Shown here: one piece after another, positions 1-64,000 of the stretch
How the letters are laid out: each line of letters starts with the position of its first letter
Position numbering within the stretch: position 1 is the first letter of the stretch
Notes under the pieces: generated by a model
Seen by the model: only the letters and a program-made list of their open reading frames with translations
What the model was told of the DNA's origin: nothing
Database searches by the model: none
Program-made: the position numbers and the translations under genes
Assembly: GCF_002196705.1 (NCBI RefSeq)
Contig: NZ_NADJ01000038.1
Span: 62,001-126,000 of the forward strand
DNA from: Desulfosporosinus sp. FKB
Lineage (GTDB): Bacteria; Bacillota; Desulfitobacteriia; Desulfitobacteriales; Desulfitobacteriaceae
DNA length: 64,000 nt
Direction of reading: 5' to 3'

Positions 1-129
1 GGAACGGGTATTGGTCTCGCACTAGTACGACAAATCACTGCCCTTCATCAAGGAACGATCCATGTTCAAAGCGAAGTTGGCGAGGAGACGGTATTTAGTG
101 TCCAGCTTCCAAGAAAAATCCAACAATGA
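1..129 (+). CDS. Histidine kinase, C-terminal fragment cut by the window edge
   Basis: The open frame from base 1 ends at TGA 127-129 and encodes about 42 residues. It begins with GTGIGLALV, the G2 box of the GHKL ATPase domain of sensor histidine kinases, followed by the usual closing pattern (HQGTIHVQSEVGEETVFSVQLP). The sensor, dimerisation and N/G1 boxes lie outside the window, so the signal and the partner regulator cannot be told. The family assignment is safe from the G2 motif alone. Confidence 0.85.
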   Translation, partial: GTGIGLALVRQITALHQGTIHVQSEVGEETVFSVQLPRKIQQ

Positions 130-224
130 CTCGACTATTCTTAACCACTTTCTATCTATTCTTCTTATATTCAAAATGCCATCGTCAAGTAACTTCCCTT
201 TCTTGGATGAAAATAGATTAAACT

Positions 225-265
225 ACAAGGAACTGTTTTGGCCTCGAGCCAGAACAGTTCCTTGT
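225..265. terminator. Long hairpin between the kinase and the anti-sigma gene
   Basis: An 18-bp inverted repeat (arms 225-242 and 248-265, one mismatch) lies downstream of two converging genes. T-tracts on either side are weak, so it is probably a bidirectional transcription end, not a perfect intrinsic terminator. The remaining DNA between 130 and 370 shows nothing else. Confidence 0.5.
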
Positions 266-370
266 AAGTCTTTAAGCATTACTTCCATTTATCTATATCA
301 ATAGATCCTTTATTTCTCAACTGACTCACTTTAAATCACTTGAAATTAGTGGTATTCGTTGTACCATAAT

Positions 371-1711
371 CTACTTTAACGGAATATTAAGAACCTCATT
401 ATAGATCTTGACATAAGTCATACGCTGGACGTCGAACTCAAGGTTTTGACCTGTTCCCTGAAAATGAAGAGTTCGCGTATGAATAACCTTACCTGATTTT
501 CCCTCCACAATTTTGTCATAACTATCATTCTGAGTATCGTTCAGACTCACCTGCTTCCCATCTATTAAAAGGTAGACTTTTGTCAGCACCACGCCATCCT
601 CACTGCTCAGGGTAATATAGGTATCCCCCCCGGAAGTAAAGACTTTCTTGATCTCGATGGTTTGCCCAAGAATGTTAAGGGCAGCATTATCCGAACCGGT
701 CTTGAGGTTAAAACTCTTATTCACCTGGTGATCCGCCCCTAGGCTGACAAGCTTAATCTCCAGCTTCTGAAGATCTGTAGGCAGAGCATCATAATCTTCA
801 TTAAAGATAATTCCCTGAAGGTTTGTGCTCATTCCTCCCCCTTGTTTGGCGACCTCCTTGCCGTTCGCATAGAGTCTTAAATCAACAGAACCCGGAGAGA
901 AATACCCCAGACGCTCTTCCCCGCTTAATTTCGCTTCGGCAAGCTCCAGAATATTCATCACTGACCCATCAATAACAGTTTTCGTGGGTGAGGCGAGAAG
1001 GGAATTTATATGAATCTTACTCGCATCCACGTCAAAGGTTTGATTAATATCCTTCTTCAGGGTATAACCCATAGCTGTGTTCCGATTGAGAGTAAACGAA
1101 ATACTGCCCTTATCCATCGTCCCCTTCGCCATCATAGTTACCGTTAACGTCAGGTTCTTTTCGAAAAAAAACTTTGGAGGGTCAAAACTTGTTACGGATT
1201 TGATTTCTGTCTTATCCGCACTGATTTGTCCGGTACCGTTATTCTCCTTGTACTCTCCAAACAAACCTTTGATGCTCATCATCGGTATCATATCCCCTTG
1301 ATCAATCTTTCCTGCCGGATCTTTCAGGGTGCTGAAGAGCAGAAGCTGATTGCTGTCCAGCATTACACCGTCCAGAGTCAGGGTAAAACCGTTCTTAAAG
1401 GTATAACTTTTACCAATGAGTTGTCCCTTCCCTAATTCATTCAGTTGTTTCAAAGTCCCGTTCATAATTTGGTCATAACCCAGCAGTTGCTTGCCGTAAT
1501 ACGCCAGAGCATCATAATTATAGGCGCTCAGGGAAAAGACAACGAGAACCACAGCAATACTCAGCTTCCATCTTTGCAGCGGCCGCCGCTGAACCCTTCG
1601 GTCAGCCAGGGCACTTCGCAGCCTTGTTTCCAATTCAGCTGGCACAGACAAGCGCTCAACATCTGCTTTTCCTTCTTCAAAAAGATCCTCAAAGTTGTTC
1701 AACCCACTCAC
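371..1711 (-). CDS. DUF4179-type membrane anti-sigma factor
   Basis: This 446-residue protein has a short cytoplasmic N-terminus (about 48 residues), one membrane segment near residues 48-66 (SIAVVLVVFSLSAYNYDALAYYG region) and a large extracytoplasmic part. The layout and the region after the helix match DUF4179 proteins, which sit beside ECF sigma factors and act as their membrane anti-sigma factors. The start overlaps the end of the sigma gene by 23 bases, so the two are translationally coupled. The inferred job is to hold the sigma factor at the membrane until an envelope signal releases it. The signal is unknown. Confidence 0.8.
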   Translation of the reverse strand: MSGLNNFEDLFEEGKADVERLSVPAELETRLRSALADRRVQRRPLQRWKLSIAVVLVVFSLSAYNYDALAYYGKQLLGYDQIMNGTLKQLNELGKGQLIGKSYTFKNGFTLTLDGVMLDSNQLLLFSTLKDPAGKIDQGDMIPMMSIKGLFGEYKENNGTGQISADKTEIKSVTSFDPPKFFFEKNLTLTVTMMAKGTMDKGSISFTLNRNTAMGYTLKKDINQTFDVDASKIHINSLLASPTKTVIDGSVMNILELAEAKLSGEERLGYFSPGSVDLRLYANGKEVAKQGGGMSTNLQGIIFNEDYDALPTDLQKLEIKLVSLGADHQVNKSFNLKTGSDNAALNILGQTIEIKKVFTSGGDTYITLSSEDGVVLTKVYLLIDGKQVSLNDTQNDSYDKIVEGKSGKVIHTRTLHFQGTGQNLEFDVQRMTYVKIYNEVLNIPLK

Positions 1712-2216
1712 CTCCGATACTTTGCTGTAAGCGTCTAAGTCCGGTGTGAATCCGTGATTTCACCGTTCCCAAAGGAATATCCAAAATCTGGGCAATAGAT
1801 TCATAATCCAAGTCCAAATAAAAGCGTAATTTAAGTACCTCCCGCTGCCCTTCGCTTAATTTAGCCCAATGCTCCTTGAGTGCAATTCGTTCCTCCTTTT
1901 CGGAAAACACATCGTGATAACTGCCTTCCGGAACCTTTTCCATGGCAATAACCTTTTTCTGCTTACGCAACATTTTGTGGCAGCAGTTAACCAAAATGGT
2001 CTTGCTCCAACTGTAAAAAGAGGTTTCGTTTTTTAGTCGCCTGATGTTCTCAAACAAAAGCACAATCATATCTTCCATTGCGTCCAGCGCATCCTCTTTG
2101 TTCCCCATATAAACATAGGCCAGCCTGTAATATTCTTCTTTTTTCGCCATTACCAATTGGACCAAAGCCTCTTGATCTCCTGCTTTTGCCCGTTTCAGCT
2201 GTTCCTCAAGATCCAC
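1689..2216 (-). CDS. ECF-type RNA polymerase sigma factor
   Basis: This 175-residue protein has sigma-70 region 2 (residues about 10-80, with DALDAMEDMIVLLFENI) and region 4 (about 115-168, LSEGQREVLKLRFYLDLDYESIAQIL followed by GTVKSRIHTGLRRLQ), with no region 3, as in extracytoplasmic-function sigma factors. An AGGTGA ribosome-binding site precedes the ATG. It is first in a two-gene operon with its likely anti-sigma factor, and such pairs usually autoregulate. The regulon cannot be read from this window. Confidence 0.92.
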   Translation of the reverse strand: MDLEEQLKRAKAGDQEALVQLVMAKKEEYYRLAYVYMGNKEDALDAMEDMIVLLFENIRRLKNETSFYSWSKTILVNCCHKMLRKQKKVIAMEKVPEGSYHDVFSEKEERIALKEHWAKLSEGQREVLKLRFYLDLDYESIAQILDIPLGTVKSRIHTGLRRLQQSIGGEWVEQL

Positions 2217-2346
2217 CTTGTCACCTCACTCCGGTCTGTTCTGAAAGTAAGAGTATTAAGGACGGTAAAAAGTTCATTAAAGCCACCGGAAATTAACATA
2301 GATAAAGAGACAATTTTTACGAAATATCTTTTTATCCAGTTTTTAG

Positions 2347-2514
2347 GACCCCAACTTCTATAAGTGGGGGTGGGTCCTTCGTTAACTTCAGGTGGGGTAG
2401 AGTCCTCCTTAGCCGCTAAGTATTCCTATTGGGAAAGGCGGCTCGGCAATAATGTCCACTGGACATTATTGTATCTGAAGCCCCGATGTTCAGCTTTAGC
2501 TGAACGAGTTCACT
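2347..2514 (-). repeat. Palindromic repeat, longest copy (with an extra insert of about 65 bp)
   Basis: Read on the minus strand, this has the three blocks shared with the copies at 7221 and 54924: a left block with hairpin GTTCAGCTAAAGCTGAAC (2488-2505), a centre with GGACTCTACCCCACC, and a right hairpin around CCCCCACTTATAG (2349-2370). Unlike the others it carries about 65 extra bases holding two hairpins, one with arms AGCCGC/GCGGCT (2411-2443) and one with perfect 10-base arms AATAATGTCC (2448-2470). The gap 2217-2685 holds no other feature except the terminator at 2639. Confidence 0.75.
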
Positions 2515-2638
2515 CACTGGAAGGAGTTTTGGCTTACTTGTATACATTTTAGATTATGTTAATTAATATCGTCCTTCATGACGAGGCGGTTTTATGTAAA
2601 AATGATTAGGATCAAGGCCACAAGCCACTAAAAGAAAA

Positions 2639-2672
2639 CAAGGACGCAGCAAACTATGTTCCTGCATCCTTG
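2639..2672 (-). terminator. Terminator of the FAD/Fe-S dehydrogenase gene
   Basis: An 11-bp stem (arms CAAGGACGCAG / CTGCATCCTTG, one mismatch) is followed on the minus strand by a T-rich tail. It lies 14 bases past the stop at 2686. Confidence 0.8.
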
Positions 2673-2685
2673 TGAATGTTTTGAT

Positions 2686-5538
2686 TTAGCGTGGAGTTGA
2701 ACACTTATCTACCAGATAAACAATTGATTGATAGCTGATACCACTATGATAGGAGAGCCCGATTTCACAGGTTCTGCTATTGGAATATCCAGCCTGGCAG
2801 TTTTCGGGGAGAGAATCTTTCAAAGCTGCTAAGGCCGAACGATTTAGTTCCGGAAACGTGAAGCCGCGATCTCCGGCAAACCCACAGCAATGGACATCTT
2901 GGGGTATGATAACATTTTCAGCACAGGCATGGGCTACAGTATAAAACTTCTCTTTCAGATTCATCTTCACCGAACTGCAGGTGACATGAATAGCAATTGT
3001 TTCTTTTCGCTGATTGAAAGTTAAACGATCAAGCAAAAAATCGTGAATAAACTCAACGGGTTCATAAAGTTTTAACGAGTGCATCACTCGCTTCATTCGA
3101 TATAAGCAAGGGCTTGTATCACACAGAATAGGATATTTGCCCCCTTCACTTGCTGCAAATAACGCCTTCTCTAGCTCAGAGCTTTTCTGATCAGCGGTCT
3201 CGAAAAACCCCTTGCTTTCCCAAGGCATACCGCAGCAAAGTTTGTCCATAGCGGGAGGATAAATCACTTCATAACCGGCTTTGTCCAAAACAGAGAGCAT
3301 TACCTCACTCAAGCTCCTCTGATCAAGATCGTTTTTGGCTGCTCCCATGGAACGGCTGATACAGCTGGGGAAATAGACAACTTTCCTCCCATCTTTTCCA
3401 CTGGTATGCTTGAGGGAAGAAACTCTGCCAGCTTTGGGCATCCACGGGTTCCAGAGAGGAATCACGTTCCCGGAAATCTTTCTCGCCCCTTGGGTTAAGC
3501 CCTCCATCACCTTGGTGCCTAAAATTCGGTGAACTCCATGGACAGTACCCAGCCCCAAACGCATGACTCCCGTTACTCCAGTCATATGATTAGCTAAACT
3601 TTCCGCAATTCTGCGGCTGTTCGGTGTTGTCTCTTGAGAACGCAAAAATTTAATGTAGTCCCCTGTATTGATTCCTAAAGGGCAGCTCGTTGCACACAAG
3701 CCATCTACAGCACAAGTTTTATTGCCGGGATATGCGAAGTCTTTTTCCAGACGAGATAAGCGTTGGGGATCGTCTCCCGTTCGGCGTAATTCCTGAATTT
3801 CTCGCTGCACAACAATCCGCTGTCTCGGGGTTAAGGTTAAATTCTTAGAAGTACAAATATCCTGACAAAAGCCGCAGTTGGTACATGTATCAATAATCTT
3901 ATGGGCTTGGGGCATATTTTTAAGATTTTCCAAATAGACGTTAGGATTATCATTAATAATAACACCTGGATTAAGGAGGTTTTCCGGGTCGAAGGTCGCT
4001 TTAAGCAGTTTCATAAACTCATAAGCTCTTTTCCCCCATTCCACCTCCACAAAAGGAGCCATGTTTCGGCCAGTCCCATGCTCAGCTTTCAAGGATCCGC
4101 CGAAACGATCGACAACCAAATCACTGACTTCTCTCATCAGTCCTTCGTAACGTGGTAGATCCTCTGGACGACCGAAATCCTGGGTAAATACAAAATGCAG
4201 GTTCCCATCAAGAGCATGCCCGTATATGATGGCATCCTCATAAGCATACTTGTTCAAAATCTCCCGCAAGGCTAAAGTCGCTTCGGCAAGATTTTCTTTA
4301 GGGAAGGCAACATCTTCTATGACTACCCCCGTCCCCAAAGCTCTTATAGCGCCGACAGCCGGGAAAATTCCTTTGCGAATATTCCATAGGTTCTCATACT
4401 CAGCCTTGACATCAGTGAAACCCAATGGCAAAACCGTCGGAATTTCTCTAAGCAGATCTTCCACGTTTTCAATAGTTTGCTGCAGTGATTCTTGATCAGT
4501 GCCCCGAACTTCAACAAGCAGAGCCGTGGCTGTTGGAGAAAGAGTCTTTAGGTACTCGGGCATACCCGGCTTGTCTTCCATTGTTTTTAAAGAAATCCGA
4601 TCCATTAGTTCGGCGGCAGATACTATTTGTCTGTCCAATTTTTGAACAGCCAAACAGGCTTGTTCCATATTGGGATAGATGATTAAAGCTGACGCTTTAT
4701 GACTATGCTCAACGACTGTATGATAAGTAATCTCGGCTATAAAACCTAACGTTCCTTCGGAACCAACCATGAGATGTTTGATAATGTCAATGGGGTCCTC
4801 AAAATCCACAAAAGCATTGAGACTATATCCTGTTGTATTCTTAATTTTGTACTTGTGGCGAATTAAAGCTTCAAGTTCAGGGTCAGACATGATTTTATCC
4901 TTTATTTCGAGGATGTTGTTAACCCACTTCGAATGAGAATCCAGAAAACTTAAGCAAGATTTCTGATCCCCGGTATCCAACATGGTTCCATCACCGAAGA
5001 TTATTTTCATCTCCGCAACAGTTTGATAACTGTTGTCTGCCGTTCCGCAGCACATGCCGCTGGCATTGTTGGCGGCAATTCCGCCAATCATCGCATGATC
5101 AATTGATGCAGGATCAGGTCCGATTTTTCGGGCATATTGGGCTAAATAGCGATTTGCTTCAGCTCCAATAATCCCTGGCTCCAAGGCTATCTTGTCACCT
5201 TTATCCAAGATGGAGCAGCCCCTCCAAGACCCTTGCAATACTACAAGGACAGAATCCGTCACAGCTTGTCCCGAGAGGCTGGTGCCTGCTGTTCGAAAGG
5301 TAACAGGCACTTTATATTCTTGGGAAGCATTCAATATGTGTTTGACCTCCGCCACATCACGCACTTTGAGAACAATTTTGGGAATTAAACGATAAAAGCT
5401 GGCATCAATCCCATAAGCCAATGTGTGCAAAGGGTCGCAAAAGCGACGATCGTCGGGTATATATTGGGCTATTCGTCCCCAAAAACCTTGGTAAGGTTTT
5501 GCTAAGTTGGCTGCATCAACTTTCTGATCTTCGTTCAT
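2686..5538 (-). CDS. Fused FAD-binding / Fe-S 2-hydroxyacid dehydrogenase (D-lactate/glycolate type)
   Basis: This 950-residue protein joins a GlcD/Dld-type flavoprotein half to a GlcF-type Fe-S half, about the usual length for single-chain D-lactate dehydrogenases. In order it has an FAD-binding type 4 domain (residues about 35-180, with GTSLSGQAV and GGIAANNASGMCCG), the FAD-oxidase C-terminal domain (to about 530), two ferredoxin-like clusters (CTNCGFCQDIC and CAVDGLCATSCPLG), and two CCG domains ending in CCGMPWESKG and CCGFAGDRG. It should oxidise a 2-hydroxyacid such as D-lactate and pass electrons to quinone or another carrier. The exact substrate is not readable. It lies 18 bases downstream of the ferritin-like gene and may be cotranscribed with it. 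Confidence 0.88.
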   Translation of the reverse strand: MNEDQKVDAANLAKPYQGFWGRIAQYIPDDRRFCDPLHTLAYGIDASFYRLIPKIVLKVRDVAEVKHILNASQEYKVPVTFRTAGTSLSGQAVTDSVLVVLQGSWRGCSILDKGDKIALEPGIIGAEANRYLAQYARKIGPDPASIDHAMIGGIAANNASGMCCGTADNSYQTVAEMKIIFGDGTMLDTGDQKSCLSFLDSHSKWVNNILEIKDKIMSDPELEALIRHKYKIKNTTGYSLNAFVDFEDPIDIIKHLMVGSEGTLGFIAEITYHTVVEHSHKASALIIYPNMEQACLAVQKLDRQIVSAAELMDRISLKTMEDKPGMPEYLKTLSPTATALLVEVRGTDQESLQQTIENVEDLLREIPTVLPLGFTDVKAEYENLWNIRKGIFPAVGAIRALGTGVVIEDVAFPKENLAEATLALREILNKYAYEDAIIYGHALDGNLHFVFTQDFGRPEDLPRYEGLMREVSDLVVDRFGGSLKAEHGTGRNMAPFVEVEWGKRAYEFMKLLKATFDPENLLNPGVIINDNPNVYLENLKNMPQAHKIIDTCTNCGFCQDICTSKNLTLTPRQRIVVQREIQELRRTGDDPQRLSRLEKDFAYPGNKTCAVDGLCATSCPLGINTGDYIKFLRSQETTPNSRRIAESLANHMTGVTGVMRLGLGTVHGVHRILGTKVMEGLTQGARKISGNVIPLWNPWMPKAGRVSSLKHTSGKDGRKVVYFPSCISRSMGAAKNDLDQRSLSEVMLSVLDKAGYEVIYPPAMDKLCCGMPWESKGFFETADQKSSELEKALFAASEGGKYPILCDTSPCLYRMKRVMHSLKLYEPVEFIHDFLLDRLTFNQRKETIAIHVTCSSVKMNLKEKFYTVAHACAENVIIPQDVHCCGFAGDRGFTFPELNRSALAALKDSLPENCQAGYSNSRTCEIGLSYHSGISYQSIVYLVDKCSTPR

Positions 5539-5556
5539 GGAATCGCCCCGCCCTCT

Positions 5557-6042
5557 CTACTTGATTAAAAACAAGGCATTGATTTTTTTGATGTGTTCTT
5601 TTTCTTCGTTTACCAGGTCTTTTACTGTATCCTTGCCCGCATTATTAACAAAGTTTTCAAACTCTTGGAAGATCATAATAGAATCTTTTTCGAAACTCTG
5701 AGCGAAGTGCAAAATGTCCAGATCGGTTTTTATTCCTTTAACCAGATCTTCAACATTATTCAAGTTAAAAATATGGTTATTTACAATTGACTTTAAATAG
5801 TCTCCATATTCCCCGGCATAACTTTCATTGGGCATAAATTCTTTAGAAAGCCTTTCGCCTAATTTCTCAAAGTCTTTCAAATGTTTTTCTTCTTCCTTCG
5901 CCAGATAGACTAAGACCTCTTTGACTTGAAGATCTTGGGCATAGGAGAGGGCTTTTTCATAAAACTCCTTTCCCGATTTTTCCATCTCAAGCGCCAGCTT
6001 AATAATTTCCTCACCTGTAAAGTTAACAATACTCCAAGACAT
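5557..6042 (-). CDS. Ferritin-like / rubrerythrin-type diiron protein
   Basis: This 161-residue, all-helical protein has a ferritin-like four-helix layout. Helix 1 carries EMEKSGKEFYEKA, helix 2 carries EEEKHLKDFEKL, and glutamates recur in the last two helices (NEEKEHIKKI), which fits a carboxylate-bridged diiron site. There is no C-terminal rubredoxin domain, so it resembles the short rubrerythrin-like proteins. In anaerobes these scavenge peroxide or sense iron and oxygen, but that role is inferred here. The ATG at 6042 sits 7 bases after GGGTGG. Confidence 0.8.
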   Translation of the reverse strand: MSWSIVNFTGEEIIKLALEMEKSGKEFYEKALSYAQDLQVKEVLVYLAKEEEKHLKDFEKLGERLSKEFMPNESYAGEYGDYLKSIVNNHIFNLNNVEDLVKGIKTDLDILHFAQSFEKDSIMIFQEFENFVNNAGKDTVKDLVNEEKEHIKKINALFLIK

Positions 6043-6255
6043 CCATTATCCACCCTTTCTCTTCCTAATAGATTTAGTAGTGCAAGATATGTAAGAAACA
6101 ATTATAATGGTTTTCTTTTATTTTATAATTATTATAAATATAAGTCAATAATGTCTTTGACAGAATTTTAATATTAATTTCTATTTAATTTTTGATTCAA
6201 TCGGAGGCTTTCCCTGTGAAAGTAACCTGAGGCAACAACTTGCCTTACATAGACA

Positions 6256-6610
6256 TACCGTGTTCCCGCTCAGGCCGAGATTGTCCTCGAAGGCCGAATG
6301 TTGCCCCATGTTCGTCATATGGAAGGACCCTTCGGCGAATTCCCCAAAACCTATACTCCCTCATATCCTAAACCCATGATTGAACTTACAACTATGACAA
6401 CACGCAATAATCCGATCTACCACACCATTGTCCCCGCCAGTAACGAACATTTTTTAATCGAAGGAATTCCCCGCGAGGGCGGCTTATTCGAAACAATGAG
6501 CAAGACCGTCACTTGCGTCAGGCATGTTCGTTTCACTCCACGAACGTTTGGCTAAAATGCATATTCCTGGCGAAGAAAAAATTGTGCTCAATAATTATCT
6601 GAGTAACTAA
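6256..6610 (+). pseudogene. UbiD-family decarboxylase remnant (frameshifted)
   Basis: The frame with AEIVLEGRMLPHVRHMEGPF and GEFPKTYTPSY reproduces the conserved middle of UbiD-type, prenyl-FMN-dependent decarboxylases (the EGPFGE segment). It continues through REGGLFETMSKTVT, then hits a stop at 6553-6555. A second frame picks up with MHIPGEEKIVLNN and ends at TAA 6608. A stop codon (TAG 6250-6252) also interrupts the upstream side, and the N- and C-terminal parts are missing. Only about 115 codons remain of a family usually 430-500 residues long. It is the only strong sign of gene decay in the window. Confidence 0.75.
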
Positions 6611-6639
6611 AAACCATAATGGTTTTATACCTGAAAAAA

Positions 6640-6690
6640 TCGCCCACTGTGATTGTTCTTCTTGTAGTTAACACAGTGGGCGACTTTTTT
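6640..6690. terminator. Bidirectional terminator
   Basis: A perfect 12-bp stem (TCGCCCACTGTG and its complement at 6672-6683) is flanked by an A-run on the left and a T-run on the right, so it can act on both strands. It would end transcription over the UbiD remnant and after the DsrE-like gene. Confidence 0.85.
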
Positions 6691-6696
6691 AATACC

Positions 6697-6733
6697 GTGA
6701 ACTTGTTCAGCTAAAGCTGAACATCAGGGCTTT
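6697..6733 (+). repeat. Palindromic repeat, left block only
   Basis: This is a copy of the block that starts GTGAACTCGTTCAGC and ends CGGGGCTTC, with a few changes. It overlaps the end of the DsrE-like gene and supplies its stop codon. Confidence 0.75.
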
Positions 6734-7083
6734 ATATAACAATATCCTTCATTTTGTTTTACGACAAGTTCTATTACTCCGGCCGGAACGGTTTCTACGT
6801 AATCGTAAAGATTATCCTTTTTTAGATTATTGGCCATTAAAGCATTGCTGCAGGCAACAAATTTAACGCCCTGTTGATTCAAACTTTCCATGGTCTTCAC
6901 ATCATTATCGAAATCTAAAGCATGCTGATTTTTAGCATAATACTTTACTGCCTCGGCATTTGCCAAAACCTCAACAGAGTAATTATCCTCACCTGTTGCT
7001 TTTAATAAATTGCTTACATTCGTTAATAACAGTTTCCATTTCGTCATTTCGTCGATATGAATTATAACCTTATAGTTTTTCAT
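6724..7083 (-). CDS. DsrE-family small protein
   Basis: This 119-residue protein has a DsrE/DsrF-like alpha-beta fold pattern: an opening strand (KVIIHIDEMTKWKLLLTNV), VEVLANAEAVKYY, then GVKFVACSNALMANNL with a cysteine at the position often used in sulfur-relay members. Only this one cysteine is suitably placed besides one near the C-terminus, so sulfur transfer is possible but unproved. The ATG at 7083 follows GAGGGAGA. The last codons and the TGA stop come from the intergenic repeat at 6697-6733, so the native C-terminus may have been replaced. Confidence 0.75.
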   Translation of the reverse strand: MKNYKVIIHIDEMTKWKLLLTNVSNLLKATGEDNYSVEVLANAEAVKYYAKNQHALDFDNDVKTMESLNQQGVKFVACSNALMANNLKKDNLYDYVETVPAGVIELVVKQNEGYCYIKP

Positions 7084-7220
7084 TACATTATCTCCCTCTG
7101 GAATTTGTTGGATGACTCAATATTAACTCCTAGCTCCAAAAATCTATGTCTATTATATTGCATTTCTACAATTATCTACAATATTTTTGTGCTATTTTTG
7201 TAAAACAAATCAGCTGCTTA

Positions 7221-7321
7221 GTGAACTCTTTCAGCTAAAGCTGAACATCGGGCTTCAGAAGAGGATTCTACTCCACCTAAACTTAACGAAGGACACCCCC
7301 ACTTATAGAAGTGGGGGGCTT
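7221..7321 (+). repeat. Palindromic repeat, near-complete copy
   Basis: This copy of about 101 bp has the left block (GTGAACTCTTTCAGC, then the GCTGAACATCGGGCTTC segment), the centre GGATTCTACTCCACC and the right hairpin CCCCCACTTATAGAAGTGGG. It lies between the DsrE-like gene and metH and overlaps neither. Confidence 0.8.
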
Positions 7322-7396
7322 AAAAACCGGATAAACTTAACCTATAAGCTGTCTTTACTAAAAGACTGTTCTAGCAAAGAAATCTAAATGTCTTTC

Positions 7397-10300
7397 TCAA
7401 ATAATGGTACCTAACATATTCCCCAGCTCGTTAAGATTCTTTTGGGTACGTCCGGCGTAATCGTTAAGTTGATCCTTATCAATTCTATGAATATCAAAAT
7501 AGTTGGCATGGTGCGAACCGAAGTACAAACCACAAACACTAGCCACAGGGTCCATCATATAATGGTCTGTTAAGCTAACACCCGTATTTTTTTCTCCCTC
7601 TAAAAGTTGAAACAGCTTGGTTTTTTCACTATGATCTCTAAGACAAGGATAGCCAAAAGCAGGCCTGATTCCTTGATAAGATCCTTTTAATAAGGTCTCA
7701 GGTTCTGACGTTTCATCAGGAGCGTATCCCCAATAATCCTTTCTGACATGATAGTGTAACAACTCAGCGAAGGCTTCGGCCAGCCTATCCGCAAGAAGTT
7801 TTACCATAATTGCTCCATAATCATTGCCTTGCTCTTTAAGTTTCCCGGCATACTCTTGGACTCCTATGCCCGCCGTGACAATAAAACCGCCTAAATAGTC
7901 GGTCTTGCCGGAATCTTTGGGGGCAATATAATCAGCTAAGCAGCGATAGACATTATCGTTGGCAACGGTTTGCTGCCTTAACATATTGAACGTTGTAACC
8001 TTTCCTTGATGATACAATTCAATATCATCGCCTTGAGAGTTAGCGGGAAAAATACCAAAAACCGCATTGGCCGTAAGTATCTCTTCCCTCTCTAATAGAT
8101 CTAACATGTTGTTAGCATCAATAAAAAGCTTTTTGGCTTCATCACGATATTTGGGATCTTCCATAATCTTAGGATAAGCCATCCCCATATCCCAGGCTAC
8201 AAAGAAATAAGACCAATCAATATATGCTCTTAATTCACTAAGAGGATAATTTTCCAACAATTTGGTGCCTATAAAGTTCGGCACCCTAATGGTTTCCTCA
8301 TTCCAATTTATTTTTAATTTCTTTTCTCTGGCTTCAGCGAGAGACAGCATTTTTCGTCTTGCATTCTCGTAGTTTTCTCTTAACGTTTGGTATTCATTTT
8401 CTATCTCCTTTAAATAGCCCTTGACTGTATTCCTGTCAACAAGCCTTTTGGCAATTTCTACGGATTTCGAGGCGTCAACGCTATAAACGACACCTTTTGA
8501 ATAGTTGGGGGCAATTTTTAAGGCCGTGTGAGTTTTAGAGGTTGTGGCGCCTCCAATCATCAAAGGAATTTTAAACTCTTGCCGTTCCATTTCCTCCGCC
8601 ACATGACACATCTCTTCCAAGGAAGGTGTGATCAGTCCGCTAAGGGCGATAATATCAGCATTTTCTTTTTGAGCTGTCTGGAGAATTAGTTCACTGGAAG
8701 CCATAACCCCTAAATCAATGACTTCAAAATTGTTGCAAGCCAGGATCACTGAAACGATATTTTTACCGATGTCATGGACATCACCCTTGACCGTAGCCAT
8801 CACGATTTTTCCGGCGCTGTTTTTTTCGCCTGTCTTCTTTTCAGCTTCTATATAGGGTAATAAACAGCTGACTGCCTTTTTCATAACTCGCGCACTCTTC
8901 ACGACCTGCGGAAGGAACATTTTACCGTCTCCAAATAAGTTTCCGACCGTCTTCATGCCTTCCATCAACGGTCCTTCGATCACCTCTTCAGCTCGGGCAT
9001 ATTGCCTTCTGACTTCCTCAACATCTTCTTCAATAAATTCGGAGATACCCTTGACTAAAGCATGAATGAGCCGGTATTCGCAGTCTTGCTCTCTCCAGGT
9101 AAGATTATTCTCTGTTTGGTTTCTGTCCGTCGTCTTATATTTTTCCGCAAAAGACAAGAGTTTTTCCGCGGCATCAGGCGTCTTGTTTAAGACGACATCT
9201 TCGACTGCTTGGAGAAGCTCATGATCGATTTCATCGTAAATTTGAATCAGACCTGGATTGACAATTGCCATATCCAGACCGGCAGCAATAGCGTGATATA
9301 AAAACACAGAGTGCATAGCTTCTCTGATGGTATTATTTCCACGAAAGGAGAAGGATAAGTTACTTACCCCGCCGCTCACCTTGGCAGAGGGAAGATTATT
9401 TTTGATCCATTTTACGGTATTAATAAAATCAAGAGCATAATTATTGTGTTCTTCAATCCCTGTGGCTATGGCTAAAATATTCGGATCAAAAATAATATCT
9501 TCTGGGGGGAACTTCACCTTATTCACCAATACATTATAGGCTCTTTGACAAACGGCTTTTTTTCGTTCAAAAGTATCAGCTTGACCCTGCTCGTCAAAAG
9601 CCATCACGACTAGGCCTGCACCATGCTTTTTAATTAATGCTGCTTGCCGGATAAACTCCTCTTCTCCGCCTTTCAGGCTGATGGAATTAACGACAGCTTT
9701 TCCCTGAATGGCCTTTAAACCAGTTTCGATGACTTCAAATCTCGAGGAATCAATCATCACCGGAACTCTGGAAATCTCCGGTTCAGCGGCAAGAAGCTTG
9801 AGAAAACTATCCATTTCATGTTGAGCATCAAGAAGCCCGTCATCAAAGTTTATGTCAATGATTTGAGCTCCATTCTGCACCTGTTCTTTAGCGATTGATA
9901 ATGCTTCATCATAGTTCTTCTCTCTGATTAAGCGGGCAAATTTCGCTGATCCGGAAACATTCGTTCTTTCCCCGATATTGACAAAATTGTTTTCTTCCTT
10001 AATGACTATGTCTTCTAAGCCGCAAAATATCGTCTCTTTTTTGATCAGAGGAATTCTTCTTGGTTTGATCCCCTTTACTGCTTCACTGATCGCTTTAATA
10101 TGGGCAGGTGTGGAACCACAGCAGGCCCCAACAATATTCAAATGTCCTTCTTCTGCCAATTCCCTGACTAGAGCTGCTGTTTCTTCCGGACGTTCCTCAT
10201 ACTCCCCCAGTGAGTTAGGCAACCCGGCATTAGGGTGAAACGTTACATAACGATCTTGCGATTTTGACAGATATTTTAGGAAAGGAATAAGATCCCTGGC

Positions 10301-11035
10301 GCCAAAAGAACAGTTTAACCCTATACCAAAGATCCCCTCTCCCTTTAGAGTGTGAGCGAAGGCCTCAAGGGTTTGTCCTGATAAGATTCGGCCACTTTTA
10401 TCAGCAATCGTTCCCGAAATAAATACGGGCAGAATGATACCTTTTTCCTCACAAACATTTCGAGCTGCAACAACTGCGGCTTTAGCATTTAAAGCATCAA
10501 AAATCGTTTCGATAATTATCATATCCACTCCGCCGTCGGCAAGCCCTGCGATCTGTTCTCGATAAGCGAATTCAAGTTCGTCGAAGCTTATATTTCTCAG
10601 CCCTGGGTTTTCAACATCCGGGGAAAGAGACGCTGTTCTATTGGTCGGTCCCACTGAGCCGGCAACAAAACGCGGTTTGCTCGGGTCAGTCTCAGTAAAT
10701 AAATCGGCCTGGGCCCTTGCCAGCTTTGCCCCCTGAACATTAAGTTCATAGATCTTTTCCTCCATCCCATAGTCCATCTGAGATATTCTCGTGGCATTAA
10801 AGGTATTTGTCTCGATTATATCGGCGCCAGCTTCCAGATAGCTTCTATGAATTGCTTGAATGATCTCAGGATGAGTAAGATTTAAGAGATCATTATTCCC
10901 TTTTTGGTTTCTCTGACAAGAACACGTTCCTCTAAACTCCAGTTCATGTAAATTATATCCCTGAATGCAGGTTCCCATGGCTCCATCTAAAACAAGAATT
11001 CTATCTTTTAAATAAGTCTCGATATTGTATCTCAT
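7397..11035 (-). CDS. metH: Cobalamin-dependent methionine synthase
   Basis: This 1212-residue protein carries all four MetH modules. The homocysteine-binding barrel spans about 1-320 ([26 protein letters not shown] supplying the zinc cysteines). The pterin-binding domain spans about 345-610 ([18 protein letters not shown]). The cap and B12 domains span about 650-890 (GDVHDIGKN, the DxHxxG base-off motif). The AdoMet reactivation domain spans about 900-1212 ([12 protein letters not shown]). It transfers methyl from methyl-THF through cob(I)alamin to homocysteine. The start follows a strong GAGGAGGT site. It is transcribed alone; no cobalamin or SAM riboswitch was recognised in the 285-bp leader. 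Confidence 0.96.
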
Positions 11036-11133
11036 CAGTAGACCTCCTCGATCATTAAATCAATCTGCAGCTGAACGTTATAACTACGAAAGCTGCTTCA
11101 CTCTAAATCAGACCAAGTCACAATAAGGAATGA

Positions 11134-11159
11134 GTGAACTCGTTCAGCTAAAGCTGAAT
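11134..11159 (+). repeat. Palindromic repeat, short left-block fragment
   Basis: GTGAACTCGTTCAGC followed by the AAAGCTGAAT arm, then divergence. This is only the left hairpin of the family, placed in the region upstream of metH. Confidence 0.7.
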
Positions 11160-11244
11160 AAATATACCCAATCTTGGAAGAAAGGTTTATCGTTTAGATT
11201 TACTATACCATTAAGCAATGGATATAAAGTAACTCTAAAAAACT

Positions 11245-11279
11245 ATGGCTTGTTATAGTCTAAAGCTATAACAAGCCAT
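11245..11279 (-). terminator. Terminator of the LysR-type gene
   Basis: A perfect 14-bp stem (ATGGCTTGTTATAG and its complement) is followed on the minus strand by AGTTTTTT. It lies about 40 bases past the stop at 11321. Confidence 0.9.
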
Positions 11280-11320
11280 TTCTTGCCCAAACTTGTAACA
11301 AAGGGTTTCTGTTCTTAGAA

Positions 11321-12229
11321 TTAGCGATAATCTTGAATTACCTTCTCCAATTCCTGCACATAAGCTGTTGCCAGCTTGCTAAGTGTTACATTCTTATGCG
11401 AAATCCAGCCTACTGTTATTATCTCATCAATATTTAAGGGCACGGCGATAATGTTATTGCCGTTAAGGTCTGCACTTAAAACGCCGGTGGAAATGGTATA
11501 GCCGTTTAAACCAATTAAGAGATTAAAAAGTGTCGCCCTGTCACTCACGCGAATATTCTTTTTATGGGTTAACGTACTGAGAATTTCCTCAGAAAAATGA
11601 AAGGAATTATATTGTCCTTGTTCAAAAGATAGACATGGGTAAGGATCCAGATCGTCTAAGCTAACGTTTGCTTGCTTGGCCAGCGGATTTTTAGCACTGA
11701 TAAAAACATGAGGCTGTGCTTGGAATAAAACAGTAAATTCCAGATTGCTTTCTTTCAAGAGCTTATTAATGACCTTGTTATTAAAGTCGTTAAGATAGAG
11801 GATACCGATCTCACTGCGGAGATTTTTTACATCGTCCAGAATTTCATAAGTTTTTGTTTCCCTTAAGGTAAACTCATAGTCTTCTAAAGCGTATTTTTGG
11901 ATCAGATTTACAAAGGCATTAACCGAAAAAGCATAGTGCTGAGTTGAAACCGAAAAATGTTGTGGAGATGGCTTAGCATCCAGGTACCGATTTTCCAACA
12001 GTTCTATTTGTTCTATAACCTGCCGGGCGTAACCCAAAAATTCCGTTCCCTCGACAGATACATTAATTCCCTTGTTAGTCCGCTCGAAAATAGTGATCTT
12101 AAGCTCTTCTTCCAATTCTTTGATGGCCATGGAAAGACTGGGCTGAGATATAAACAATCGTTTGGCGGCTTCATTAATCGAGCCCCAGTTTGCAATTTCA
12201 ATGGCATATTTGAGCTGTTGAAATGTCAT
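11321..12229 (-). CDS. LysR-family transcriptional regulator
   Basis: This 302-residue protein has the LysR layout. The N-terminal winged helix-turn-helix spans residues about 1-60 (FQQLKYAIEIANWGSINEAA, then LFISQPSLSMAIKELEEEL) and a periplasmic-binding-like effector domain spans about 90-295. It sits between fhs and metH, both on the same strand, and its own terminator separates it from metH. It may control one-carbon or methyl-metabolism genes, but the window does not show its operator. The effector is unknown. Confidence 0.93.
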   Translation of the reverse strand: MTFQQLKYAIEIANWGSINEAAKRLFISQPSLSMAIKELEEELKITIFERTNKGINVSVEGTEFLGYARQVIEQIELLENRYLDAKPSPQHFSVSTQHYAFSVNAFVNLIQKYALEDYEFTLRETKTYEILDDVKNLRSEIGILYLNDFNNKVINKLLKESNLEFTVLFQAQPHVFISAKNPLAKQANVSLDDLDPYPCLSFEQGQYNSFHFSEEILSTLTHKKNIRVSDRATLFNLLIGLNGYTISTGVLSADLNGNNIIAVPLNIDEIITVGWISHKNVTLSKLATAYVQELEKVIQDYR

Positions 12230-12451
12230 CCTTTACCCGCCTATTCTTCGTTAAATTGCTTCGTGCTTTTAATGATACAGTATATCGAAATTCTGATAAG
12301 AATACTAGTTATTAATACAATTCCAGGAAAAGAAACCTAACATTGGTCCTTTCAATAACACTTGTTAGCCACTGTCTATAAGCGGCGGGTTAGTATAAAC
12401 ATTCAGGAACCTTTTGGGTCTGGGGAGTAGGATAAAATGTATCTTCGCAAG

Positions 12452-12484
12452 AAAAAAGTACCTTTCCTATAAATGGAAAGGTAC
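12452..12484 (-). terminator. Terminator of the fhs operon
   Basis: A perfect 10-bp stem (GTACCTTTCC and its complement) is followed on the minus strand by a run of six T. It lies just past the fhs stop at 12524. Confidence 0.9.
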
Positions 12485-12523
12485 AACGAAGGGCTTTAGT
12501 AAATTAAGTGTGGAAACTTGAGA

Positions 12524-14194
12524 TTAGAACAATCCTGTAATTGTTCCGTTAACATCGATATCCATTCTCGTCGCTGCCGGACGTTTGGGTAATCCTGGCA
12601 TGGTCATGATTGCGCCTGTAATTGCTACTAAGAATCCGGCACCGGCAGAAAGTCTTAGTTCACGCACGGTGATAGTGAAACCCGTCGGGCGTCCCAGACG
12701 TGAAGCATCATCTGAGAGGGAGTATTGTGTTTTGGCCATACAGACGGGTAAATTGCCATAACCCATTTCCACATATTTCTTCATAGAGTTTTGAGCCGCT
12801 TTGTCAAAGACAACGCCATCAGCTCCGTAGATCTCTTTGGCGATCTTCTCAATTTTTGCTTCAATAGGCAAATCTAATTCATAAAGGACTTTAAAGTTGG
12901 ACTCTTTTTCTTCCAGCACGCGAAGAACTGTTTCGGCTAGCTCAACTCCGCCATCTCCGCCGCGCATAAAGACTTCAGATAGGGCCACTTCCGCACCCAG
13001 CTCCTGACATCGCTCGCGGACTAAACTCAGCTCTGCCTCGGTGTCCGTCGGGAAGCGATTAATTGCTACTACTGCAGGAACGCCGAATTTAGCCATGTTT
13101 TCGATATGTTTTTCAAGGTTGACAATCCCTCGCCCTAAGGCTCCCAAATCCTCTGTGTCCAACTGGTCTTTGGCGAGACCGCCATTCATCTTCAAAGCTC
13201 TAACCGTTGCCACAATAACAACAGTCTCTGGTTTCAAGCCGCCAAACCGGCACTTCAAATCAAAGAACTTTTCAGCGCCGAGGTCAGCTCCGAAACCGGC
13301 CTCAGTAACGAGATAATCTACTAACTTAAGACCCAGTTTTGTTGCCATAATACTGTTGCAGCCATGGGCAATGTTTGCAAAGGGCCCGCCATGAATAAAT
13401 ACCGGTGTGTTTTCTAACGTTTGAACAAGATTCGGCTTAATGGCATCTTTCATTAAGAGCGCCATGGCCCCTTCCGCTTCGAGATCATGGGCCGTTACCG
13501 GCTTGCCATCATAGGTGTAGGCCACGACAATCTTGCCAAAACGTTCTTTGAGATCCATGAGGTCACTGGCCAAACAAAGAACCGCCATGACTTCAGAAGC
13601 AACCGTAATATCATAGCCACTCTCGCGGGGAACCCCTTCTGTTCTGCCGCCCAAGCCAATCACAACTTTGCGCAGGGCGCGGTCATTCATATCTACAACA
13701 CGGCGGAAGACAATCTGACGAGGATCAATATTTAAGGGGTTGCCTTGCTGAATACTATTATCCAACATGGCAGCTAAGAGGCTATGAGCCGAAGTAATGG
13801 CATGGAAATCACCCGTAAAATGAAGATTAATATCTTCCATAGGAACAACTTGAGCATAGCCGCCGCCGGCAGCTCCGCCTTTGATACCAAAACATGGTCC
13901 AAGGGATGGTTCGCGAATAGCAATCATGGCTTTTTTGCCCATTTTCCAAAGGGCTTGCCCTAATCCAACGGTTGTTGTCGTCTTTCCTTCTCCGGCTGGG
14001 GTAGGATTAATAGCCGTTACTAAAATGAGCTTGCCATCAGGCTTATCTTTAAGACGATTCCAGACATCAAGACTAACTTTAGCTTTATACTTGCCGTAAG
14101 CCTCAAGATCATCCTCAGTTAAATCAAGCTTTTGGGCAATTTCTGTGATTGGTTTCATTTCCGCTGCTTGGGCTATTTCAATATCACTTTTCAT
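12524..14194 (-). CDS. fhs: Formate-tetrahydrofolate ligase
   Basis: This 556-residue protein matches formyl-THF synthetase in length and motifs: the P-loop [13 protein letters not shown] (residues about 66-78), [33 protein letters not shown] and the closing VNGTITGLF. It interconverts formate, THF and ATP with formyl-THF. Here it is last in a minus-strand run with the corrinoid methyltransferase genes. In that setting it could run towards ATP when methyl groups are oxidised, or feed the methyl branch of acetyl-CoA synthesis. It is separated from the DUF2284 gene by 98 bases, so a promoter of its own is possible. Confidence 0.97.
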
Positions 14195-14292
14195 ATCTTT
14201 TACCCCATTTCTTCAAAGATTAATAAGACAGTTGCTCTCTTCCAGCGATGGCCCAAGCGTAACTGGCTAAGGAACGCTGAAACGTTTAAACA

Positions 14293-14847
14293 CTATAGTT
14301 CAACTAAAATAAGACTTACGCAGGAAATTGTATTCTCACCATTATTGTAAGGAATTCCATAACTCTTTTCTAAGGCAATAACATCGATCCCACTGGCCTC
14401 GACCGACGAAACAGCTTCTTCAGGAAAGCGGCACTCCAGATTATCTAAAAAAGCGCATCTGCCGCAGTAAGTGCAGGGACCAACATTCAAAGGGAGCAGT
14501 TTTTCAGAAGCAACCGTGCTCCTAAGGTTGTCCAATAGTTCCCGAAATATCCTGGTGTGTTCTGCTGTTCCTTCCTGCATGCCCTCCCAATCAAAGGAAC
14601 CCTCTAACTGATATACAGTTTGGAAAAGTAAGCCCTGCTTAAACGTTTGGACCTTCTCCTTTAGTTCAGCAATCGAACCGACAGCAGGAGGACACATCCA
14701 GTTTTTATTATAGCTTCCACAGACATTTTGCTCACACTGAGTTCTAAAGTCTTCATTAAATTGAACAACCGCAACGTCTATAATTGCCGCGTGAGCTGCT
14801 CCAAGGGATTTTGCCAGAAACGTCAATTTTTCCATGTCAGGGTTCAC
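14293..14847 (-). CDS. DUF2284 metal-binding protein
   Basis: This 184-residue protein has a cysteine-rich C-terminal part (CTYCGRCAFLDNLECRFPE) that resembles an Fe-S or metal site, plus upstream cysteines (CEQNVCGSYNKNWMCPP), the pattern of DUF2284 proteins. Such proteins are often found beside corrinoid methyltransferase genes, but their function is not established. An electron-transfer or corrinoid-reactivation role is a guess. The start is GTG at 14847 after GGGAGAGG. The neighbours on both sides are one-carbon genes on the same strand. Confidence 0.82.
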   Translation of the reverse strand: MNPDMEKLTFLAKSLGAAHAAIIDVAVVQFNEDFRTQCEQNVCGSYNKNWMCPPAVGSIAELKEKVQTFKQGLLFQTVYQLEGSFDWEGMQEGTAEHTRIFRELLDNLRSTVASEKLLPLNVGPCTYCGRCAFLDNLECRFPEEAVSSVEASGIDVIALEKSYGIPYNNGENTISCVSLILVEL

Positions 14848-14879
14848 AATCAGCCTCTCCCTTCAATTCAGCAGCATAA

Positions 14880-14915
14880 CCCAGGTTGAAAAATGCAGTT
14901 CTTTTTCAGCCTGGG
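14880..14915 (-). other. Hairpin between methyltransferase I and DUF2284 genes
   Basis: The arms CCCAGGTTGAAAAA (14880-14893) and TTTTTCAGCCTGGG (14902-14915) form a stem with one wobble and no T-tail. It may be a processing or mRNA-protection element that makes expression of upstream and downstream genes unequal, or a weak attenuator. Confidence 0.5.
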
Positions 14916-14935
14916 TTGATTTGAGGCTAATGGTT

Positions 14936-15913
14936 TTAGAACATCTCTTTACTCATTTTCTCAATGGCTTCACTGGCACATTCATAGACTCCCGGAAAAG
15001 AGCTGAAGTTTAAGCCTTGAGTCAAATTAGGGATAAAGTACAACTTGCCGCAGTTTTTACAAGCTCTCTCCACTTCTCTGGCAACGATTTCAGGTGTCCA
15101 CCCCGGGAAATCAACAACACCACTGTCAATGTCTCCCATGAAGGTTATCTGCTTACCGTAGTTCTTGATAAGCTCAGGCGTATTGTTGGTCGTCATAACT
15201 CCTTGCCAAATATCAATTCCCATTTCAATCATAAAAGGAACGAGATTAGCTGCATAGGAATCACTATGATGAACGATTAATTCCACACCATTTTGTTTAT
15301 AGAATTCATAGACTTTTTTGTAAGCAGGCAGATAGAACTCTTCGAACATAGCCGGAGATATAAAGGAAGATTTTTGACTGCCCCAGTCATCATGATGAAA
15401 GAGGGCATCAGGATGGAGACGGTCAATCAGTACTTTGGCATAGTTTAACTCATATTCCGTCAGGTAATCAATGAGTTCATGCATAGCCTCCGGTTCTTCA
15501 TATAAGGCCATTAAAGCATCTTCCATGCTCATAAGATGATGACACATTTCAAAGATCCCCGGTGCCACAAAGGCCGTTACAAATTGGTCCTTGCGGTCAA
15601 CGGAATTGGCATGAGCAACAGCTGCCGCCCAAGCTTCATCCGAATTGTTAATAACAGGGGCTTTAGCATAGTTTCTCCACTTAGTAATATCCTTCAATAC
15701 TTTGTGTTCCTCGTCATGGACAGGAAACTGTCCCAACTGGCCTTCCGGCCATCTGAACGTAATACCCCAATCATTCTTGAACTCAGTTCCTGGGTCAGTC
15801 ATAAGCTTCGAGGGAACTTCTAAGATTATCTCCATAAACTCGTATTGATTAACAAATCGATCAGGATTTCCGCCTTTAATCGTTTCCATCAAATTTTGGC
15901 GTTTCGTTAACAT
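14936..15913 (-). CDS. UroD-family substrate:corrinoid methyltransferase (methyltransferase I)
   Basis: This 325-residue protein has the uroporphyrinogen-decarboxylase fold used by methyltransferases such as MtaA, CmuA and MtvB-like O-demethylases. It has an H-x-D type metal region (FHHDDWGSQKSSFISPAMF, VELIVHHSDSYAANLVPFM) and a closing TQGLNFSSFPGVYECA. It is encoded right beside a corrinoid protein and a methyl-THF methyltransferase, so it most likely moves a methyl group from a substrate such as a methoxylated aromatic onto the corrinoid. True UroD is unlikely in this context. The substrate cannot be told from sequence. RBS AGGGGG precedes the ATG. Confidence 0.82.
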   Translation of the reverse strand: MLTKRQNLMETIKGGNPDRFVNQYEFMEIILEVPSKLMTDPGTEFKNDWGITFRWPEGQLGQFPVHDEEHKVLKDITKWRNYAKAPVINNSDEAWAAAVAHANSVDRKDQFVTAFVAPGIFEMCHHLMSMEDALMALYEEPEAMHELIDYLTEYELNYAKVLIDRLHPDALFHHDDWGSQKSSFISPAMFEEFYLPAYKKVYEFYKQNGVELIVHHSDSYAANLVPFMIEMGIDIWQGVMTTNNTPELIKNYGKQITFMGDIDSGVVDFPGWTPEIVAREVERACKNCGKLYFIPNLTQGLNFSSFPGVYECASEAIEKMSKEMF

Positions 15914-15942
15914 ACGTTATCCCCCTTTTATTTTAGGTTGTA

Positions 15943-16575
15943 TTAACCTTTTACTAATTCTTGAGCTTTTACTGCTGCACTTCCTGCATCAGGAGCAAAA
16001 CCATCGGCGCCAATTTCAGCAGCGTATTCAGCAGTTACAGGCGCACCGCCGACAATAACCTTAAATCCGCTCAAACCGCTGTCTTTAAGTGCTTGAATGG
16101 TACTTCTCATAGAGGTCATAGTAGTTGTAAGGAGCCCCGAGCAGGCTACCAGGGTAACATTTTCATTTTCTTTGACAGCATCGATAAATTTAGCCGCTGA
16201 AACGTCTACGCCAAGGTCAACCATTTTAAAGCCGGCACTTTCGAGCATCATTTTGACAAGATTTTTACCGATATCATGGAGATCGCCTTCGACGGTACCA
16301 ATAACACAGGTACCTAGCGAAGAGGTATTATCGCTTACGAGATGGGGTTTAAGGACTTCAACACCTTTGGACATTGCTTTAGCAGCCATCAACATTTCAG
16401 GTACAAAAATATCTCCGGCGGAGAAGCGGTCACCAACAACTCCCATGGAGTCAATCATGGCCTGCAGGATAATTTCCGCTGCATTTCCTTCATCCAGAGC
16501 CTCTTGTATTAAACCAGGTACGAGCTTAGCTTTACCTTTCTCTACATTTGCTTTTACTTCTTCAATCTTCGACAT
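15943..16575 (-). CDS. Methyltransferase corrinoid protein
   Basis: This 210-residue protein is the standard corrinoid shuttle. A helical cap domain (about 1-85, MSKIEEVKANVEKGKAKLVP to AMSKGVEVLKPHL) is followed by a B12-binding Rossmann domain with GDLHDIGKNLV (DxHxxG, lower-axial histidine) and GGAPVT near the end. It carries methyl between methyltransferase I and the THF-dependent methyltransferase encoded on either side. It is 29 bases upstream of the UroD-type gene and 32 bases downstream of the MtrH-like gene, so these three are almost surely one operon. Confidence 0.95.
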   Translation of the reverse strand: MSKIEEVKANVEKGKAKLVPGLIQEALDEGNAAEIILQAMIDSMGVVGDRFSAGDIFVPEMLMAAKAMSKGVEVLKPHLVSDNTSSLGTCVIGTVEGDLHDIGKNLVKMMLESAGFKMVDLGVDVSAAKFIDAVKENENVTLVACSGLLTTTMTSMRSTIQALKDSGLSGFKVIVGGAPVTAEYAAEIGADGFAPDAGSAAVKAQELVKG

Positions 16576-16607
16576 TTCGAATTCCTCCCTTATTTTTATA
16601 TTAATTA

Positions 16608-17411
16608 TTACTTTTTAACACCAAATTTTCCTTCTCGGTATGCACCGATGTATTCCATGCAATATTCGTCCATACCCAGAAGGGCTTCTGTTGCGTAGAG
16701 CATACCCATTAGATCTTTGTTCGTTGGATCAAGGATCGCACTGTCCATGCCGGAACCCATCGATAAGACAATAAAGGCTTGATTAACGAGTTTTCGGACA
16801 GGAAGATTAAAGGAAATGTTGCTGGCACCACCCGTAACATGAATGTCCGGATATTGCTTCTTGATTTCTTTGATAACATCCATGATCGTAAGAATGCCAT
16901 CTTCTGAAGTGCAAAGCATTTGTACTAATGGATCAATATGCAGTCTTGAAGGAGCAATATGATACTCTTTCGCTTTCTTCATAATCTCTGCAAACACTTC
17001 CAGACGTTTTTCGCCCGTCTGGGGAATCCCGGTATCGTCACACAAGAGGGCAGCGCACTCCCATTTTGTCTCAGCAATAATTGGGAAGACAAGTTCAATC
17101 TTGTCACCTTCCATGGAGACTGAATTTATGAGGCCAGGCTTTTTGCAAAATTTGATAGCTTCAGCACAGATACGCGCATTAGGACTGTCTATAGATATAG
17201 GGGTATCTGTAACCTCTTGCACCAAGTCAATAAGCCATTTAATGGTTTTAAGCTCAAGACTGTCTTCAACAGATGCACAAACATCAATGAAATTGGCACC
17301 GGCTTCACTCTGAATTTTAGCAAGATCTTTAATAAATTCGGCATCTTTGCTGGCAATGGCCTTGGCCACGGAGGGAATAGCGCCGTTAATTTTTTCACCA
17401 ATAATTATCAA
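16608..17411 (-). CDS. Methyl-THF:corrinoid methyltransferase (MtrH/DHPS-fold, methyltransferase II)
   Basis: The start is a TTG at 17411, 9 bases after GGAGGT. This gives 267 residues starting (M)IIIGEKINGAIPSVAKAI, as in the family; a longer frame from 17468 lacks such a site. The pterin-binding fold shows in IDVCASVED, ISIDSPNARICAEAIKFC, LINSVSMEGDK, LHIDPLVQM and TGGASNISFNLP. It transfers methyl between the corrinoid protein and THF. It is the first gene of the operon MtrH-like, corrinoid, UroD-like, DUF2284 and perhaps fhs, and faces the regulator at 17713. Confidence 0.92.
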   Translation of the reverse strand: MIIIGEKINGAIPSVAKAIASKDAEFIKDLAKIQSEAGANFIDVCASVEDSLELKTIKWLIDLVQEVTDTPISIDSPNARICAEAIKFCKKPGLINSVSMEGDKIELVFPIIAETKWECAALLCDDTGIPQTGEKRLEVFAEIMKKAKEYHIAPSRLHIDPLVQMLCTSEDGILTIMDVIKEIKKQYPDIHVTGGASNISFNLPVRKLVNQAFIVLSMGSGMDSAILDPTNKDLMGMLYATEALLGMDEYCMEYIGAYREGKFGVKK

Positions 17412-17712
17412 GATTAATCTACCTCCATTTTCAAATTGTTCTTCAGCGAGTTTCTCTTCTCTTCTCAAAACAGCATCCGCAGTTAGGGTAAATTAAGCAC
17501 TTCACAATTTCCGGAGTTCATCTAGGAAGCACGCCATTTTAGGTATAGAATAGAGATTGCAGAATGCTGTCACCTCCCTAATCTGAAAAATTTGTCTATA
17601 CATTATAATATTATTATATATTCTATTTTTTAAAAATTCTACCTTTGTGAAATTTAACATATAATTCTGTCTAGATTGTACATTGTGCACTATTTTGACA
17701 AAGGAGGGCATT

Positions 17713-18954
17713 ATGGAGGATAATTCGCTTCTTTCCCGCTATTCCCTGGAACTAATAAAAACGTTGAGCAAAAGTTCAGGACTGCAGTCACTGGTTGATC
17801 TCGGATATCAAATGTTAGGCAACCCTTTTACCATCACCGATTTAAGTATAAAGCTTCTCGCGACGACCGGGGAATCAAAGGTCGAGGATGATCCAGTTTG
17901 GAATGAACTCCATAAGAATAAGAATTTTATTTTTCGAACCTATTCCTATTATTTAAATAATAGTTTGTTTGACAAAATAGAAAAAAACGAGGACCCTTTC
18001 TACTGGCTTGACCCCTACTGTAAATACCCCAGAATTATCGGCAAAATCTCCATTAATGACAGGAACGTCGGAGTTTTAGTAGTTTGCGCTCATAATCACC
18101 CGTTTAATGATTGCGACAAGGAAATCGTCTCCATTCTTTGCGCTGCCTTTTCCGTTGAACTGCAAAAAAACAGATATCTTAATTTATCTTCTGGTCTATC
18201 ACATCAAAGCTTTTTGCTTGATCTTCTCGATGGTAATCTTAGGGACCTTAGGATAATTAATGAGCGGCTGAAGGTACTAGGTATAAAATTTAAAGGCAAG
18301 CTGTTTGTCATCTATCTGGAAACGCAAAAATTAACCGTATCGAATCTAACGCTTCCCTATTTGCGAGAGGAAGTTGAAAAAAAACTTCTAAATTCTAAAG
18401 CAGTTATTTATAACGATAACATTGTCATACTCGCCAGCAGTGAACATGAAATTCATTTTTTAGAAATAGAAACAAAAGGCCTGAAAGAGTTTATTGTCAA
18501 TAATCATTTACAAGCCGGAATCAGCCGCACCTTTACTGATTTTACAGAAGTAAGAGAACGATACCTGGAGTCTCTTCAGGCTTTAAGACTGGGCAATCTG
18601 CTTAATAAAGAGATGCATTTCTTCCGCTACGATAATTATCTGATTTATGATCTTATCTATGTTCACGGTGATAACAATCATTACAAAAAATTTTTACACC
18701 ATTTGCTGCTCAAACTTATTGACTATGATAAAGAAAACAACACAGAGTTTGCCCGAAGCCTGTATACTTATCTTTATCACTTTAAAAATGTTAAAGATTC
18801 AGCTGTTGAATTGAATATCCATCGTAACACTATGTTTCATCGCATCGAAAAAATTGAAAGCATTTTAAATATTGATTTAAATGACGGTGATATGTTATTT
18901 CAGCTTTATCTTTCCTATAAAATATTGGAATTTTTAAAAATCCCTTTACCCTAA
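17713..18954 (+). CDS. PucR/CdaR-type helix-turn-helix regulator
   Basis: The start is ATG 17713 after AAGGAGGG, giving 413 residues. The C-terminal HTH_30 module (about 345-405) reads KNVKDSAVELNIHRNTMFHR and continues with IEKIESILNIDL, as in PucR and CdaR regulators. The middle resembles a GGDEF-like CdaR fold and the N-terminal part a ligand-sensing region. It is divergent from the corrinoid methyltransferase operon across a 300-bp AT-rich region. Control of that operon by its methyl substrate is the simplest inference, and no operator was pinned down. Confidence 0.85.
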   Translation: MEDNSLLSRYSLELIKTLSKSSGLQSLVDLGYQMLGNPFTITDLSIKLLATTGESKVEDDPVWNELHKNKNFIFRTYSYYLNNSLFDKIEKNEDPFYWLDPYCKYPRIIGKISINDRNVGVLVVCAHNHPFNDCDKEIVSILCAAFSVELQKNRYLNLSSGLSHQSFLLDLLDGNLRDLRIINERLKVLGIKFKGKLFVIYLETQKLTVSNLTLPYLREEVEKKLLNSKAVIYNDNIVILASSEHEIHFLEIETKGLKEFIVNNHLQAGISRTFTDFTEVRERYLESLQALRLGNLLNKEMHFFRYDNYLIYDLIYVHGDNNHYKKFLHHLLLKLIDYDKENNTEFARSLYTYLYHFKNVKDSAVELNIHRNTMFHRIEKIESILNIDLNDGDMLFQLYLSYKILEFLKIPLP

Positions 18955-18957
18955 AAC

Positions 18958-19012
18958 AAAAGTTGTTCGCTAAAACTTGCTTAAGGTTTTGGCAAACAAC
19001 TTTCTATTTTTT
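18958..19012. terminator. Bidirectional terminator
   Basis: The arms AAAGTTGTT (18958-18966) and AACAACTTT (18995-19003), with further pairing inside, are flanked by T-rich tails on both strands. It ends the PucR-type gene on the plus strand and the sugar-acid operon on the minus strand. Confidence 0.8.
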
Positions 19013-19133
19013 CTAGTGAAAACCTTTTAGCAAGAAACTTTCAGAATAATTTTCATATATCTCTTAACTAAATAAGAGTATATTACTAAAGTTTTTTTAA
19101 AAAAGCAATAACCAAGGATTATTTAGAAGCAGG

Positions 19134-20108
19134 TTAGAGGAGTTCCTTCACTAGATTCGGAGGATTTTCACCTTTAAGCCCTGCCACCAAATTCTTTGCA
19201 GCCAGCATAGCCATCTCATTCCGGCATGTCATTGTTGCTGATCCGATGTGAGGAACCGTTATAACATTCGGAAATTGAAGTAAGGGATTGTCTTTATTAA
19301 TAGGCTCGTGAGAAAAGACATCCAAAGCGGCACCTGCAATTTTACGCTCTCGAAGAGCAGAAATTAAGGCTTCTTCGTCAACTGTTCCTCCCCGAGAAAT
19401 ATTGAAAAAAATTGCTGAAGTCTTCATCAGACTGAACTCATTTGATCCGATGAGATGTTTCGTTTCCTTAGTTAAGGGAGCTAAGACAATCACAAAATCA
19501 GATTGAGCAAGCAGTTCCGGCAGGTCACAGTATCTTGCGTCTAACTCCTCTTCAGCCGAATTATTGCGGTTTCTATTGAAATAAAGAATATTCATCTTAA
19601 AGCCATTCTTTGCTCGACGCGCTACTTCTAAACCAATCGAACCCATCCCGATGATACCCAACGTTTGGTGATGGACATCATAACCAAACTCTGCCTCAGA
19701 AATTTGGCTATTCCATTGGCCTTCTTTAACAAACCTGTCGAGTTCTGAAAGACGCCTTGCCGAACAAAGCATCAAACCAAGCGCTAAATCTGCTACAGTA
19801 TTGCTGAGAACACCAGGGGTGTTCGTTCCCAACACTTGTCGCTTTTTCATGACTTCCAAATCAAAATTATCGTAGCCCACGGAAATATTGCTGATAATTC
19901 TTAGCTTTGGGGCCTTGGCTAATAATTCTTCATCAATCCGTGAAATTAGACTTGTGACCATCAAGCCTTCAATATCGGAGATTCGATCTAAAAGTTCCGA
20001 TCTGGAAATTGGCCGTTGTTCATTCCACATTTCATAGTCACAAGACTTGCCTACATAATCTCTCACGGCTTGAGGAACAGGTTTGGCAATAAACACTTTG
20101 GGCGGCAC
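19134..20108 (-). CDS. D-isomer-specific 2-hydroxyacid dehydrogenase (glyoxylate/hydroxypyruvate reductase-like)
   Basis: This 324-residue protein has the NAD-binding motif GIIGMGSIGLEVARRA, the substrate arginine in NISRGGTVDEEALI and the catalytic histidine in VPHIGSAT, as in GhrB/GyaR enzymes. It probably reduces a 2-keto acid or aldehyde acid left after the aldolase step (for example hydroxypyruvate or glyoxylate) or oxidises the starting hydroxyacid. It is last in the operon driven from 25834. The start is GTG at 20108 after AGGAGGGC. Confidence 0.9.
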   Translation of the reverse strand: MPPKVFIAKPVPQAVRDYVGKSCDYEMWNEQRPISRSELLDRISDIEGLMVTSLISRIDEELLAKAPKLRIISNISVGYDNFDLEVMKKRQVLGTNTPGVLSNTVADLALGLMLCSARRLSELDRFVKEGQWNSQISEAEFGYDVHHQTLGIIGMGSIGLEVARRAKNGFKMNILYFNRNRNNSAEEELDARYCDLPELLAQSDFVIVLAPLTKETKHLIGSNEFSLMKTSAIFFNISRGGTVDEEALISALRERKIAGAALDVFSHEPINKDNPLLQFPNVITVPHIGSATMTCRNEMAMLAAKNLVAGLKGENPPNLVKELL

Positions 20109-20209
20109 AAAAAGCCCTCCTTTTTAACACTCCATCAATGAAATGTGCTGTCTCCAATCGTTATTGATCTCCAATCAAATCCTTGATCGTCTGAGAACAT
20201 GTCGAGCCG

Positions 20210-21490
20210 TTAAAAATAAACGGACAGCAGATAAACCGTTGAAATCGCAACGGACACAAGCATTAACGGAAATGCGATCTTCATAAATGATAGGAACTTA
20301 ATTTTCGCACCGTTCTTCTCCGCTAAGCCTGCAACAATAACATTGGCCGAAGCACCAATTAAAGTTCCGTTACCACCCAGACAAGCTCCCAGAGATAAGG
20401 ACCACCAGAGAGGCTTCAGGGCTGCCGAAGACAAATTACCCAAGTGGCCCATGTCTTTGATTAAAGGAATCATCGTAGCCACAAAAGGAATATTATCCAC
20501 AAAAGCCGATGCGACTGCCGACAACCAGAGGATGAACATGCCTGTCAAGCGAAAGTTCCCTGCCGTGGCATTCATTGTCCATTGGGCCAGGCGTCCAATC
20601 AGACCAGTTTCGACCAATCCCCCGACAACAATAAACAAGCCCAGGAAAAAGAAGATGGAAGGCCATTCAACGGCTAAGAGAATATCCTCCGGTTCTTCAT
20701 GAGCAATGAGCATAAGGAGGACAGCCCCCGTAAGGGCAATTGTGGCAGATTCTAAATGCAAGGCATCATGAACAACGAAAGCAGCCATAATCAGTAATAA
20801 TACAGCGAGGCTTTTCTTTAATAGGAGATAATCAGATATCTCATCTTTGGGATTGACTCGGCAAACAGCCTGTTTGCGTTCCTCGGGAACCTGCATTTTC
20901 TTATGGTACAAGAACCAGAAAATGGCCATAATTACGATGTGAATAATAGCTATAACAGGCATTAAATTGACAATGAAGTCCATAAACCCTAACCCTGCCT
21001 GGCTGCCAATCATAATGTTCGGGGGATCTCCAATAAGCGTTCCCGTGCCGCCTATGTTACTGGCCAGAATCTGACAGACTAAGAAAGGAATAGGATCAAC
21101 GTCAAGTTGATCGGCAATCGAAAAGGTGATAGGGACAATAAGCAAGACCGTGGTCACATTATCTAAAAAAGCGGATACAATAGCCGTTACCGTTGCTAAA
21201 GCAATCAGGATGCGAATCGGCTCTCCTTTGGCAATGCGAACAGCCCAAAGCGCCAGGTATTGAAAAACACCTGAGCGCCGAGTGATTCCGACCACAATCA
21301 TCATGCCTATTAATAGTCCCAGTGTGTTCCAGTCAATGTAACTGATAGCCTTTTCTTGAGTAAGCACGCCGGTTACAATAAGAATCATACCGCCCAACAA
21401 GGCAGCAATCGCCCGGTGCATTTTCTCAGACATGATAAATACGTAAGTTAAGGCAAAAATAATCAGGGCTAATATTGCGTTTGTCTCCAT
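20210..21490 (-). CDS. ArsB/NhaD-type (ion transporter superfamily) permease
   Basis: This 426-residue integral membrane protein has about 11-12 hydrophobic segments and two repeat-like signatures, FLDNVTTVLLIVPIT with GGTGTLIGDPPNIMIG in the first half and FVDNIPFVATMIPLI with GGNGTLIGASANVIV in the second. These are hallmarks of the ArsB/NhaD/SLC13-like ion transporter superfamily. Within a hydroxyacid operon it more likely moves an organic anion or sodium than arsenite. It lies between the DapA-like and dehydrogenase genes on the same strand. Confidence 0.88.
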   Translation of the reverse strand: METNAILALIIFALTYVFIMSEKMHRAIAALLGGMILIVTGVLTQEKAISYIDWNTLGLLIGMMIVVGITRRSGVFQYLALWAVRIAKGEPIRILIALATVTAIVSAFLDNVTTVLLIVPITFSIADQLDVDPIPFLVCQILASNIGGTGTLIGDPPNIMIGSQAGLGFMDFIVNLMPVIAIIHIVIMAIFWFLYHKKMQVPEERKQAVCRVNPKDEISDYLLLKKSLAVLLLIMAAFVVHDALHLESATIALTGAVLLMLIAHEEPEDILLAVEWPSIFFFLGLFIVVGGLVETGLIGRLAQWTMNATAGNFRLTGMFILWLSAVASAFVDNIPFVATMIPLIKDMGHLGNLSSAALKPLWWSLSLGACLGGNGTLIGASANVIVAGLAEKNGAKIKFLSFMKIAFPLMLVSVAISTVYLLSVYF

Positions 21491-21604
21491 ACTTCCCCGC
21501 CTCTGCTCCCTTCTACAATGTTTAATTATGTTTCTCCAAAGATTATAAAGGTAACCGGTGGTTCAACACCGGTCACCTCAATCAGCTTTGATCCTAGTTC
21601 TAGT

Positions 21605-22504
21605 TTACAACGTTTTGGCAAGAAAGTGGGTACGATTTAAAATTTGTTTTAGTTCCTCTCTTTCATCTGCTCCGATTGGCTGCAGAGGAGGACAAGGATC
21701 TCCGCCGTAATACCCTATTATATCCAAAGCGGCTTTAAGACCTGCAATTCCGAAACGAGCTGTGACTGCAGCATTGCTTTCCATCAAGCTAAGCTGTAAA
21801 GCCTTCGATTCTTGTAATTTGCCCTTTTCAAATAATTCCTGTACCTCAGCACATTCATTGGGAAATACATTGGCGAGAGCTAAGGTACCTCCGGTAGCCC
21901 CCAAGGCTAAGCTGGGATAAAGGAAGCTGGCAGAACCGGCAAAGATGGCAAAATCAGAAGGAGTTTTATGGATCATTTCTGCGATTTGGACTATATTTCC
22001 GCCGCTGTCTTTGATCCCTATGATATTGGGATGTTGTGCAAGTTCCTCTACAACTTTAGTCGACAGATTGATTCCTGTATTTCGCGGCATGTTGTAAAGA
22101 ATCAAAGGAACCGGCGAAGCTTCTGCAACATCTAAATAATATTTCTTTAAAACATTATCCGACATAGAGCCCTTATAATAATTGGGGGTAACGACCAGAA
22201 CCGCTGCAGCTCCAGCAGCCGCAGCCTCCTGGCTTAAGTGAATCGTTTCAGCAGTCGATTCTGCCCCTGTTCCGGCAATGACAGGCTTCAGGCCCTTTGA
22301 TTTCTGGCAGACATAGGAAATAAGTTTTAGTTTATCCTCGGTACTTAAGAGTACAAATTCGCCATTCGAACCCAGCACTACAAGACCTTCAAGCTTAGAA
22401 CCAAGCCAAAATTCCAGATTTTTATCCAGTTTATCATAAGCAATTTGACCATTAACAAACGGTGTTGGAATTGGTGCGTAAATCCCTTTTAGTTGAAAGG
22501 CCAT
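21605..22504 (-). CDS. DapA-family aldolase/synthase (2-keto-3-deoxy acid aldolase candidate)
   Basis: This 299-residue (beta/alpha)8 barrel of the DHDPS/NAL family has the Schiff-base lysine in NIIGIKDSGGNI (about residue 165), the partner tyrosine in LILYNMPRNTGI and GSNGEFVLLS near the N-terminus. A biosynthetic DapA would normally cluster with lysine genes. Here it follows sugar-acid dehydratases, so cleavage of a 2-keto-3-deoxy acid to pyruvate plus an aldehyde is the better reading. RBS AAGGGGG lies before the ATG. Confidence 0.88.
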   Translation of the reverse strand: MAFQLKGIYAPIPTPFVNGQIAYDKLDKNLEFWLGSKLEGLVVLGSNGEFVLLSTEDKLKLISYVCQKSKGLKPVIAGTGAESTAETIHLSQEAAAAGAAAVLVVTPNYYKGSMSDNVLKKYYLDVAEASPVPLILYNMPRNTGINLSTKVVEELAQHPNIIGIKDSGGNIVQIAEMIHKTPSDFAIFAGSASFLYPSLALGATGGTLALANVFPNECAEVQELFEKGKLQESKALQLSLMESNAAVTARFGIAGLKAALDIIGYYGGDPCPPLQPIGADEREELKQILNRTHFLAKTL

Positions 22505-22561
22505 TAAAATTCAACCCCCTTAAAATCAACGAACATTCAGTGAGTAAATTTATGGTTTTCT

Positions 22562-23734
22562 TTACCCGCCGTAACTACGGGTAATACAGAACAATTCATC
22601 TCCCATAGCAATTTCTGCTTTTGTGGGTTCACCTGTGGCAGTGTCAATCACCTTCTGTAAAAGTCCGGCTCCGACATTGGGGATAGTGAAGCCTTTATCG
22701 ATAACTTCCCCGGCATTAAAGTCAAGATTAAACTTCATCCGCTCATAGGTTGAGGTATTTCCGGTTATTTTCACGACCGGTACACCGGGGAAACCTGTCG
22801 GGGTCCCTCTCCCCGTTGTAAAAACAACAACCTGGCAGCCGGATGCTGATAACCCCGTTACTGCTTCTCCGTCATGACCGGGGCAATCTAAAATATATAG
22901 ACCCGGACCACCAACTGGTTCGCCATAGCTAAGCACTCCGGTTATAGGACCAGTGCCTCCCTTATGGATTCCTCCCAGTGCCTTTTCAACGACGCTTGTT
23001 ACTCCGCCATCCTCATTACCTGGTGAAATAAGTGCCGAGCGATTTTGAAGTTCACTATGTCCTGTTCCTAGCTTCAATTTATTTTCCATATTGCGGACCA
23101 TATCGAGTATTTTTTGTCCTACCTCCGGAGTGACAGCTCTGCGCGCAAGCACGTGTTCGGCGCCGATCAATTCCGTGACCTCAGTAAACATTGCTCTGCC
23201 GCCTTCGGCAATAACTTGGTCCGTAACCCAACCAAGCACCGGATTAGCAGCGATTCCGGAGGTAGCATCGGTGCCCCCGCATTTTAGCCCCAAAAACAAC
23301 TCCGACAGGGGGAATTCTTCTTGCTTCTGCTTGGCTGCCTGCTCAACAAGACTTTGTGCGAAACGAACGCCTTTTTCAATGGCCTTTTGGGTATCCCCCT
23401 CTTCTTGAATAACAACCATTTCTACAGGTTTTCCTGTGGCAGCGATACTATCGGCCAGTTCCTCAGCTCGAAAACGCTCACAGCCAAGTCCAACTACGAC
23501 AACGCCGTAGAAATTCGGGTGTCTGCCGACTCCCTTTAGCGCTTTTGCTGTCAGTTCTAAATCCAATCCCACCTGACTGCAGCCAACGGGATGGGTAAGC
23601 TCAACCGTTCCTGCAACCTGCTGGACAATACGACGCACAACATTATTGGCACAGAAAACTGATGAAATAACGGCTACCCAATTTCTAACCCCTGGCAAGC
23701 CTTGGGGACGTCTATATCCGTAAAACGAATGCAT
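22562..23734 (-). CDS. UxaA-family dehydratase large subunit (altronate dehydratase C-terminal type)
   Basis: The chosen start is ATG 23734, 9 bases after AAGGAG, which gives 390 residues beginning MHSFYGYRRPQGLPGVRN; the frame extends upstream without a ribosome site. The protein matches the C-terminal domain of altronate/galactarate dehydratases (GCSQVGLD, GLKCGGTDATSGIAANP, GGGVTSV-like EDGGVTSVVEKALGG, FTTGRGTPTGFPGVPVVKITGN). The small N-terminal domain is a separate gene just upstream, as in split UxaA and in sulfolactate sulfo-lyase SuyAB. Altronate, galactarate or sulfolactate are all possible substrates. Confidence 0.88.
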   Translation of the reverse strand: MHSFYGYRRPQGLPGVRNWVAVISSVFCANNVVRRIVQQVAGTVELTHPVGCSQVGLDLELTAKALKGVGRHPNFYGVVVVGLGCERFRAEELADSIAATGKPVEMVVIQEEGDTQKAIEKGVRFAQSLVEQAAKQKQEEFPLSELFLGLKCGGTDATSGIAANPVLGWVTDQVIAEGGRAMFTEVTELIGAEHVLARRAVTPEVGQKILDMVRNMENKLKLGTGHSELQNRSALISPGNEDGGVTSVVEKALGGIHKGGTGPITGVLSYGEPVGGPGLYILDCPGHDGEAVTGLSASGCQVVVFTTGRGTPTGFPGVPVVKITGNTSTYERMKFNLDFNAGEVIDKGFTIPNVGAGLLQKVIDTATGEPTKAEIAMGDELFCITRSYGG

Positions 23735-23768
23735 TGTCTTTAACTCCTTTCCTCGGAAGTACAAGGGT

Positions 23769-24050
23769 TTAATCTTCCCGCCCTCTTTCGCAATAAAGGT
23801 TCTGTAAATGAATCCACTCTCCAGGTTCAACCGTGGATTTGGCTTTGCCGATTTCTTCACCGTATTTTATGATAGGGTCGTGGCTCGCAAGAGAGCTCAT
23901 GGCTATTTTATGGCCGAAAGGAATATCACTTAAGGCTGTCAATTGGATAGAGCCAGTTTCAGTATTGATTAAAACCTCTTCGCCTTTCTTTAATTCGGTA
24001 AGGACAACGGCGACATTATCCCGTGGATCGATGCGCAAAGCCTTATGCAT
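23769..24050 (-). CDS. UxaA-family small subunit (SAF domain)
   Basis: This 93-residue protein is the SAF-type domain found at the N-terminus of altronate dehydratase and as the small subunit SuyA of sulfolactate sulfo-lyase: RIDPRDNVAVVLTELKKGE, PFGHKIAMSSLA and IIKYGEEIGKA. It works with the large subunit encoded 34 bases downstream. RBS AGGAGGGC precedes the ATG, and its start is 21 bases from the stop of the IlvD/Edd gene. Confidence 0.9.
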   Translation of the reverse strand: MHKALRIDPRDNVAVVLTELKKGEEVLINTETGSIQLTALSDIPFGHKIAMSSLASHDPIIKYGEEIGKAKSTVEPGEWIHLQNLYCERGRED

Positions 24051-24071
24051 TAGTTCTGCCCTCCTAACCGT

Positions 24072-25742
24072 TTAATCCTTATTTTCTAACAGAGCACCGC
24101 GGTTTGCCTGTCCAACACTGCGGCTGTATAGTCCAAGGAAACCGGTATCAACAGGAGGTTTCCTCGGTGTCAATTTAGCGAACCGTGCAGCCATTTCTTC
24201 TTGACTAATAAGAAGATTCAACTGTTTGTTTGCAATATCTATTTCAATAGAATCCCCATCCTCGACAATGGCGATGGGACCTCCTACATGGGCTTCAGGA
24301 GTAACATGACCGATGCAAAAGCCTCTCGTTGCGCCAGAAAACCGTCCGTCGGTAATCATAGCTACACTGTCTCCTAAGCCCATCCCTGTTAATAAAGCAG
24401 CGGGGATGGACATTTCCCTCATCCCAGGGCCGCCTGCAGGGCCTTCATAACGTATGACCAATACATCCCCGGGTTTAATTTCCTTATTCATAATGTGATC
24501 CATCAGACCTTCTTCAGACTCAAATGTCTTGGCCGTCCCAACTTGACGAGACGGTGCATTCTTGACGCCGCTCACTTTAATAACGGCTCCGTCCGGAGCG
24601 AGATTTCCTTTGAGAATCACAATTCCGCCTTGAGGCTGCAAAGGATTTTCCAGAGTATGAATCGCTTCCTGATTTTTAACCATCCGACTGTAACTGGTAA
24701 TAGTTTCTCCTGTTACTGTCCGGACGTCATTATTAATTCGGGGCTTTAATGCTCCCAAAATAGCTCCAACGCCACCGGCTTGATAAAAATCCCAGAGCGT
24801 AAACTTACTGGAGGGCTTGAATTTAGCGATACAGGGAGTTAACCCAGATAATTCATCAATCCGTGCCAGGCTTAATTCCAGACCGGCTTCCCGAGCGATT
24901 GCCGGTAAGTGCAGAATAACATTGGTTGACCCGCCGATAGACATTAGGAAACGCACACCATTTTCCAAGTTGTCTGAAGTCAAAATATGCCTTGGTTTTA
25001 AATTTTCCCGAACCATTTCGACGATGCGTTTCCCAGTTTCTTTAGCCTGACGGCGCTTTTCTGCATAAACTACTGGAGTTGTTGAAGTTTCCGGCAAACT
25101 CATACCAAGAGCTTCAATGAGACAACCCATGGTATTGCCTGTTCCCATCATGCCGCAAACTCCCACTGTGGTGCAGGTATCTGTCTCGATGGCTTCAAGC
25201 TGTTCAGCGGTTATCAAATGTTTTTTTACAGCACCCATGCCTTCTTTGATATCGGACATAACTCGTTGTTGACCGTTTTCATCAAAATGAGAAAGCATTG
25301 GACCAGGCGGCAAAAATATACTGGGAATATTTAATCTCGCAGCTGCCATTAGCATAGCGACAGGGGACTTATCACAAGAAGGCAGAAAAACCAGTCCGTC
25401 AAACCCTCCTGAACCAACCATCACTTCAATCTCTGCAGCCACAACTTCTCTGCTGGGCAAAGAGTAATGCATTCCCAGACCTTGAGCAATAGCATCACAG
25501 ACTGCTATAGTATGAAATTCAACAGGAGTTCCACCTGCGGCCCAGACACCCGCCTTAACAAATTGGGCCAACTCTTTGTTGGCATAACTACCAGGATGAA
25601 TTTCTGACCAAGCGCTTACGACCCCGATAACCGGTTTCTTAAGGTCCTCTTGCGTATAGCCTACCGATTTAAACATAGCTCTCGGATAAGCACCTTTAAT
25701 ACCTTCAAATAACTCCTGAGACCCGCGCAGCATCTTCTTCAA
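24072..25742 (-). CDS. IlvD/Edd-family dehydratase (copy 2)
   Basis: The start is TTG 25742, 9 bases after AAAGGAGG, giving 556 residues ([14 protein letters not shown]). Fe-S ligand cysteines are visible in [10 protein letters not shown] and in [19 protein letters not shown], and the C-terminal domain has [15 protein letters not shown] and [17 protein letters not shown]. The family dehydrates dihydroxy acids or aldonic acids to 2-keto acids. In this cluster an aldonate substrate is more likely than the valine/isoleucine intermediate, because no ilv genes are nearby. It is the first gene behind the sigma-54 promoter at 25834. Confidence 0.93.
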
Positions 25743-25833
25743 GCGCCTAATCCTCCTTTCCAAACCCCTCTAAATGAACCTATAATTACTTCGAAAGGTT
25801 TTCGATGGTTTTGTTTTTGTATGGCGTCGTTAT

Positions 25834-25849
25834 TGCAAATACTATGCCA
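25834..25849 (-). promoter_or_regulatory. Sigma-54 promoter for the dehydratase/aldolase operon
   Basis: The minus strand reads TGGCATAGTATTTGCA, a full match to TGGCAYRNNNNTTGCW with GG and GC at the -24 and -12 spacing. It lies about 92 bases upstream of the TTG at 25742 and faces the operon 25742 to 19134. Confidence 0.88.
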
Positions 25850-25894
25850 GATGGTCTTTCGTTCGTTCTGCGAGGATTTCACTCTTATCGAATG

Positions 25895-25936
25895 TTGCAA
25901 TGATTGCAAAGGTTGCAGTTATTGCAATAATTGCAA
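25895..25936. promoter_or_regulatory. Clustered palindromic operators upstream of the -24/-12 promoter
   Basis: There are two perfect palindromes, TTGCAATGATTGCAA (25895-25909) and TTGCAATAATTGCAA (25922-25936), with a third near-match TTGCAGTTATTGCAA overlapping at 25913-25927. They sit 46-87 bases upstream of the promoter, the place expected for an upstream activator sequence. Related half-sites recur at 32274. The likely binder is the sigma-54 activator encoded at 32326. Confidence 0.85.
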
Positions 25937-25972
25937 CCTTGCAGCCTTCGCTAATTAATATTTTCACAAGTT

Positions 25973-27643
25973 TTAAGAATCCCAAAGAGCCCCATTCAAA
26001 GGGTTAGGTCTCAACCTTGCATATCGTCTTAAGATTCCTTTAGTTTCCTTAATCACAGGTACCCAAGTTTGGCGTCGGACCTGCAAAACTTCCTGGTCAA
26101 CATTTAGATTAAGCGAACCTTCCAAAAGGTTAATTGATATCTTATCACCGTTTTCGACCAGAGCGATCGGTCCACCTAAGGCTGCTTCCGGGGAAACGTG
26201 TCCAATACAAGGGCCGCGCGAAGATCCTGATAATCGTCCATCAGTTACTAAAGCTGTGCTTTCACCCAGACCAGAACCCATCAACATCGCTGTAATCATC
26301 TGCATCTCCCGCATACCCGGCCCGCCAACGGGACCCTCGTAGCGAATGACAATAACGGAACCTTCTTTGACCTGTTTTTCTTTGACAGCCTCAATAGCCT
26401 CTTCCATAGAATCAAAAACATAGGCAGGGCCTTCATGAACCCACAATTTTTCTTGGCAGTCCGATCGTTTGACAATGGCGCCTTCCGGAGCTAAACTCCC
26501 CCAAAGGACTTTTAAGCCGCCGTCCAAGCGGAAGGGGTTTTCCCGCGGACGAATCATATCCCTGTCTTTCCACTCAGCTTCTAAGGCAATATCGTTTAAA
26601 GTCTGCCCCGCCACTGTGTTGATGTTCAAATCCATAATATCGCCCAGCGATTGAAGAACTGCGGGAACCCCGCCTGCTCGGTGAAAATCGCCCATAGTTT
26701 TAGGCCCTGAGGGGCTGATTTTTGCTATATATGGTGTATTAGCATAACGGTCAAACGTTTCAAGGTTCAATTCTATGCCCATTTCAAAGGCTATCGCCGG
26801 AATATGAAGAACAGTATTCGTCGATCCGCCAATCGCCAGGGTAAATCTAATAGCATTGGCAAATGATTCAAGGCATAAAATATCGGCTGGTTTAATATTT
26901 CTTTGAACAAGTTCAACGATACGTCTTCCGGCTCTACGCCCTTCTCTGGCTTTTGCCGGCGTATTGGCTTCTGTTGTTGAGGATAGAGGCAATGCCAAGC
27001 CAAGAACTTCACATATTCCTGCCATAGTATTGGCCGTTCCAATCATCGAACAAGTTCCAACCCCAGGGCACGCTAACTCTTCAATTTGCTGCAGGGCAGG
27101 TAAATCAATTTTCCCCGTAAGATATTTGCCGACATATTCCCGCATGTTGGAAATAGTAATTTGCTGTCCGAAATAATCACCGGCTTTCATAACTCCAGCA
27201 GGAACAAAAATCGAAGGAATATTGACGCGCGCTGCTGCCATAAGCATTCCGGGAGTCATTTTATCGCAAGCCGCTAAAAATACGGCACCATCAAACCGAT
27301 GAGCCTCCAGGGAAATTTCAAGGGAATCGGCTATAATATCACGAGCCGGCAAAGAATACTTCATTCCTTCATGCCCTTGGGCAAGCCCGTCACAAACAGC
27401 TATTGTATTAATCTCAAAAGGCAATCCCCCGGCTTCAATAATTCCTTGCTTAACCCTCTCTACCATATAGCTCTGGGCGACACAGCCCGGCACAATTTCA
27501 CTCCGCGTGTTAACGACGGCAATCACAGGCTTATCTAAGTCTTGCCTCTCAATACCGAGGGCAAAGAACAAAGCCCTATGGGCTGCCCTCTCCACACCCT
27601 CAGTTATTTCATAACTTTTATAACGTTTACTTTTTGCCATCAT
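25973..27643 (-). CDS. IlvD/Edd-family dehydratase (copy 1)
   Basis: This 556-residue paralogue of the protein at 24072 has its own Fe-S cysteine motifs ([27 protein letters not shown]) and [15 protein letters not shown] in the C-terminal domain. GGAGGT lies just before two tandem ATG codons; the second, at 27640, has the better spacing. It is the last gene of the operon that starts with tctC. Having two different IlvD/Edd enzymes in adjoining operons under one regulator suggests two related acid substrates or epimers. Confidence 0.92.
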
Positions 27644-27672
27644 AGACCTCCGGTCAAGACTTAGGGATTTCG

Positions 27673-28941
27673 TTAAAAGAGATTGCCCTCATCATTGAAG
27701 TCCAGATTATAGGGCGAACCCAGAATTTCCAGATTGGGATTTCTTTTGACCTCTTCGAGAAGGCTTTCCGATACTTCAATCGTTCCCATCTTCAAGGTGT
27801 TTTTAACGCGAACCATTCTTACCTTTGATAAATCACTGATATTGCAAGTCTTGATCCCAGCCTGAATGGCTTGCCGGTCATTTTTTAAAACCATAGGAAT
27901 CTTTACGCTCAGGGGAACCGTTGAAGTAAGGGCATTGGGATAGGTGTGTTCAAAACTCATTTTGTTAAAGACACGTCTGGTTGTTAAGTCAAGAATACCC
28001 AATCCATTGGCATTGCCATGGGATTCGTTCGTGATGTCAAGGGCTGCTACTCTTGTAATCGCCGGTCCTCCGCTTGCGTAGGGGGTATGGTAGCGGCCAA
28101 CAATATTATTGTCAAATCCGGTGCCGCTGATATTTTTACCGATTTCATCAATAATCAAAACGTCAAGGGCATCAAAGTACAATTTGGAGGATAAGCTTTT
28201 AGCCTTTTCCAGCAAGGCCGGTTCTGATGCTGCAATTTCTTTATTTTTCAGCACGTCTATTTGGCATATCTCATGGTAAGCATTTTCCAGAACCCCGACT
28301 GCAAAAATCAAATTGGTCTTTTGCAGCGTTACCAGCCCAAAGTCCGGGATATTTTCTGCCATGCAGCCAAAGCCCAACTCATGACAGATATCGGCACCTT
28401 TTTGCTTACCGAGACCGATGGTTATCATCTTCATTAACCCGCTTTCATAGGGGCCTCGAAAAGCAACATGAGGCTTGATGCGGTTAATAATGACAATGGC
28501 ATCAGCTTCATAAGCGTATTTATCCACATACACAGGAAGTCCCTTTTCAGTTATTCCAATCTGTACCGTTTCCATAGTTGCCCGAATTGGAGCCTGAACA
28601 TACTCTTCCGTAACCCCAAGTCCACGCAGCATGTCCTTTTGGCCTTCGGCTGTAGCTCCGCCATGACTCCCCATGGCGGGCACTATGAAAGGATTAGCTC
28701 CACTCGTTTTAAGAAACTGGACAACAGTCTTAACCATGTCCGGTATCTTGGATATGCCGCGGCTGCCGACAGCCACAGCGACTGATTGTCCGGGCTTAAG
28801 CAAAAAGCCCAGGTTCTTGCCTTCGAGTTTTGCCATAAGTTCCTGTTCCAAATGATCTGCCACGGGACGCTGAAATACTTGATTAACTTTAACCATCCTG
28901 GGAATAGGTATGTTATCTAAAAGTTGATCAATGGCACTCAT
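27673..28941 (-). CDS. LarA-like (nickel-pincer) 2-hydroxyacid racemase/epimerase family protein
   Basis: This 422-residue protein belongs to the LarA/DUF2088 superfamily. Candidate cofactor residues keep the LarA spacing: H93 in GSHGGAT, H158 in RIKPHVAF, K171 in [11 protein letters not shown] and H187 in ADICHELG. LarA lactate racemase holds nickel in a pyridinium dithiocarboxylate pincer on the equivalent lysine. Here the gene lies between a TctCBA transporter and an IlvD/Edd dehydratase, so it may epimerise C2 of an imported hydroxy or aldonic acid. No larB, larC or larE maturation gene is in the window. Residue mapping is by eye. Confidence 0.75.
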
Positions 28942-28967
28942 TTCATAATCCGCCTCTTTAACCTTTA

Positions 28968-30479
28968 TTACTTGCCGCCAAGTTGAGGAGCGTTTTTCTT
29001 AAACAGAGCTTTTTTAAGCCAAGCAAAAATCGGTGTCGATTGCAGAAGAGATAATAAAGCAATTATGAGCAAAATCGTTGAAAGTGGAGATGACAGGAAA
29101 ATAGACCATTTCCCACTGCTCATAAGCAACGACTGACGCATGGTGTTATCCAGCATCATGCCTAAAATCATGCCAACCACCATGGGAGCTGTGGGAATAT
29201 CCAGTTTATCCATAAAGTAACCCAGGATTCCGAAGCCGATCATAACAAAGACGTCATTAATACTGTTATTGATCGTAAAAGACCCAATGACACAGAGGAT
29301 AACAATAATGGGAGCAAGAACTTTATTCGGTACTTTTGTCACTGAAACTGCAGCTCGTGTAAAGACAAGGCCTTCCAGAAACATGAAGATATTGGAAAGC
29401 ATAACGGCCCAAATCAACGTGTAGGTAATTTGAGCGTGATCTGTCATAAGCGTTGGCCCAGGCATAATCCCATGAACCATGAGGCCGCCTAAAAGAATGG
29501 CTGTAGCAGAACTGCCCGGAATTCCCAAAGTTATTGTCGGGACCAATGCTCCTCCGACAACAGCATTGTTGGCAGCTTCTGAAGCTGCAACACCTTCAGG
29601 ATAACCAGTCCCGAATTTTTCTTTTTCCTTGGAAAAACGTTTTGCTTCGTTATAGCCGAACCAACAGGCCGTATCACCGCCGGTTCCGGGAATCAGCCCT
29701 GTGAAGATTCCGATGACGCTGGAACGTAAAATCGTGACGATCATGGACTTTAATTCTTTCCAGGTTGGCAGCATTCTATCTTTAATCAGAGCCGCCTTTT
29801 GACTGCCATCATCTTTTTCAACAAGCCGCAGAGCTTGGGGAATGGAGAAAAGTCCGATTAAGGCAACGACATAAGAGACTCCATTAAATAGATACATGGT
29901 GCCAAAGGTAAAACGGGGTACTCCCGAAATGGGGTCCATCCCAATCATGGCTATCAACAGACCGGCTACTCCGGAAAGAATCCCTTTAATGGGCGAACCG
30001 GAAGACAGGGAGCCAATAATCGTCATTCCGAGAACAGCAATAGCAAACAGCTCAACCGGGCCAAAAGACAGAGCCGCTTTACCTAGTAAGGGAGCAATCG
30101 TTAATAGAGCAATACTACTGAGAACTCCACCAATTAAGGAAGCAGTCAATGATACACCCAGGGCTTTTCCCGCCCGTCCTTGCTGAGCCATGGGATATCC
30201 GTCCATGACCGTCGCTGCGGCTGCAGGAGTACCAGGTGTCCGTATGAGAATAGCGGAAATCGAACCGCCATACATAGCCCCCATGTACAAGGCGGCTAAC
30301 ATACTGATCCCTGTAGCGGGGTCCATGCCAAAGGTTACGGGCAGAAGCAGGGCAATTGCCATCGTCGCTGATAGGCCGGGCATAGCTCCGACAAAGAGTC
30401 CTAAAGCAGTCCCTGCAGCTACAGCTAAAAGATTAAAAGGCGATACGACATTTAATAGGCCCATCATTAAATTGTTCAT
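28968..30479 (-). CDS. tctA: Tripartite tricarboxylate transporter, large membrane subunit
   Basis: This 503-residue protein with about 12 membrane segments matches TctA. It has GTALGLFVGAMPGLSATMAI near the N-terminus, GAMYGGSISAILIRTPGTPAA and, in the second half, GLIPGTGGDTACWFGYNEAKR and GIPGSSATAILLGGL, the family glycine/proline loops. With TctB and TctC it takes up a carboxylate using the ion gradient. It sits 17 bases after tctB and 26 bases before the LarA-like gene. Confidence 0.95.
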   Translation of the reverse strand: MNNLMMGLLNVVSPFNLLAVAAGTALGLFVGAMPGLSATMAIALLLPVTFGMDPATGISMLAALYMGAMYGGSISAILIRTPGTPAAAATVMDGYPMAQQGRAGKALGVSLTASLIGGVLSSIALLTIAPLLGKAALSFGPVELFAIAVLGMTIIGSLSSGSPIKGILSGVAGLLIAMIGMDPISGVPRFTFGTMYLFNGVSYVVALIGLFSIPQALRLVEKDDGSQKAALIKDRMLPTWKELKSMIVTILRSSVIGIFTGLIPGTGGDTACWFGYNEAKRFSKEKEKFGTGYPEGVAASEAANNAVVGGALVPTITLGIPGSSATAILLGGLMVHGIMPGPTLMTDHAQITYTLIWAVMLSNIFMFLEGLVFTRAAVSVTKVPNKVLAPIIVILCVIGSFTINNSINDVFVMIGFGILGYFMDKLDIPTAPMVVGMILGMMLDNTMRQSLLMSSGKWSIFLSSPLSTILLIIALLSLLQSTPIFAWLKKALFKKNAPQLGGK

Positions 30480-30496
30480 TACGGTATGGTCCTCCT

Positions 30497-30973
30497 TTAA
30501 GACAAAAGTCCCATTGGAATTGGCAATTTAAGAAATGCAACAAAAAGAAAATAACAAAATACTGTAAAACCTATTGCAATAAGCACTGATTTCCAAAGCT
30601 TTGTTGATTTAAGATAAATCAACGCTCCTATAGCAAACAGTGGGGTCACAATAAAATAGCCTAACGGTTCGATGAGCGCAACGTAAATAACGATTAAAGC
30701 CGCAAAAACGAAAATCCGAAATACATGGATGCGATCCTGAGGTTCATCCGTCTCATCCGCTTTAAGGGCTGGATCTGAAGTCACTTTGGCTTTTTTACGT
30801 TCTTTATAGAAAGCCTCCGCGAACATCGCCAAAGATAAAATGATAATTATCCAAGTCAAAATTCGGGGTAAACTTGCTGCGTCTTTGGGCAAATTGAAGG
30901 AATCAACATAAAAGACAATCGCAAAGATTAAGGCCACGGCGGAAGCAATCCCGTGTTTGGCCAAATTACTCAT
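30497..30973 (-). CDS. tctB: Tripartite tricarboxylate transporter, small membrane subunit
   Basis: The start ATG at 30973 follows GGAGGT by 7 bases and gives 158 residues, the usual TctB size. An upstream in-frame start at 31036 lacks a good site. Four hydrophobic segments (for example GIASAVALIFAIVFYVDSF, LTWIIIILSLAMF and IFVFAALIVIYVALIEPLGYF) fit the four-helix TctB pattern. It pairs with TctA in the membrane. Confidence 0.88.
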   Translation of the reverse strand: MSNLAKHGIASAVALIFAIVFYVDSFNLPKDAASLPRILTWIIIILSLAMFAEAFYKERKKAKVTSDPALKADETDEPQDRIHVFRIFVFAALIVIYVALIEPLGYFIVTPLFAIGALIYLKSTKLWKSVLIAIGFTVFCYFLFVAFLKLPIPMGLLS

Positions 30974-31040
30974 CTGAAGCACCTCCACGTTGTTGCTATG
31001 GAGGGGAGAGGAAACTTTCTCTCCCCTGGCTATCAAGAGA

Positions 31041-32078
31041 TTATTTCTTTTGGGCCGCCACTTGTTCCTTTACCGAATCCCAAATGCTCTTAAAGGTGGT
31101 TTCTTGATCTTTAAGGTATTTAGCATAATCATCGCCTATTTTTATATCAGCCGGTAATGCTGCATCATGTAATCCTTTTTGAAAAGCAGGGTCTTTCGCC
31201 ATTTGAGCAAAGGCGTCTTCCAGTTTCTTTTTCACGGCATCAGGGATACCTTTGGGAGCGCTATAACCGCGGGAAGAACCGGCCACCATATCGACACCAA
31301 GTTCTTTCAAGGTGGGGACATCCGGCAGCAGATCGCTTCTCTTATCAGCATACAAGGCCAATGCTCTTAAATTTCCGGCTTTAACTTGGCTATAGACTAC
31401 ACCGAGGTTGGTAGAACTAGCTTGGACTTTGTCTCCTGCCGCAGCTTGCCATGAAGGTCCGTCTCCTTGGAAGGGGATCTGTTTCAAACTTAATCCTGTT
31501 GCTTTTTGCCATTGAAGGATGGAGAAGAAGTCATCTCCGCCCGTCCCGGAGTTTCCAATAGTGAGTTGTCCTGGGTGGGCTATGGCATAGTTCGTAAAAT
31601 CCTGATAGGTTTTAAAGGGGCTGTCCTTAGAAACAACGAGGATTCCAGGGTCAGTGAGAACATTGGCAATTGGAGTAAGCTGGTCAATATTGTACTTAAT
31701 ATCAGAACTCATTAGATAGTTGGTCATTAACATCGGTGTGTTAGTAATACTGATCGTATAGCCATCAGATTTCGTTTGTCTAGCCAGTTGCGTCCAGGCA
31801 ATCGCGCCCGTTGCTCCGGGAATATATTGGTTTACAAAGGTTTGGCCTAAAATTTTCTGTAAATAGGGCTCAGTCATTTGGGCCAGCTGGTCACTTCCGC
31901 CGCCGGCACTAAAGCCTTGTAACACTGTAATAGGTTTGGTCGGATAATTTGAAGCCGCCTGGGTTGATGAACCGGAGGCCGTCGACGCCTGGTTTGTCGT
32001 TCCGCAAGCCGTCAGGGTCAACGCAAGAGACAATACCAATCCTGAGATAACCACCTTTTTCAAAAATGTTTTTTTCAC
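31041..32078 (-). CDS. tctC: Tripartite tricarboxylate transporter, substrate-binding lipoprotein
   Basis: This 345-residue protein has a lipoprotein signal (VISGLVLSLALTLTACGTT, lipobox LTAC). The mature part has family motifs YPTKPITVLQGFSAGGGSDQ, VNQYIPGATG and GNSGTGGDDFF. It captures the carboxylate outside the membrane for TctAB. The start is GTG at 32078 after AAGGAGG. It is the first gene of the operon behind the sigma-54 promoter at 32195. Confidence 0.94.
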   Translation of the reverse strand: MKKTFLKKVVISGLVLSLALTLTACGTTNQASTASGSSTQAASNYPTKPITVLQGFSAGGGSDQLAQMTEPYLQKILGQTFVNQYIPGATGAIAWTQLARQTKSDGYTISITNTPMLMTNYLMSSDIKYNIDQLTPIANVLTDPGILVVSKDSPFKTYQDFTNYAIAHPGQLTIGNSGTGGDDFFSILQWQKATGLSLKQIPFQGDGPSWQAAAGDKVQASSTNLGVVYSQVKAGNLRALALYADKRSDLLPDVPTLKELGVDMVAGSSRGYSAPKGIPDAVKKKLEDAFAQMAKDPAFQKGLHDAALPADIKIGDDYAKYLKDQETTFKSIWDSVKEQVAAQKK

Positions 32079-32194
32079 GTTTGAATTTCCTCCTTCTTTG
32101 AATACCGCATGTTTTCACAGTTGTTTGCACAGCTTCCAGAGCCTCGCGTTATTGTCAACAATACTGTGAAAATTTGATATTTAATTACTAATTA

Positions 32195-32210
32195 AGCAAG
32201 AACTATGCCA
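32195..32210 (-). promoter_or_regulatory. Sigma-54 promoter for the tctCBA operon
   Basis: The minus strand reads TGGCATAGTTCTTGCT, again a complete match to TGGCAYRNNNNTTGCW. It lies 117 bases upstream of the tctC start, leaving a leader of about 105 bases. Confidence 0.88.
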
Positions 32211-32224
32211 ATGTCTGATGAAGA

Positions 32225-32249
32225 AGACCCCTTATGTTCTAAGGGGTCT
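32225..32249 (-). terminator. Hairpin after the sigma-54 activator gene
   Basis: A perfect 10-bp stem (AGACCCCTTA and complement, loop TGTTC) lies 77 bases past the regulator stop, followed by TTCTTC on the minus strand. It separates the activator transcript from the tctC promoter and sits between the operator cluster and the promoter. Confidence 0.65.
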
Positions 32250-32273
32250 ATAGACAACTTATTAATAATTCTG

Positions 32274-32314
32274 TTGCAATGCAACAATTGCAACACTTTA
32301 TGCAATAATGCAAA
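32274..32314. promoter_or_regulatory. Second operator cluster, upstream of the tctC promoter
   Basis: Repeated TTGCA/TGCAA half-sites occur: TTGCAATGCAACAATTGCAA (32274-32293) and ATGCAATAATGCA (32300-32312). They begin about 64 bases upstream of the -24 element and match the motif found at 25895. They end 12 bases from the stop of the activator gene. Confidence 0.78.
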
Positions 32315-32325
32315 TCTTTTGATGA

Positions 32326-34176
32326 CTAATTTTTCTCAAGCCTTTTTAAACGACGCCAAAGGGTCGAACGGTTAATTCCTAAAATCTCGCAAGCCATTGC
32401 TTGGTTGCCGTTACACTGTTCCAAAACCTTTATAATGTCTTCATTCGGCACTCTTTTAGAAAAGTTTCCCAGTCGTTTAATCGTTGAGGCCTCACTCCTC
32501 TTCATACCAGGGGCCAGAAATTTACGAACTTCTAATTCATCTAAGAAGCCCTCTTCATGAAGGACTGCCATTTGCTCAACAAAATTATATAATTCCCGAA
32601 CATTTCCTGGCCAACTATGTTCAAGCAAAGGATTAAAAGCCCCCACTTTAACTTGGATCAGCGGAGCCAGCTTTCTAAGAAAAAACTCCGTCAAAAGAAT
32701 TACATCACGATCTCTCTCGGATAAGGAGGGGATTTCCATTTTCAAGACATTAATTCTATAATACAGATCTTGACGAAAACGTCCGTCGTTTACAGCATCC
32801 CATAAATCAACGTTAGTTGCTGTTATTACTCGGATATCGACGGGAATAACCCGGTCCCCGCCCAGACGAACAACTTCTTTTTCTTGGATAACCCTCAATA
32901 CTTTTGCTTGAACTGATAAACTCATATCGCCAATCTCATCAAGAAAAATAGTTCCCCGATGGGCTAATTCAAAAAGGCCCATTTTCCCACCTTTGTTGGC
33001 ATCGGTAAAACTCCCCTCTACATACCCAAAAAGTTCGCTTTCGAGAATCGATTCGGGAAGCGCAGCACAGTTAACGGCCACGAAAGGTCCATGGTTTCTT
33101 GGACTTTCATTATGGATACTCTGGGCAAACATTTCTTTACCTACTCCAGTTTTACCGATAATAAGAACGGTAGCGTTGGATTTACTAATGCGTCTTGCTT
33201 TATGAATACTCGCCAGGATAGATTCACTTTGGCCAATGATATCGTTAAATGTATATTTGGCAACTAAGCCTCGGGTATGCTGCTTCTTTCTTAATTTAGT
33301 CTCCATGTCCTGGATTTCTTTGACAGGCTTAAAGGTAAATACTTCACCATTCTTGTCCCCATGGTCCAGAATCGGTTCAATATTCAAGATATACTGTTGA
33401 CCTTTAAGATTAATTAATTCGTCATTCCGATATTCACCAGTAAGAATGTCTTTAATAGTTTTCCCGAGCATATCGCCGACGGGCAATCCAAGATACTTTT
33501 CAGCAGCTGGATTACTATGGGTTATCCGGTGATCGCTATCTGTGGCCAAAATCCCCTCAGATAGCTTATTTAAAATCTTGTAGATTCTTTGTTGAGATAT
33601 CGCTTCTTTTCTGCGCAGCATTGCCAAATCTTCCGCCTGGCAAAGAGCCTCATAAATAGCTCTCTTTCCAGAAGCAATCAAAATCCCCTCGATTCCCATA
33701 CTTGAGGCAAGATCTGTGGCCATGGTATCTCCGACAATGACTTCCAAGCCCTTGTTCATTTCATTTTTTAGTCGATTTTGTAAGGCAACAGGATTTTCAA
33801 TGGGGATCTCTGTAATGTCCAGTTTTAGATACCTGCCAACAGAAGATGCTTCATAAATTGTATTCGAGTAACCGACAACACCCACTTTGTAACTAAAATA
33901 TGAGGCTGCATGCAGCGCTTTTAATAAATCTATGGTTGAAACATTTATCTGAACAGCAGGAATCTCTGTAATTTCATCTTGAATTCGTAAAAATGTTCCC
34001 CCTCGACTAATGATTGCCTCGCTGCCTGCCATAAATGACCGCTTGGCAAGTTCAACCCCATTGGTTTTGAGATTTCCAACGATAATATCACAATTGAATT
34101 CTCTTTCCTTCACAACGTCTTGAGCTACCTGAGCTATATCTTCGTTGGGAGCAAGGAGGCATAACTTCGGCCTCAT
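32326..34176 (-). CDS. Sigma-54-dependent activator with PrpR_N sensor domain
   Basis: This 616-residue protein has a PrpR_N sensor (about 1-180; LCLLAPNEDIAQVAQDV, ISRGGTFLRIQ), a PAS domain (about 195-300; ILATDSDHRITHSNPAAEKY) and an AAA+ domain (about 315-550). The AAA+ part has Walker A IGKTGVGKEMFAQ, Walker B GTIFLDEIGDMS and an altered sigma-54 contact loop, GSFTDA, instead of GAFTGA. The C-terminal Fis-type helix-turn-helix reads NGNQAMACEILGINRSTLWR. It should activate both sigma-54 promoters found here, using the TTGCAAT palindromes. PrpR_N regulators sense small carboxylates; the ligand here is unknown. Confidence 0.92.
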   Translation of the reverse strand: MRPKLCLLAPNEDIAQVAQDVVKEREFNCDIIVGNLKTNGVELAKRSFMAGSEAIISRGGTFLRIQDEITEIPAVQINVSTIDLLKALHAASYFSYKVGVVGYSNTIYEASSVGRYLKLDITEIPIENPVALQNRLKNEMNKGLEVIVGDTMATDLASSMGIEGILIASGKRAIYEALCQAEDLAMLRRKEAISQQRIYKILNKLSEGILATDSDHRITHSNPAAEKYLGLPVGDMLGKTIKDILTGEYRNDELINLKGQQYILNIEPILDHGDKNGEVFTFKPVKEIQDMETKLRKKQHTRGLVAKYTFNDIIGQSESILASIHKARRISKSNATVLIIGKTGVGKEMFAQSIHNESPRNHGPFVAVNCAALPESILESELFGYVEGSFTDANKGGKMGLFELAHRGTIFLDEIGDMSLSVQAKVLRVIQEKEVVRLGGDRVIPVDIRVITATNVDLWDAVNDGRFRQDLYYRINVLKMEIPSLSERDRDVILLTEFFLRKLAPLIQVKVGAFNPLLEHSWPGNVRELYNFVEQMAVLHEEGFLDELEVRKFLAPGMKRSEASTIKRLGNFSKRVPNEDIIKVLEQCNGNQAMACEILGINRSTLWRRLKRLEKN

Positions 34177-34281
34177 TTCTCGATCACCACCTTACATCGA
34201 TCAGCATACGGTTGTCTAAATAGATTTAGTTTTAAAATAAACGGTATTGAGGAAATTTTCAAGTAATTTTTAGACAGCAAA

Positions 34282-34310
34282 GGGGCCGCCTCCAGGCACC
34301 CCTCCTCTGC
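34282..34310 (-). terminator. Imperfect GC-rich hairpin after the FAH-family gene
   Basis: GGGGCCGCC pairs imperfectly with GGCACCCC about 40 bases past the stop at 34345, with a short T-containing tail on the minus strand. This is a weak call. Confidence 0.35.
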
Positions 34311-34344
34311 TCTTGTAAAGATCGGAACGAGAGTAAAGTTACTC

Positions 34345-34974
34345 TTACTTTAAGGTCACTCGAAATTGCCCCATTATCTCCTGATTCCATTTCATAAGCA
34401 AACAATCTCCTTCTGCAACGGGGCCAACACCGGCCGGAGTTCCTGTAAATAAAATATCGCCTTTCCCAAGCCCAAAGTGCTTCGCAATATACTCAAGAAG
34501 TGAAGGAACAGTAAAATACATATCTTTAATATTTCCACGCTGTACTTCACGTCCGTTTTTCTCTAACGTAAAATCCGAGCTGCCGAAAGCTTCTAGTCCC
34601 TCAAAAGGAAGCCAAGGTGTCAGAACAGCAGAATTCGGGAATCCTTTTGCCAGCAGCCAGGGATACCCTTTTTCCTTCAACTGGCTCTGAACATCTCTTA
34701 ACGTAAAATCAATGCCCAAGGCTATTTGATCGATAAGATCATCCGTCGTTAATCCCGGCTCATAACTTCTGCTGATATGAACGACAAATTCAAGTTCGTG
34801 GTGAATCTCTCCACAACCTTTAGGCAATACCATTTCATGATCATTTGCTTCCGCCAGAGCATGTGTCGGTTTAGAAAATATCAAAGGCTCGCTGGGAACA
34901 GCATTGTTAAGCTCTTTAGCATGTAACGGATAATTGCGTCCTATACAAAAAATATTTTTAATTTCCAATGTCAA
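34345..34974 (-). CDS. Fumarylacetoacetate hydrolase family protein
   Basis: TTG 34974 is preferred because GGGAG lies 6 bases upstream, while the GTG at 34980 directly touches that site. The protein then has 209 residues, the size of short FAHD1-like members. Metal ligands are seen in the EIHHELEFVVHI segment and GIDFTLRDVQ, and LFTGTPAGVGP is the family signature near the C-terminus. Such enzymes hydrolyse acylpyruvates or decarboxylate oxaloacetate. It lies upstream of the sigma-54 activator on the same strand but carries its own spacing and hairpin, so membership of the regulon is unproved. Confidence 0.88.
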   Translation of the reverse strand: MTLEIKNIFCIGRNYPLHAKELNNAVPSEPLIFSKPTHALAEANDHEMVLPKGCGEIHHELEFVVHISRSYEPGLTTDDLIDQIALGIDFTLRDVQSQLKEKGYPWLLAKGFPNSAVLTPWLPFEGLEAFGSSDFTLEKNGREVQRGNIKDMYFTVPSLLEYIAKHFGLGKGDILFTGTPAGVGPVAEGDCLLMKWNQEIMGQFRVTLK

Positions 34975-35009
34975 AGTCACTCTCCCTTAAGTAATGAATT
35001 AAATACCAA

Positions 35010-35052
35010 GGTATGGGAACCACTCCCACTTGTAGCAGTGAGTCTTACGATT
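35010..35052 (+). repeat. Palindromic repeat, right-end fragment
   Basis: GGTATGG then AACCACTCCCACTTGTAG and TCTTACGATT match, apart from the inner arm, the fragment at 50846 (inverted) and the right end of the copy at 54924. Only the right hairpin block is present. Confidence 0.7.
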
Positions 35053-35091
35053 GTTGATGCAAGATTAATGCCAATTAATTGATTATCAAAG

Positions 35092-36063
35092 TCAAGCTAA
35101 CTTCTTCGTGCTCTTTGTTCCCTCAAACTTTCTTAAGATTTGGGCAACTATAGCTGCAAGCGGATGTTGAAAAAATGTTGCCAGGGTAACCGGAATAGCC
35201 ACCTGAGTAGGAAAATACGCCATGGCTAAAACTACCCCAAAAGCAATATTACGCATACCTATATTGTAGGCCATTGAAACCACAGTTGAATAATCTTTGT
35301 GCCAATAAGGCAGAGCCCCTATATATCCCAGGCAATAGCCACTGGCTACTAAAAGTCCAATAATCATTAGTAACTTAACCAACCCTAGATCCCATTGTAT
35401 TTGCGATGATACCCCACCAGCGTTTAAGGCCACCAATAAAAATATGGCAATTTTAGAAGAAAATCCACCTATAGAATTCGTAAATCGGGACAACTGATTG
35501 TTGGTTAGATCGTGAATGATCATGCCGGAAATACTCGGCAGAGAAACCATAGTTACTAATTGCCAGAACATTGTTAAATAATCAAAGTGAACTGTCTCAC
35601 CAAGTACTAACGAAAAAAACAGTGGCAAAAGGAACGGACTTACGAGGGTATCCATTGTAAGTGCAACGATCGATAAGGCCATATCGCCGCCAACGATTGA
35701 CGTCCAAATTAAAGAGGTCACAGCAATTGGAATCTCAGATTGAATTAGAAATCCCATTCTTATGTAAACATCTTGAGGGTAAAAAATTATCCCTATACCC
35801 CAAGCGATAATTGGCATGACTAAATGAACTAAACAAAGAATCCAAACTGCAACCCAAGGTTTTTTTAAAACCCGGAAAAATTCCTTGATACTGGTATTAA
35901 GGGCACTCACAAATGTCATATAAGCAAAGAGAATGACAACCAATCGACTTGATAGAGGAGTTTTCGGGATGGCTGTCACGAAACCTGTCATTATTGCAGC
36001 CAGTACCAGAAAAAACATGCGGCGGTTTAGCCAACTATTCCATGCGGCAAATCTTTCGAGCAT
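35092..36063 (-). CDS. Bile acid:sodium symporter (BASS) family transporter
   Basis: This 323-residue protein has about nine to ten hydrophobic helices, with LIQSEIPIAVTSLIWTSI and SMAYNIGMRNIAFGVVLAMAY matching the crossover regions of BASS/SBF proteins (cf. the GNxxLS-type and family NIGxRN segments). It probably takes up an organic anion with sodium. Family members carry pantoate, keto acids or bile acids, so the substrate is open. RBS GAAAGG precedes the ATG. Its neighbours (FAH protein, sugar-acid region) hint at a carboxylate. Confidence 0.85.
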   Translation of the reverse strand: MLERFAAWNSWLNRRMFFLVLAAIMTGFVTAIPKTPLSSRLVVILFAYMTFVSALNTSIKEFFRVLKKPWVAVWILCLVHLVMPIIAWGIGIIFYPQDVYIRMGFLIQSEIPIAVTSLIWTSIVGGDMALSIVALTMDTLVSPFLLPLFFSLVLGETVHFDYLTMFWQLVTMVSLPSISGMIIHDLTNNQLSRFTNSIGGFSSKIAIFLLVALNAGGVSSQIQWDLGLVKLLMIIGLLVASGYCLGYIGALPYWHKDYSTVVSMAYNIGMRNIAFGVVLAMAYFPTQVAIPVTLATFFQHPLAAIVAQILRKFEGTKSTKKLA

Positions 36064-36190
36064 CGATTTTTACCTTTCTTCATGTAGTCCTGTTAATCAA
36101 ATTCTAGAAAGCAGTAAATATCATGTCAAGTTATATTAATCATTCTTATTACCCATATATCCCCGTCGAACTCTGATAAATACCTTTTAC

Positions 36191-36217
36191 AAAAAAGGTA
36201 CCCTATAAGGGTACCTT
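36191..36217 (-). terminator. Terminator of the APC permease gene
   Basis: A 10-bp stem (AAGGTACCCT and complement, loop of 3) is followed on the minus strand by a run of T. It lies 44 bases past the stop at 36261. Confidence 0.88.
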
Positions 36218-36260
36218 AGACATTAATTATTTAACAGAGTTTTTTCTGCCTTGAATTCTC

Positions 36261-37661
36261 TTAGTCGACATTGAGCTTTGCCTCTTTATTTAAATTACTA
36301 TGTCTATATCCATAAAAGAAATAGATAAACAAACCAATGACTAACCAGACCAAGAAACGAATCCATGTAGCTCCGGGTAATTTAAACATAAGAAATAACG
36401 AGAACAGGGCAGCTAATAGAGGGACGACAGGTACTCCCGGGCAGCGGAAAGCGCGCGGCAGATCGGGCTGGGATTTACGCAAAACAATAACAGCGATGGA
36501 GACAAAGACAAAAGCTGCCATTGTACCGATATTGACCATTTCTGCAAGGACATCGATTGGAGTTAATCCTGCTACTATTGCTACAATAATACCTGTTAAC
36601 CAAGTGCTTTTATTAGGAGTTTTATGTATCGGATGGGTCTCACTAAAGATTTTCGGAAGTAAGCCATCACGAGACATTGCATAGAAAACCCGAGTTTGCC
36701 CATAGAGCATAACAAGCAGTACTGTCGTAATACCTCCAAGGGCACCTATGGAAATGATTCCGGCAGCCCAATTCTGATGCATTACTTGTAATGCTAAAGC
36801 AATAGGGGCCGAAACATTTAATTTCGTGTAAGAAACAGCGCCGGTCAAAATAGCTGTTACAATGATATACAAAACAGTACAAACAATTAAAGAAGCGATA
36901 ATTCCACGCGGTAAATCCTTTTGAGGATTTTTAACTTCTTCTGCTGCGGTCGAAACAGCATCAAAACCAATATAGGCAAAGAAAACAATAGCGGCACCCC
37001 TGAACACTCCATTCCAACCATAAGGCATGAAAGGTTGCCAGTTAGAAGGCTTAACATAAAATATCGCTACAACAATAAAGACTAATACGGCAAATAGTTT
37101 GACAGCAACGATAATATTATTAACTCTGGTGCTTTCTTTAACTCCCAGGGATAAAAGCCAAGTAATCAAAAGAGCGATTACTAATGCAGGTATGTTGACT
37201 AGTCCTCCCGAACCCGCTGACAAAGTACCCCAGGCAGGCAAATTGACGCCTAATCCTTGCAGCAGCTTAACAAAATACCCTGACCAACCAATGGCTACAG
37301 TACTACAAGCTAGTGCATATTCCAGCATAAGATCCCATCCGATGATCCAAGCAAAAAACTCACCAAGAGCAGCATAACTGTAAGTATACGCGCTCCCGGC
37401 CACAGGAACCATTGAAGCGAATTCAGCGTAAACCAGAGCTGCGAAGGCACAGGCAATTCCAGAAATTACGAATGATAAAACCAATGCTGGCCCGGCATAC
37501 TCAGCTGCTGCTACACCGGTTAAGACAAAAATTCCGGTTCCAATAATAGCACCAATACCTAAAGCAGTAAGATCCAGTGCGCCTAAGGCTTTTTTGAGGC
37601 CACTTTTTTGCTGTGATTCCAAAATAAGCTTGTTAATAGATTTTTTCCTCAATAAATTCAT
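36261..37661 (-). CDS. APC-superfamily amino acid permease (cationic amino acid transporter type)
   Basis: This 466-residue protein with 12 hydrophobic segments has the APC signatures LDLTALGIGAIIGTGIFVL in helix 1, FFAYIGFDAVSTAAEEVKNP in helix 6 and YGQTRVFYAMSRDGLLPK after helix 8. This is the pattern of the CAT/YfnA-like group, which imports basic or other amino acids by proton symport. RBS AAAGGAG precedes the ATG by 11 bases. It is a single-gene unit with its own terminator. Confidence 0.92.
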   Translation of the reverse strand: MNLLRKKSINKLILESQQKSGLKKALGALDLTALGIGAIIGTGIFVLTGVAAAEYAGPALVLSFVISGIACAFAALVYAEFASMVPVAGSAYTYSYAALGEFFAWIIGWDLMLEYALACSTVAIGWSGYFVKLLQGLGVNLPAWGTLSAGSGGLVNIPALVIALLITWLLSLGVKESTRVNNIIVAVKLFAVLVFIVVAIFYVKPSNWQPFMPYGWNGVFRGAAIVFFAYIGFDAVSTAAEEVKNPQKDLPRGIIASLIVCTVLYIIVTAILTGAVSYTKLNVSAPIALALQVMHQNWAAGIISIGALGGITTVLLVMLYGQTRVFYAMSRDGLLPKIFSETHPIHKTPNKSTWLTGIIVAIVAGLTPIDVLAEMVNIGTMAAFVFVSIAVIVLRKSQPDLPRAFRCPGVPVVPLLAALFSLFLMFKLPGATWIRFLVWLVIGLFIYFFYGYRHSNLNKEAKLNVD

Positions 37662-38103
37662 TAACTAAGAAGCTCCTTTCTTTATGACAATCGTTTGTAA
37701 GAAATTATCTCTTTGATTATTGGTGCCTATAACTGGTGTTCAAGCCTCCTTTCTTCGTTATAAGTTTACTCTATTTATTTTTAAAAATAAATATCATTTA
37801 ATTTAATTTTTATATAAAATTTTTTCTTTCTTACAATTTTTCTATATAAGTTATATAATATTTTTATATAAAAATTAAATTAAATTTCTTTTTATTATAT
37901 AAAAGAGTTGAAAATTTTTAAATATAAATTCATTATCATGTAAATTCAGGTAATTAATAACAGAGGTTTATCTTAAACCTCTGCTCTTTAATTATTCAGT
38001 TAAAATTGGGTCCTTATTTAACACCAAAAGTATTGGTAACCCTCTGTCATCTAGTTACTATGCTGTTATATATCATTTACCTTTTTTAAACTAATAATTC
38101 CTA
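37662..38103. other. AT-rich intergenic region with a hairpin
   Basis: No gene was seen. The stretch 37790-37935 is very AT-rich and probably holds the permease promoter. A perfect 10-bp hairpin at 37961-37983 (arm CAGAGGTTTA) lies downstream of the gene that ends at 38104 and is its likely terminator, although its T-tail is poor. Confidence 0.5.
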
Positions 38104-38673
38104 CTAAATTTTTATATTTTCATCTGAAGCTTCGAAATTATCGACTTTCCAAGTACCCTTCTCTTTTTTTACTAACAGAGTATAGGCAGTGCTGAAAGGA
38201 GTGCCTATATTAATTCTATTTTTCTTATTGTTCTTTTTGTTTAATTCTTTAAAGTATTTGTCCTCAGCACTAATTACGCATGTTTTTACGTTATAAACTA
38301 CCTCTGCTTCCTCCTGATCCTCGCTCAAGGTGATAGAAAGAAACTCACAATCTTCGTATTTAGATTTAATCTTATTATCAGTAAGGATTTTGATTGTGTT
38401 TTGTTCATCATTGTTCTGAACCAGTTTGATCAGATGGTCTACTGTATAGAGATGATATTCGGCCCTTCCATCTAAAGATTCATAATCGCGTGCGGTTAAG
38501 GCTTTGGCAAAATTTTGACATAATCTCTTAATTGCCTGCATCTCCTCGGTATCCTCAATGTTAGCAACTGCATGGCCTTCATCCGGCCTGGGATTATTAT
38601 CAATGGTCTTATCCTGAGCAGTTAGAGATCCCAGAATGTCGGTCAAGACCTTTTTTAAAACTTCCGTCTTCAT
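38104..38673 (-). CDS. Uncharacterised acidic protein (nuclear-transport-factor-like size)
   Basis: The start at ATG 38673 follows GAGGGAG and gives 189 residues; a longer frame to 38772 has no site. The protein is not recognised. It is hydrophilic and lacks a signal peptide. An N-terminal helical part is followed by a segment (MQAIKRLCQNFAKALTARDY, YHLYTVDHLIKLV, SITLSEDQEEAEVVYNVKT, AYTLLVKKEKGTWKVDNFE) that looks like the strand-rich SnoaL/NTF2-like layout. The neighbours give no functional hint. Confidence 0.6.
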   Translation of the reverse strand: MKTEVLKKVLTDILGSLTAQDKTIDNNPRPDEGHAVANIEDTEEMQAIKRLCQNFAKALTARDYESLDGRAEYHLYTVDHLIKLVQNNDEQNTIKILTDNKIKSKYEDCEFLSITLSEDQEEAEVVYNVKTCVISAEDKYFKELNKKNNKKNRINIGTPFSTAYTLLVKKEKGTWKVDNFEASDENIKI

Positions 38674-38865
38674 TTGATCTCCCTCTTTCACGATCCTCGT
38701 AAACTCACACTTAAAGTAGTTTATGTACCATGAAAGAATTCGGATACTCATAAGATCTTGCCTTTTGACCAATGCTCTTTCAATACAAGAAGGCTATCGC
38801 ACTCCTACATAAGCGAAAATAGCCTTAATGCTTCGTAAATTAATGAGTTGCCATAAAATCATTAA

Positions 38866-39408
38866 TTATTTCTTTTTAGAAAAAAGATTACTGATAAATG
38901 CTTTGATTCCGCCTTTTTTGGGGCTTTCCCAGGCAGGCTGAACAGGCATTTGCCCCCCGTACCCTTGATTAACCATCTGATTTGGATATCCCTGGATTGG
39001 ATAACCTTGGGGCTGATACCCTTGTGGTTGATACCCTTGGCCTTGCGGCATCATTGGTTGCTGCAGCACTTGATTTTGCTGGAAACCTTGCGGCGGATAA
39101 CCGGGAGCAGCGTATCCCTGGCCTCCAGCTTGTGGACCAGGACCCCAGTTTGCATTTCCGCCCATCATCCCACCGGGCATCGTTCCAGCCTGACCGCCTC
39201 CATAGTTATTTGGCAGCTGAGAAAAACCCGGTGGCATAAGCAAACCACCCGGAAGCCCAAACTTAGGTGCGAATCTTTGAAGTCCTCGGCCTAATAATGG
39301 TGAATGGTTAAATTGCCCTGATACATTCGGCATTTGGTAGCCTTGAGTTCCTTGAGGCATCATTTGAACTTGTTGATTCCCAAGTATATTCATTTTACCT
39401 AACGGCAT
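38866..39408 (-). CDS. Gly/Gln/Pro/Tyr-rich low-complexity protein with basic tail
   Basis: This 180-residue protein is not matched to a known family. Its middle is low-complexity, rich in Gly, Gln, Pro, Tyr and Met, with tandem QGYQPQGYQPQGYP-type repeats near residues 125-145. The last 20 residues form a short, possibly amphipathic, basic tail (GGIKAFISNLFSKKK). There is no signal peptide. Such composition is seen in spore-coat and surface or matrix proteins, which is only an analogy. RBS GAGGG precedes the ATG. Confidence 0.6.
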   Translation of the reverse strand: MPLGKMNILGNQQVQMMPQGTQGYQMPNVSGQFNHSPLLGRGLQRFAPKFGLPGGLLMPPGFSQLPNNYGGGQAGTMPGGMMGGNANWGPGPQAGGQGYAAPGYPPQGFQQNQVLQQPMMPQGQGYQPQGYQPQGYPIQGYPNQMVNQGYGGQMPVQPAWESPKKGGIKAFISNLFSKKK

Positions 39409-39846
39409 TGGTGCTTCACCCTCGTTCCATTCTTGTAGTATGGTAAATTATGGTACAATACAAGATATTCAAGTTATAACCGTTTGTCACCAAGTAAGAT
39501 AACTTTAGAATATATTTAGTAACCAAAAACTATAAAGTCAGGGGATTACTGGCCTAATCTACCTGACTTTTATTTTCCCTGGATTGCCGAGTGTCCCCGG
39601 GCCACGGACGGTGAGCGTTTACTAGGGACTATATTTTTTAGTTACCAAATTTATGAATTAGCAATGTTCATTGGAACAAAATTTAGAGGATCATGCAAAT
39701 TATTCTCATCCTCGAATTTTAACGTAATATTCAACACTTATTTCATAAACAAATTACCTCTCTTTAATTATAAAGAGAGGTAATTTCGACTGTTCTTATT
39801 ATTTCCGTATATTTTCCGGTACATAGGATTGTCTTGGGCTCTCTTA
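39409..39846. other. Intergenic region with two hairpins
   Basis: No gene was seen. A hairpin with arms AAAGTCAGG/CCTGACTTT lies at 39533-39570 with a T-rich tail on the plus strand. A GC-rich patch at 39580-39612 (GTCCCCGGGCCACGGAC) stands out from the AT-rich surroundings and is unexplained. Confidence 0.45.
39751..39786 (-). terminator. Terminator of the FGGY kinase gene
   Basis: A perfect 15-bp stem (AAATTACCTCTCTTT and complement) lies 61 bases past the kinase stop at 39847. Confidence 0.82.
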
Positions 39847-41361
39847 TCATCTGTTAGATAACTTTCTTAAAATATCTCTTTGTTGTATATACTGGCTTCG
39901 ATAGATTATTGAGTTGCTGCTACTTGGACTATATTGATTAGATATTTTTGTGTTCTTTACAAGTGTCGCTGACAAATCCTCGATCGCTCCTGTCGCATAA
40001 GCCGCAATTAGACAATTTGTCAGTACGGCGCCACCAGAAATTTCTAACGTTATAGCTTCACTTTGCATGACATCAGCCTTAATCTGATTCCACAGATTAT
40101 CTCTGCTCCCGCCCTCTGTAATAGTAATTCTGTTAATATCAATTCCGGCATTTCTGTAAGTATCTGTGATTTCCATATAATCGTAAGCAATTGCCTCTAA
40201 GACTGCTCGCCATAAAACAAATTGATCCGTATTTAAATTCATGTTTAAAAAACAACCTTTAATATTAGCCCATTCACCATACCCACCGGTTAAGTATGGT
40301 AAAAACATGACCTCATTGCACCCAGGCGAAACTTTTTCCGCTTTTTGGCTTAGCCATTGATAATATTTATCATCATCAGCCTTTTGACAAATATTATCCT
40401 TGAACCAGCGCAGGGCTAAACCTCCAGTTCTAACAAATCCCCAATAGAAATAGGTATCTTTCAATGTTCCGCTATTAAAAATTAAACCGCTCCCCTTTTT
40501 ACTTAATTCAGGGATTATTCCAGTGGTAGAAACACAGAACATAGCACATGTTCCTGCCACATCAACAGCCTTATTCGCATCAACAATTCCGCTTCCTAAC
40601 ATGGACTGCATTGTATCTCCGGCACCGGCACAAATCGGGATACCTGCTGGACATCCGGTTTCTTGTGCTGCTTCGTCCGATAAGGCACCAATAATATCCC
40701 AAGGTTTAACAATCCTCGGCAGATATGTTTTATCAATCTTTAAGATAGCTAGTTGTTCAGCGGACCATTGTTTTTCATAAATTCGGTAACCAAGACCCCA
40801 GCCCGACATTGTTCCCCAATCAATAAAAGCGTCACGACTGTCTAAGCCGGCCAAGTTCATAAGAATGTAAGGAGCATTGTGGACAAATTTTTTGCCTCTT
40901 TCCTGAAACGCTTTATTATTGGCTAACAACCACCTGGCGTGCAAAGCAGGAAACATGCAAGATGGTTCAGCATTGCCTGTCTCTTTGCCCCAAATATCCA
41001 GATCCAATTGATTTAAAATTTCCACATCGTTTTGGGTCCTGGAATCCAAATAATTGATGTAAGGAGTAATCGCCTTTCCTCTCTCGTCAATCCCAACAAT
41101 TCCACAAATAATTCCGTCACCCATAATGGCTCTAATTAAACTGGGATCAATACCCTTGGTATGCAATTGCTCAATACATTGTTTAATTCCTAATTTTGTC
41201 AGGGATAAATATTCATCAGCATCCATATCCACCCATCCTGGATGGGGGTAGTTCATCGTTGTCTGATTGGATGTATTAGCAACACAGTGCATCGTTTCAT
41301 TATAAACAGCCACTTTTACGCTTTGAGATCCCGCATCAAAACTCAGATAGTAGCTTTCCAA
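39847..41361 (-). CDS. FGGY-family carbohydrate kinase under an FMN riboswitch
   Basis: TTG 41361 is preferred (9 bases from AAGGGAG); the ATG at 41370 touches the ribosome site directly. The 504-residue protein has the FGGY two-domain kinase layout: phosphate loop YLSFDAGSQSVKVAVYNE, catalytic aspartate in CAGAGDTMQSMLGSG, and LPYLTGGYGEWANIKGCF in place of the usual GERxP signature. The family phosphorylates sugars such as xylulose, ribulose or glycerol; the altered signature leaves the substrate open. The gene is alone and its leader contains an FMN riboswitch and terminator, which is unusual for a sugar kinase. Confidence 0.88.
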   Translation of the reverse strand: MESYYLSFDAGSQSVKVAVYNETMHCVANTSNQTTMNYPHPGWVDMDADEYLSLTKLGIKQCIEQLHTKGIDPSLIRAIMGDGIICGIVGIDERGKAITPYINYLDSRTQNDVEILNQLDLDIWGKETGNAEPSCMFPALHARWLLANNKAFQERGKKFVHNAPYILMNLAGLDSRDAFIDWGTMSGWGLGYRIYEKQWSAEQLAILKIDKTYLPRIVKPWDIIGALSDEAAQETGCPAGIPICAGAGDTMQSMLGSGIVDANKAVDVAGTCAMFCVSTTGIIPELSKKGSGLIFNSGTLKDTYFYWGFVRTGGLALRWFKDNICQKADDDKYYQWLSQKAEKVSPGCNEVMFLPYLTGGYGEWANIKGCFLNMNLNTDQFVLWRAVLEAIAYDYMEITDTYRNAGIDINRITITEGGSRDNLWNQIKADVMQSEAITLEISGGAVLTNCLIAAYATGAIEDLSATLVKNTKISNQYSPSSSNSIIYRSQYIQQRDILRKLSNR

Positions 41362-41396
41362 CGTAACCATCTCCCTTAGTGTTATACCCTAATAAA

Positions 41397-41426
41397 AAAT
41401 TCTCTTAAGCAACCTTAAGAGAATTT
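41397..41426 (-). terminator. Leader terminator between the FMN riboswitch and the kinase gene
   Basis: A perfect 13-bp stem (AAATTCTCTTAAG and complement, loop of 4) ends in a T-run on the minus strand, 36 bases before the kinase start. It lies downstream of the aptamer, with another hairpin (arms TACATAAT, 41443-41462) between. This is the layout of an FMN-controlled OFF switch. Confidence 0.88.
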
Positions 41427-41468
41427 GACAGGACAAACTTAATACATAATATCAATTATGTATATACA

Positions 41469-41578
41469 TCACCTTCTCTCATCCAGACTATACTGTCGGC
41501 TTCGGAATTCAACCGAATCTGCTTTACGGCTCGCGGGCTATACCGCCGATAGGGAATTTCACCCAACCCTGAAGGATA
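41469..41578 (-). ncRNA. FMN riboswitch (RFN element)
   Basis: The minus strand carries the RFN conserved blocks in order: CCTTCAGGGTTGGGTGAAAT, then TTCCCTATCGGCGGTATAG, CCCGCGAGCC, TTCCGAAGCCGACAGTATAG and TCTGGATGAGAGAAGGTGA. The closing stem pairs CCTTC with GAAGG. It normally controls riboflavin synthesis or uptake genes. Here the next gene is the FGGY kinase. The promoter must lie near the end of the YkgJ-type gene (stop 41626). Confidence 0.96.
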
Positions 41579-41625
41579 ATTATTAACTTAATTATAAGGT
41601 AACACCATTGATTCTCTTTGTCAAT

Positions 41626-42354
41626 TTAAACCAATTTCCCAGATATCAGATCTTTCAAGTGCTCAGTACCTAAAGAAAGCAGTTGAAAGCCGAATTTCAT
41701 TAACTGAACGTCATCATGCCTTATCTCTTCAAATCGTTCCGCAGTTACAGCCATCTTTTCAGACAAGGAAGTATTATGCATTAAATAGCTTCTAAAGTTG
41801 TCCAAATCGTAACAAGCTAAGAAGAATAGCTTTATCAGCTTATCATCAATTTCCTGATCACCGGATAGTTTTAAGTAACTGGGGATTTCACTAAACCCTC
41901 GTTCCATTTCTTCGTAAATTTCTAGCCCCTGGTCAGAAATCCACTCTTTAATAGTTTGGCTTTTTTTCTCATTTAATCCATGACAACGTGAAGATTCAAA
42001 AATAAAGGAGTATTTCCCCCCTCCCAACATGTCCACCGGCGCAATACGGCAAGACCAGGGCCGTTCTTTATAAACCCGACATCCTTTTGAGGTAATGAAG
42101 GGACATGTTAAATTATCCTCCTCGGACATCTTAATCTGAACTATAGAAAAGCCAGTGGGCAATTGCACGTTTAAAGTGTATTTATCCAGAAATTCTCCTG
42201 AAGACATGCCAAGCAAATTTTTCATTCTGAGGACATCATAAGGTGTGAGATAAATATTAATATCCCGGCAGCATTTTTTAAAACAATCGAGACCGTCATG
42301 ACAAAGAAAATTAAACTCACTGTCCTCATTCAAAACTAACTTCCGCTGATCCAT
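41626..42354 (-). CDS. YkgJ-type Cys-cluster protein
   Basis: This 242-residue protein has the CxxxCxxxCC-type zinc/iron cluster: FLCHDGLDCFKKCCRDINIY, then CPFITSKGCRVYKERPWSCR. This matches YkgJ/FliB-like Cys-cluster proteins, some of which methylate flagellin lysines. No flagellar gene is nearby, so the substrate is unknown. The C-terminal half is helical. AAGGAG lies about 12 bases upstream of the ATG. The FMN riboswitch begins 48 bases past its stop. Confidence 0.82.
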   Translation of the reverse strand: MDQRKLVLNEDSEFNFLCHDGLDCFKKCCRDINIYLTPYDVLRMKNLLGMSSGEFLDKYTLNVQLPTGFSIVQIKMSEEDNLTCPFITSKGCRVYKERPWSCRIAPVDMLGGGKYSFIFESSRCHGLNEKKSQTIKEWISDQGLEIYEEMERGFSEIPSYLKLSGDQEIDDKLIKLFFLACYDLDNFRSYLMHNTSLSEKMAVTAERFEEIRHDDVQLMKFGFQLLSLGTEHLKDLISGKLV

Positions 42355-42421
42355 AACTAACTATGTCTCCTTCCACTCCTTGTCGTTGTCTATAATCGGC
42401 AATTCTCTCTTAAGCCAGTAT

Positions 42422-43069
42422 TCAGTTCTCATCAACGTAATCAAAACTTACAAACCCGCCGCCTAATGCAGTTGTCTGAAACCATTGCCCTAAATCAATT
42501 TCTTTTATATGCCCGCCATCCAAAATTCTTAAGATCGCTCTGCTAGCTTCTGCTGTGTACACCATCGAAATGATGGTTACCCAGTGCCAAGAATCCAATC
42601 TCTTTTCTTCTCCATTATCTAAATTTAGGAAAGCTACAGGTCTGTTATTGTTCAGCGCTTGCTCCAAAAACGTCAACAGTTGTTGAAATAAGGGACGAGA
42701 TTTTCGGTATTTAGGTACATCTAAAATTTCAAGTTGTATAGTACGTTTCATTGCTTCTGCATATTTCAGGACGTCATCGCCAAAAAGCTTTGTCGTAGGA
42801 ATTCCGCGCATTGTTGGTTTTACATATTGATAAACTTCTTCCATTAATAATAGTGCCCCGCGCTTTGTCCATAACCGCTTGTCTAATCTTGAACCCTTTC
42901 GCGTGCAGTTGAGATAATACACAATATTCGTTGCAACTGTCGGTCCGCATCCGGCTCGACGCTGCCACATCGTAGTATACCACTCTTGATTGCAGCCATA
43001 AAACGTATTTTGAGTATCTTCGTCCTGTATTTTAAAAATGTCTTCGTTAGCAATTGACCGATTTATCAT
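42422..43069 (-). CDS. C39/papain-like cysteine-peptidase-fold protein
   Basis: This 215-residue protein was not assigned to a named family, but the spacing of possible catalytic residues is of the C39-like type: Cys in RRAGCGPTVATNIVYYL (near residue 41), His in DSWHWVTIISMVY (near 163) and a following ILDGG. There is no signal peptide, so it would act in the cytoplasm. RBS GGAGG precedes the ATG. It lies next to the YkgJ-type gene on the same strand, and a shared role is not evident. Confidence 0.6.
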   Translation of the reverse strand: MINRSIANEDIFKIQDEDTQNTFYGCNQEWYTTMWQRRAGCGPTVATNIVYYLNCTRKGSRLDKRLWTKRGALLLMEEVYQYVKPTMRGIPTTKLFGDDVLKYAEAMKRTIQLEILDVPKYRKSRPLFQQLLTFLEQALNNNRPVAFLNLDNGEEKRLDSWHWVTIISMVYTAEASRAILRILDGGHIKEIDLGQWFQTTALGGGFVSFDYVDEN

Positions 43070-43156
43070 AGGTTCCTCCAGAAAATAAAATTTGGTGAGG
43101 AGATGATGGTCACTGTACTAATTATACCGTAAAGATCATCCGTTTTAATAGCTGCG

Positions 43157-44440
43157 TTATAGTTTTTCCAGGAAAACCACACGCCTGGCACCCAAATAGC
43201 GTGAGGCCCAGTAAGAATTCGTTATATTATCAAAACAAACGCCATACGCCTCAGAATCAATCATAATATTGTTTCCAATATAAATCCCTACATGAGATGC
43301 TCCAGCTTCATAAGTGCTGAAGAAAAGGAGATCACCGGGTTTTAAATCCGTTTCGGGAATTCCTATGCCCTCCTTAAACTGGTCCTGAGATACACGATTT
43401 AATTTAACTCCAAAATGCCCGAATACATACTGAACAAATCCTGAGCAATCAAAACCGGGGCTTGGAACAGTTCCGCCCCAAACATAAGGTGTTCCTAAAT
43501 ATTGCTCAGCGTAAGCTAAGATAGACTCGAAATTATAAGGAATAGCTACTAACTGACTGTTATTGCTATTTAAAAGATCAGCATCTGCAGCATCACTTGG
43601 GTTTATGCCTGCTTCACGTCCAGCTGCAGCTAATGAGGTTTCTAAAGATTGTTCTTGAGTTAATTCTTCAATATTTGACTGTACGTTTAATGACGAAAGT
43701 ATTGTTGCTTTCTCTTGAGAATTGACTTGAGCAAGAAGATTTTGTTGGCTGGATAATAGCTGTTGTTGTGTCTGTTGTAATTTCTCTTTATCTTCAAGCG
43801 AAGCCTTAACTGAAGCCATTTTTCCGTTAATTAAGGACTGCTGTTTAGTAATATTGGTATTGGCAATTAAAATCTCCTGATTCAACTCTCTGAAGTCATC
43901 CATAATATAAGTGACATATTCCCAGCGATCAAGAAAGTCTGACATACTCGTCGAATGAAACAACACTTTCATATAAGGAAGAAAACCAACTTCCTCATTT
44001 CCACTTTGATAAAAAGTATTTAGTATATCACCCAATTTGTCACTATCATCTTGATGTTGCTTTTGAAGCTGAATTTCCTGCGTTTGCAAATCTTTAAGTT
44101 GTTTTTGTTGGCTCTCTAAAGCAGATTGATCGTTGGTAATACCCTCATTTATGGTTTGCAGAGATTGCTGCAATGATAAAATTTTCATATCAAGGGCAAG
44201 CTCCTGTTCTGTCTGATTACTGAACTGGCTGTTTAGTTTTAATTCTTGTTCTGCGAATTGCTGCAATTCATTAGCAGCGTTATTGTTTGGGGTTTCCTTT
44301 GCAGAATTACTCTGAGTTTGAGAACTAGTTAATTGTGAACTTGTCAGAGCATCTGTTTGTGCTTGTGCTTGAACCTGTAAAGGGAGACAAAAAACACAAA
44401 CCAGACAAAGAAAAATAGATATTTTGAATTTATTTTTCAT
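43157..44440 (-). CDS. Secreted NlpC/P60 peptidoglycan endopeptidase with coiled coil
   Basis: This 427-residue protein has a signal peptide (ISIFLCLVCVFCLPLQVQAQ), a long Gln-rich coiled-coil region (about 60-260, as in CwlO/PcsB-type hydrolases) and a C-terminal NlpC/P60 domain (about 305-427). The domain has the nucleophile in FDCSGFVQYVFG and the histidine in ASHVGIYIG; the third polar residue appears as Asp in IMIDSEA, not the more usual His. It should cut stem-peptide bonds in the cell wall. The coiled coil suggests regulation by a membrane partner. Its leader holds no obvious riboswitch. Confidence 0.92.
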   Translation of the reverse strand: MKNKFKISIFLCLVCVFCLPLQVQAQAQTDALTSSQLTSSQTQSNSAKETPNNNAANELQQFAEQELKLNSQFSNQTEQELALDMKILSLQQSLQTINEGITNDQSALESQQKQLKDLQTQEIQLQKQHQDDSDKLGDILNTFYQSGNEEVGFLPYMKVLFHSTSMSDFLDRWEYVTYIMDDFRELNQEILIANTNITKQQSLINGKMASVKASLEDKEKLQQTQQQLLSSQQNLLAQVNSQEKATILSSLNVQSNIEELTQEQSLETSLAAAGREAGINPSDAADADLLNSNNSQLVAIPYNFESILAYAEQYLGTPYVWGGTVPSPGFDCSGFVQYVFGHFGVKLNRVSQDQFKEGIGIPETDLKPGDLLFFSTYEAGASHVGIYIGNNIMIDSEAYGVCFDNITNSYWASRYLGARRVVFLEKL

Positions 44441-44571
44441 TATTATTCCTCTTGTTGAATATTTATTATGTCTTAACTACTATTCGCTAAAGTAATTTGA
44501 TATCCTTTGTTTTTAATGTTAAGTTTTTGTCATCATCTGCTTCTTCCTTAATTTTAGTTGATCTAAACCAG

Positions 44572-44617
44572 AAAAAGCTAAAGGACATCTCTTTTATGAG
44601 ATATCCTTTAGCTTTTT
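44572..44617. terminator. Strong bidirectional hairpin
   Basis: A 20-bp near-perfect stem (arms starting AAAAAGCTAAAGGA) is flanked by A- and T-runs. It lies 131 bases upstream of the NlpC/P60 gene, downstream of the diacid-sensor/GGDEF gene on the minus strand, whose transcript it ends. Confidence 0.85.
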
Positions 44618-44636
44618 ATAATAACGTTTAGCCAAT

Positions 44637-44688
44637 TGTGAAACTCCCACCGGAGCCCTGATGTTCAACTTAAGCTGAATGAGTTCAC
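44637..44688 (-). repeat. Palindromic repeat, left block plus start of centre
   Basis: Read on the minus strand it gives GTGAACTCATTCAGC, a GTTGAACATCAGGGCTCC segment and GGTGGGAGT. It is a diverged copy of the left half of the unit seen complete at 54924. Confidence 0.65.
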
Positions 44689-44783
44689 TCCGCGCTGTCA
44701 CTGCGGCACAACTAGTAATGTAAAATGGTACGCGACTTTCACCACTCGGTAATCATTTGTGTGAAGAGAAGATCCACTATGCC

Positions 44784-45821
44784 TTATGCTTCGACCCGAT
44801 TTCTCCCCTTATGTTTTGCCAAATATAGTTTGTTATCAGCACATTCAATTAATTTTTCGGCATTAATCCTTGGGGCACGTGAGGAAGGTTTGATACTGCA
44901 AACACCTGAACTTGCTGTAATTTTAATCGTATATTCTCCATATGCTATTTCACTTCTTTCAACAGAACTTCTCATATGCTCAGCCATTTCAACTGCCCTT
45001 TTAAGGCCGGCACCAGGTAGGCAGATTAAGAATTCCTCACCTCCATACCTTGAAATCCAATCACTTTCCCGTTGAATACATCTTGAAAGAATATCTGCAA
45101 AGGCTTTTAAGGTATGGTCTCCTGCGACATGACCATAGGTATCATTAACATTTTTGAAAAAATCAATATCTGCAATAATAATTGATAAACTTTGGTCTGA
45201 AAGTGAGGTACTAATAATATCTACCGGCAGTTTCTGATCGATATAACGTCTGTTGTAAGTACCGGTCAAAGTATCTTTAAAAGCTAAATTACTCATCTTA
45301 TCTACTAACTTATAGATTTCAGGACAGTTTCCATTTTCAAATGTTATAGTCTCCGTTGTATTCTTCAATAATTCAAAAACAGTGTTAAATTCTCCATTCG
45401 CGGCCTGATCAACTGATGTACTTAATACTCTAACCTGGTTTCGGATAAAGTCCTTTAGTTCTTCATCCCGCAACATCATAATAATCATACCGGCAGCTAT
45501 TCTCGCTACCGGAGGAACAATTTCCAAAGGGCCGGCAATTCCAAAGGTACCAATTTTGGCACCTTCTGCTTCAATAGCAATACTAACCCCTTCTTTTACT
45601 CGACCTTTTGACTTTTCAGCCTCCTGGGCTGTAATAACAGCCGAATCTTTGTCCGAGGTTAATATTTGATAACTTCCTATATGCTTTTGACCAATCCTTA
45701 CTTGCTCTGAATCAGCAATGATTGTCCCAGTATTATCACAGACTATGACATCGAATCCGCTTTGTTTATGAATTAATTCAACAATCTTTTGGGCAACAGC
45801 ATCACTGAGCTTAATAACCAT
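44784..45821 (-). CDS. Diguanylate cyclase with CdaR-type diacid-sensor domain
   Basis: This 345-residue soluble protein begins with a sugar-diacid-recognition (Diacid_rec) domain (about 1-135: VAQKIVELIHKQSGFDVIV, GVSIAIEAEGAKIGTFGIAG) normally found on CdaR transcription factors, and ends with a GGDEF domain (about 185-340). The active-site loop SRYGGEEFLICLPG is intact and an inhibitory RxxD site (RESD) lies five residues ahead. It should make c-di-GMP in response to a sugar acid or a related ligand. This domain pairing is unusual. RBS AAGGAG precedes the ATG. Confidence 0.88.
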   Translation of the reverse strand: MVIKLSDAVAQKIVELIHKQSGFDVIVCDNTGTIIADSEQVRIGQKHIGSYQILTSDKDSAVITAQEAEKSKGRVKEGVSIAIEAEGAKIGTFGIAGPLEIVPPVARIAAGMIIMMLRDEELKDFIRNQVRVLSTSVDQAANGEFNTVFELLKNTTETITFENGNCPEIYKLVDKMSNLAFKDTLTGTYNRRYIDQKLPVDIISTSLSDQSLSIIIADIDFFKNVNDTYGHVAGDHTLKAFADILSRCIQRESDWISRYGGEEFLICLPGAGLKRAVEMAEHMRSSVERSEIAYGEYTIKITASSGVCSIKPSSRAPRINAEKLIECADNKLYLAKHKGRNRVEA

Positions 45822-46262
45822 TAAAATTTAAACTCTCCTTTTTCTTTTCAGCAGATCCTTCATTTACACTTACCATCATGAAGATAATCATGAGACTCCC
45901 ACTTCAACTACATTTTTTGATATAATTCTTCCTATGTCGACTATTTCCTTCTTTTTATTCAAATAATTTTAACTATTATTATTATGTTAAACCCTATGAA
46001 TTTACATATCCATTTTTCTTTTTCCAACACTCAGAAAGCAGCATATAATCAGAAATGTCTGCCAATATCATTAAGATATTTTGAAGGAATACTATTGGAA
46101 TTCTAGAAAAAATTAGTTGTACCTAGGAAATTGTTATTTGTACCGCAATTCCTCTTATAATTAGAGAAATAATCGCATACGCTAAATCTTAACAATTAAT
46201 TAATAAATTTCTAATGGTTTTCTAAGAATTAGCGGGTATTGTTAGTAATGAGGTGATGACCT
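45822..46262. other. Divergent intergenic region
   Basis: No gene was seen. This AT-rich DNA must hold the promoters of the GGDEF gene (minus) and the gtrA-sqdB-GT operon (plus). A stub of the palindromic repeat (GAGACTCCCACTTCAACTA) lies at 45892-45910. Confidence 0.4.
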
Positions 46263-46751
46263 TTGCTTAGTAATTTTCGGCAAGCCCTAAAACGCCAGGT
46301 TATATTGAAGAATCAATTAGTGCAATTTATTTTTGTCGGCAGTCTTAATGCTGTCATTGATCTAGGTTTTTTAGATATTTCATTACTGCTTTACCCTACT
46401 AATAACCCCACCTTACTCATAATCTTTAATACAGCGGCCTATCTTTTAGCGATCATGAACAGTTATATATGGAATTCACGTTTTGCTTTCCGGAATCATG
46501 CACAAAAGAATCTACGCGAAAAAATCTATTTTTTTCTTCAAGCAGGAGTAAGTCTGATCATTAGTAATTTTGTATTTTTAGAAGGTATTCATTTTTTGAC
46601 TCTTTGCCGATTCTCCTTGTGGTTTATTCAAAGCATCTCTAAAATACTGGCGATGGTCACACCTTCTATGGTAAGTTTTCTATTCATGAAATATTTCGTA
46701 TTCAGGAGAAAAGAACAGCTTAGCAGCCCTGAAGGACTGACAAATTCATAA
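46263..46751 (+). CDS. GtrA-family membrane protein
   Basis: This 162-residue protein has four hydrophobic helices and matches GtrA, with QLVQFIFVGSLNAVIDLGFL at the start and NSYIWNSRFAFR between helices 2 and 3. GtrA proteins help move lipid-linked sugars across the membrane. The start is TTG 46263 behind GAGGTGATG. It is first of three plus-strand genes with a SqdB-like enzyme and a glycosyltransferase, and may flip or place the glycolipid product. Confidence 0.88.
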   Translation: MLSNFRQALKRQVILKNQLVQFIFVGSLNAVIDLGFLDISLLLYPTNNPTLLIIFNTAAYLLAIMNSYIWNSRFAFRNHAQKNLREKIYFFLQAGVSLIISNFVFLEGIHFLTLCRFSLWFIQSISKILAMVTPSMVSFLFMKYFVFRRKEQLSSPEGLTNS

Positions 46752-46818
46752 TTTACTCGCGTTCATCATTTGTCAGTTTCTTCAAACCTTGGAAGGTAAA
46801 GATTAAATATAGAAATGA

Positions 46819-47976
<1,158 letters not shown>

Positions 47977-47988
47977 CTGGAGATAGTT

Positions 47989-49122
47989 ATGAAAATTGCT
48001 ATTATTACTGAAACATTTTTACCGTCAACTGATGGTGTTGTAACCCGCCTTTGTGCCACAATTGAGTGGCTCCAAAAAAACGGACACGAAGTGCTTATTA
48101 TCGCTCCGGACTTAGGCATTCGCAAATTCGAGAACGCTATGATTCGAGGGGTCCCTGCCCATACGTTGTTCTTTTATCGAGATCGAAAATTCTCTCTGCC
48201 CACATCCAGCGTGAAAAAGTACTTACAGGAATTTTGCCCCAATGTTGTTCACGTTGTCAACCCAGCCCTATTGGGATTATCTGGGGTATATTATTGTCAC
48301 CATCTGGGGTTACCGCTTGTTGCCTCCTATCATACTAACATCCCTCAATACGCCAATTATTACCATTTCTCTTTTCTTCTACCGCTATTGTGGCAATATT
48401 TTCGAGCCTTACATAATCAAGCGGATATAAACTTATGCACTTCGGAAGCTGTTAGACATGAATTAGCAAGCCGGGGATTTAAAAATCTCTATGTATGGAA
48501 ACGCGGTGTTGAGCTCCATCAATTCAGCCCCCAAAATTATGATCAAGAGATGAGAGAATTTTTAACAAAGGGACACGCCCAGAAAACACTCCTTTTATAT
48601 GTTGGAAGGCTGGCAGCAGAAAAGGGTATTGAAAAAATCAGGACCATTTTGGAATCATCTTCAGATTTTTGTCTTGCTCTTATCGGTGACGGACCGCATA
48701 GGGAACGTTTAGAAAACTACTTCAAAGGGAGCCAGTGCCTATTTACAGGTTTTTTACATGGTAAGGAACTGGCAAAAGCCTACGCTTCAGCGGATATTTT
48801 TGTCTTTCCCTCCATTACGGAAACCTTAGGATTAGTTATTTTGGAGGCAATGGCTTCAGGACTCCCGATAGTCGCAGCGCGAACCGGACCAAGCTCTGAA
48901 CAAATCGCTGACGGCATGACAGGATTGCTTTATTCTCCTGATAATCTCCAAAGCCTTATAGACGCAGTCTCAAAATTAAAGGAAAAATCCATACGTCAGG
49001 AAATTGCCAATAATGCATACAAGGAAGCCAGTAAGCTTGGGTGGGACGAGTCTTCACAACAACTCTTAGAGTTTTATAAGCAAGCCTGTAAGGAAACGGA
49101 AAGCAAGACCCCTGGAACTTAG
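47989..49122 (+). CDS. GT4 glycosyltransferase, SqdX-like (sulfoquinovosyl transferase candidate)
   Basis: This 377-residue GT4-fold enzyme carries ITETFLPSTDGVVTRL near the N-terminus, ASYHTNIPQYANYYHFS, NLCTSEAVRHELASRG and WKRGVELHQFSP, patterns shared with SqdX/SQD2, and the nucleotide-sugar E-x7-E motif (SITETLGLVILEAMASG). It probably transfers sulfoquinovose to diacylglycerol. It overlaps the converging DUF998 gene by four bases at the stop codons. Another alpha-glycosyl transfer to diacylglycerol remains possible. Confidence 0.85.
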   Translation: MKIAIITETFLPSTDGVVTRLCATIEWLQKNGHEVLIIAPDLGIRKFENAMIRGVPAHTLFFYRDRKFSLPTSSVKKYLQEFCPNVVHVVNPALLGLSGVYYCHHLGLPLVASYHTNIPQYANYYHFSFLLPLLWQYFRALHNQADINLCTSEAVRHELASRGFKNLYVWKRGVELHQFSPQNYDQEMREFLTKGHAQKTLLLYVGRLAAEKGIEKIRTILESSSDFCLALIGDGPHRERLENYFKGSQCLFTGFLHGKELAKAYASADIFVFPSITETLGLVILEAMASGLPIVAARTGPSSEQIADGMTGLLYSPDNLQSLIDAVSKLKEKSIRQEIANNAYKEASKLGWDESSQQLLEFYKQACKETESKTPGT

Positions 49123-49799
49123 GAACTGATAAGCCAAAATGCCATGCGAATTAGCCAGTAAACGGAACTAATCTGTATTGATCGCTCAACGAGACCGGTA
49201 TAGTTAAGAAATACGAAGCAGATGCGAGGCATTTTTATGTGCAATTTATATGATAAGTCCCCTAGATAACCTAAGAATAGGATCAATCCTAAACTTAATT
49301 CTAAAATTGCTATAGTTTGACTCATCCCAGGAAGGTAAGGATTACTTGCATCATTATGACTAGTACTATTATATAAAGTGCAAGAAAAGCACATTAAACA
49401 TAATATCGACGCGATTAATCCAATCGTTGTAGAAATTGTATGGATAGCACCCTTTAATGAAAAAGGTTTACATTTCAAATCCACTTTGAAGAAACCACTT
49501 ACTAGACCACAGATACCCCAAACGGCCATGAGAATAAGTCCTATCTCATTAATTCTATCCCTGTTTACCAAAATTTGACGCAGACTTGAGCTTATCCCTA
49601 AAATGGATAATCCATAAATAATAAAACTGCTTGCAGCAATTTTTCCGTATTTTCCAACTGCATATTCACTAATATAACGGTTGACTGGATTATAGTCTGG
49701 ACGTAATTTATGCATACTTATAATAATAGCTATAAAATATACTAAACCAAGTTCTGAAACTACAGAAATGGCTTTAACGTTTCCTAGAAAAGATGTCAC
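49119..49799 (-). CDS. DUF998 membrane protein
   Basis: This 226-residue protein has about six hydrophobic helices and the DUF998 opening (LRPDYNPVNRYISEYAVGKYG after helix 1). DUF998 proteins are uncharacterised. The start appears to be GTG 49799 after GGGAGAGC. It converges on the sulfolipid operon and shares four bases with its last gene. No function is assigned. Confidence 0.8.
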   Translation of the reverse strand: MTSFLGNVKAISVVSELGLVYFIAIIISMHKLRPDYNPVNRYISEYAVGKYGKIAASSFIIYGLSILGISSSLRQILVNRDRINEIGLILMAVWGICGLVSGFFKVDLKCKPFSLKGAIHTISTTIGLIASILCLMCFSCTLYNSTSHNDASNPYLPGMSQTIAILELSLGLILFLGYLGDLSYKLHIKMPRICFVFLNYTGLVERSIQISSVYWLIRMAFWLISS

Positions 49800-49875
49800 C
49801 TTTAGCTCTCCCTCATGTATACTTCTATTTATACTCTAATTATTGACGATTTCAGCTTCAGGTCGATGAACAAAT

Positions 49876-49904
49876 AACTAGACTGCTATGACAGCAGTCT
49901 AGTT
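49876..49904. terminator. Hairpin downstream of the YjcZ-like genes
   Basis: A perfect 12-bp stem (AACTAGACTGCT and complement) has a T-run on the plus side and ATTTG on the minus side. It lies 37 bases past the stop at 49941 and probably ends the YjcZ-like transcript. Confidence 0.7.
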
Positions 49905-49940
49905 TTATTCACAAGAATTATGCGTATTTTCCCCAAGCAA

Positions 49941-50075
49941 TTAGAAAATTACACCCAAGGCGATCAGAATTAGAATGGCAATCGCAATAATTCCCGCTCC
50001 TACACAGTTTCCGCCGCCACAAGCGCCAAAGCCTCCGCAGCCGTATCCGTAGCCTACGCCTCCATAACCGTACAT
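49941..50075 (-). CDS. YjcZ-like small hydrophobic protein (44 residues)
   Basis: The start ATG 50075 lies 10 bases after AAAGGAG. The 44-residue product has a Gly/Tyr/Cys-rich head (MYGYGGVGYGYGCGGFG) and a hydrophobic tail (GIIAIAILILIALGVIF) with the usual YjcZ form. Such proteins are made during sporulation in Bacillus and Clostridia; their function is unknown. It is followed by a terminator and lies 26 bases downstream of a second similar gene. Confidence 0.8.
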   Translation of the reverse strand: MYGYGGVGYGYGCGGFGACGGGNCVGAGIIAIAILILIALGVIF

Positions 50076-50101
50076 ACTTTCAATCTCCTTTCTTTGTTTA
50101 G

Positions 50102-50209
50102 TTAGAATACAATTCCCATAGCGATTAATAATAAGATAATAACGACAACAATTCCGATTCCTGCTCCCCAACCTGCTCCGCCAGCAACAGCTGCTCCTCC
50201 AAAAGCCAT
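50102..50209 (-). CDS. YjcZ-like small hydrophobic protein (35 residues)
   Basis: ATG 50209 is preceded by AAGGGGG. The 35-residue product has a Gly/Ala-rich head (MAFGGAAVAGGAGWG) and a membrane tail ending LLLIAMGIVF, closely similar in form to the protein at 49941. The two tail ends (IALGVIF and IAMGIVF) suggest tandem duplication. The small size and lack of other signals leave function open. Confidence 0.78.
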   Translation of the reverse strand: MAFGGAAVAGGAGWGAGIGIVVVIILLLIAMGIVF

Positions 50210-50412
50210 ATTTATTTCCCCCTTTCTTAAAGCCTAAACCAATATATGTAATAATGACAATTTTTTCCACATATTTCACAATAATTTACCTGTCTTTTAT
50301 TTCTTTCTGCATCCATTGAATTTTTGCTCCAATGGTTAAAGGGATTTAAGTTTGGATATTCCTATATTAGATTTGATTATTTAATTCACGGTTACAGGAA
50401 GGAGTGATAGGT

Positions 50413-50589
50413 ATGGACTTTGCAACTTGTTCAAAATGTCTATACGGGCAAACGAATATTTGTGATGCATTTATGCTTCACCAGTTTCAAAGCGGCAATG
50501 GCGTTACGGATATAACTTGGCAGGGCGGCGGGTGCCCTTTTTATAATCAAAGACAAATAAAGGTCTTTCCATCGATCATTAGTGACTAA
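50413..50589 (+). CDS. Small Cys-containing protein (58 residues)
   Basis: ATG 50413 lies 8 bases after AAGGAGTGA. The 58-residue product is not recognised. It holds two pairs of nearby cysteines, CSKCLYGQTNIC and one later in GGGCPFY, arranged like a small metal-binding or redox motif. It is the only plus-strand gene in this stretch, and the hairpin at 50788 could serve as its terminator. Confidence 0.55.
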   Translation: MDFATCSKCLYGQTNICDAFMLHQFQSGNGVTDITWQGGGCPFYNQRQIKVFPSIISD

Positions 50590-50787
50590 ACCATCAATGT
50601 TCGCTATCAAAGGCGATGTCCTAAAATGCGGAATATGTATGATTAAAGCAGCTGCTCTACTCTATGATTGATTTCTTAATAAATTCTTGACACAAATAAG
50701 ATATCATTGCGAAAACTTTATAGTATCCTAGTTACAGAGGATATTTTAAAGACAAAAATAAGTAAAAACCAATTACATGAAAAGACT

Positions 50788-50818
50788 AAAAAGTCGCCTT
50801 GCTGTAGGGCGACTTTTT
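50788..50818. terminator. Bidirectional terminator
   Basis: An 11-bp stem (AAAAAGTCGCC and complement) has A-run and T-run flanks. It can end transcription of the small gene at 50413 and of the DUF1657 gene at 50900. Confidence 0.82.
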
Positions 50819-50845
50819 ATGTGTCTCGATTTTTATTTTTTATCC

Positions 50846-50886
50846 AATCGTAGACTCCCACTTCAAGCGGGAGTGGTTACCATACC
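50846..50886 (-). repeat. Palindromic repeat, right-end fragment
   Basis: Read on the minus strand it gives GGTATGGTAACCACTCCCG, then a CTTGAAGTGGGAGTCTACG segment, the same block as at 35010 and at the right end of the 54924 copy. Confidence 0.7.
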
Positions 50887-50899
50887 TGGCCTTTTTCCA

Positions 50900-51109
50900 C
50901 TAACTCAAAGGTTTATTCATACTGTTATTCTGAGTTACATAGGCCAACCTACCCCTAAGCAGAGCAACATGACGCTCCATGTCGGAAGACATTTCCTTAA
51001 ACATTTGCTTCGCTGTTTCATCCAAGGTCGACGCTGAAAAAGTTTCATAGGTTCCAAGAGCTGATTGAGCAGCGGCTACTGCTTTTTCTAAATCTGCTTG
51101 AACAGTCAA
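50900..51109 (-). CDS. DUF1657 family protein
   Basis: This 69-residue protein matches DUF1657 (MTVQADLEKAVAAAQSALGT, FSASTLDETAKQMF). These small helical proteins occur in spore-forming Firmicutes and often lie beside SpoVA-type genes; none is seen here. The start is TTG 51109 after TAGGAGG. The function is unknown. Confidence 0.8.
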   Translation of the reverse strand: MTVQADLEKAVAAAQSALGTYETFSASTLDETAKQMFKEMSSDMERHVALLRGRLAYVTQNNSMNKPLS

Positions 51110-51216
51110 ATTGATCCCTCCTAAGTGTTTAAACTTAGTATGTGCATTATTCCTAATACTAATCAGCTATAGTCTACTCCTCGTGAACAAAGAATGATTC
51201 ATTAAAATCAAATGCC

Positions 51217-51471
51217 TTAACTACCCGAAATTAACATTATTGCTTCATCGAGAGCACGAAGATATGCTAATGGCAGGTCAGGAATTGTTGCTCCGATTTC
51301 CTTAAAGGCGATCAGATGGGCTTCTAAAGATTGTGCATTCTGTGGGTAACAAGAATCTGCCAATTGATTGAGATACTTTGCCTCAGAAGTATAGCCATTT
51401 TGACTGAGATAATCATAAAGAAGCAGAGCCAATTTGAAGATGTCACTTTGAGATCTTATAGATAATGCCAT
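51217..51471 (-). CDS. Uncharacterised small helical protein
   Basis: This 84-residue protein is not recognised. It is predicted to be mainly helical with no membrane segment (SDIFKLALLLYDYLSQNGYT; YLRALDEAIMLISGS). It lies next to a DUF1657 gene on the same strand, and both may belong to spore-related accessory genes. The ATG at 51471 follows GGGAGG. Confidence 0.55.
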   Translation of the reverse strand: MALSIRSQSDIFKLALLLYDYLSQNGYTSEAKYLNQLADSCYPQNAQSLEAHLIAFKEIGATIPDLPLAYLRALDEAIMLISGS

Positions 51472-51572
51472 TTACAAGCCTCCCATTCTCCAAATTATCC
51501 TAAACGGTTAGTTCTTTAATATAATTTACAAATTCCCGTTTCCCATAGTTTTCAGCCTTTAATCATTATATA

Positions 51573-51603
51573 AAAAGGACTGGAGTATATCACCATCCAG
51601 CCC
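51573..51603 (-). terminator. Terminator of the A-type flavoprotein gene
   Basis: An 8-bp stem (GGACTGGA with TCCAGCCC) is followed on the minus strand by a T-run, 34 bases past the stop at 51637. Confidence 0.72.
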
Positions 51604-51636
51604 CAAAACAGAAACGAATTTCCGATTAAGATCTAC

Positions 51637-52797
51637 TTAAAGAGTCATTTCAATCTTTTTAGTTATCTCGGTTAACTGATCAGGATCAGGAATATACTGG
51701 ATTCTTATTTGCTCCAAGAGGTCAAAATTCATACTCTTCAATACCTCTTCAACCATGCCAACACTTTGGCCTCCCCAGCCATAAGAACCAAAAGCTAAAC
51801 CAACCCGTTTTTTAGGAGCTAAACCTTTTAAATACGTTAAAAAAGCAGCTACAGTGGGAAGCATGTTATTATTCAGGGTAGGTGAGCCTACACATATATA
51901 TTTAGCAGTAAGAACATCTGTCATAATGTCAGAGATATGATTAGTTCTTAAATTCCTCATTTTGGTGTTGATACCTTTCTTCTCCATAGCGTCCTGTATC
52001 GCATAAGCTATCATCTCTGTTGAATTCCACATTGTATCATATACTATTACTGCCTTATTATCGGTCTGATCCGTAGACCATTTACGATATTCACTTAGGA
52101 TATCCTTTATTTTCGAACGCCATATTACTCCATGGCTTGGAGCAATGGTATTAATCTCTAGAGCAGAAACCAATTCTAAGGCTTTTTGAACTTGATTGCC
52201 ATAAGGCAGAACAATATTGGCATAGTATTTTGCAGCTTCTTCCATAACAATATCCGCCGGGAGCTGGTCGTCAAAACGTTCTGATGTAGCAATATGTTGC
52301 CCAAAGGCATCATTGGAAAATAATAGTTTATCCTCCGGTAAATAGCAAACCATGTTGTCCGGCCAATGAACCATAGGAGTATGGATAAAGGTCAGACTTC
52401 GTTTTCCCAAACTTAGGGTTGTTCCGGATTTCATAACATTATAATTCCAGTTACCTTTATAGTGGGCTTTTAGGCCTTTCTCTCCGTTTAATGAGGTATA
52501 AATTTGAGCTTGCGGAGCTGCTTTCATTAAACGAGGGAGTCCACCGGAATGATCCATCTCCACATGATTAGACACAATATAATCTATTTTAGAAGGGTCA
52601 ACAACTTCAGAGATTCGTGCTAACATTTCATCATATAAATAATGCTTAACCGTATCGATGAGGGTTACTTTTTCATCAATAATCAGGTATGCATTATATG
52701 TAGTACCCCTTGGAATTAAATATCCGTGAAAATTTCGAATATCCCAGTCGATTCCCCCAACCCAATAGACGTTTTCTGCGATTTGGACAGGTTTCAT
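51637..52797 (-). CDS. A-type flavoprotein (FprA/flavodiiron-type oxygen or NO reductase)
   Basis: This 386-residue protein has an N-terminal metallo-beta-lactamase domain with the diiron ligands in SNHVEMDHSGGL and further histidines (HTPMVHWPDNM, DAFGQHIA), and a C-terminal flavodoxin domain (VIVYDTMWNSTEMIAYAI; LAFGSYGWGGQSVGM). FprA proteins reduce oxygen or NO to protect anaerobes. RBS GAGGTG precedes the ATG. Confidence 0.94.
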   Translation of the reverse strand: MKPVQIAENVYWVGGIDWDIRNFHGYLIPRGTTYNAYLIIDEKVTLIDTVKHYLYDEMLARISEVVDPSKIDYIVSNHVEMDHSGGLPRLMKAAPQAQIYTSLNGEKGLKAHYKGNWNYNVMKSGTTLSLGKRSLTFIHTPMVHWPDNMVCYLPEDKLLFSNDAFGQHIATSERFDDQLPADIVMEEAAKYYANIVLPYGNQVQKALELVSALEINTIAPSHGVIWRSKIKDILSEYRKWSTDQTDNKAVIVYDTMWNSTEMIAYAIQDAMEKKGINTKMRNLRTNHISDIMTDVLTAKYICVGSPTLNNNMLPTVAAFLTYLKGLAPKKRVGLAFGSYGWGGQSVGMVEEVLKSMNFDLLEQIRIQYIPDPDQLTEITKKIEMTL

Positions 52798-53121
52798 TTT
52801 AACACCTCATTCAAAATTTAATTTAATTTAATTCAGAAAAACCTGACAAGAAATAAAGGTCAACGTAATACACTTTAAAATCGAAGCAAGTAATTCAAGA
52901 AACATTCAAGGAACTGTTGATTGAAATTTCGAGGGCACTAAGCTAATTTATAATAATTATTATATCATATTAGGTTTATAATTCAAGAGGTACCCTTGAT
53001 TATTTGATTTTATTACTATTTTCAATTTCGGTCTATTTCATCCCCCCAAATTTCTTAATCAAATTGCACCTAAAATGAATCACAGTAATAATTAGAGGAC
53101 TGAAATTAAACGAAACAGAAA
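52798..53121. other. Intergenic region upstream of the flavoprotein
   Basis: Nothing resembling a gene was found. AT-rich DNA near 52950-52980 probably includes the flavoprotein promoter. A hairpin-terminator follows at 53122. Confidence 0.4.
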
Positions 53122-53154
53122 AAGGCCGGATTTCAGTTAAGATAATCCGGCCTT
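53122..53154 (-). terminator. Terminator of the CheW/chemoreceptor operon
   Basis: A perfect 11-bp stem (AAGGCCGGATT and complement) is followed by TTTTTC on the minus strand. It lies 90 bases past the receptor stop at 53244. Confidence 0.88.
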
Positions 53155-53243
53155 AACGTTACTATCGTCTATTATTTGGTCAACATTTCAGATATAGAGT
53201 TCAACCTTTTTTAGTTATAACTCTGCCTTTGCTTACCTATAAG

Positions 53244-54389
53244 TTATAAAGTCTTAGCTATATTGCTCAATTCTGTTGACATTGATGTTATTTCCTCAAT
53301 ACTCGCAGTAATTTCTTCTGAAGCTGCCGCTTGTCCCTGACTGGCGTCCAGGGATTGATTGCTTTTTTGACTAGCTTCCTCAACTTTGGTCTTAATCGTT
53401 TCTGTCAGTTGCTTAATTTTCGGTACAGTACTTTTGGATTGTGCAGAAAGCTTCCTGATCTCTTCGGCGACCACTCCGAAACCTCGCCCCGCGTCACCCG
53501 CCCTGGCGGCCTCGATAGCAGCGTTTAAACCTAACATTTTAGTTTCATCTGCTATTTCTTTGATAAAATCAGACACTTCATTGATTTTTTCCGATATATC
53601 AATAATCTCTTTAATGTGAGAATTCAGATCTTCTTCGTTAGAATGAATCTGGGTTGCCGATGCCGATAACTCCTCGATAGCCGCTGCAATTCCTGTCAGA
53701 CTGCTTTCAAGATTACTGGACATTTCACGAAGTGTAAAGGCCGTTTTCTTTGGTGTGACAATCCCTATCGTTGCCACAATGTCCCCCTCATCATCTGTAA
53801 GTGGAAAATTCGCAATATGGAGCGGCATGCCAAATCGCGAAGCATCGATCTCATCAATAATGGGTTGTTTTGTTTTTATCACGTGATAAGCTATGTCATC
53901 ATCCGTTAAATCATTGCCAACTTTAACAGATGGCAGATCAAATTTTTGCGAAGATTGGGCATAAGCGATTTTCGTTAAATCAGACATGTATAAAAAAGCC
54001 CCTTCAAGAAACATTTCTGCTAAAATCGGAGCGAAATCATCAAAGGCGGCAGCAACAGGATGCAATTTGGGAATGGTTATAGAAAATGCACCTACTGCAT
54101 CGCCATTGTTATCAAGTACAGGGATGGAAATAATGGAGACTCTTTTCCCATAGACTGTTCGCGGAATGTTATGGATTAAAACTTCTTTTTGGCGGATCGC
54201 CTGCATTGTTGTTGAATTGTCGTTTAATTTGTTACCGACTTTAATGGCCTCAATTGAGAACGATGATGATGCTTTCACCCATACAAAAGTGTCTCTTTCC
54301 ACGATACTGAATATAACCCCGCCCGGGATAAAATTCGTTAACAGCTCAGCTAATACCTTACACGACTCTAATTCTGATAATGCAATCAT
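53244..54389 (-). CDS. Soluble methyl-accepting chemotaxis protein with duplicated sensor
   Basis: ATG 54389 lies 8 bases after GAGGAG, giving 381 residues; a GTG at 54398 is the alternative. There is no membrane helix. Residues about 15-105 and 125-210 look like two copies of one sensor fold (each has a xKVGNxLxD block, then an ISIPV or NFPL core, then GxxxGxFSIxxPK or GIVTPK). The C-terminal signalling helix has [20 protein letters not shown] and [14 protein letters not shown]. It lies directly after CheW, with which it would form a signalling complex for a cytoplasmic cue. Confidence 0.9.
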
Positions 54390-54394
54390 GCCTA

Positions 54395-54847
54395 TCACTC
54401 CTCATTATGCCATTTTGTGACTAATTCTTCTTTGAGTTTAGTGCTGTTTAGTATAAGAACTATGCGGTTATCAATTCGAGCGATGGCTTCAACGCTGTTA
54501 CAAGCCAGAGAAAATATCTCAGTACTTAGTTTTTCAAAAGCTTGTTCTTCAAGCTTAATAACTTCCGAGACGTCATCAACAATGATTCCCAATAAAATTC
54601 CTTTCAAATCAAGGACAAGCAAACGGCTATCAAGGCCTCGTTCGGTCTGCTTAAAACTGAACCTTTTTTTTAAATCAAGAATGGGAATTACTTTTCCTCG
54701 TAAATCGATAACGCCTTCCATGAATGGTGGCATATCAGGCATTCTTTTGATTCTCTCCGGGATACGGATAATTTCCTGGGCGTAAGCAATCTCAATACCA
54801 TATTCGTCTTCTCCCAAGGTAAAAACAACCAATTCTAAAGAACTCAT
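54395..54847 (-). CDS. cheW: CheW coupling protein
   Basis: This 150-residue protein has the CheW layout ([51 protein letters not shown]). It links chemoreceptors to CheA. Here it is encoded directly upstream of a soluble receptor, with only 5 bases between the CheW stop and the receptor ATG. No cheA or other che gene is in the window. RBS AAAGGAGG precedes the ATG. Confidence 0.94.
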
Positions 54848-54923
54848 ATTAAAACCTCCTTTCTTTCGCTTAACTCTATGGATTATGGTAAAGATCGTTT
54901 TATTTAGGTAAAGACATCAGGAA

Positions 54924-55037
54924 GTGAACTCGTTCAGCTAAAGCTGAACATCGGGGCTTCGGTGGGGGGACTCTACCCCCACCGAAGCAGAGAACGGGGG
55001 CCACTCCCACTTGTAGAAGTGGGAGCCTCACGATTAG
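54924..55037 (+). repeat. Palindromic repeat, complete reference copy
   Basis: The unit is about 105-114 bp. The left block GTGAACTCGTTCAGC with AAAGCTGAACATCGGGGC leads into an inner hairpin (CTTCGGTGGGGG and its complement, 54958-54988), then AGAACGGGGGCC and the right hairpin CACTCCCACTTGTAG with its complement, ending CCTCACGATT. It is the best preserved copy and lies in the 377-bp gap upstream of cheW. Confidence 0.85.
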
Positions 55038-55224
55038 ATGAATCATACTCCTGCAAGCAAAATTCTCCCGCTTATTCATCTAGAAAGAGAATTAAACTAA
55101 CTTTAAATAAATATTAAAGTATCTAGAAGCAACACACAATTGCCCAAATTGTCTATATTTTCGACACAAAAATAACAGTTCATTATCCTATTTGGCTAAT
55201 AAACTGTTTCTTTATGTCGAATAG

Positions 55225-57573
55225 TTATACGATCTTATTCAACTTATAAATCATTATTGCTGCCGAAAGAGCTAAACGTATTTGATAATTATCTAATGAT
55301 ACCGATAATAACTTTTCAATTCGCTGCTTGCGAAACAATAAGGTTTTCCTGTGAATGAATAATTCATCGGCTGCTTGTCGGAGATTGTTACTTTTCAAGA
55401 TCTTTTCAAGAGTGTTCAAAAAGTCTGTTCCTTTATGTTGGTCGTAAGCGATAAGAGGCCCGATATTTTTTTCAACAAACTCTCTCTTATCATCCTTCCT
55501 GTCTATTGCTGCCAGAATTTGAAAAAGGCCTATATCACGAAAATAAAAAATTCCTCCTTCTTCTTCTGTTAAACATTTTGATGCCAGAAGTGTATTCCAT
55601 GCCTCCTGGTAGCTTTTTTCAACACTGCCCGCTTTACAGTGAATATCGCTGATAGCAATTGTTATAGTAAGATAAGGGGCATAATTATTGATAATTTGTT
55701 TAATTTGTAACGCGGTTTGCTGAGTTTTTTCCCGTCCATTTCCTCTTTCTTTATCTTGACAAAGTATGCAAATATTATTTCGATTTTCCCAGACCGTAAC
55801 ATTCATCTGCTCAGTGATTTGCTGCACAATTTCAAGCTTAAGATCTCCATTAGGACTCAGCTTGCTTCCTTGAAACGTTGAATCAATATCCTGTAATGGG
55901 ATTAAACAGCAATAGAGAGATTGTTCAAGGTCAATTCCCCACTCTTTAACGATGGCCAAGGTTTTATCATCATAGACTGTATCACCATTTATCAGATCAT
56001 TGATAAAATCGCTTCGCCGCCTTAGTTCATAAGTAAAGCGGAGAGTCTGCTCAATGCGGATCCTTTTAGTGATGTCAGATACTAAGAGAACTGCGGTTTT
56101 TTTACCGTTCACTTTATAATCCATGGGAGCAGTCCGGCCTTCAAAATAGCGTTTTTCTGTTCCTATATTCAGATCCCGCAATAGATGACTAACTTCTCCG
56201 GTGGCTATAGCCTTGCGAACATGCTTAAGCATAGTTTGGGCCAGATCCGGAGGAAATAGCTCATAAACGGTGTGTCCTCTCATAGTTTCTGGCGGGTAGA
56301 GAAACTGGTTATCATGACCAAAGACCTCTATATAACATCCATCTTCGTCAATAATGGCAGTAAGTTCCGGGATAGCTTGGGCAAAATCCTTTAGGCGTTT
56401 TTCGCTTTCGCTGATTAATTCTTCAAGTTTTTTGCGTCGAGTAATATCGAGGATTAGGCCTAAATAACGAATCGGACGCTGCTGCTGATCATAAATTATA
56501 GAACACGTGGAATAAACCCAGCGATAAGTACCATCTTTATGAAGCAAACGGTATTCTAATGCGTATATATGGGATTTTTTAGTGTTACAGCTTTGAATTG
56601 CTTGATCAACCCAGTTAACATCCTCGGGATGAATTAAGCTATGCCAATCATCGATCACTTCATTGGCGTTATAGCCGACAATTGCTTTCCAGCGTGAATC
56701 TTGACGGGCTGTGTTCTCAATAAGGTCAACCTCCCAAGTTCCCGCCCTTGCTCCATCAAGAATAAGCGATAAGCGTTCGTTGCTTTCTTTTAGCTTATTA
56801 TCACTTTGCATTTTTTCCGTAACATCAAAAATAATTGAATTGATTAATAGCTTATCAAGGGATTGAAATGGACAAGCAAAAACTTCAACGTTACGAATTT
56901 CCCCATTCATCAGTCGATGTTCAGTGTAAAAGGATTTTCCATCACTTTTTATAATCTCTTGCAGCAATTCATCAACTCGTAATCTATGATCCTTCTCAAT
57001 ACTATAGATTGTCATTTTATCTAATTGTTCTGCCGTATAGCCGTAATAATTAGCAGCTGCTTGATTAGTTTTGACAATTTTACCGGTTTTAGAATCAACG
57101 ACCATCATTACTGCAGGACTGTTCATATATAGGTAATGATATTCCATCTGTTTTTGACGTAGTCGGTTTTGGGACTCAATATGTTTGGTTAAATCTCTAA
57201 ACAGATAAAGATGCCCGATCTTTTTCCCCTTATCATCAAGCATGAGTGATACATATCGTCTGATCGTCCGGCCATCTTTTAAAAAAAGCAAATCTTCCTT
57301 AGTCCGTTCAGATTCTTCGACTAGTTGTTCATATCCCGCCCTAATACTCGAAACATCTTGAACCAAAGTTGAGCAAAAATCAATAAAATCCGTATGCTTA
57401 TAAATACCCTTCTGAAGATCATTCTGCGCATGTTCTAAGTGCCATAACTTTGTAAACTCCTGATTACTAAAAATGATCTGATTATTCTCATCATTAACTG
57501 CACAGCAGGCTAAGGGAATAGCACGTACCATGGCCCAAAGAGAACTACACTCACTACACTGCGTCTTATCCAT
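55225..57573 (-). CDS. Multi-PAS sensor with PucR/CdaR-type C-terminal HTH
   Basis: This 782-residue protein has at least four PAS-like segments (near 15-130, 140-255, 270-385 with the PAC-type YRLLHKDGTYRWVYSTCSI, and 395-500), then a CdaR-like GGDEF-related middle (about 510-690) and a C-terminal HTH_30 (KSNNLRQAADELFIHRKTLLFRKQRI). It should be a DNA-binding regulator that reads redox, light or ligand cues through PAS. The domain order is unusual for the PucR group. RBS AAGGAGG precedes the ATG. The regulon is unknown. Confidence 0.85.
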   Translation of the reverse strand: MDKTQCSECSSLWAMVRAIPLACCAVNDENNQIIFSNQEFTKLWHLEHAQNDLQKGIYKHTDFIDFCSTLVQDVSSIRAGYEQLVEESERTKEDLLFLKDGRTIRRYVSLMLDDKGKKIGHLYLFRDLTKHIESQNRLRQKQMEYHYLYMNSPAVMMVVDSKTGKIVKTNQAAANYYGYTAEQLDKMTIYSIEKDHRLRVDELLQEIIKSDGKSFYTEHRLMNGEIRNVEVFACPFQSLDKLLINSIIFDVTEKMQSDNKLKESNERLSLILDGARAGTWEVDLIENTARQDSRWKAIVGYNANEVIDDWHSLIHPEDVNWVDQAIQSCNTKKSHIYALEYRLLHKDGTYRWVYSTCSIIYDQQQRPIRYLGLILDITRRKKLEELISESEKRLKDFAQAIPELTAIIDEDGCYIEVFGHDNQFLYPPETMRGHTVYELFPPDLAQTMLKHVRKAIATGEVSHLLRDLNIGTEKRYFEGRTAPMDYKVNGKKTAVLLVSDITKRIRIEQTLRFTYELRRRSDFINDLINGDTVYDDKTLAIVKEWGIDLEQSLYCCLIPLQDIDSTFQGSKLSPNGDLKLEIVQQITEQMNVTVWENRNNICILCQDKERGNGREKTQQTALQIKQIINNYAPYLTITIAISDIHCKAGSVEKSYQEAWNTLLASKCLTEEEGGIFYFRDIGLFQILAAIDRKDDKREFVEKNIGPLIAYDQHKGTDFLNTLEKILKSNNLRQAADELFIHRKTLLFRKQRIEKLLSVSLDNYQIRLALSAAIMIYKLNKIV

Positions 57574-57611
57574 TAAGAAATAACCTCCTTGGAGTGCTGT
57601 CCGTACTCTCG

Positions 57612-58307
57612 TTAAAGAATTAACTCTTGTCCGTTGTGAGGAAATTTTAGGATTCTGCAGGGGGAATTTCTCATTTCATTTTCAAAATCCTCAAGGATTT
57701 CAGGGCTATCTGCAAAGTGCATTGGAATTAGATATTTAGGATTAAGTTCTTGAATAAAATACTTCGCTCCTGCCAGATAATTCTTTTCAAGTCTTGGATC
57801 CACCGGAAAGAAAGCAAAATCGATGACTTCACCTTTGATTCTTTGAATTTCATCCTTAAACTCTTTCTCGGCCTTGGCCATTTCATCCTCAGTATCAAGC
57901 CAATACCACCAGTTTAAATCTCCGGCATGAAAAAGATGGGCTTCTTCATCCTGAACCAGAAAAGAAACACCTATATCTGTTGAATTATAAGCTTTAATTT
58001 TCAAACTGCCCAATTCGATTTTTTCGTATGGGGCAAGTACAGTCAGGTTATTGATGGTTGGAGAAACGGGAATATCATTGCTTAAGATATAGTGAATATC
58101 CGATCTTTCTTTTTGCCATTCTAGGATTACGGGGTTAAAATGATCAGGATGGCTATGGGAGACAAAGACATAAATATTTTTAGGACTTTTCTTTATTAAA
58201 TCCCCGATACTACCTTGATAGTAATCAAAAATAAGTAAATTGTTTTGAGTTTCGACAGCAAAACCACTATGATACAAATATTTTATTTTAAGATGAGCCT
58301 TTTTCAT
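57612..58307 (-). CDS. MBL-fold metallo-hydrolase
   Basis: ATG 58307 after GAGGTG gives 231 residues; an upstream start at 58367 lacks a site. The protein starts with KIKYLYHSGFAVET, and FVSHSHPDHFNPVIL gives the HxHxDH zinc motif. Later ligands lie in LFHAGDLNWW and IPMHFAD. This resembles UlaG-like or beta-lactamase-fold hydrolases of unknown substrate. The neighbouring glyoxalase-like gene is divergent. Confidence 0.85.
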   Translation of the reverse strand: MKKAHLKIKYLYHSGFAVETQNNLLIFDYYQGSIGDLIKKSPKNIYVFVSHSHPDHFNPVILEWQKERSDIHYILSNDIPVSPTINNLTVLAPYEKIELGSLKIKAYNSTDIGVSFLVQDEEAHLFHAGDLNWWYWLDTEDEMAKAEKEFKDEIQRIKGEVIDFAFFPVDPRLEKNYLAGAKYFIQELNPKYLIPMHFADSPEILEDFENEMRNSPCRILKFPHNGQELIL

Positions 58308-58402
58308 TGTTATCACCTCATAATGATTATACAATAAATTTGGAGAAATCAAGAGTTTGCTGCTCAAGGCAACTTAACAAAATTTAAGAAAGAAGGTTTA
58401 CG

Positions 58403-58771
58403 ATGAAATTCCGGTTTAATCATAATAACTTTAACATTCTTGACCTGGAAAAAAGTCTGAAATTCTATCAAGAAGCCTTGGGGCTGGTAGAAGTCAAACG
58501 ATTTGAACCGCCAAGCGGTGAATTTATCCTTGTTTATCTTGGAGACGGAGTCACTGAACATAGTTTGGAACTTACATGGTTAAAAGAGCGAACAAAACCC
58601 TATGATTTAGGGGAGAACGAATTTCATGTAGCTTTTATGGTTGACGATTTCGAAACAGCTTATGAACATCACAAAAAAATGGGATGCATTTGTTATGAAA
58701 ATAAAGAAATGGGAATCTATTTTATTAACGACCCAGACAATTACTGGTTAGAAATTATCCCCAGAAAATAA
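58403..58771 (+). CDS. VOC/glyoxalase I-like protein
   Basis: This 122-residue protein matches glyoxalase I (NHNNFNILDLEKSLKFYQEAL; ELTWL; NEFHVAFMVDDFETAYEHHK; FINDPDNYWLEIIPR), with His and Glu positions of the metal site conserved. It would detoxify methylglyoxal, but other VOC activities are possible. It is followed by a good terminator at 58886. Confidence 0.88.
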   Translation: MKFRFNHNNFNILDLEKSLKFYQEALGLVEVKRFEPPSGEFILVYLGDGVTEHSLELTWLKERTKPYDLGENEFHVAFMVDDFETAYEHHKKMGCICYENKEMGIYFINDPDNYWLEIIPRK

Positions 58772-58885
58772 CTAAACCCCCATCAACATTAAACTTTATC
58801 CCATCGTTTCGAGATTCGCTCACTACTGAACGGAACTGTTGATTTTGGTATGATATTTCACCAGGAAATTCTAAGAAAAAATGAG

Positions 58886-58926
58886 AAAAATGCCTCTAAA
58901 GAAACTTTCTTTAGGGCATTTTTTTT
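58886..58926 (+). terminator. Terminator of the glyoxalase-like gene
   Basis: A long stem (arms AAAAATGCC with CTCTAAAGAAA and their complements) ends in a run of T on the plus strand. Confidence 0.88.
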
Positions 58927-59013
58927 GACGATATGAGTTTTAACAGTTAAAGAAACTACACAAACATTATGAAGGATTATTTTAACTTTAAATAAACAAA
59001 ACCCGAGAATGCC

Positions 59014-59050
59014 AAAATACGCTGGTAAATCTCATTCACCAACGTATTTT
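59014..59050 (-). terminator. Terminator of the tRNA operon
   Basis: A 13-bp stem (AAAATACGCTGGT with ACCAACGTATTTT, one wobble) lies 51 bases past the last tRNA on the minus strand. Confidence 0.75.
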
Positions 59051-59100
59051 TACTACAGAAATAAAGATTACTCTATGATATTTTCCAGCTTATTATGCAA

Positions 59101-59188
59101 TGGTGCCGATGACCGGAATCGAACCGGTACGGGCTATTAACCCGCGGGATTTTAAGTCCCGTGCGTCTGCCAGTTCCGCCACATCGGC
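59101..59188 (-). tRNA. tRNA-Leu (anticodon TAA)
   Basis: This 88-nt gene has a long variable arm and encoded CCA. The acceptor GCCGATG pairs with the end of the T-arm flank, the anticodon loop reads ACTTAAAAT and the T-loop GGTTCGATTCC is standard. It is the last gene of the cluster. Confidence 0.95.
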
Positions 59189-59191
59189 AAT

Positions 59192-59266
59192 TGGAGGCGG
59201 CACCCTGAATCGAACGAGGGGATCGAGGTTTTGCGGACCTCTGCCTTACCACTTGGCTATGCCGCC
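59192..59266 (-). tRNA. tRNA-Cys (anticodon GCA)
   Basis: This 75-nt gene has acceptor GGCGGCA and anticodon loop GTCCGCAAAA. The T-stem (CCTCG/CAGGG) carries one C-A mismatch (positions 52 and 62). CCA is encoded. Confidence 0.93.
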
Positions 59267-59277
59267 ATAAGAATTAC

Positions 59278-59351
59278 TGGAGCGGGTGATGAGAATCGAA
59301 CTCACGTAGCTAGCTTGGAAGGCTAGTGCTCTACCATTGAGCTACACCCGC
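59278..59351 (-). tRNA. tRNA-Gly (anticodon TCC)
   Basis: This 74-nt gene has acceptor GCGGGTG, anticodon loop CCTTCCAAG and an encoded CCA. The cloverleaf is normal. Confidence 0.95.
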
Positions 59352-59357
59352 AATGAA

Positions 59358-59432
59358 TGGCTCCCCGAGTAGGACTCGAACCTACAACCTACCGGTTAAC
59401 AGCCGGTTGCTCCACCATTGAGCTATCGAGGA
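59358..59432 (-). tRNA. tRNA-Asn (anticodon GTT)
   Basis: This 75-nt gene has acceptor TCCTCGA (with a wobble pair to GGGGA), anticodon loop CTGTTAACC and encoded CCA. Confidence 0.95.
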
Positions 59433-59439
59433 ATGTGTC

Positions 59440-59530
59440 TGGCGGAGAAGGAGGGATTTGAACCCTCGCGGCAGTTACCCACCCTAACGGTTTAGCAAAC
59501 CGTCCTCTTCAGCCACTTGAGTACTTCTCC
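59440..59530 (-). tRNA. tRNA-Ser (anticodon GCT)
   Basis: This 91-nt gene has acceptor GGAGAAG, anticodon loop TTTGCTAAA, a long variable arm and encoded CCA. Confidence 0.95.
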
Positions 59531-59541
59531 AAGTATATTTT

Positions 59542-59626
59542 TGGTGCGGAAGACGGGACTTGAACCCGTACGGAGTTACCCACACGCCCCTCAAACGTGC
59601 GCGTCTGCCAATTACGCCACTCCCGC
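59542..59626 (-). tRNA. tRNA-Leu (anticodon GAG)
   Basis: This 85-nt gene has acceptor GCGGGAG, anticodon stem CACGT (with a terminal T-G wobble), loop TTGAGGG, a variable arm and encoded CCA. Confidence 0.93.
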
Positions 59627-59632
59627 AATAAA

Positions 59633-59708
59633 TGGAGCCATTGACCGGGATTGAACCGGTGACCTTATCCTTACCAAGGATACGCTCTACCGACTGAGCT
59701 ACAATGGC
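59633..59708 (-). tRNA. tRNA-Thr (anticodon GGT)
   Basis: This 76-nt gene has acceptor GCCATTG, anticodon loop CTTGGTAAG and encoded CCA. Confidence 0.95.
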
Positions 59709-59716
59709 ATGTATAA

Positions 59717-59805
59717 TGGCGGAGGGGGTGGGATTCGAACCCACGGCCCCTTGCGGAGTCACTGGTTTTCAAGACCAGCTCCTTAAACCACTCGGACACC
59801 CCTCC
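59717..59805 (-). tRNA. tRNA-Ser (anticodon TGA)
   Basis: This 89-nt gene has acceptor GGAGGGG, anticodon loop TCTTGAAAA, a long variable arm and encoded CCA. It is the first gene of the eight-tRNA operon. Confidence 0.95.
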
Positions 59806-59885
59806 AAAAATAACAATACTTTTAATTGATGGGCAGGTGTTCTCCATAGAAAGAAGGTGATCCAGCTATTTAATGCCGGAACTGT

Positions 59886-59914
59886 ATAGTAACACTTTAA
59901 ATTAACCTTGTCAA
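59886..59914 (-). promoter_or_regulatory. Sigma-A promoter of the tRNA operon
   Basis: TTGACA (59914-59909 on the minus strand) and TACTAT (59891-59886) are spaced by exactly 17 bases. It is about 80 bases upstream of the first tRNA. The rest of the 59806-60192 gap shows no gene. Confidence 0.85.
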
Positions 59915-60192
59915 GACGTAAAAATTAATAACCTAAAAACCAAGGGGATATCAAATTTCTATTACCCTTGACCGAATTCAAATACTACCATTAACAGAGT
60001 AAATTGTCAATAGCCAAACTCACTATATGCGTTTTATAGTCTACCATCTGCTATCCCTAAGATGCAACGTTTATTTAGATCTGAGCAGCAAAAATTATTG
60101 GTACAATACGCCAAAAATCATCTTCAAATCTTTTCCAGCTCAACTGCTGCTTATTTGAAGATGTTAATTTGAGTTCTATTGCTAATGCTCCC

Positions 60193-61251
60193 TTATCTTT
60201 TTGAACTCTCATTGGGAGTGCCCTTCTCCGCTTTTTTCTTTGATACCTCTGGAAAACGATTTGATCCTTTATTCATCTGAGGCATCGCATGTCTATTATT
60301 CCGAGAATCATTACTCTTTTGTTGTTTTGGCGCCATATTACTACCATTACCAGGCAATTTAGCTGAGGAGGGCGGCAGCTTATCAGGCTTTAGTTTTCCT
60401 TTTGTTTCTTTATCGGATTGATCAGTCGATCCGGAATCAGACCTTACATCTCCGTTCATTTGAGGCGCATTTAATTCCATCCCACGCCTATCAGTCTTGA
60501 TCTGCTCTTGAACCTGAGGATTTTCAAGTAATCGAACCCGTTCGGAATTATCTTTAAGTTGCTGAGCTTGCGTCTCAACTCCAGCCTTTTGGGCCGCCTG
60601 CCAAAGCGCATACTCTCCAAGGGTCAGTTCTCCTTGTTGCGCTAGTTCACGCTCTTGAGAAGTCAGAGGAAAAACTGCTACCTGTGGTGTTAAACCATTT
60701 TTTTTAATTGCTCCCGTGACCCATAAGGCGATTTGCTGATCGTTAAGTTCCTTAGGCATTTGATCTGAGGTTTTATCCGACATTGGAGAATATCCCACCA
60801 CAACCCAGTGTTGTTGGGAATTTAGAAATTTATGATCATAGGATTGACTGATGATTTGTTCTAAGGCCTTATCCAACGGCTGTCCTTTAAGATTCAACTG
60901 ACTCAGCATGCTTTTGGCGTCATCATTTTCACTCTGGAACTTTAATAAGTGTCCTTGGGAGTCAATCGTAAATTGTAAACTTGGGTTAATGTCTACTGAG
61001 AGTAACGCAACTGCAGTCGGCGCTTGATATAGATTCCACCCCAAACAAGCCATCAAGACTAAAAGGAATAATGCGGCTACTCCTGCCCCTATACGTAGGT
61101 TGTTTACATTCATTATACCTGTCCAAACTTCGATTTCCTCGCCTACTTCAATGTTCTGTCGCCTGTAAACATGGCGAAAGGTGCCGTCATTTCCTAAAAC
61201 AGTATAACGAAGCCCAGATTTTTCTAACACCACAGCTTTCAACTTACTCAT
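60193..61251 (-). CDS. rsgI: RsgI-family anti-sigma-I factor
   Basis: ATG 61251 after GGGGGGAG gives 352 residues starting MSKLKAVVLEKSG. The N-terminal RsgI domain (about 1-50) has the EVWTGIM end, a membrane helix follows (GVAALFLLVLMACLGWNLY), then SVDINPSLQFTIDSQGHLL as in RsgI proteins. The C-terminal third is a disordered, charged linker rich in Lys, Pro and Ser (about 265-352). It carries no recognised carbohydrate-binding domain. It overlaps sigI by 8 bases. Confidence 0.9.
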   Translation of the reverse strand: MSKLKAVVLEKSGLRYTVLGNDGTFRHVYRRQNIEVGEEIEVWTGIMNVNNLRIGAGVAALFLLVLMACLGWNLYQAPTAVALLSVDINPSLQFTIDSQGHLLKFQSENDDAKSMLSQLNLKGQPLDKALEQIISQSYDHKFLNSQQHWVVVGYSPMSDKTSDQMPKELNDQQIALWVTGAIKKNGLTPQVAVFPLTSQERELAQQGELTLGEYALWQAAQKAGVETQAQQLKDNSERVRLLENPQVQEQIKTDRRGMELNAPQMNGDVRSDSGSTDQSDKETKGKLKPDKLPPSSAKLPGNGSNMAPKQQKSNDSRNNRHAMPQMNKGSNRFPEVSKKKAEKGTPNESSKR

Positions 61252-61960
61252 TTTCTCCCCCCTTTTCCCGCGAGATGACATATTCTCTTAAATATATATA
61301 GTCATGTTGATTGGCAATAAGCAAAGCTACTGCTAAGATATATTTCCGTCCCCTTTCCAAAACTTTAGGATGAATCTGAGTTTTCAGTGCTAAAGCTTGC
61401 ATAGGAACTTTTCCTGTGCGTTCAACATGAGCCCATAGTTCTTTGTCAAATGCCAGCTCTCTTGCCGCCCTAAGCAATGTCTCACGAGAATCTCGATGTT
61501 TGGGGGAAGCTGCAACTAAATCCTGAAAGGTAAGGTTTACTGCCGCCAAAGCTTGTGTAAACTGTTGAATTTCGGCCGCCCTCTCCCGGTTTTGTTCTTT
61601 CACTTTGAATTCATTTAAACTAAGATGAATTTCAATGTCTCGTCCAATATCATCTTGGTCGAGAGAATTTGTCAGTTGTGACCGCTGTTTCCGATGATAA
61701 TCAATAAGGCGCCTTTTGATTAAAAGTCTGGCAAATGCTAAAAAGGGCACGCCTTTATCAACTACAAACAAATCGATGGCTTCGTTAAAAGCGATCAAAG
61801 CCTCTGATAATTCCTCATCTCTGCCCCATTCCAAAAAATGAAAACACGCCTGACTAGCCACATGACAAATAAACATTTGAGATTTGGCCAAAAAATCCTC
61901 TCGGGCTTTCGAATCCTCTTTCAAACGCTGCCACGTCGATTGGTCTTCCCATTCCGGCAT
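61244..61960 (-). CDS. sigI: RNA polymerase sigma-I factor
   Basis: This 238-residue protein matches SigI: the N-terminal region-2-like part runs through FHFLEWGRDEELSEALIAFNEAI and PFLAFARLLIKRRLIDYHRKQ. The unusual C-terminal part (FDKELWAHVERTGKVPMQAL, then KTQIHPKVLERGRKYILAVALL) differs from ordinary sigma-70 region 4, as in SigI. The coupled RsgI gene follows with overlap. SigI regulons respond to heat or, in cellulolytic clostridia, to polysaccharides. The regulon here is unknown. Confidence 0.9.
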   Translation of the reverse strand: MPEWEDQSTWQRLKEDSKAREDFLAKSQMFICHVASQACFHFLEWGRDEELSEALIAFNEAIDLFVVDKGVPFLAFARLLIKRRLIDYHRKQRSQLTNSLDQDDIGRDIEIHLSLNEFKVKEQNRERAAEIQQFTQALAAVNLTFQDLVAASPKHRDSRETLLRAARELAFDKELWAHVERTGKVPMQALALKTQIHPKVLERGRKYILAVALLIANQHDYIYLREYVISREKGGENE

Positions 61961-62385
61961 GCTTTCTTCCTCCTACCCTTTTATACGATAGGGCTTCTGC
62001 TTTTTATGGGGGCTCGCCCCAAATTTTCTTCAAATTCTTCAACAAAAACAAAAATAATGACATCTTAATATCCAACTTTAAATATTCGACACATTGTTAA
62101 GCATTTCCTTTCGAATGAACCAAAGCCCTCTTCGATCCTTATGGTAATTATACCGTGAACTCGTTCAGCTAAAGAAACATAACTAAAAGATTCGGTCAAA
62201 AAATTTAGAAAAATTCCAGAGTTACTTCTGTGCTATTTTCAGCTAAAATTCAGTTAATTTTCAGCTAAGATTCAATTACCTGTAGTAACTTGTTTTTATT
62301 GGCTTTGTTTTTGGAATAGATCATTATCAATTTTAAAGGTGATTTTCAGAAGTTCAACTATTTAATTTAGAAAGGAAATTTTTCT
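61961..62385. other. Divergent intergenic region of sigI and the FlxA-like gene
   Basis: There is no gene. The repeat fragment at 62155 falls in the middle. The rest is AT-rich and carries repeated CAGCTAA/TTCAGTTAA words (62235-62270). Promoters for both flanking genes are expected here. Confidence 0.4.
62155..62175 (+). repeat. Palindromic repeat, minimal left fragment
   Basis: GTGAACTCGTTCAGCTAAAG, then divergence at once. This is the shortest recognisable piece of the family. Confidence 0.6.
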
Positions 62386-62700
62386 ATGGACGTTTCAGCA
62401 GTATCGTTTGGATCTAATAACGATTATTCTTCATCAACTAATAATAGTCAAATTAAACAAATTCAAAACCAAATACAAAAACTGCAACAAGAATTGAAAA
62501 CTGAGAATCAGAGTAAAGATGACGCTCAAACGAAACAAATGAAAACACAGCAATTGCAAGCTCAAATTGAGCTGCTGCAGGCCCAGTTAACGCAGCTTGA
62601 ATCAAAGAATCAAAACAAAAATTCTGCTCAACAAAGCCAGAGCAATAAAAGCACACAAAATTCCCAAAATAATTTACGTATTATTGATATTCAGGCTTAA
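62386..62700 (+). CDS. FlxA-like coiled-coil protein
   Basis: This 104-residue protein is rich in Gln, Asn, Ser and Lys, with a central coiled coil (SQIKQIQNQIQKLQQELK and QQLQAQIELLQAQLTQLES). It resembles FlxA-like proteins (PF14282), some of which are flagellar-regulon members; no motility operon lies here. RBS AGAAAGGAA precedes the ATG. The function is unknown. Confidence 0.78.
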   Translation: MDVSAVSFGSNNDYSSSTNNSQIKQIQNQIQKLQQELKTENQSKDDAQTKQMKTQQLQAQIELLQAQLTQLESKNQNKNSAQQSQSNKSTQNSQNNLRIIDIQA

Positions 62701-62769
62701 AAGTAATTTAGTAGGCTTAAAATTCTCTAAGATTGCGTTATAAACTACCGGGATATCTCCTAACTGCAA

Positions 62770-62813
62770 ACAGTAAAAACGCCAAATCGATCATGATTTG
62801 GCGTTTTTACTGT
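62770..62813 (+). terminator. Terminator of the FlxA-like gene
   Basis: A perfect 19-bp inverted repeat (arm starts ACAGTAAAAACGCC) includes an internal T-run. It lies 70 bases past the stop. Confidence 0.82.
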
Positions 62814-62965
62814 TTGGTCTGGACTCTAATTATGTAAACCATACCACGAACTATATTAAAACGATTTGTATAAAAATGGTTCCTTGCCAAATATTACACA
62901 TTTCATTTTAAAGGATATTGGCGAATACTGTCGAATTCTTGTTTATGAAAATATAGACAAGAAAA

Positions 62966-63085
62966 ATAAAGCTGAATCTGGAAATTATTCCAGAGCGGGG
63001 GATTTTATTTCTAAACGGGGTGAATCGCCGCTATGGCGTAGGGCTGTTACCTTTTGTCCGAATCCGACAACTAACCTCGTAAGCT
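62966..63085 (+). ncRNA. c-di-AMP riboswitch (ydaO/yuaA type)
   Basis: The consensus features are present in order: GCTGAATCTGG, CCAGAGCGGGGGA, CGGGGTGAATCGCCGC, GTAGGGCTGTTACCTTTTG, TCCGAATCCGACAACTAACC and TCGTAAGC. The element ends 18 bases before the start of the NlpC/P60 gene it precedes, which is a classic target of this riboswitch. No separate terminator fits between the aptamer and the start, so control of translation or within the aptamer itself is inferred. Confidence 0.93.
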
Positions 63086-63103
63086 ATGAAAGGTGAAAAG
63101 GTA

Positions 63104-63859
63104 ATGAAATTGTCTCCAGCCCTGTCTCAACTATCAGGTGTCATTCTATCCGGAATGCTCTTGGTAGGGAATGTTTTAGTTCCATCAACGTCACAAACCT
63201 TGGGTTTCAATTCTTTCATGAATTCTAGTGCCTCAACGTCCTCTTCAACGTCAGTCATTGTTCCACAATTTATTCACCAACAGTTATCTTCACAGAAAAC
63301 TGATCCAATCTTTACAACAATACCAACCGTGATGGCAGCAATACCAAAGGAGAATCAAGTTCAGACGAAAACTACGCAAACAGCAGAAATCTCTCCGCCT
63401 GAAAGTACGTCATCCGTACATATGATTCAAGTTGCTCAGGCCGCGTCAAATAATACTATGAATGATGAGGCCAATGTATCTCGCGGCAGCAGTAACCATT
63501 CTGACATCATCGATCATGCTGTAAGTTTAGTTGGAAAGCCCTATGTTTTTGGCGGGACATCGCTAAAGGGATTTGATTGTTCCGGATTTACTCAGTATGT
63601 TTTCGCTGGATCCGGTATTACTCTTCCGCGAACGTCTTATGCTCAATATGCTTCAGGCGGTTCTGTCAGCAAGAGTAACCTCCAACCGGGTGACTTAGTT
63701 TTCTTTTCAACGTATTCTAAGGGAGCGTCTCACGTAGGTATTTATATCGGCGGCGGAAAATTTGTTCATGCTGATAACCCTAAAAAAGGGGTAACTATTA
63801 CTAGCCTGAGTGACAGCTTTTATGTTAAAAATTATCTTGGAGCTCGAAGGTATAAATAA
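63104..63859 (+). CDS. Secreted NlpC/P60 peptidoglycan endopeptidase
   Basis: The start ATG 63104 follows AAAAGG; a frame start at 63086 lies at the edge of the riboswitch and is less likely. The 251-residue protein has a signal peptide (LSGVILSGMLLVGNVLVPS), a Ser/Thr-rich linker, then the NlpC/P60 domain (about 145-251) with Cys in FDCSGFTQYVF, His in ASHVGIYIG and His in FVHADN. It cleaves peptidoglycan stem peptides. Its expression is set by c-di-AMP, which tracks osmotic and wall stress. It resembles the domain of the protein at 43157. Confidence 0.94.
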   Translation: MKLSPALSQLSGVILSGMLLVGNVLVPSTSQTLGFNSFMNSSASTSSSTSVIVPQFIHQQLSSQKTDPIFTTIPTVMAAIPKENQVQTKTTQTAEISPPESTSSVHMIQVAQAASNNTMNDEANVSRGSSNHSDIIDHAVSLVGKPYVFGGTSLKGFDCSGFTQYVFAGSGITLPRTSYAQYASGGSVSKSNLQPGDLVFFSTYSKGASHVGIYIGGGKFVHADNPKKGVTITSLSDSFYVKNYLGARRYK

Positions 63860-63893
63860 TTCGCCACATCAATGGTAATTGAATAACAAATCG

Positions 63894-63936
63894 AAAAAGT
63901 GCTTTTGGCATGTAACTCTGCCAAAAGCACTTTTTT
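63894..63936 (+). terminator. Terminator of the second NlpC/P60 gene
   Basis: A 17-bp stem (arm AAAAAGTGCTTTTGGCA and its complement) is followed by TTTTTTC. It lies 35 bases past the stop. The last 64 bases of the window show nothing else. Confidence 0.88.
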
Positions 63937-64000
63937 CTCATATATCCTTAAAGTATAAACATGACCAATGTCAGTTTGTCTTCATAAAAATAAAATTAAC

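Follow-up and report, generated by a model that had tools for sequence, protein, structure and literature searches.

A conserved FMN riboswitch-FGGY kinase pair and the loss of RibB suggest a second route to the four-carbon unit of riboflavin

A survey of the FMN regulon lists riboflavin synthesis and transport genes only (PMC3766115), and the first-pass annotation of the DNA analysed here likewise named synthesis and uptake genes as the known targets of FMN riboswitches. This agrees with the survey but not with the listing, in Clostridium ljungdahlii, of an FMN-riboswitch-linked carbohydrate kinase with 'no obvious role', CLJU_c14910 (PMC4418817). No literature joining an FMN riboswitch with an FGGY or xylulose kinase was found, the wording in PMC4418817 being 'carbohydrate kinase'. 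The link between switch and kinase was known before in this one species only; here it extends to 25 loci from several genera, is accompanied by terminators and goes together with the loss of RibB, a tie that is new. Riboflavin synthesis itself is described as a single route, and genome-based vitamin predictions score RibB as present or absent (PMC4403557, PMC6593275).

Among described enzymes, the xylulokinase XylB (2itm) shares the FGGY fold and the catalytic layout with the kinase studied here, and it phosphorylates the terminal hydroxyl of ketoses, 1-deoxyketoses included: pyruvate dehydrogenase joins pyruvate and glyceraldehyde to 1-deoxy-D-xylulose, which XylB, itself an FGGY kinase, phosphorylates to DXP (PMC3424233). 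The two proteins are, however, about 23% identical, the kinase falls far below the XylB family cut-off, and FMN control is not known for XylB. The autoinducer-2 kinase LsrK (5ya0-5ya2) is an FGGY kinase acting on a small relative of methyl-ketone sugars and matches the kinase over the full-length fold (Z 39), but the identity is about 20%, the kinase lies below the LsrK family cut-off, and operon and role differ. RibB and RibBA, which are often under an FMN switch too, would have their product, DHBP, in common with the kinase; their fold is unrelated, their reaction releases formate as ribulose 5-phosphate is turned into DHBP, and several kinase-bearing lineages have them in a dead form or not at all.

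The kinase gene lies in a stretch of 64,000 nucleotides from Desulfosporosinus sp. FKB (hereafter the window), and the features of the locus are collected in Table 1. The ORF is complete, with both FGGY_N and FGGY_C domains. Its ATG at 41370 touches a Shine-Dalgarno-like AAGGGAG, whereas a TTG at 41361 (residue 4) has a spacing of about 9 nt and is aligned with the start codon (ATG) of the orthologue in Clostridium magnum; this TTG is therefore the more likely start, and the gene would then span 39847-41361 and encode 504 aa. The kinase is the lone gene behind the switch, as the first-pass annotation had claimed, since the next gene on the same strand (38866-39408) starts about 440 bases downstream; the latter encodes a Gly/Pro/Gln-rich protein of 180 aa, in which repeats resemble GYQPQGYPIQGYP, and had no Pfam match.

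Table 1. Features of the riboswitch-kinase locus, in window coordinates.
Feature	Position	Strand	Evidence
FMN riboswitch aptamer (RFN element, RF00050)	41467..41580	-	cmscan 113.5 bits, E 1.1e-25, model 1-138 of 138
Aptamer 3′ strand TGAGAGAA, also predicted antiterminator 5′ arm	41474..41481	-	sequence; predicted fold
Middle hairpin, between aptamer and terminator	41442..41463	-	-6.4 kcal/mol
Intrinsic terminator, 13-bp stem and U run	41397..41426	-	-14.7 kcal/mol
Terminator 5′ arm TTCTCTTA, predicted antiterminator partner	41416..41423	-	predicted fold
FGGY kinase ORF	39847..41370	-	PF00370 E 3e-35, PF02782 E 8e-18; both over cut-off
Family-specific segment GDGIICGI, residues 84-91	41098..41121	-	nearly invariant in 44 orthologues
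Asp252 codon (GAGDTM), FGGY catalytic base position	40615..40617	-	invariant in 44 orthologues

The Pfam matches of the kinase included neither the flavokinase domain (PF01687, RibF), for which the genome has a separate RibF, nor the DHBP synthase domain (PF00926, RibB). Every NCBIfam equivalog model scored the kinase below its cut-off; the best was xylulokinase XylB (TIGR01312, 199.9 versus 380.25 bits), and the glycerol, gluconate, AI-2, L-fuculose, ribulose and rhamnulose kinase models were all under cut-off as well. The predicted structure has the full FGGY fold (pLDDT 91) and matched FGGY kinases with Z 35-44; the best solved structures were 20-25% identical and no closer relative was seen among them. 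The segment around Asp252 aligns with GGGD of E. coli xylulokinase 2itm, which places the catalytic Asp in a GxGD motif, and alignment to 2itm and 5vm1 showed that GDGIICGI stands where xylulokinases have GQMHG, so that GIICG in the kinase corresponds to GQMHG in XylB. The signature loop of the kinase had been called altered, and this alteration is real; LPYLTGG is kept through the family. Well over a hundred columns are invariant among the 44 aligned orthologues. Judged from these alignments and scores, the kinase is a distinct FGGY family, and its conservation across phyla suggests that its members have a single function in common.

The aptamer upstream of the kinase was detected by cmscan over the whole model, with 113.5 bits compared to the RF00050 gathering score of 66.2. 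Folding of the region 41490-41412 predicted an antiterminator of -17.0 kcal/mol, in which TGAGAGAA (41481-41474) pairs with TTCTCTTA (41423-41416) and which could form while the 3′ arm of the terminator is still unmade. As this pairing uses the 5′ arm of the terminator, the antiterminator and terminator states are mutually exclusive, as in an OFF switch, and the architecture of this expression platform is conserved in the family. By these predicted folds, the leader has the usual OFF-switch layout, with transcription expected to stop when FMN is bound. The complete FMN OFF-switch leader of the first-pass annotation was thereby borne out, its terminator and middle hairpin folding as proposed.

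We found 50 kinase loci, with 58-92% identity, in gut bacteria and other anaerobes: Desulfosporosinus, Clostridium, Lachnospiraceae-type bacteria, Negativicutes, one Synergistales bacterium and Sutterellaceae. The closest orthologue (92% identical) is that of D. acididurans, and since only two of the 30 searched genomes of the genus have a close orthologue, the kinase of the window's genome was perhaps acquired by transfer. The kinase of the C. ljungdahlii locus (L008) is 78% identical, is preceded by the switch and is taken to be CLJU_c14910. In 25 of the 38 non-proteobacterial loci, a pattern scan together with Rfam placed an FMN riboswitch just 5′ of the kinase on the same strand, a placement with a chance of about 2e-4 per genome; it was absent before the kinase in the other 13 non-proteobacterial loci and in Sutterellaceae. 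Of 26 leaders (window included), 25 have a terminator-like hairpin separating the aptamer from the start codon; the sequences of these hairpins differ. No conserved operon partner of the kinase was found, its neighbours being ordinary-looking and changing from genus to genus, and this variation between lineages indicates that the kinase itself is the target of the switch.

The riboswitch-kinase pair is real, conserved and part of riboflavin metabolism. Orthologues without the switch would have counted against the first-pass annotation, and its recurrence upstream of them favours the link; the role in flavin metabolism which had been raised as one explanation of the pair holds up. The other explanation, that a rib gene was lost and the kinase slid under its switch, is contradicted by the recurrence of the pair across genera with differing neighbours and by the retention, in the window's genome, of an FMN-switched ribD-ribE-ribBA-ribH operon of its own. 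This genome has three FMN riboswitches, located before that operon, before the kinase and before an EamA-family transporter. The transporter behind this third riboswitch (L085 4470-5459, contig C27) belongs to the superfamily of RibN. In Eubacterium sp. An11, the riboswitch-linked kinase has a second, xylulokinase-like FGGY kinase with the motif GQMMG (L017 3194-4711) encoded about 1.3 kb upstream of it.

Kinase-bearing genomes nearly always keep RibF (46 of 48) and RibH (44 of 48), and so appear to make riboflavin. The first count rejected the kinase as an alternative riboflavin kinase replacing a missing RibF, and the second rejected it as a salvage enzyme of riboflavin auxotrophs. RibB is intact in the window's own genome, as in most kinase-bearing Bacillota outside one clade, formed by 12 kinase-bearing Lachnospiraceae-type genomes of Anaerobutyricum hallii and relatives (L118-L129). 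In the RibB (DHBP synthase) half of their RibBA, R37, D42, H153 and E174 are all replaced in 12 of 12 genomes and H136 and E40 vary too; all of these are kept in the RibBs of the 29 other genomes checked, which include seven kinase-free Lachnospiraceae. The numbering follows the E. coli RibB sequence, with which the alignment of live RibBs agrees at every position used. Equivalent residues hold the inhibitor and the metal in fungal DHBP synthase (PMC12268802), and in Vibrio the equivalents of E38, E40 and H153 are required for DHBP synthase activity (PMC5228156). The 12 RibB halves also score lower (188-223 bits versus 271-312). On the residues lost, the RibB half of these genomes is catalytically dead, and no second RibB was found in them (one match each).

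RibH is kept in the RibB-dead genomes, and with RibB dead their DHBP would have to come from elsewhere. The two halves of the fused protein have also diverged in constraint. In the 12 proteins the mean identity is 89% for the RibA half and 62% for the RibB half, whereas the halves of live RibBA are equally conserved (62% and 65%), and in close pairs the dN/dS is about 0.01-0.07 for the RibA half versus 0.07-0.3 for the RibB half, corresponding to a roughly tenfold stronger purifying selection on RibA. A constrained RibA next to a relaxed RibB half implies that the pathway is maintained and RibB catalysis is not. The dead half keeps its full length and is under moderate selection, with dN/dS below 1; it is possibly a scaffold for RibA. 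A literature search for growth of A. hallii without riboflavin retrieved no report.

Further losses of RibB accompany the kinase outside this clade. In the isolate Anaerostipes sp. 992a, a ribD-ribE-ribA-ribH operon has lost the greater part of the RibB domain by deletion; the Synergistales bacterium has a ribD-ribE-ribA-ribH operon with RibA alone, without RibB; and all seven kinase-bearing Sutterellaceae checked have RibH and lack RibB. Among 100 Burkholderiales, sampled as relatives of Dakarella massiliensis, RibB was missing in 16, and the kinase was present in 14 of these compared to 11 of the 84 RibB-bearing genomes (Fisher p 9e-9), where such Fisher values overstate independence because the dead RibBs form a single clade. 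The two RibB-less genomes without the kinase are G330 and G352. In a sample of 200 Lachnospiraceae genomes, RibH was present in 79, of which 75 are kinase-free; 73 of these 75 have a full-scoring RibB and none has a dead one, the two others showing a RibB fragment and a RibH at a contig edge, respectively. In the kinase tree the dead-RibB genomes fall into one clade and the losses in Anaerostipes, Sutterellaceae and Synergistales are placed elsewhere, which makes about four separate events of RibB loss. A. hallii DSM 3353, Eubacterium sp. An11, Anaerostipes sp. 992a, Dakarella massiliensis and Mesosutterella multiformis are isolates, and some of the other genomes are metagenome bins.

The Sutterellaceae are weaker evidence for a bypass of RibB, since their riboflavin pathway has a further gap: no Sutterellaceae genome searched, with or without RibB, had a match to RibA (GTP cyclohydrolase II, PF00925), G076, G080, G089, G090, G093, G094, G095, G096 and G107 being among them. 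A survey of gut vitamins treated RibA as not required, as it is undetected in some prototrophs (PMC6593275). The genes ribD, ribE and ribH stay together in Sutterellaceae, and it is likely that another enzyme replaces RibA there in the first step of riboflavin synthesis.

The loss of RibB in kinase-bearing lineages suggests a second, undescribed route to the C4 building block. We propose that the kinase, with ATP, would phosphorylate L-3,4-dihydroxy-2-butanone (a 1-deoxytetrulose) at its terminal hydroxyl to DHBP, the same four-carbon unit that RibB usually draws from ribulose 5-phosphate, and that lumazine synthase (RibH) would then join it to 5-amino-6-ribitylaminouracil. At low FMN the antiterminator would form and the kinase would be made, and at high FMN the terminator would form instead. 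FMN control of the kinase makes sense for a bypass opened when flavin runs short. Where RibB is live, as in the Desulfosporosinus of the window, the kinase would add an FMN-controlled route to DHBP alongside RibB, and in dead-RibB genomes its route would be the sole one. That the kinase replaces or supplements RibB by forming DHBP from 3,4-dihydroxy-2-butanone has, in our estimation, about an even chance of being correct. The broader proposal of a RibB-independent C4 route through this FGGY kinase in Clostridia, Negativicutes, Synergistota and gut Burkholderiales, often FMN-switched and replacing RibB in several lineages, we hold more tentatively, at slightly short of even.

We infer both the substrate of the kinase and the source of that substrate. 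The dihydroxybutanone might, speculatively, be taken up or arise from glycolaldehyde and pyruvate-derived acetaldehyde through a thiamine-diphosphate enzyme; by analogy with the formation of 1-deoxy-D-xylulose, a reaction of the pyruvate dehydrogenase type with glycolaldehyde would give dihydroxybutanone. A gene for the formation of this compound was not found, and the genes next to the kinase vary.

A kinase acting as ribulokinase or xylulokinase, and feeding ribulose 5-phosphate to RibB at low FMN, would suit the many kinase-bearing Bacillota with a live RibB as well as the nearest named relatives, which are xylulokinases (200 bits with the XylB model, and 2itm as best profile match). It is nevertheless unlikely, being senseless where RibB is dead or gone, precisely where the kinase is kept, and the score is far under the XylB cut-off of 380 with the substrate motif changed from QMHG to IICG. 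Ribulose 5-phosphate is, besides, normally supplied by the pentose phosphate pathway. Ribitol and ribulose kinases belong to the FGGY kinases, and this, like the FMN control of the kinase, would fit a salvage of flavins or ribityl sugars, with riboflavin, ribitol or a flavin breakdown product as substrate. Such a salvage had been put forward in the first-pass annotation and is not favoured by our results; we consider it rather improbable. RibF and RibH are kept at the counts given above, an FMN OFF switch would turn on the consumption of breakdown products under flavin shortage, and the tracking of RibB loss by the kinase is left unexplained. Anaerobic riboflavin breakdown does occur in Lachnospiraceae (PMC12934955), which would speak for salvage, but the riboflavin-induced neighbourhood of C. 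scindens has a RibF homologue, and no FGGY kinase is named in the text consulted.

The RibB-dead genomes might also obtain their C4 unit without the kinase, for example from diacetyl and 5-amino-6-ribitylaminouracil, or be becoming auxotrophs, the kinase doing something else under FMN control. Diacetyl can rescue some yeast riboflavin mutants blocked at the C4 step, and the flavin of the gut and of rich media could mask auxotrophy. Against this, the 12 RibB-dead genomes keep RibH and show strong purifying selection on RibA, and both the FMN switch of the kinase and its co-occurrence with RibB loss would go unexplained, so that we find this quite improbable. The least probable explanation, to which we give a very small chance, is that the kinase serves some other flavin-demanding process, such as sugar use or redox balance, and that its tie to RibB reflects shared gut ancestry and gene transfer; the patchy, transfer-like distribution (two of 30 genomes in the genus) and the single clade of dead RibBs are in line with it, but RibB was lost at separate places in three phyla and the 73 kinase-free Lachnospiraceae mentioned above have a full-scoring RibB.

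What is new in the proposed formation of DHBP by the kinase is a step of a vitamin pathway, riboswitch and kinase fold being already known. If true, the kinase bypass would be a new enzyme in vitamin B2 synthesis and would account for a target of the FMN riboswitch that has had no explanation since 2015. Gut bacteria such as Anaerobutyricum hallii carry a RibB that can be annotated although it is dead, and many Sutterellaceae have none, so that either the genome-based predictions fail for them or a bypass exists.

Elsewhere in the window, a c-di-AMP riboswitch (85.6 bits, 62960-63100, plus strand) lies directly 5′ of what was judged by eye to be a secreted NlpC/P60 cell-wall hydrolase (63086-63859), an ordinary target, and a cluster of eight tRNA genes occupies 59104-59805 on the minus strand.
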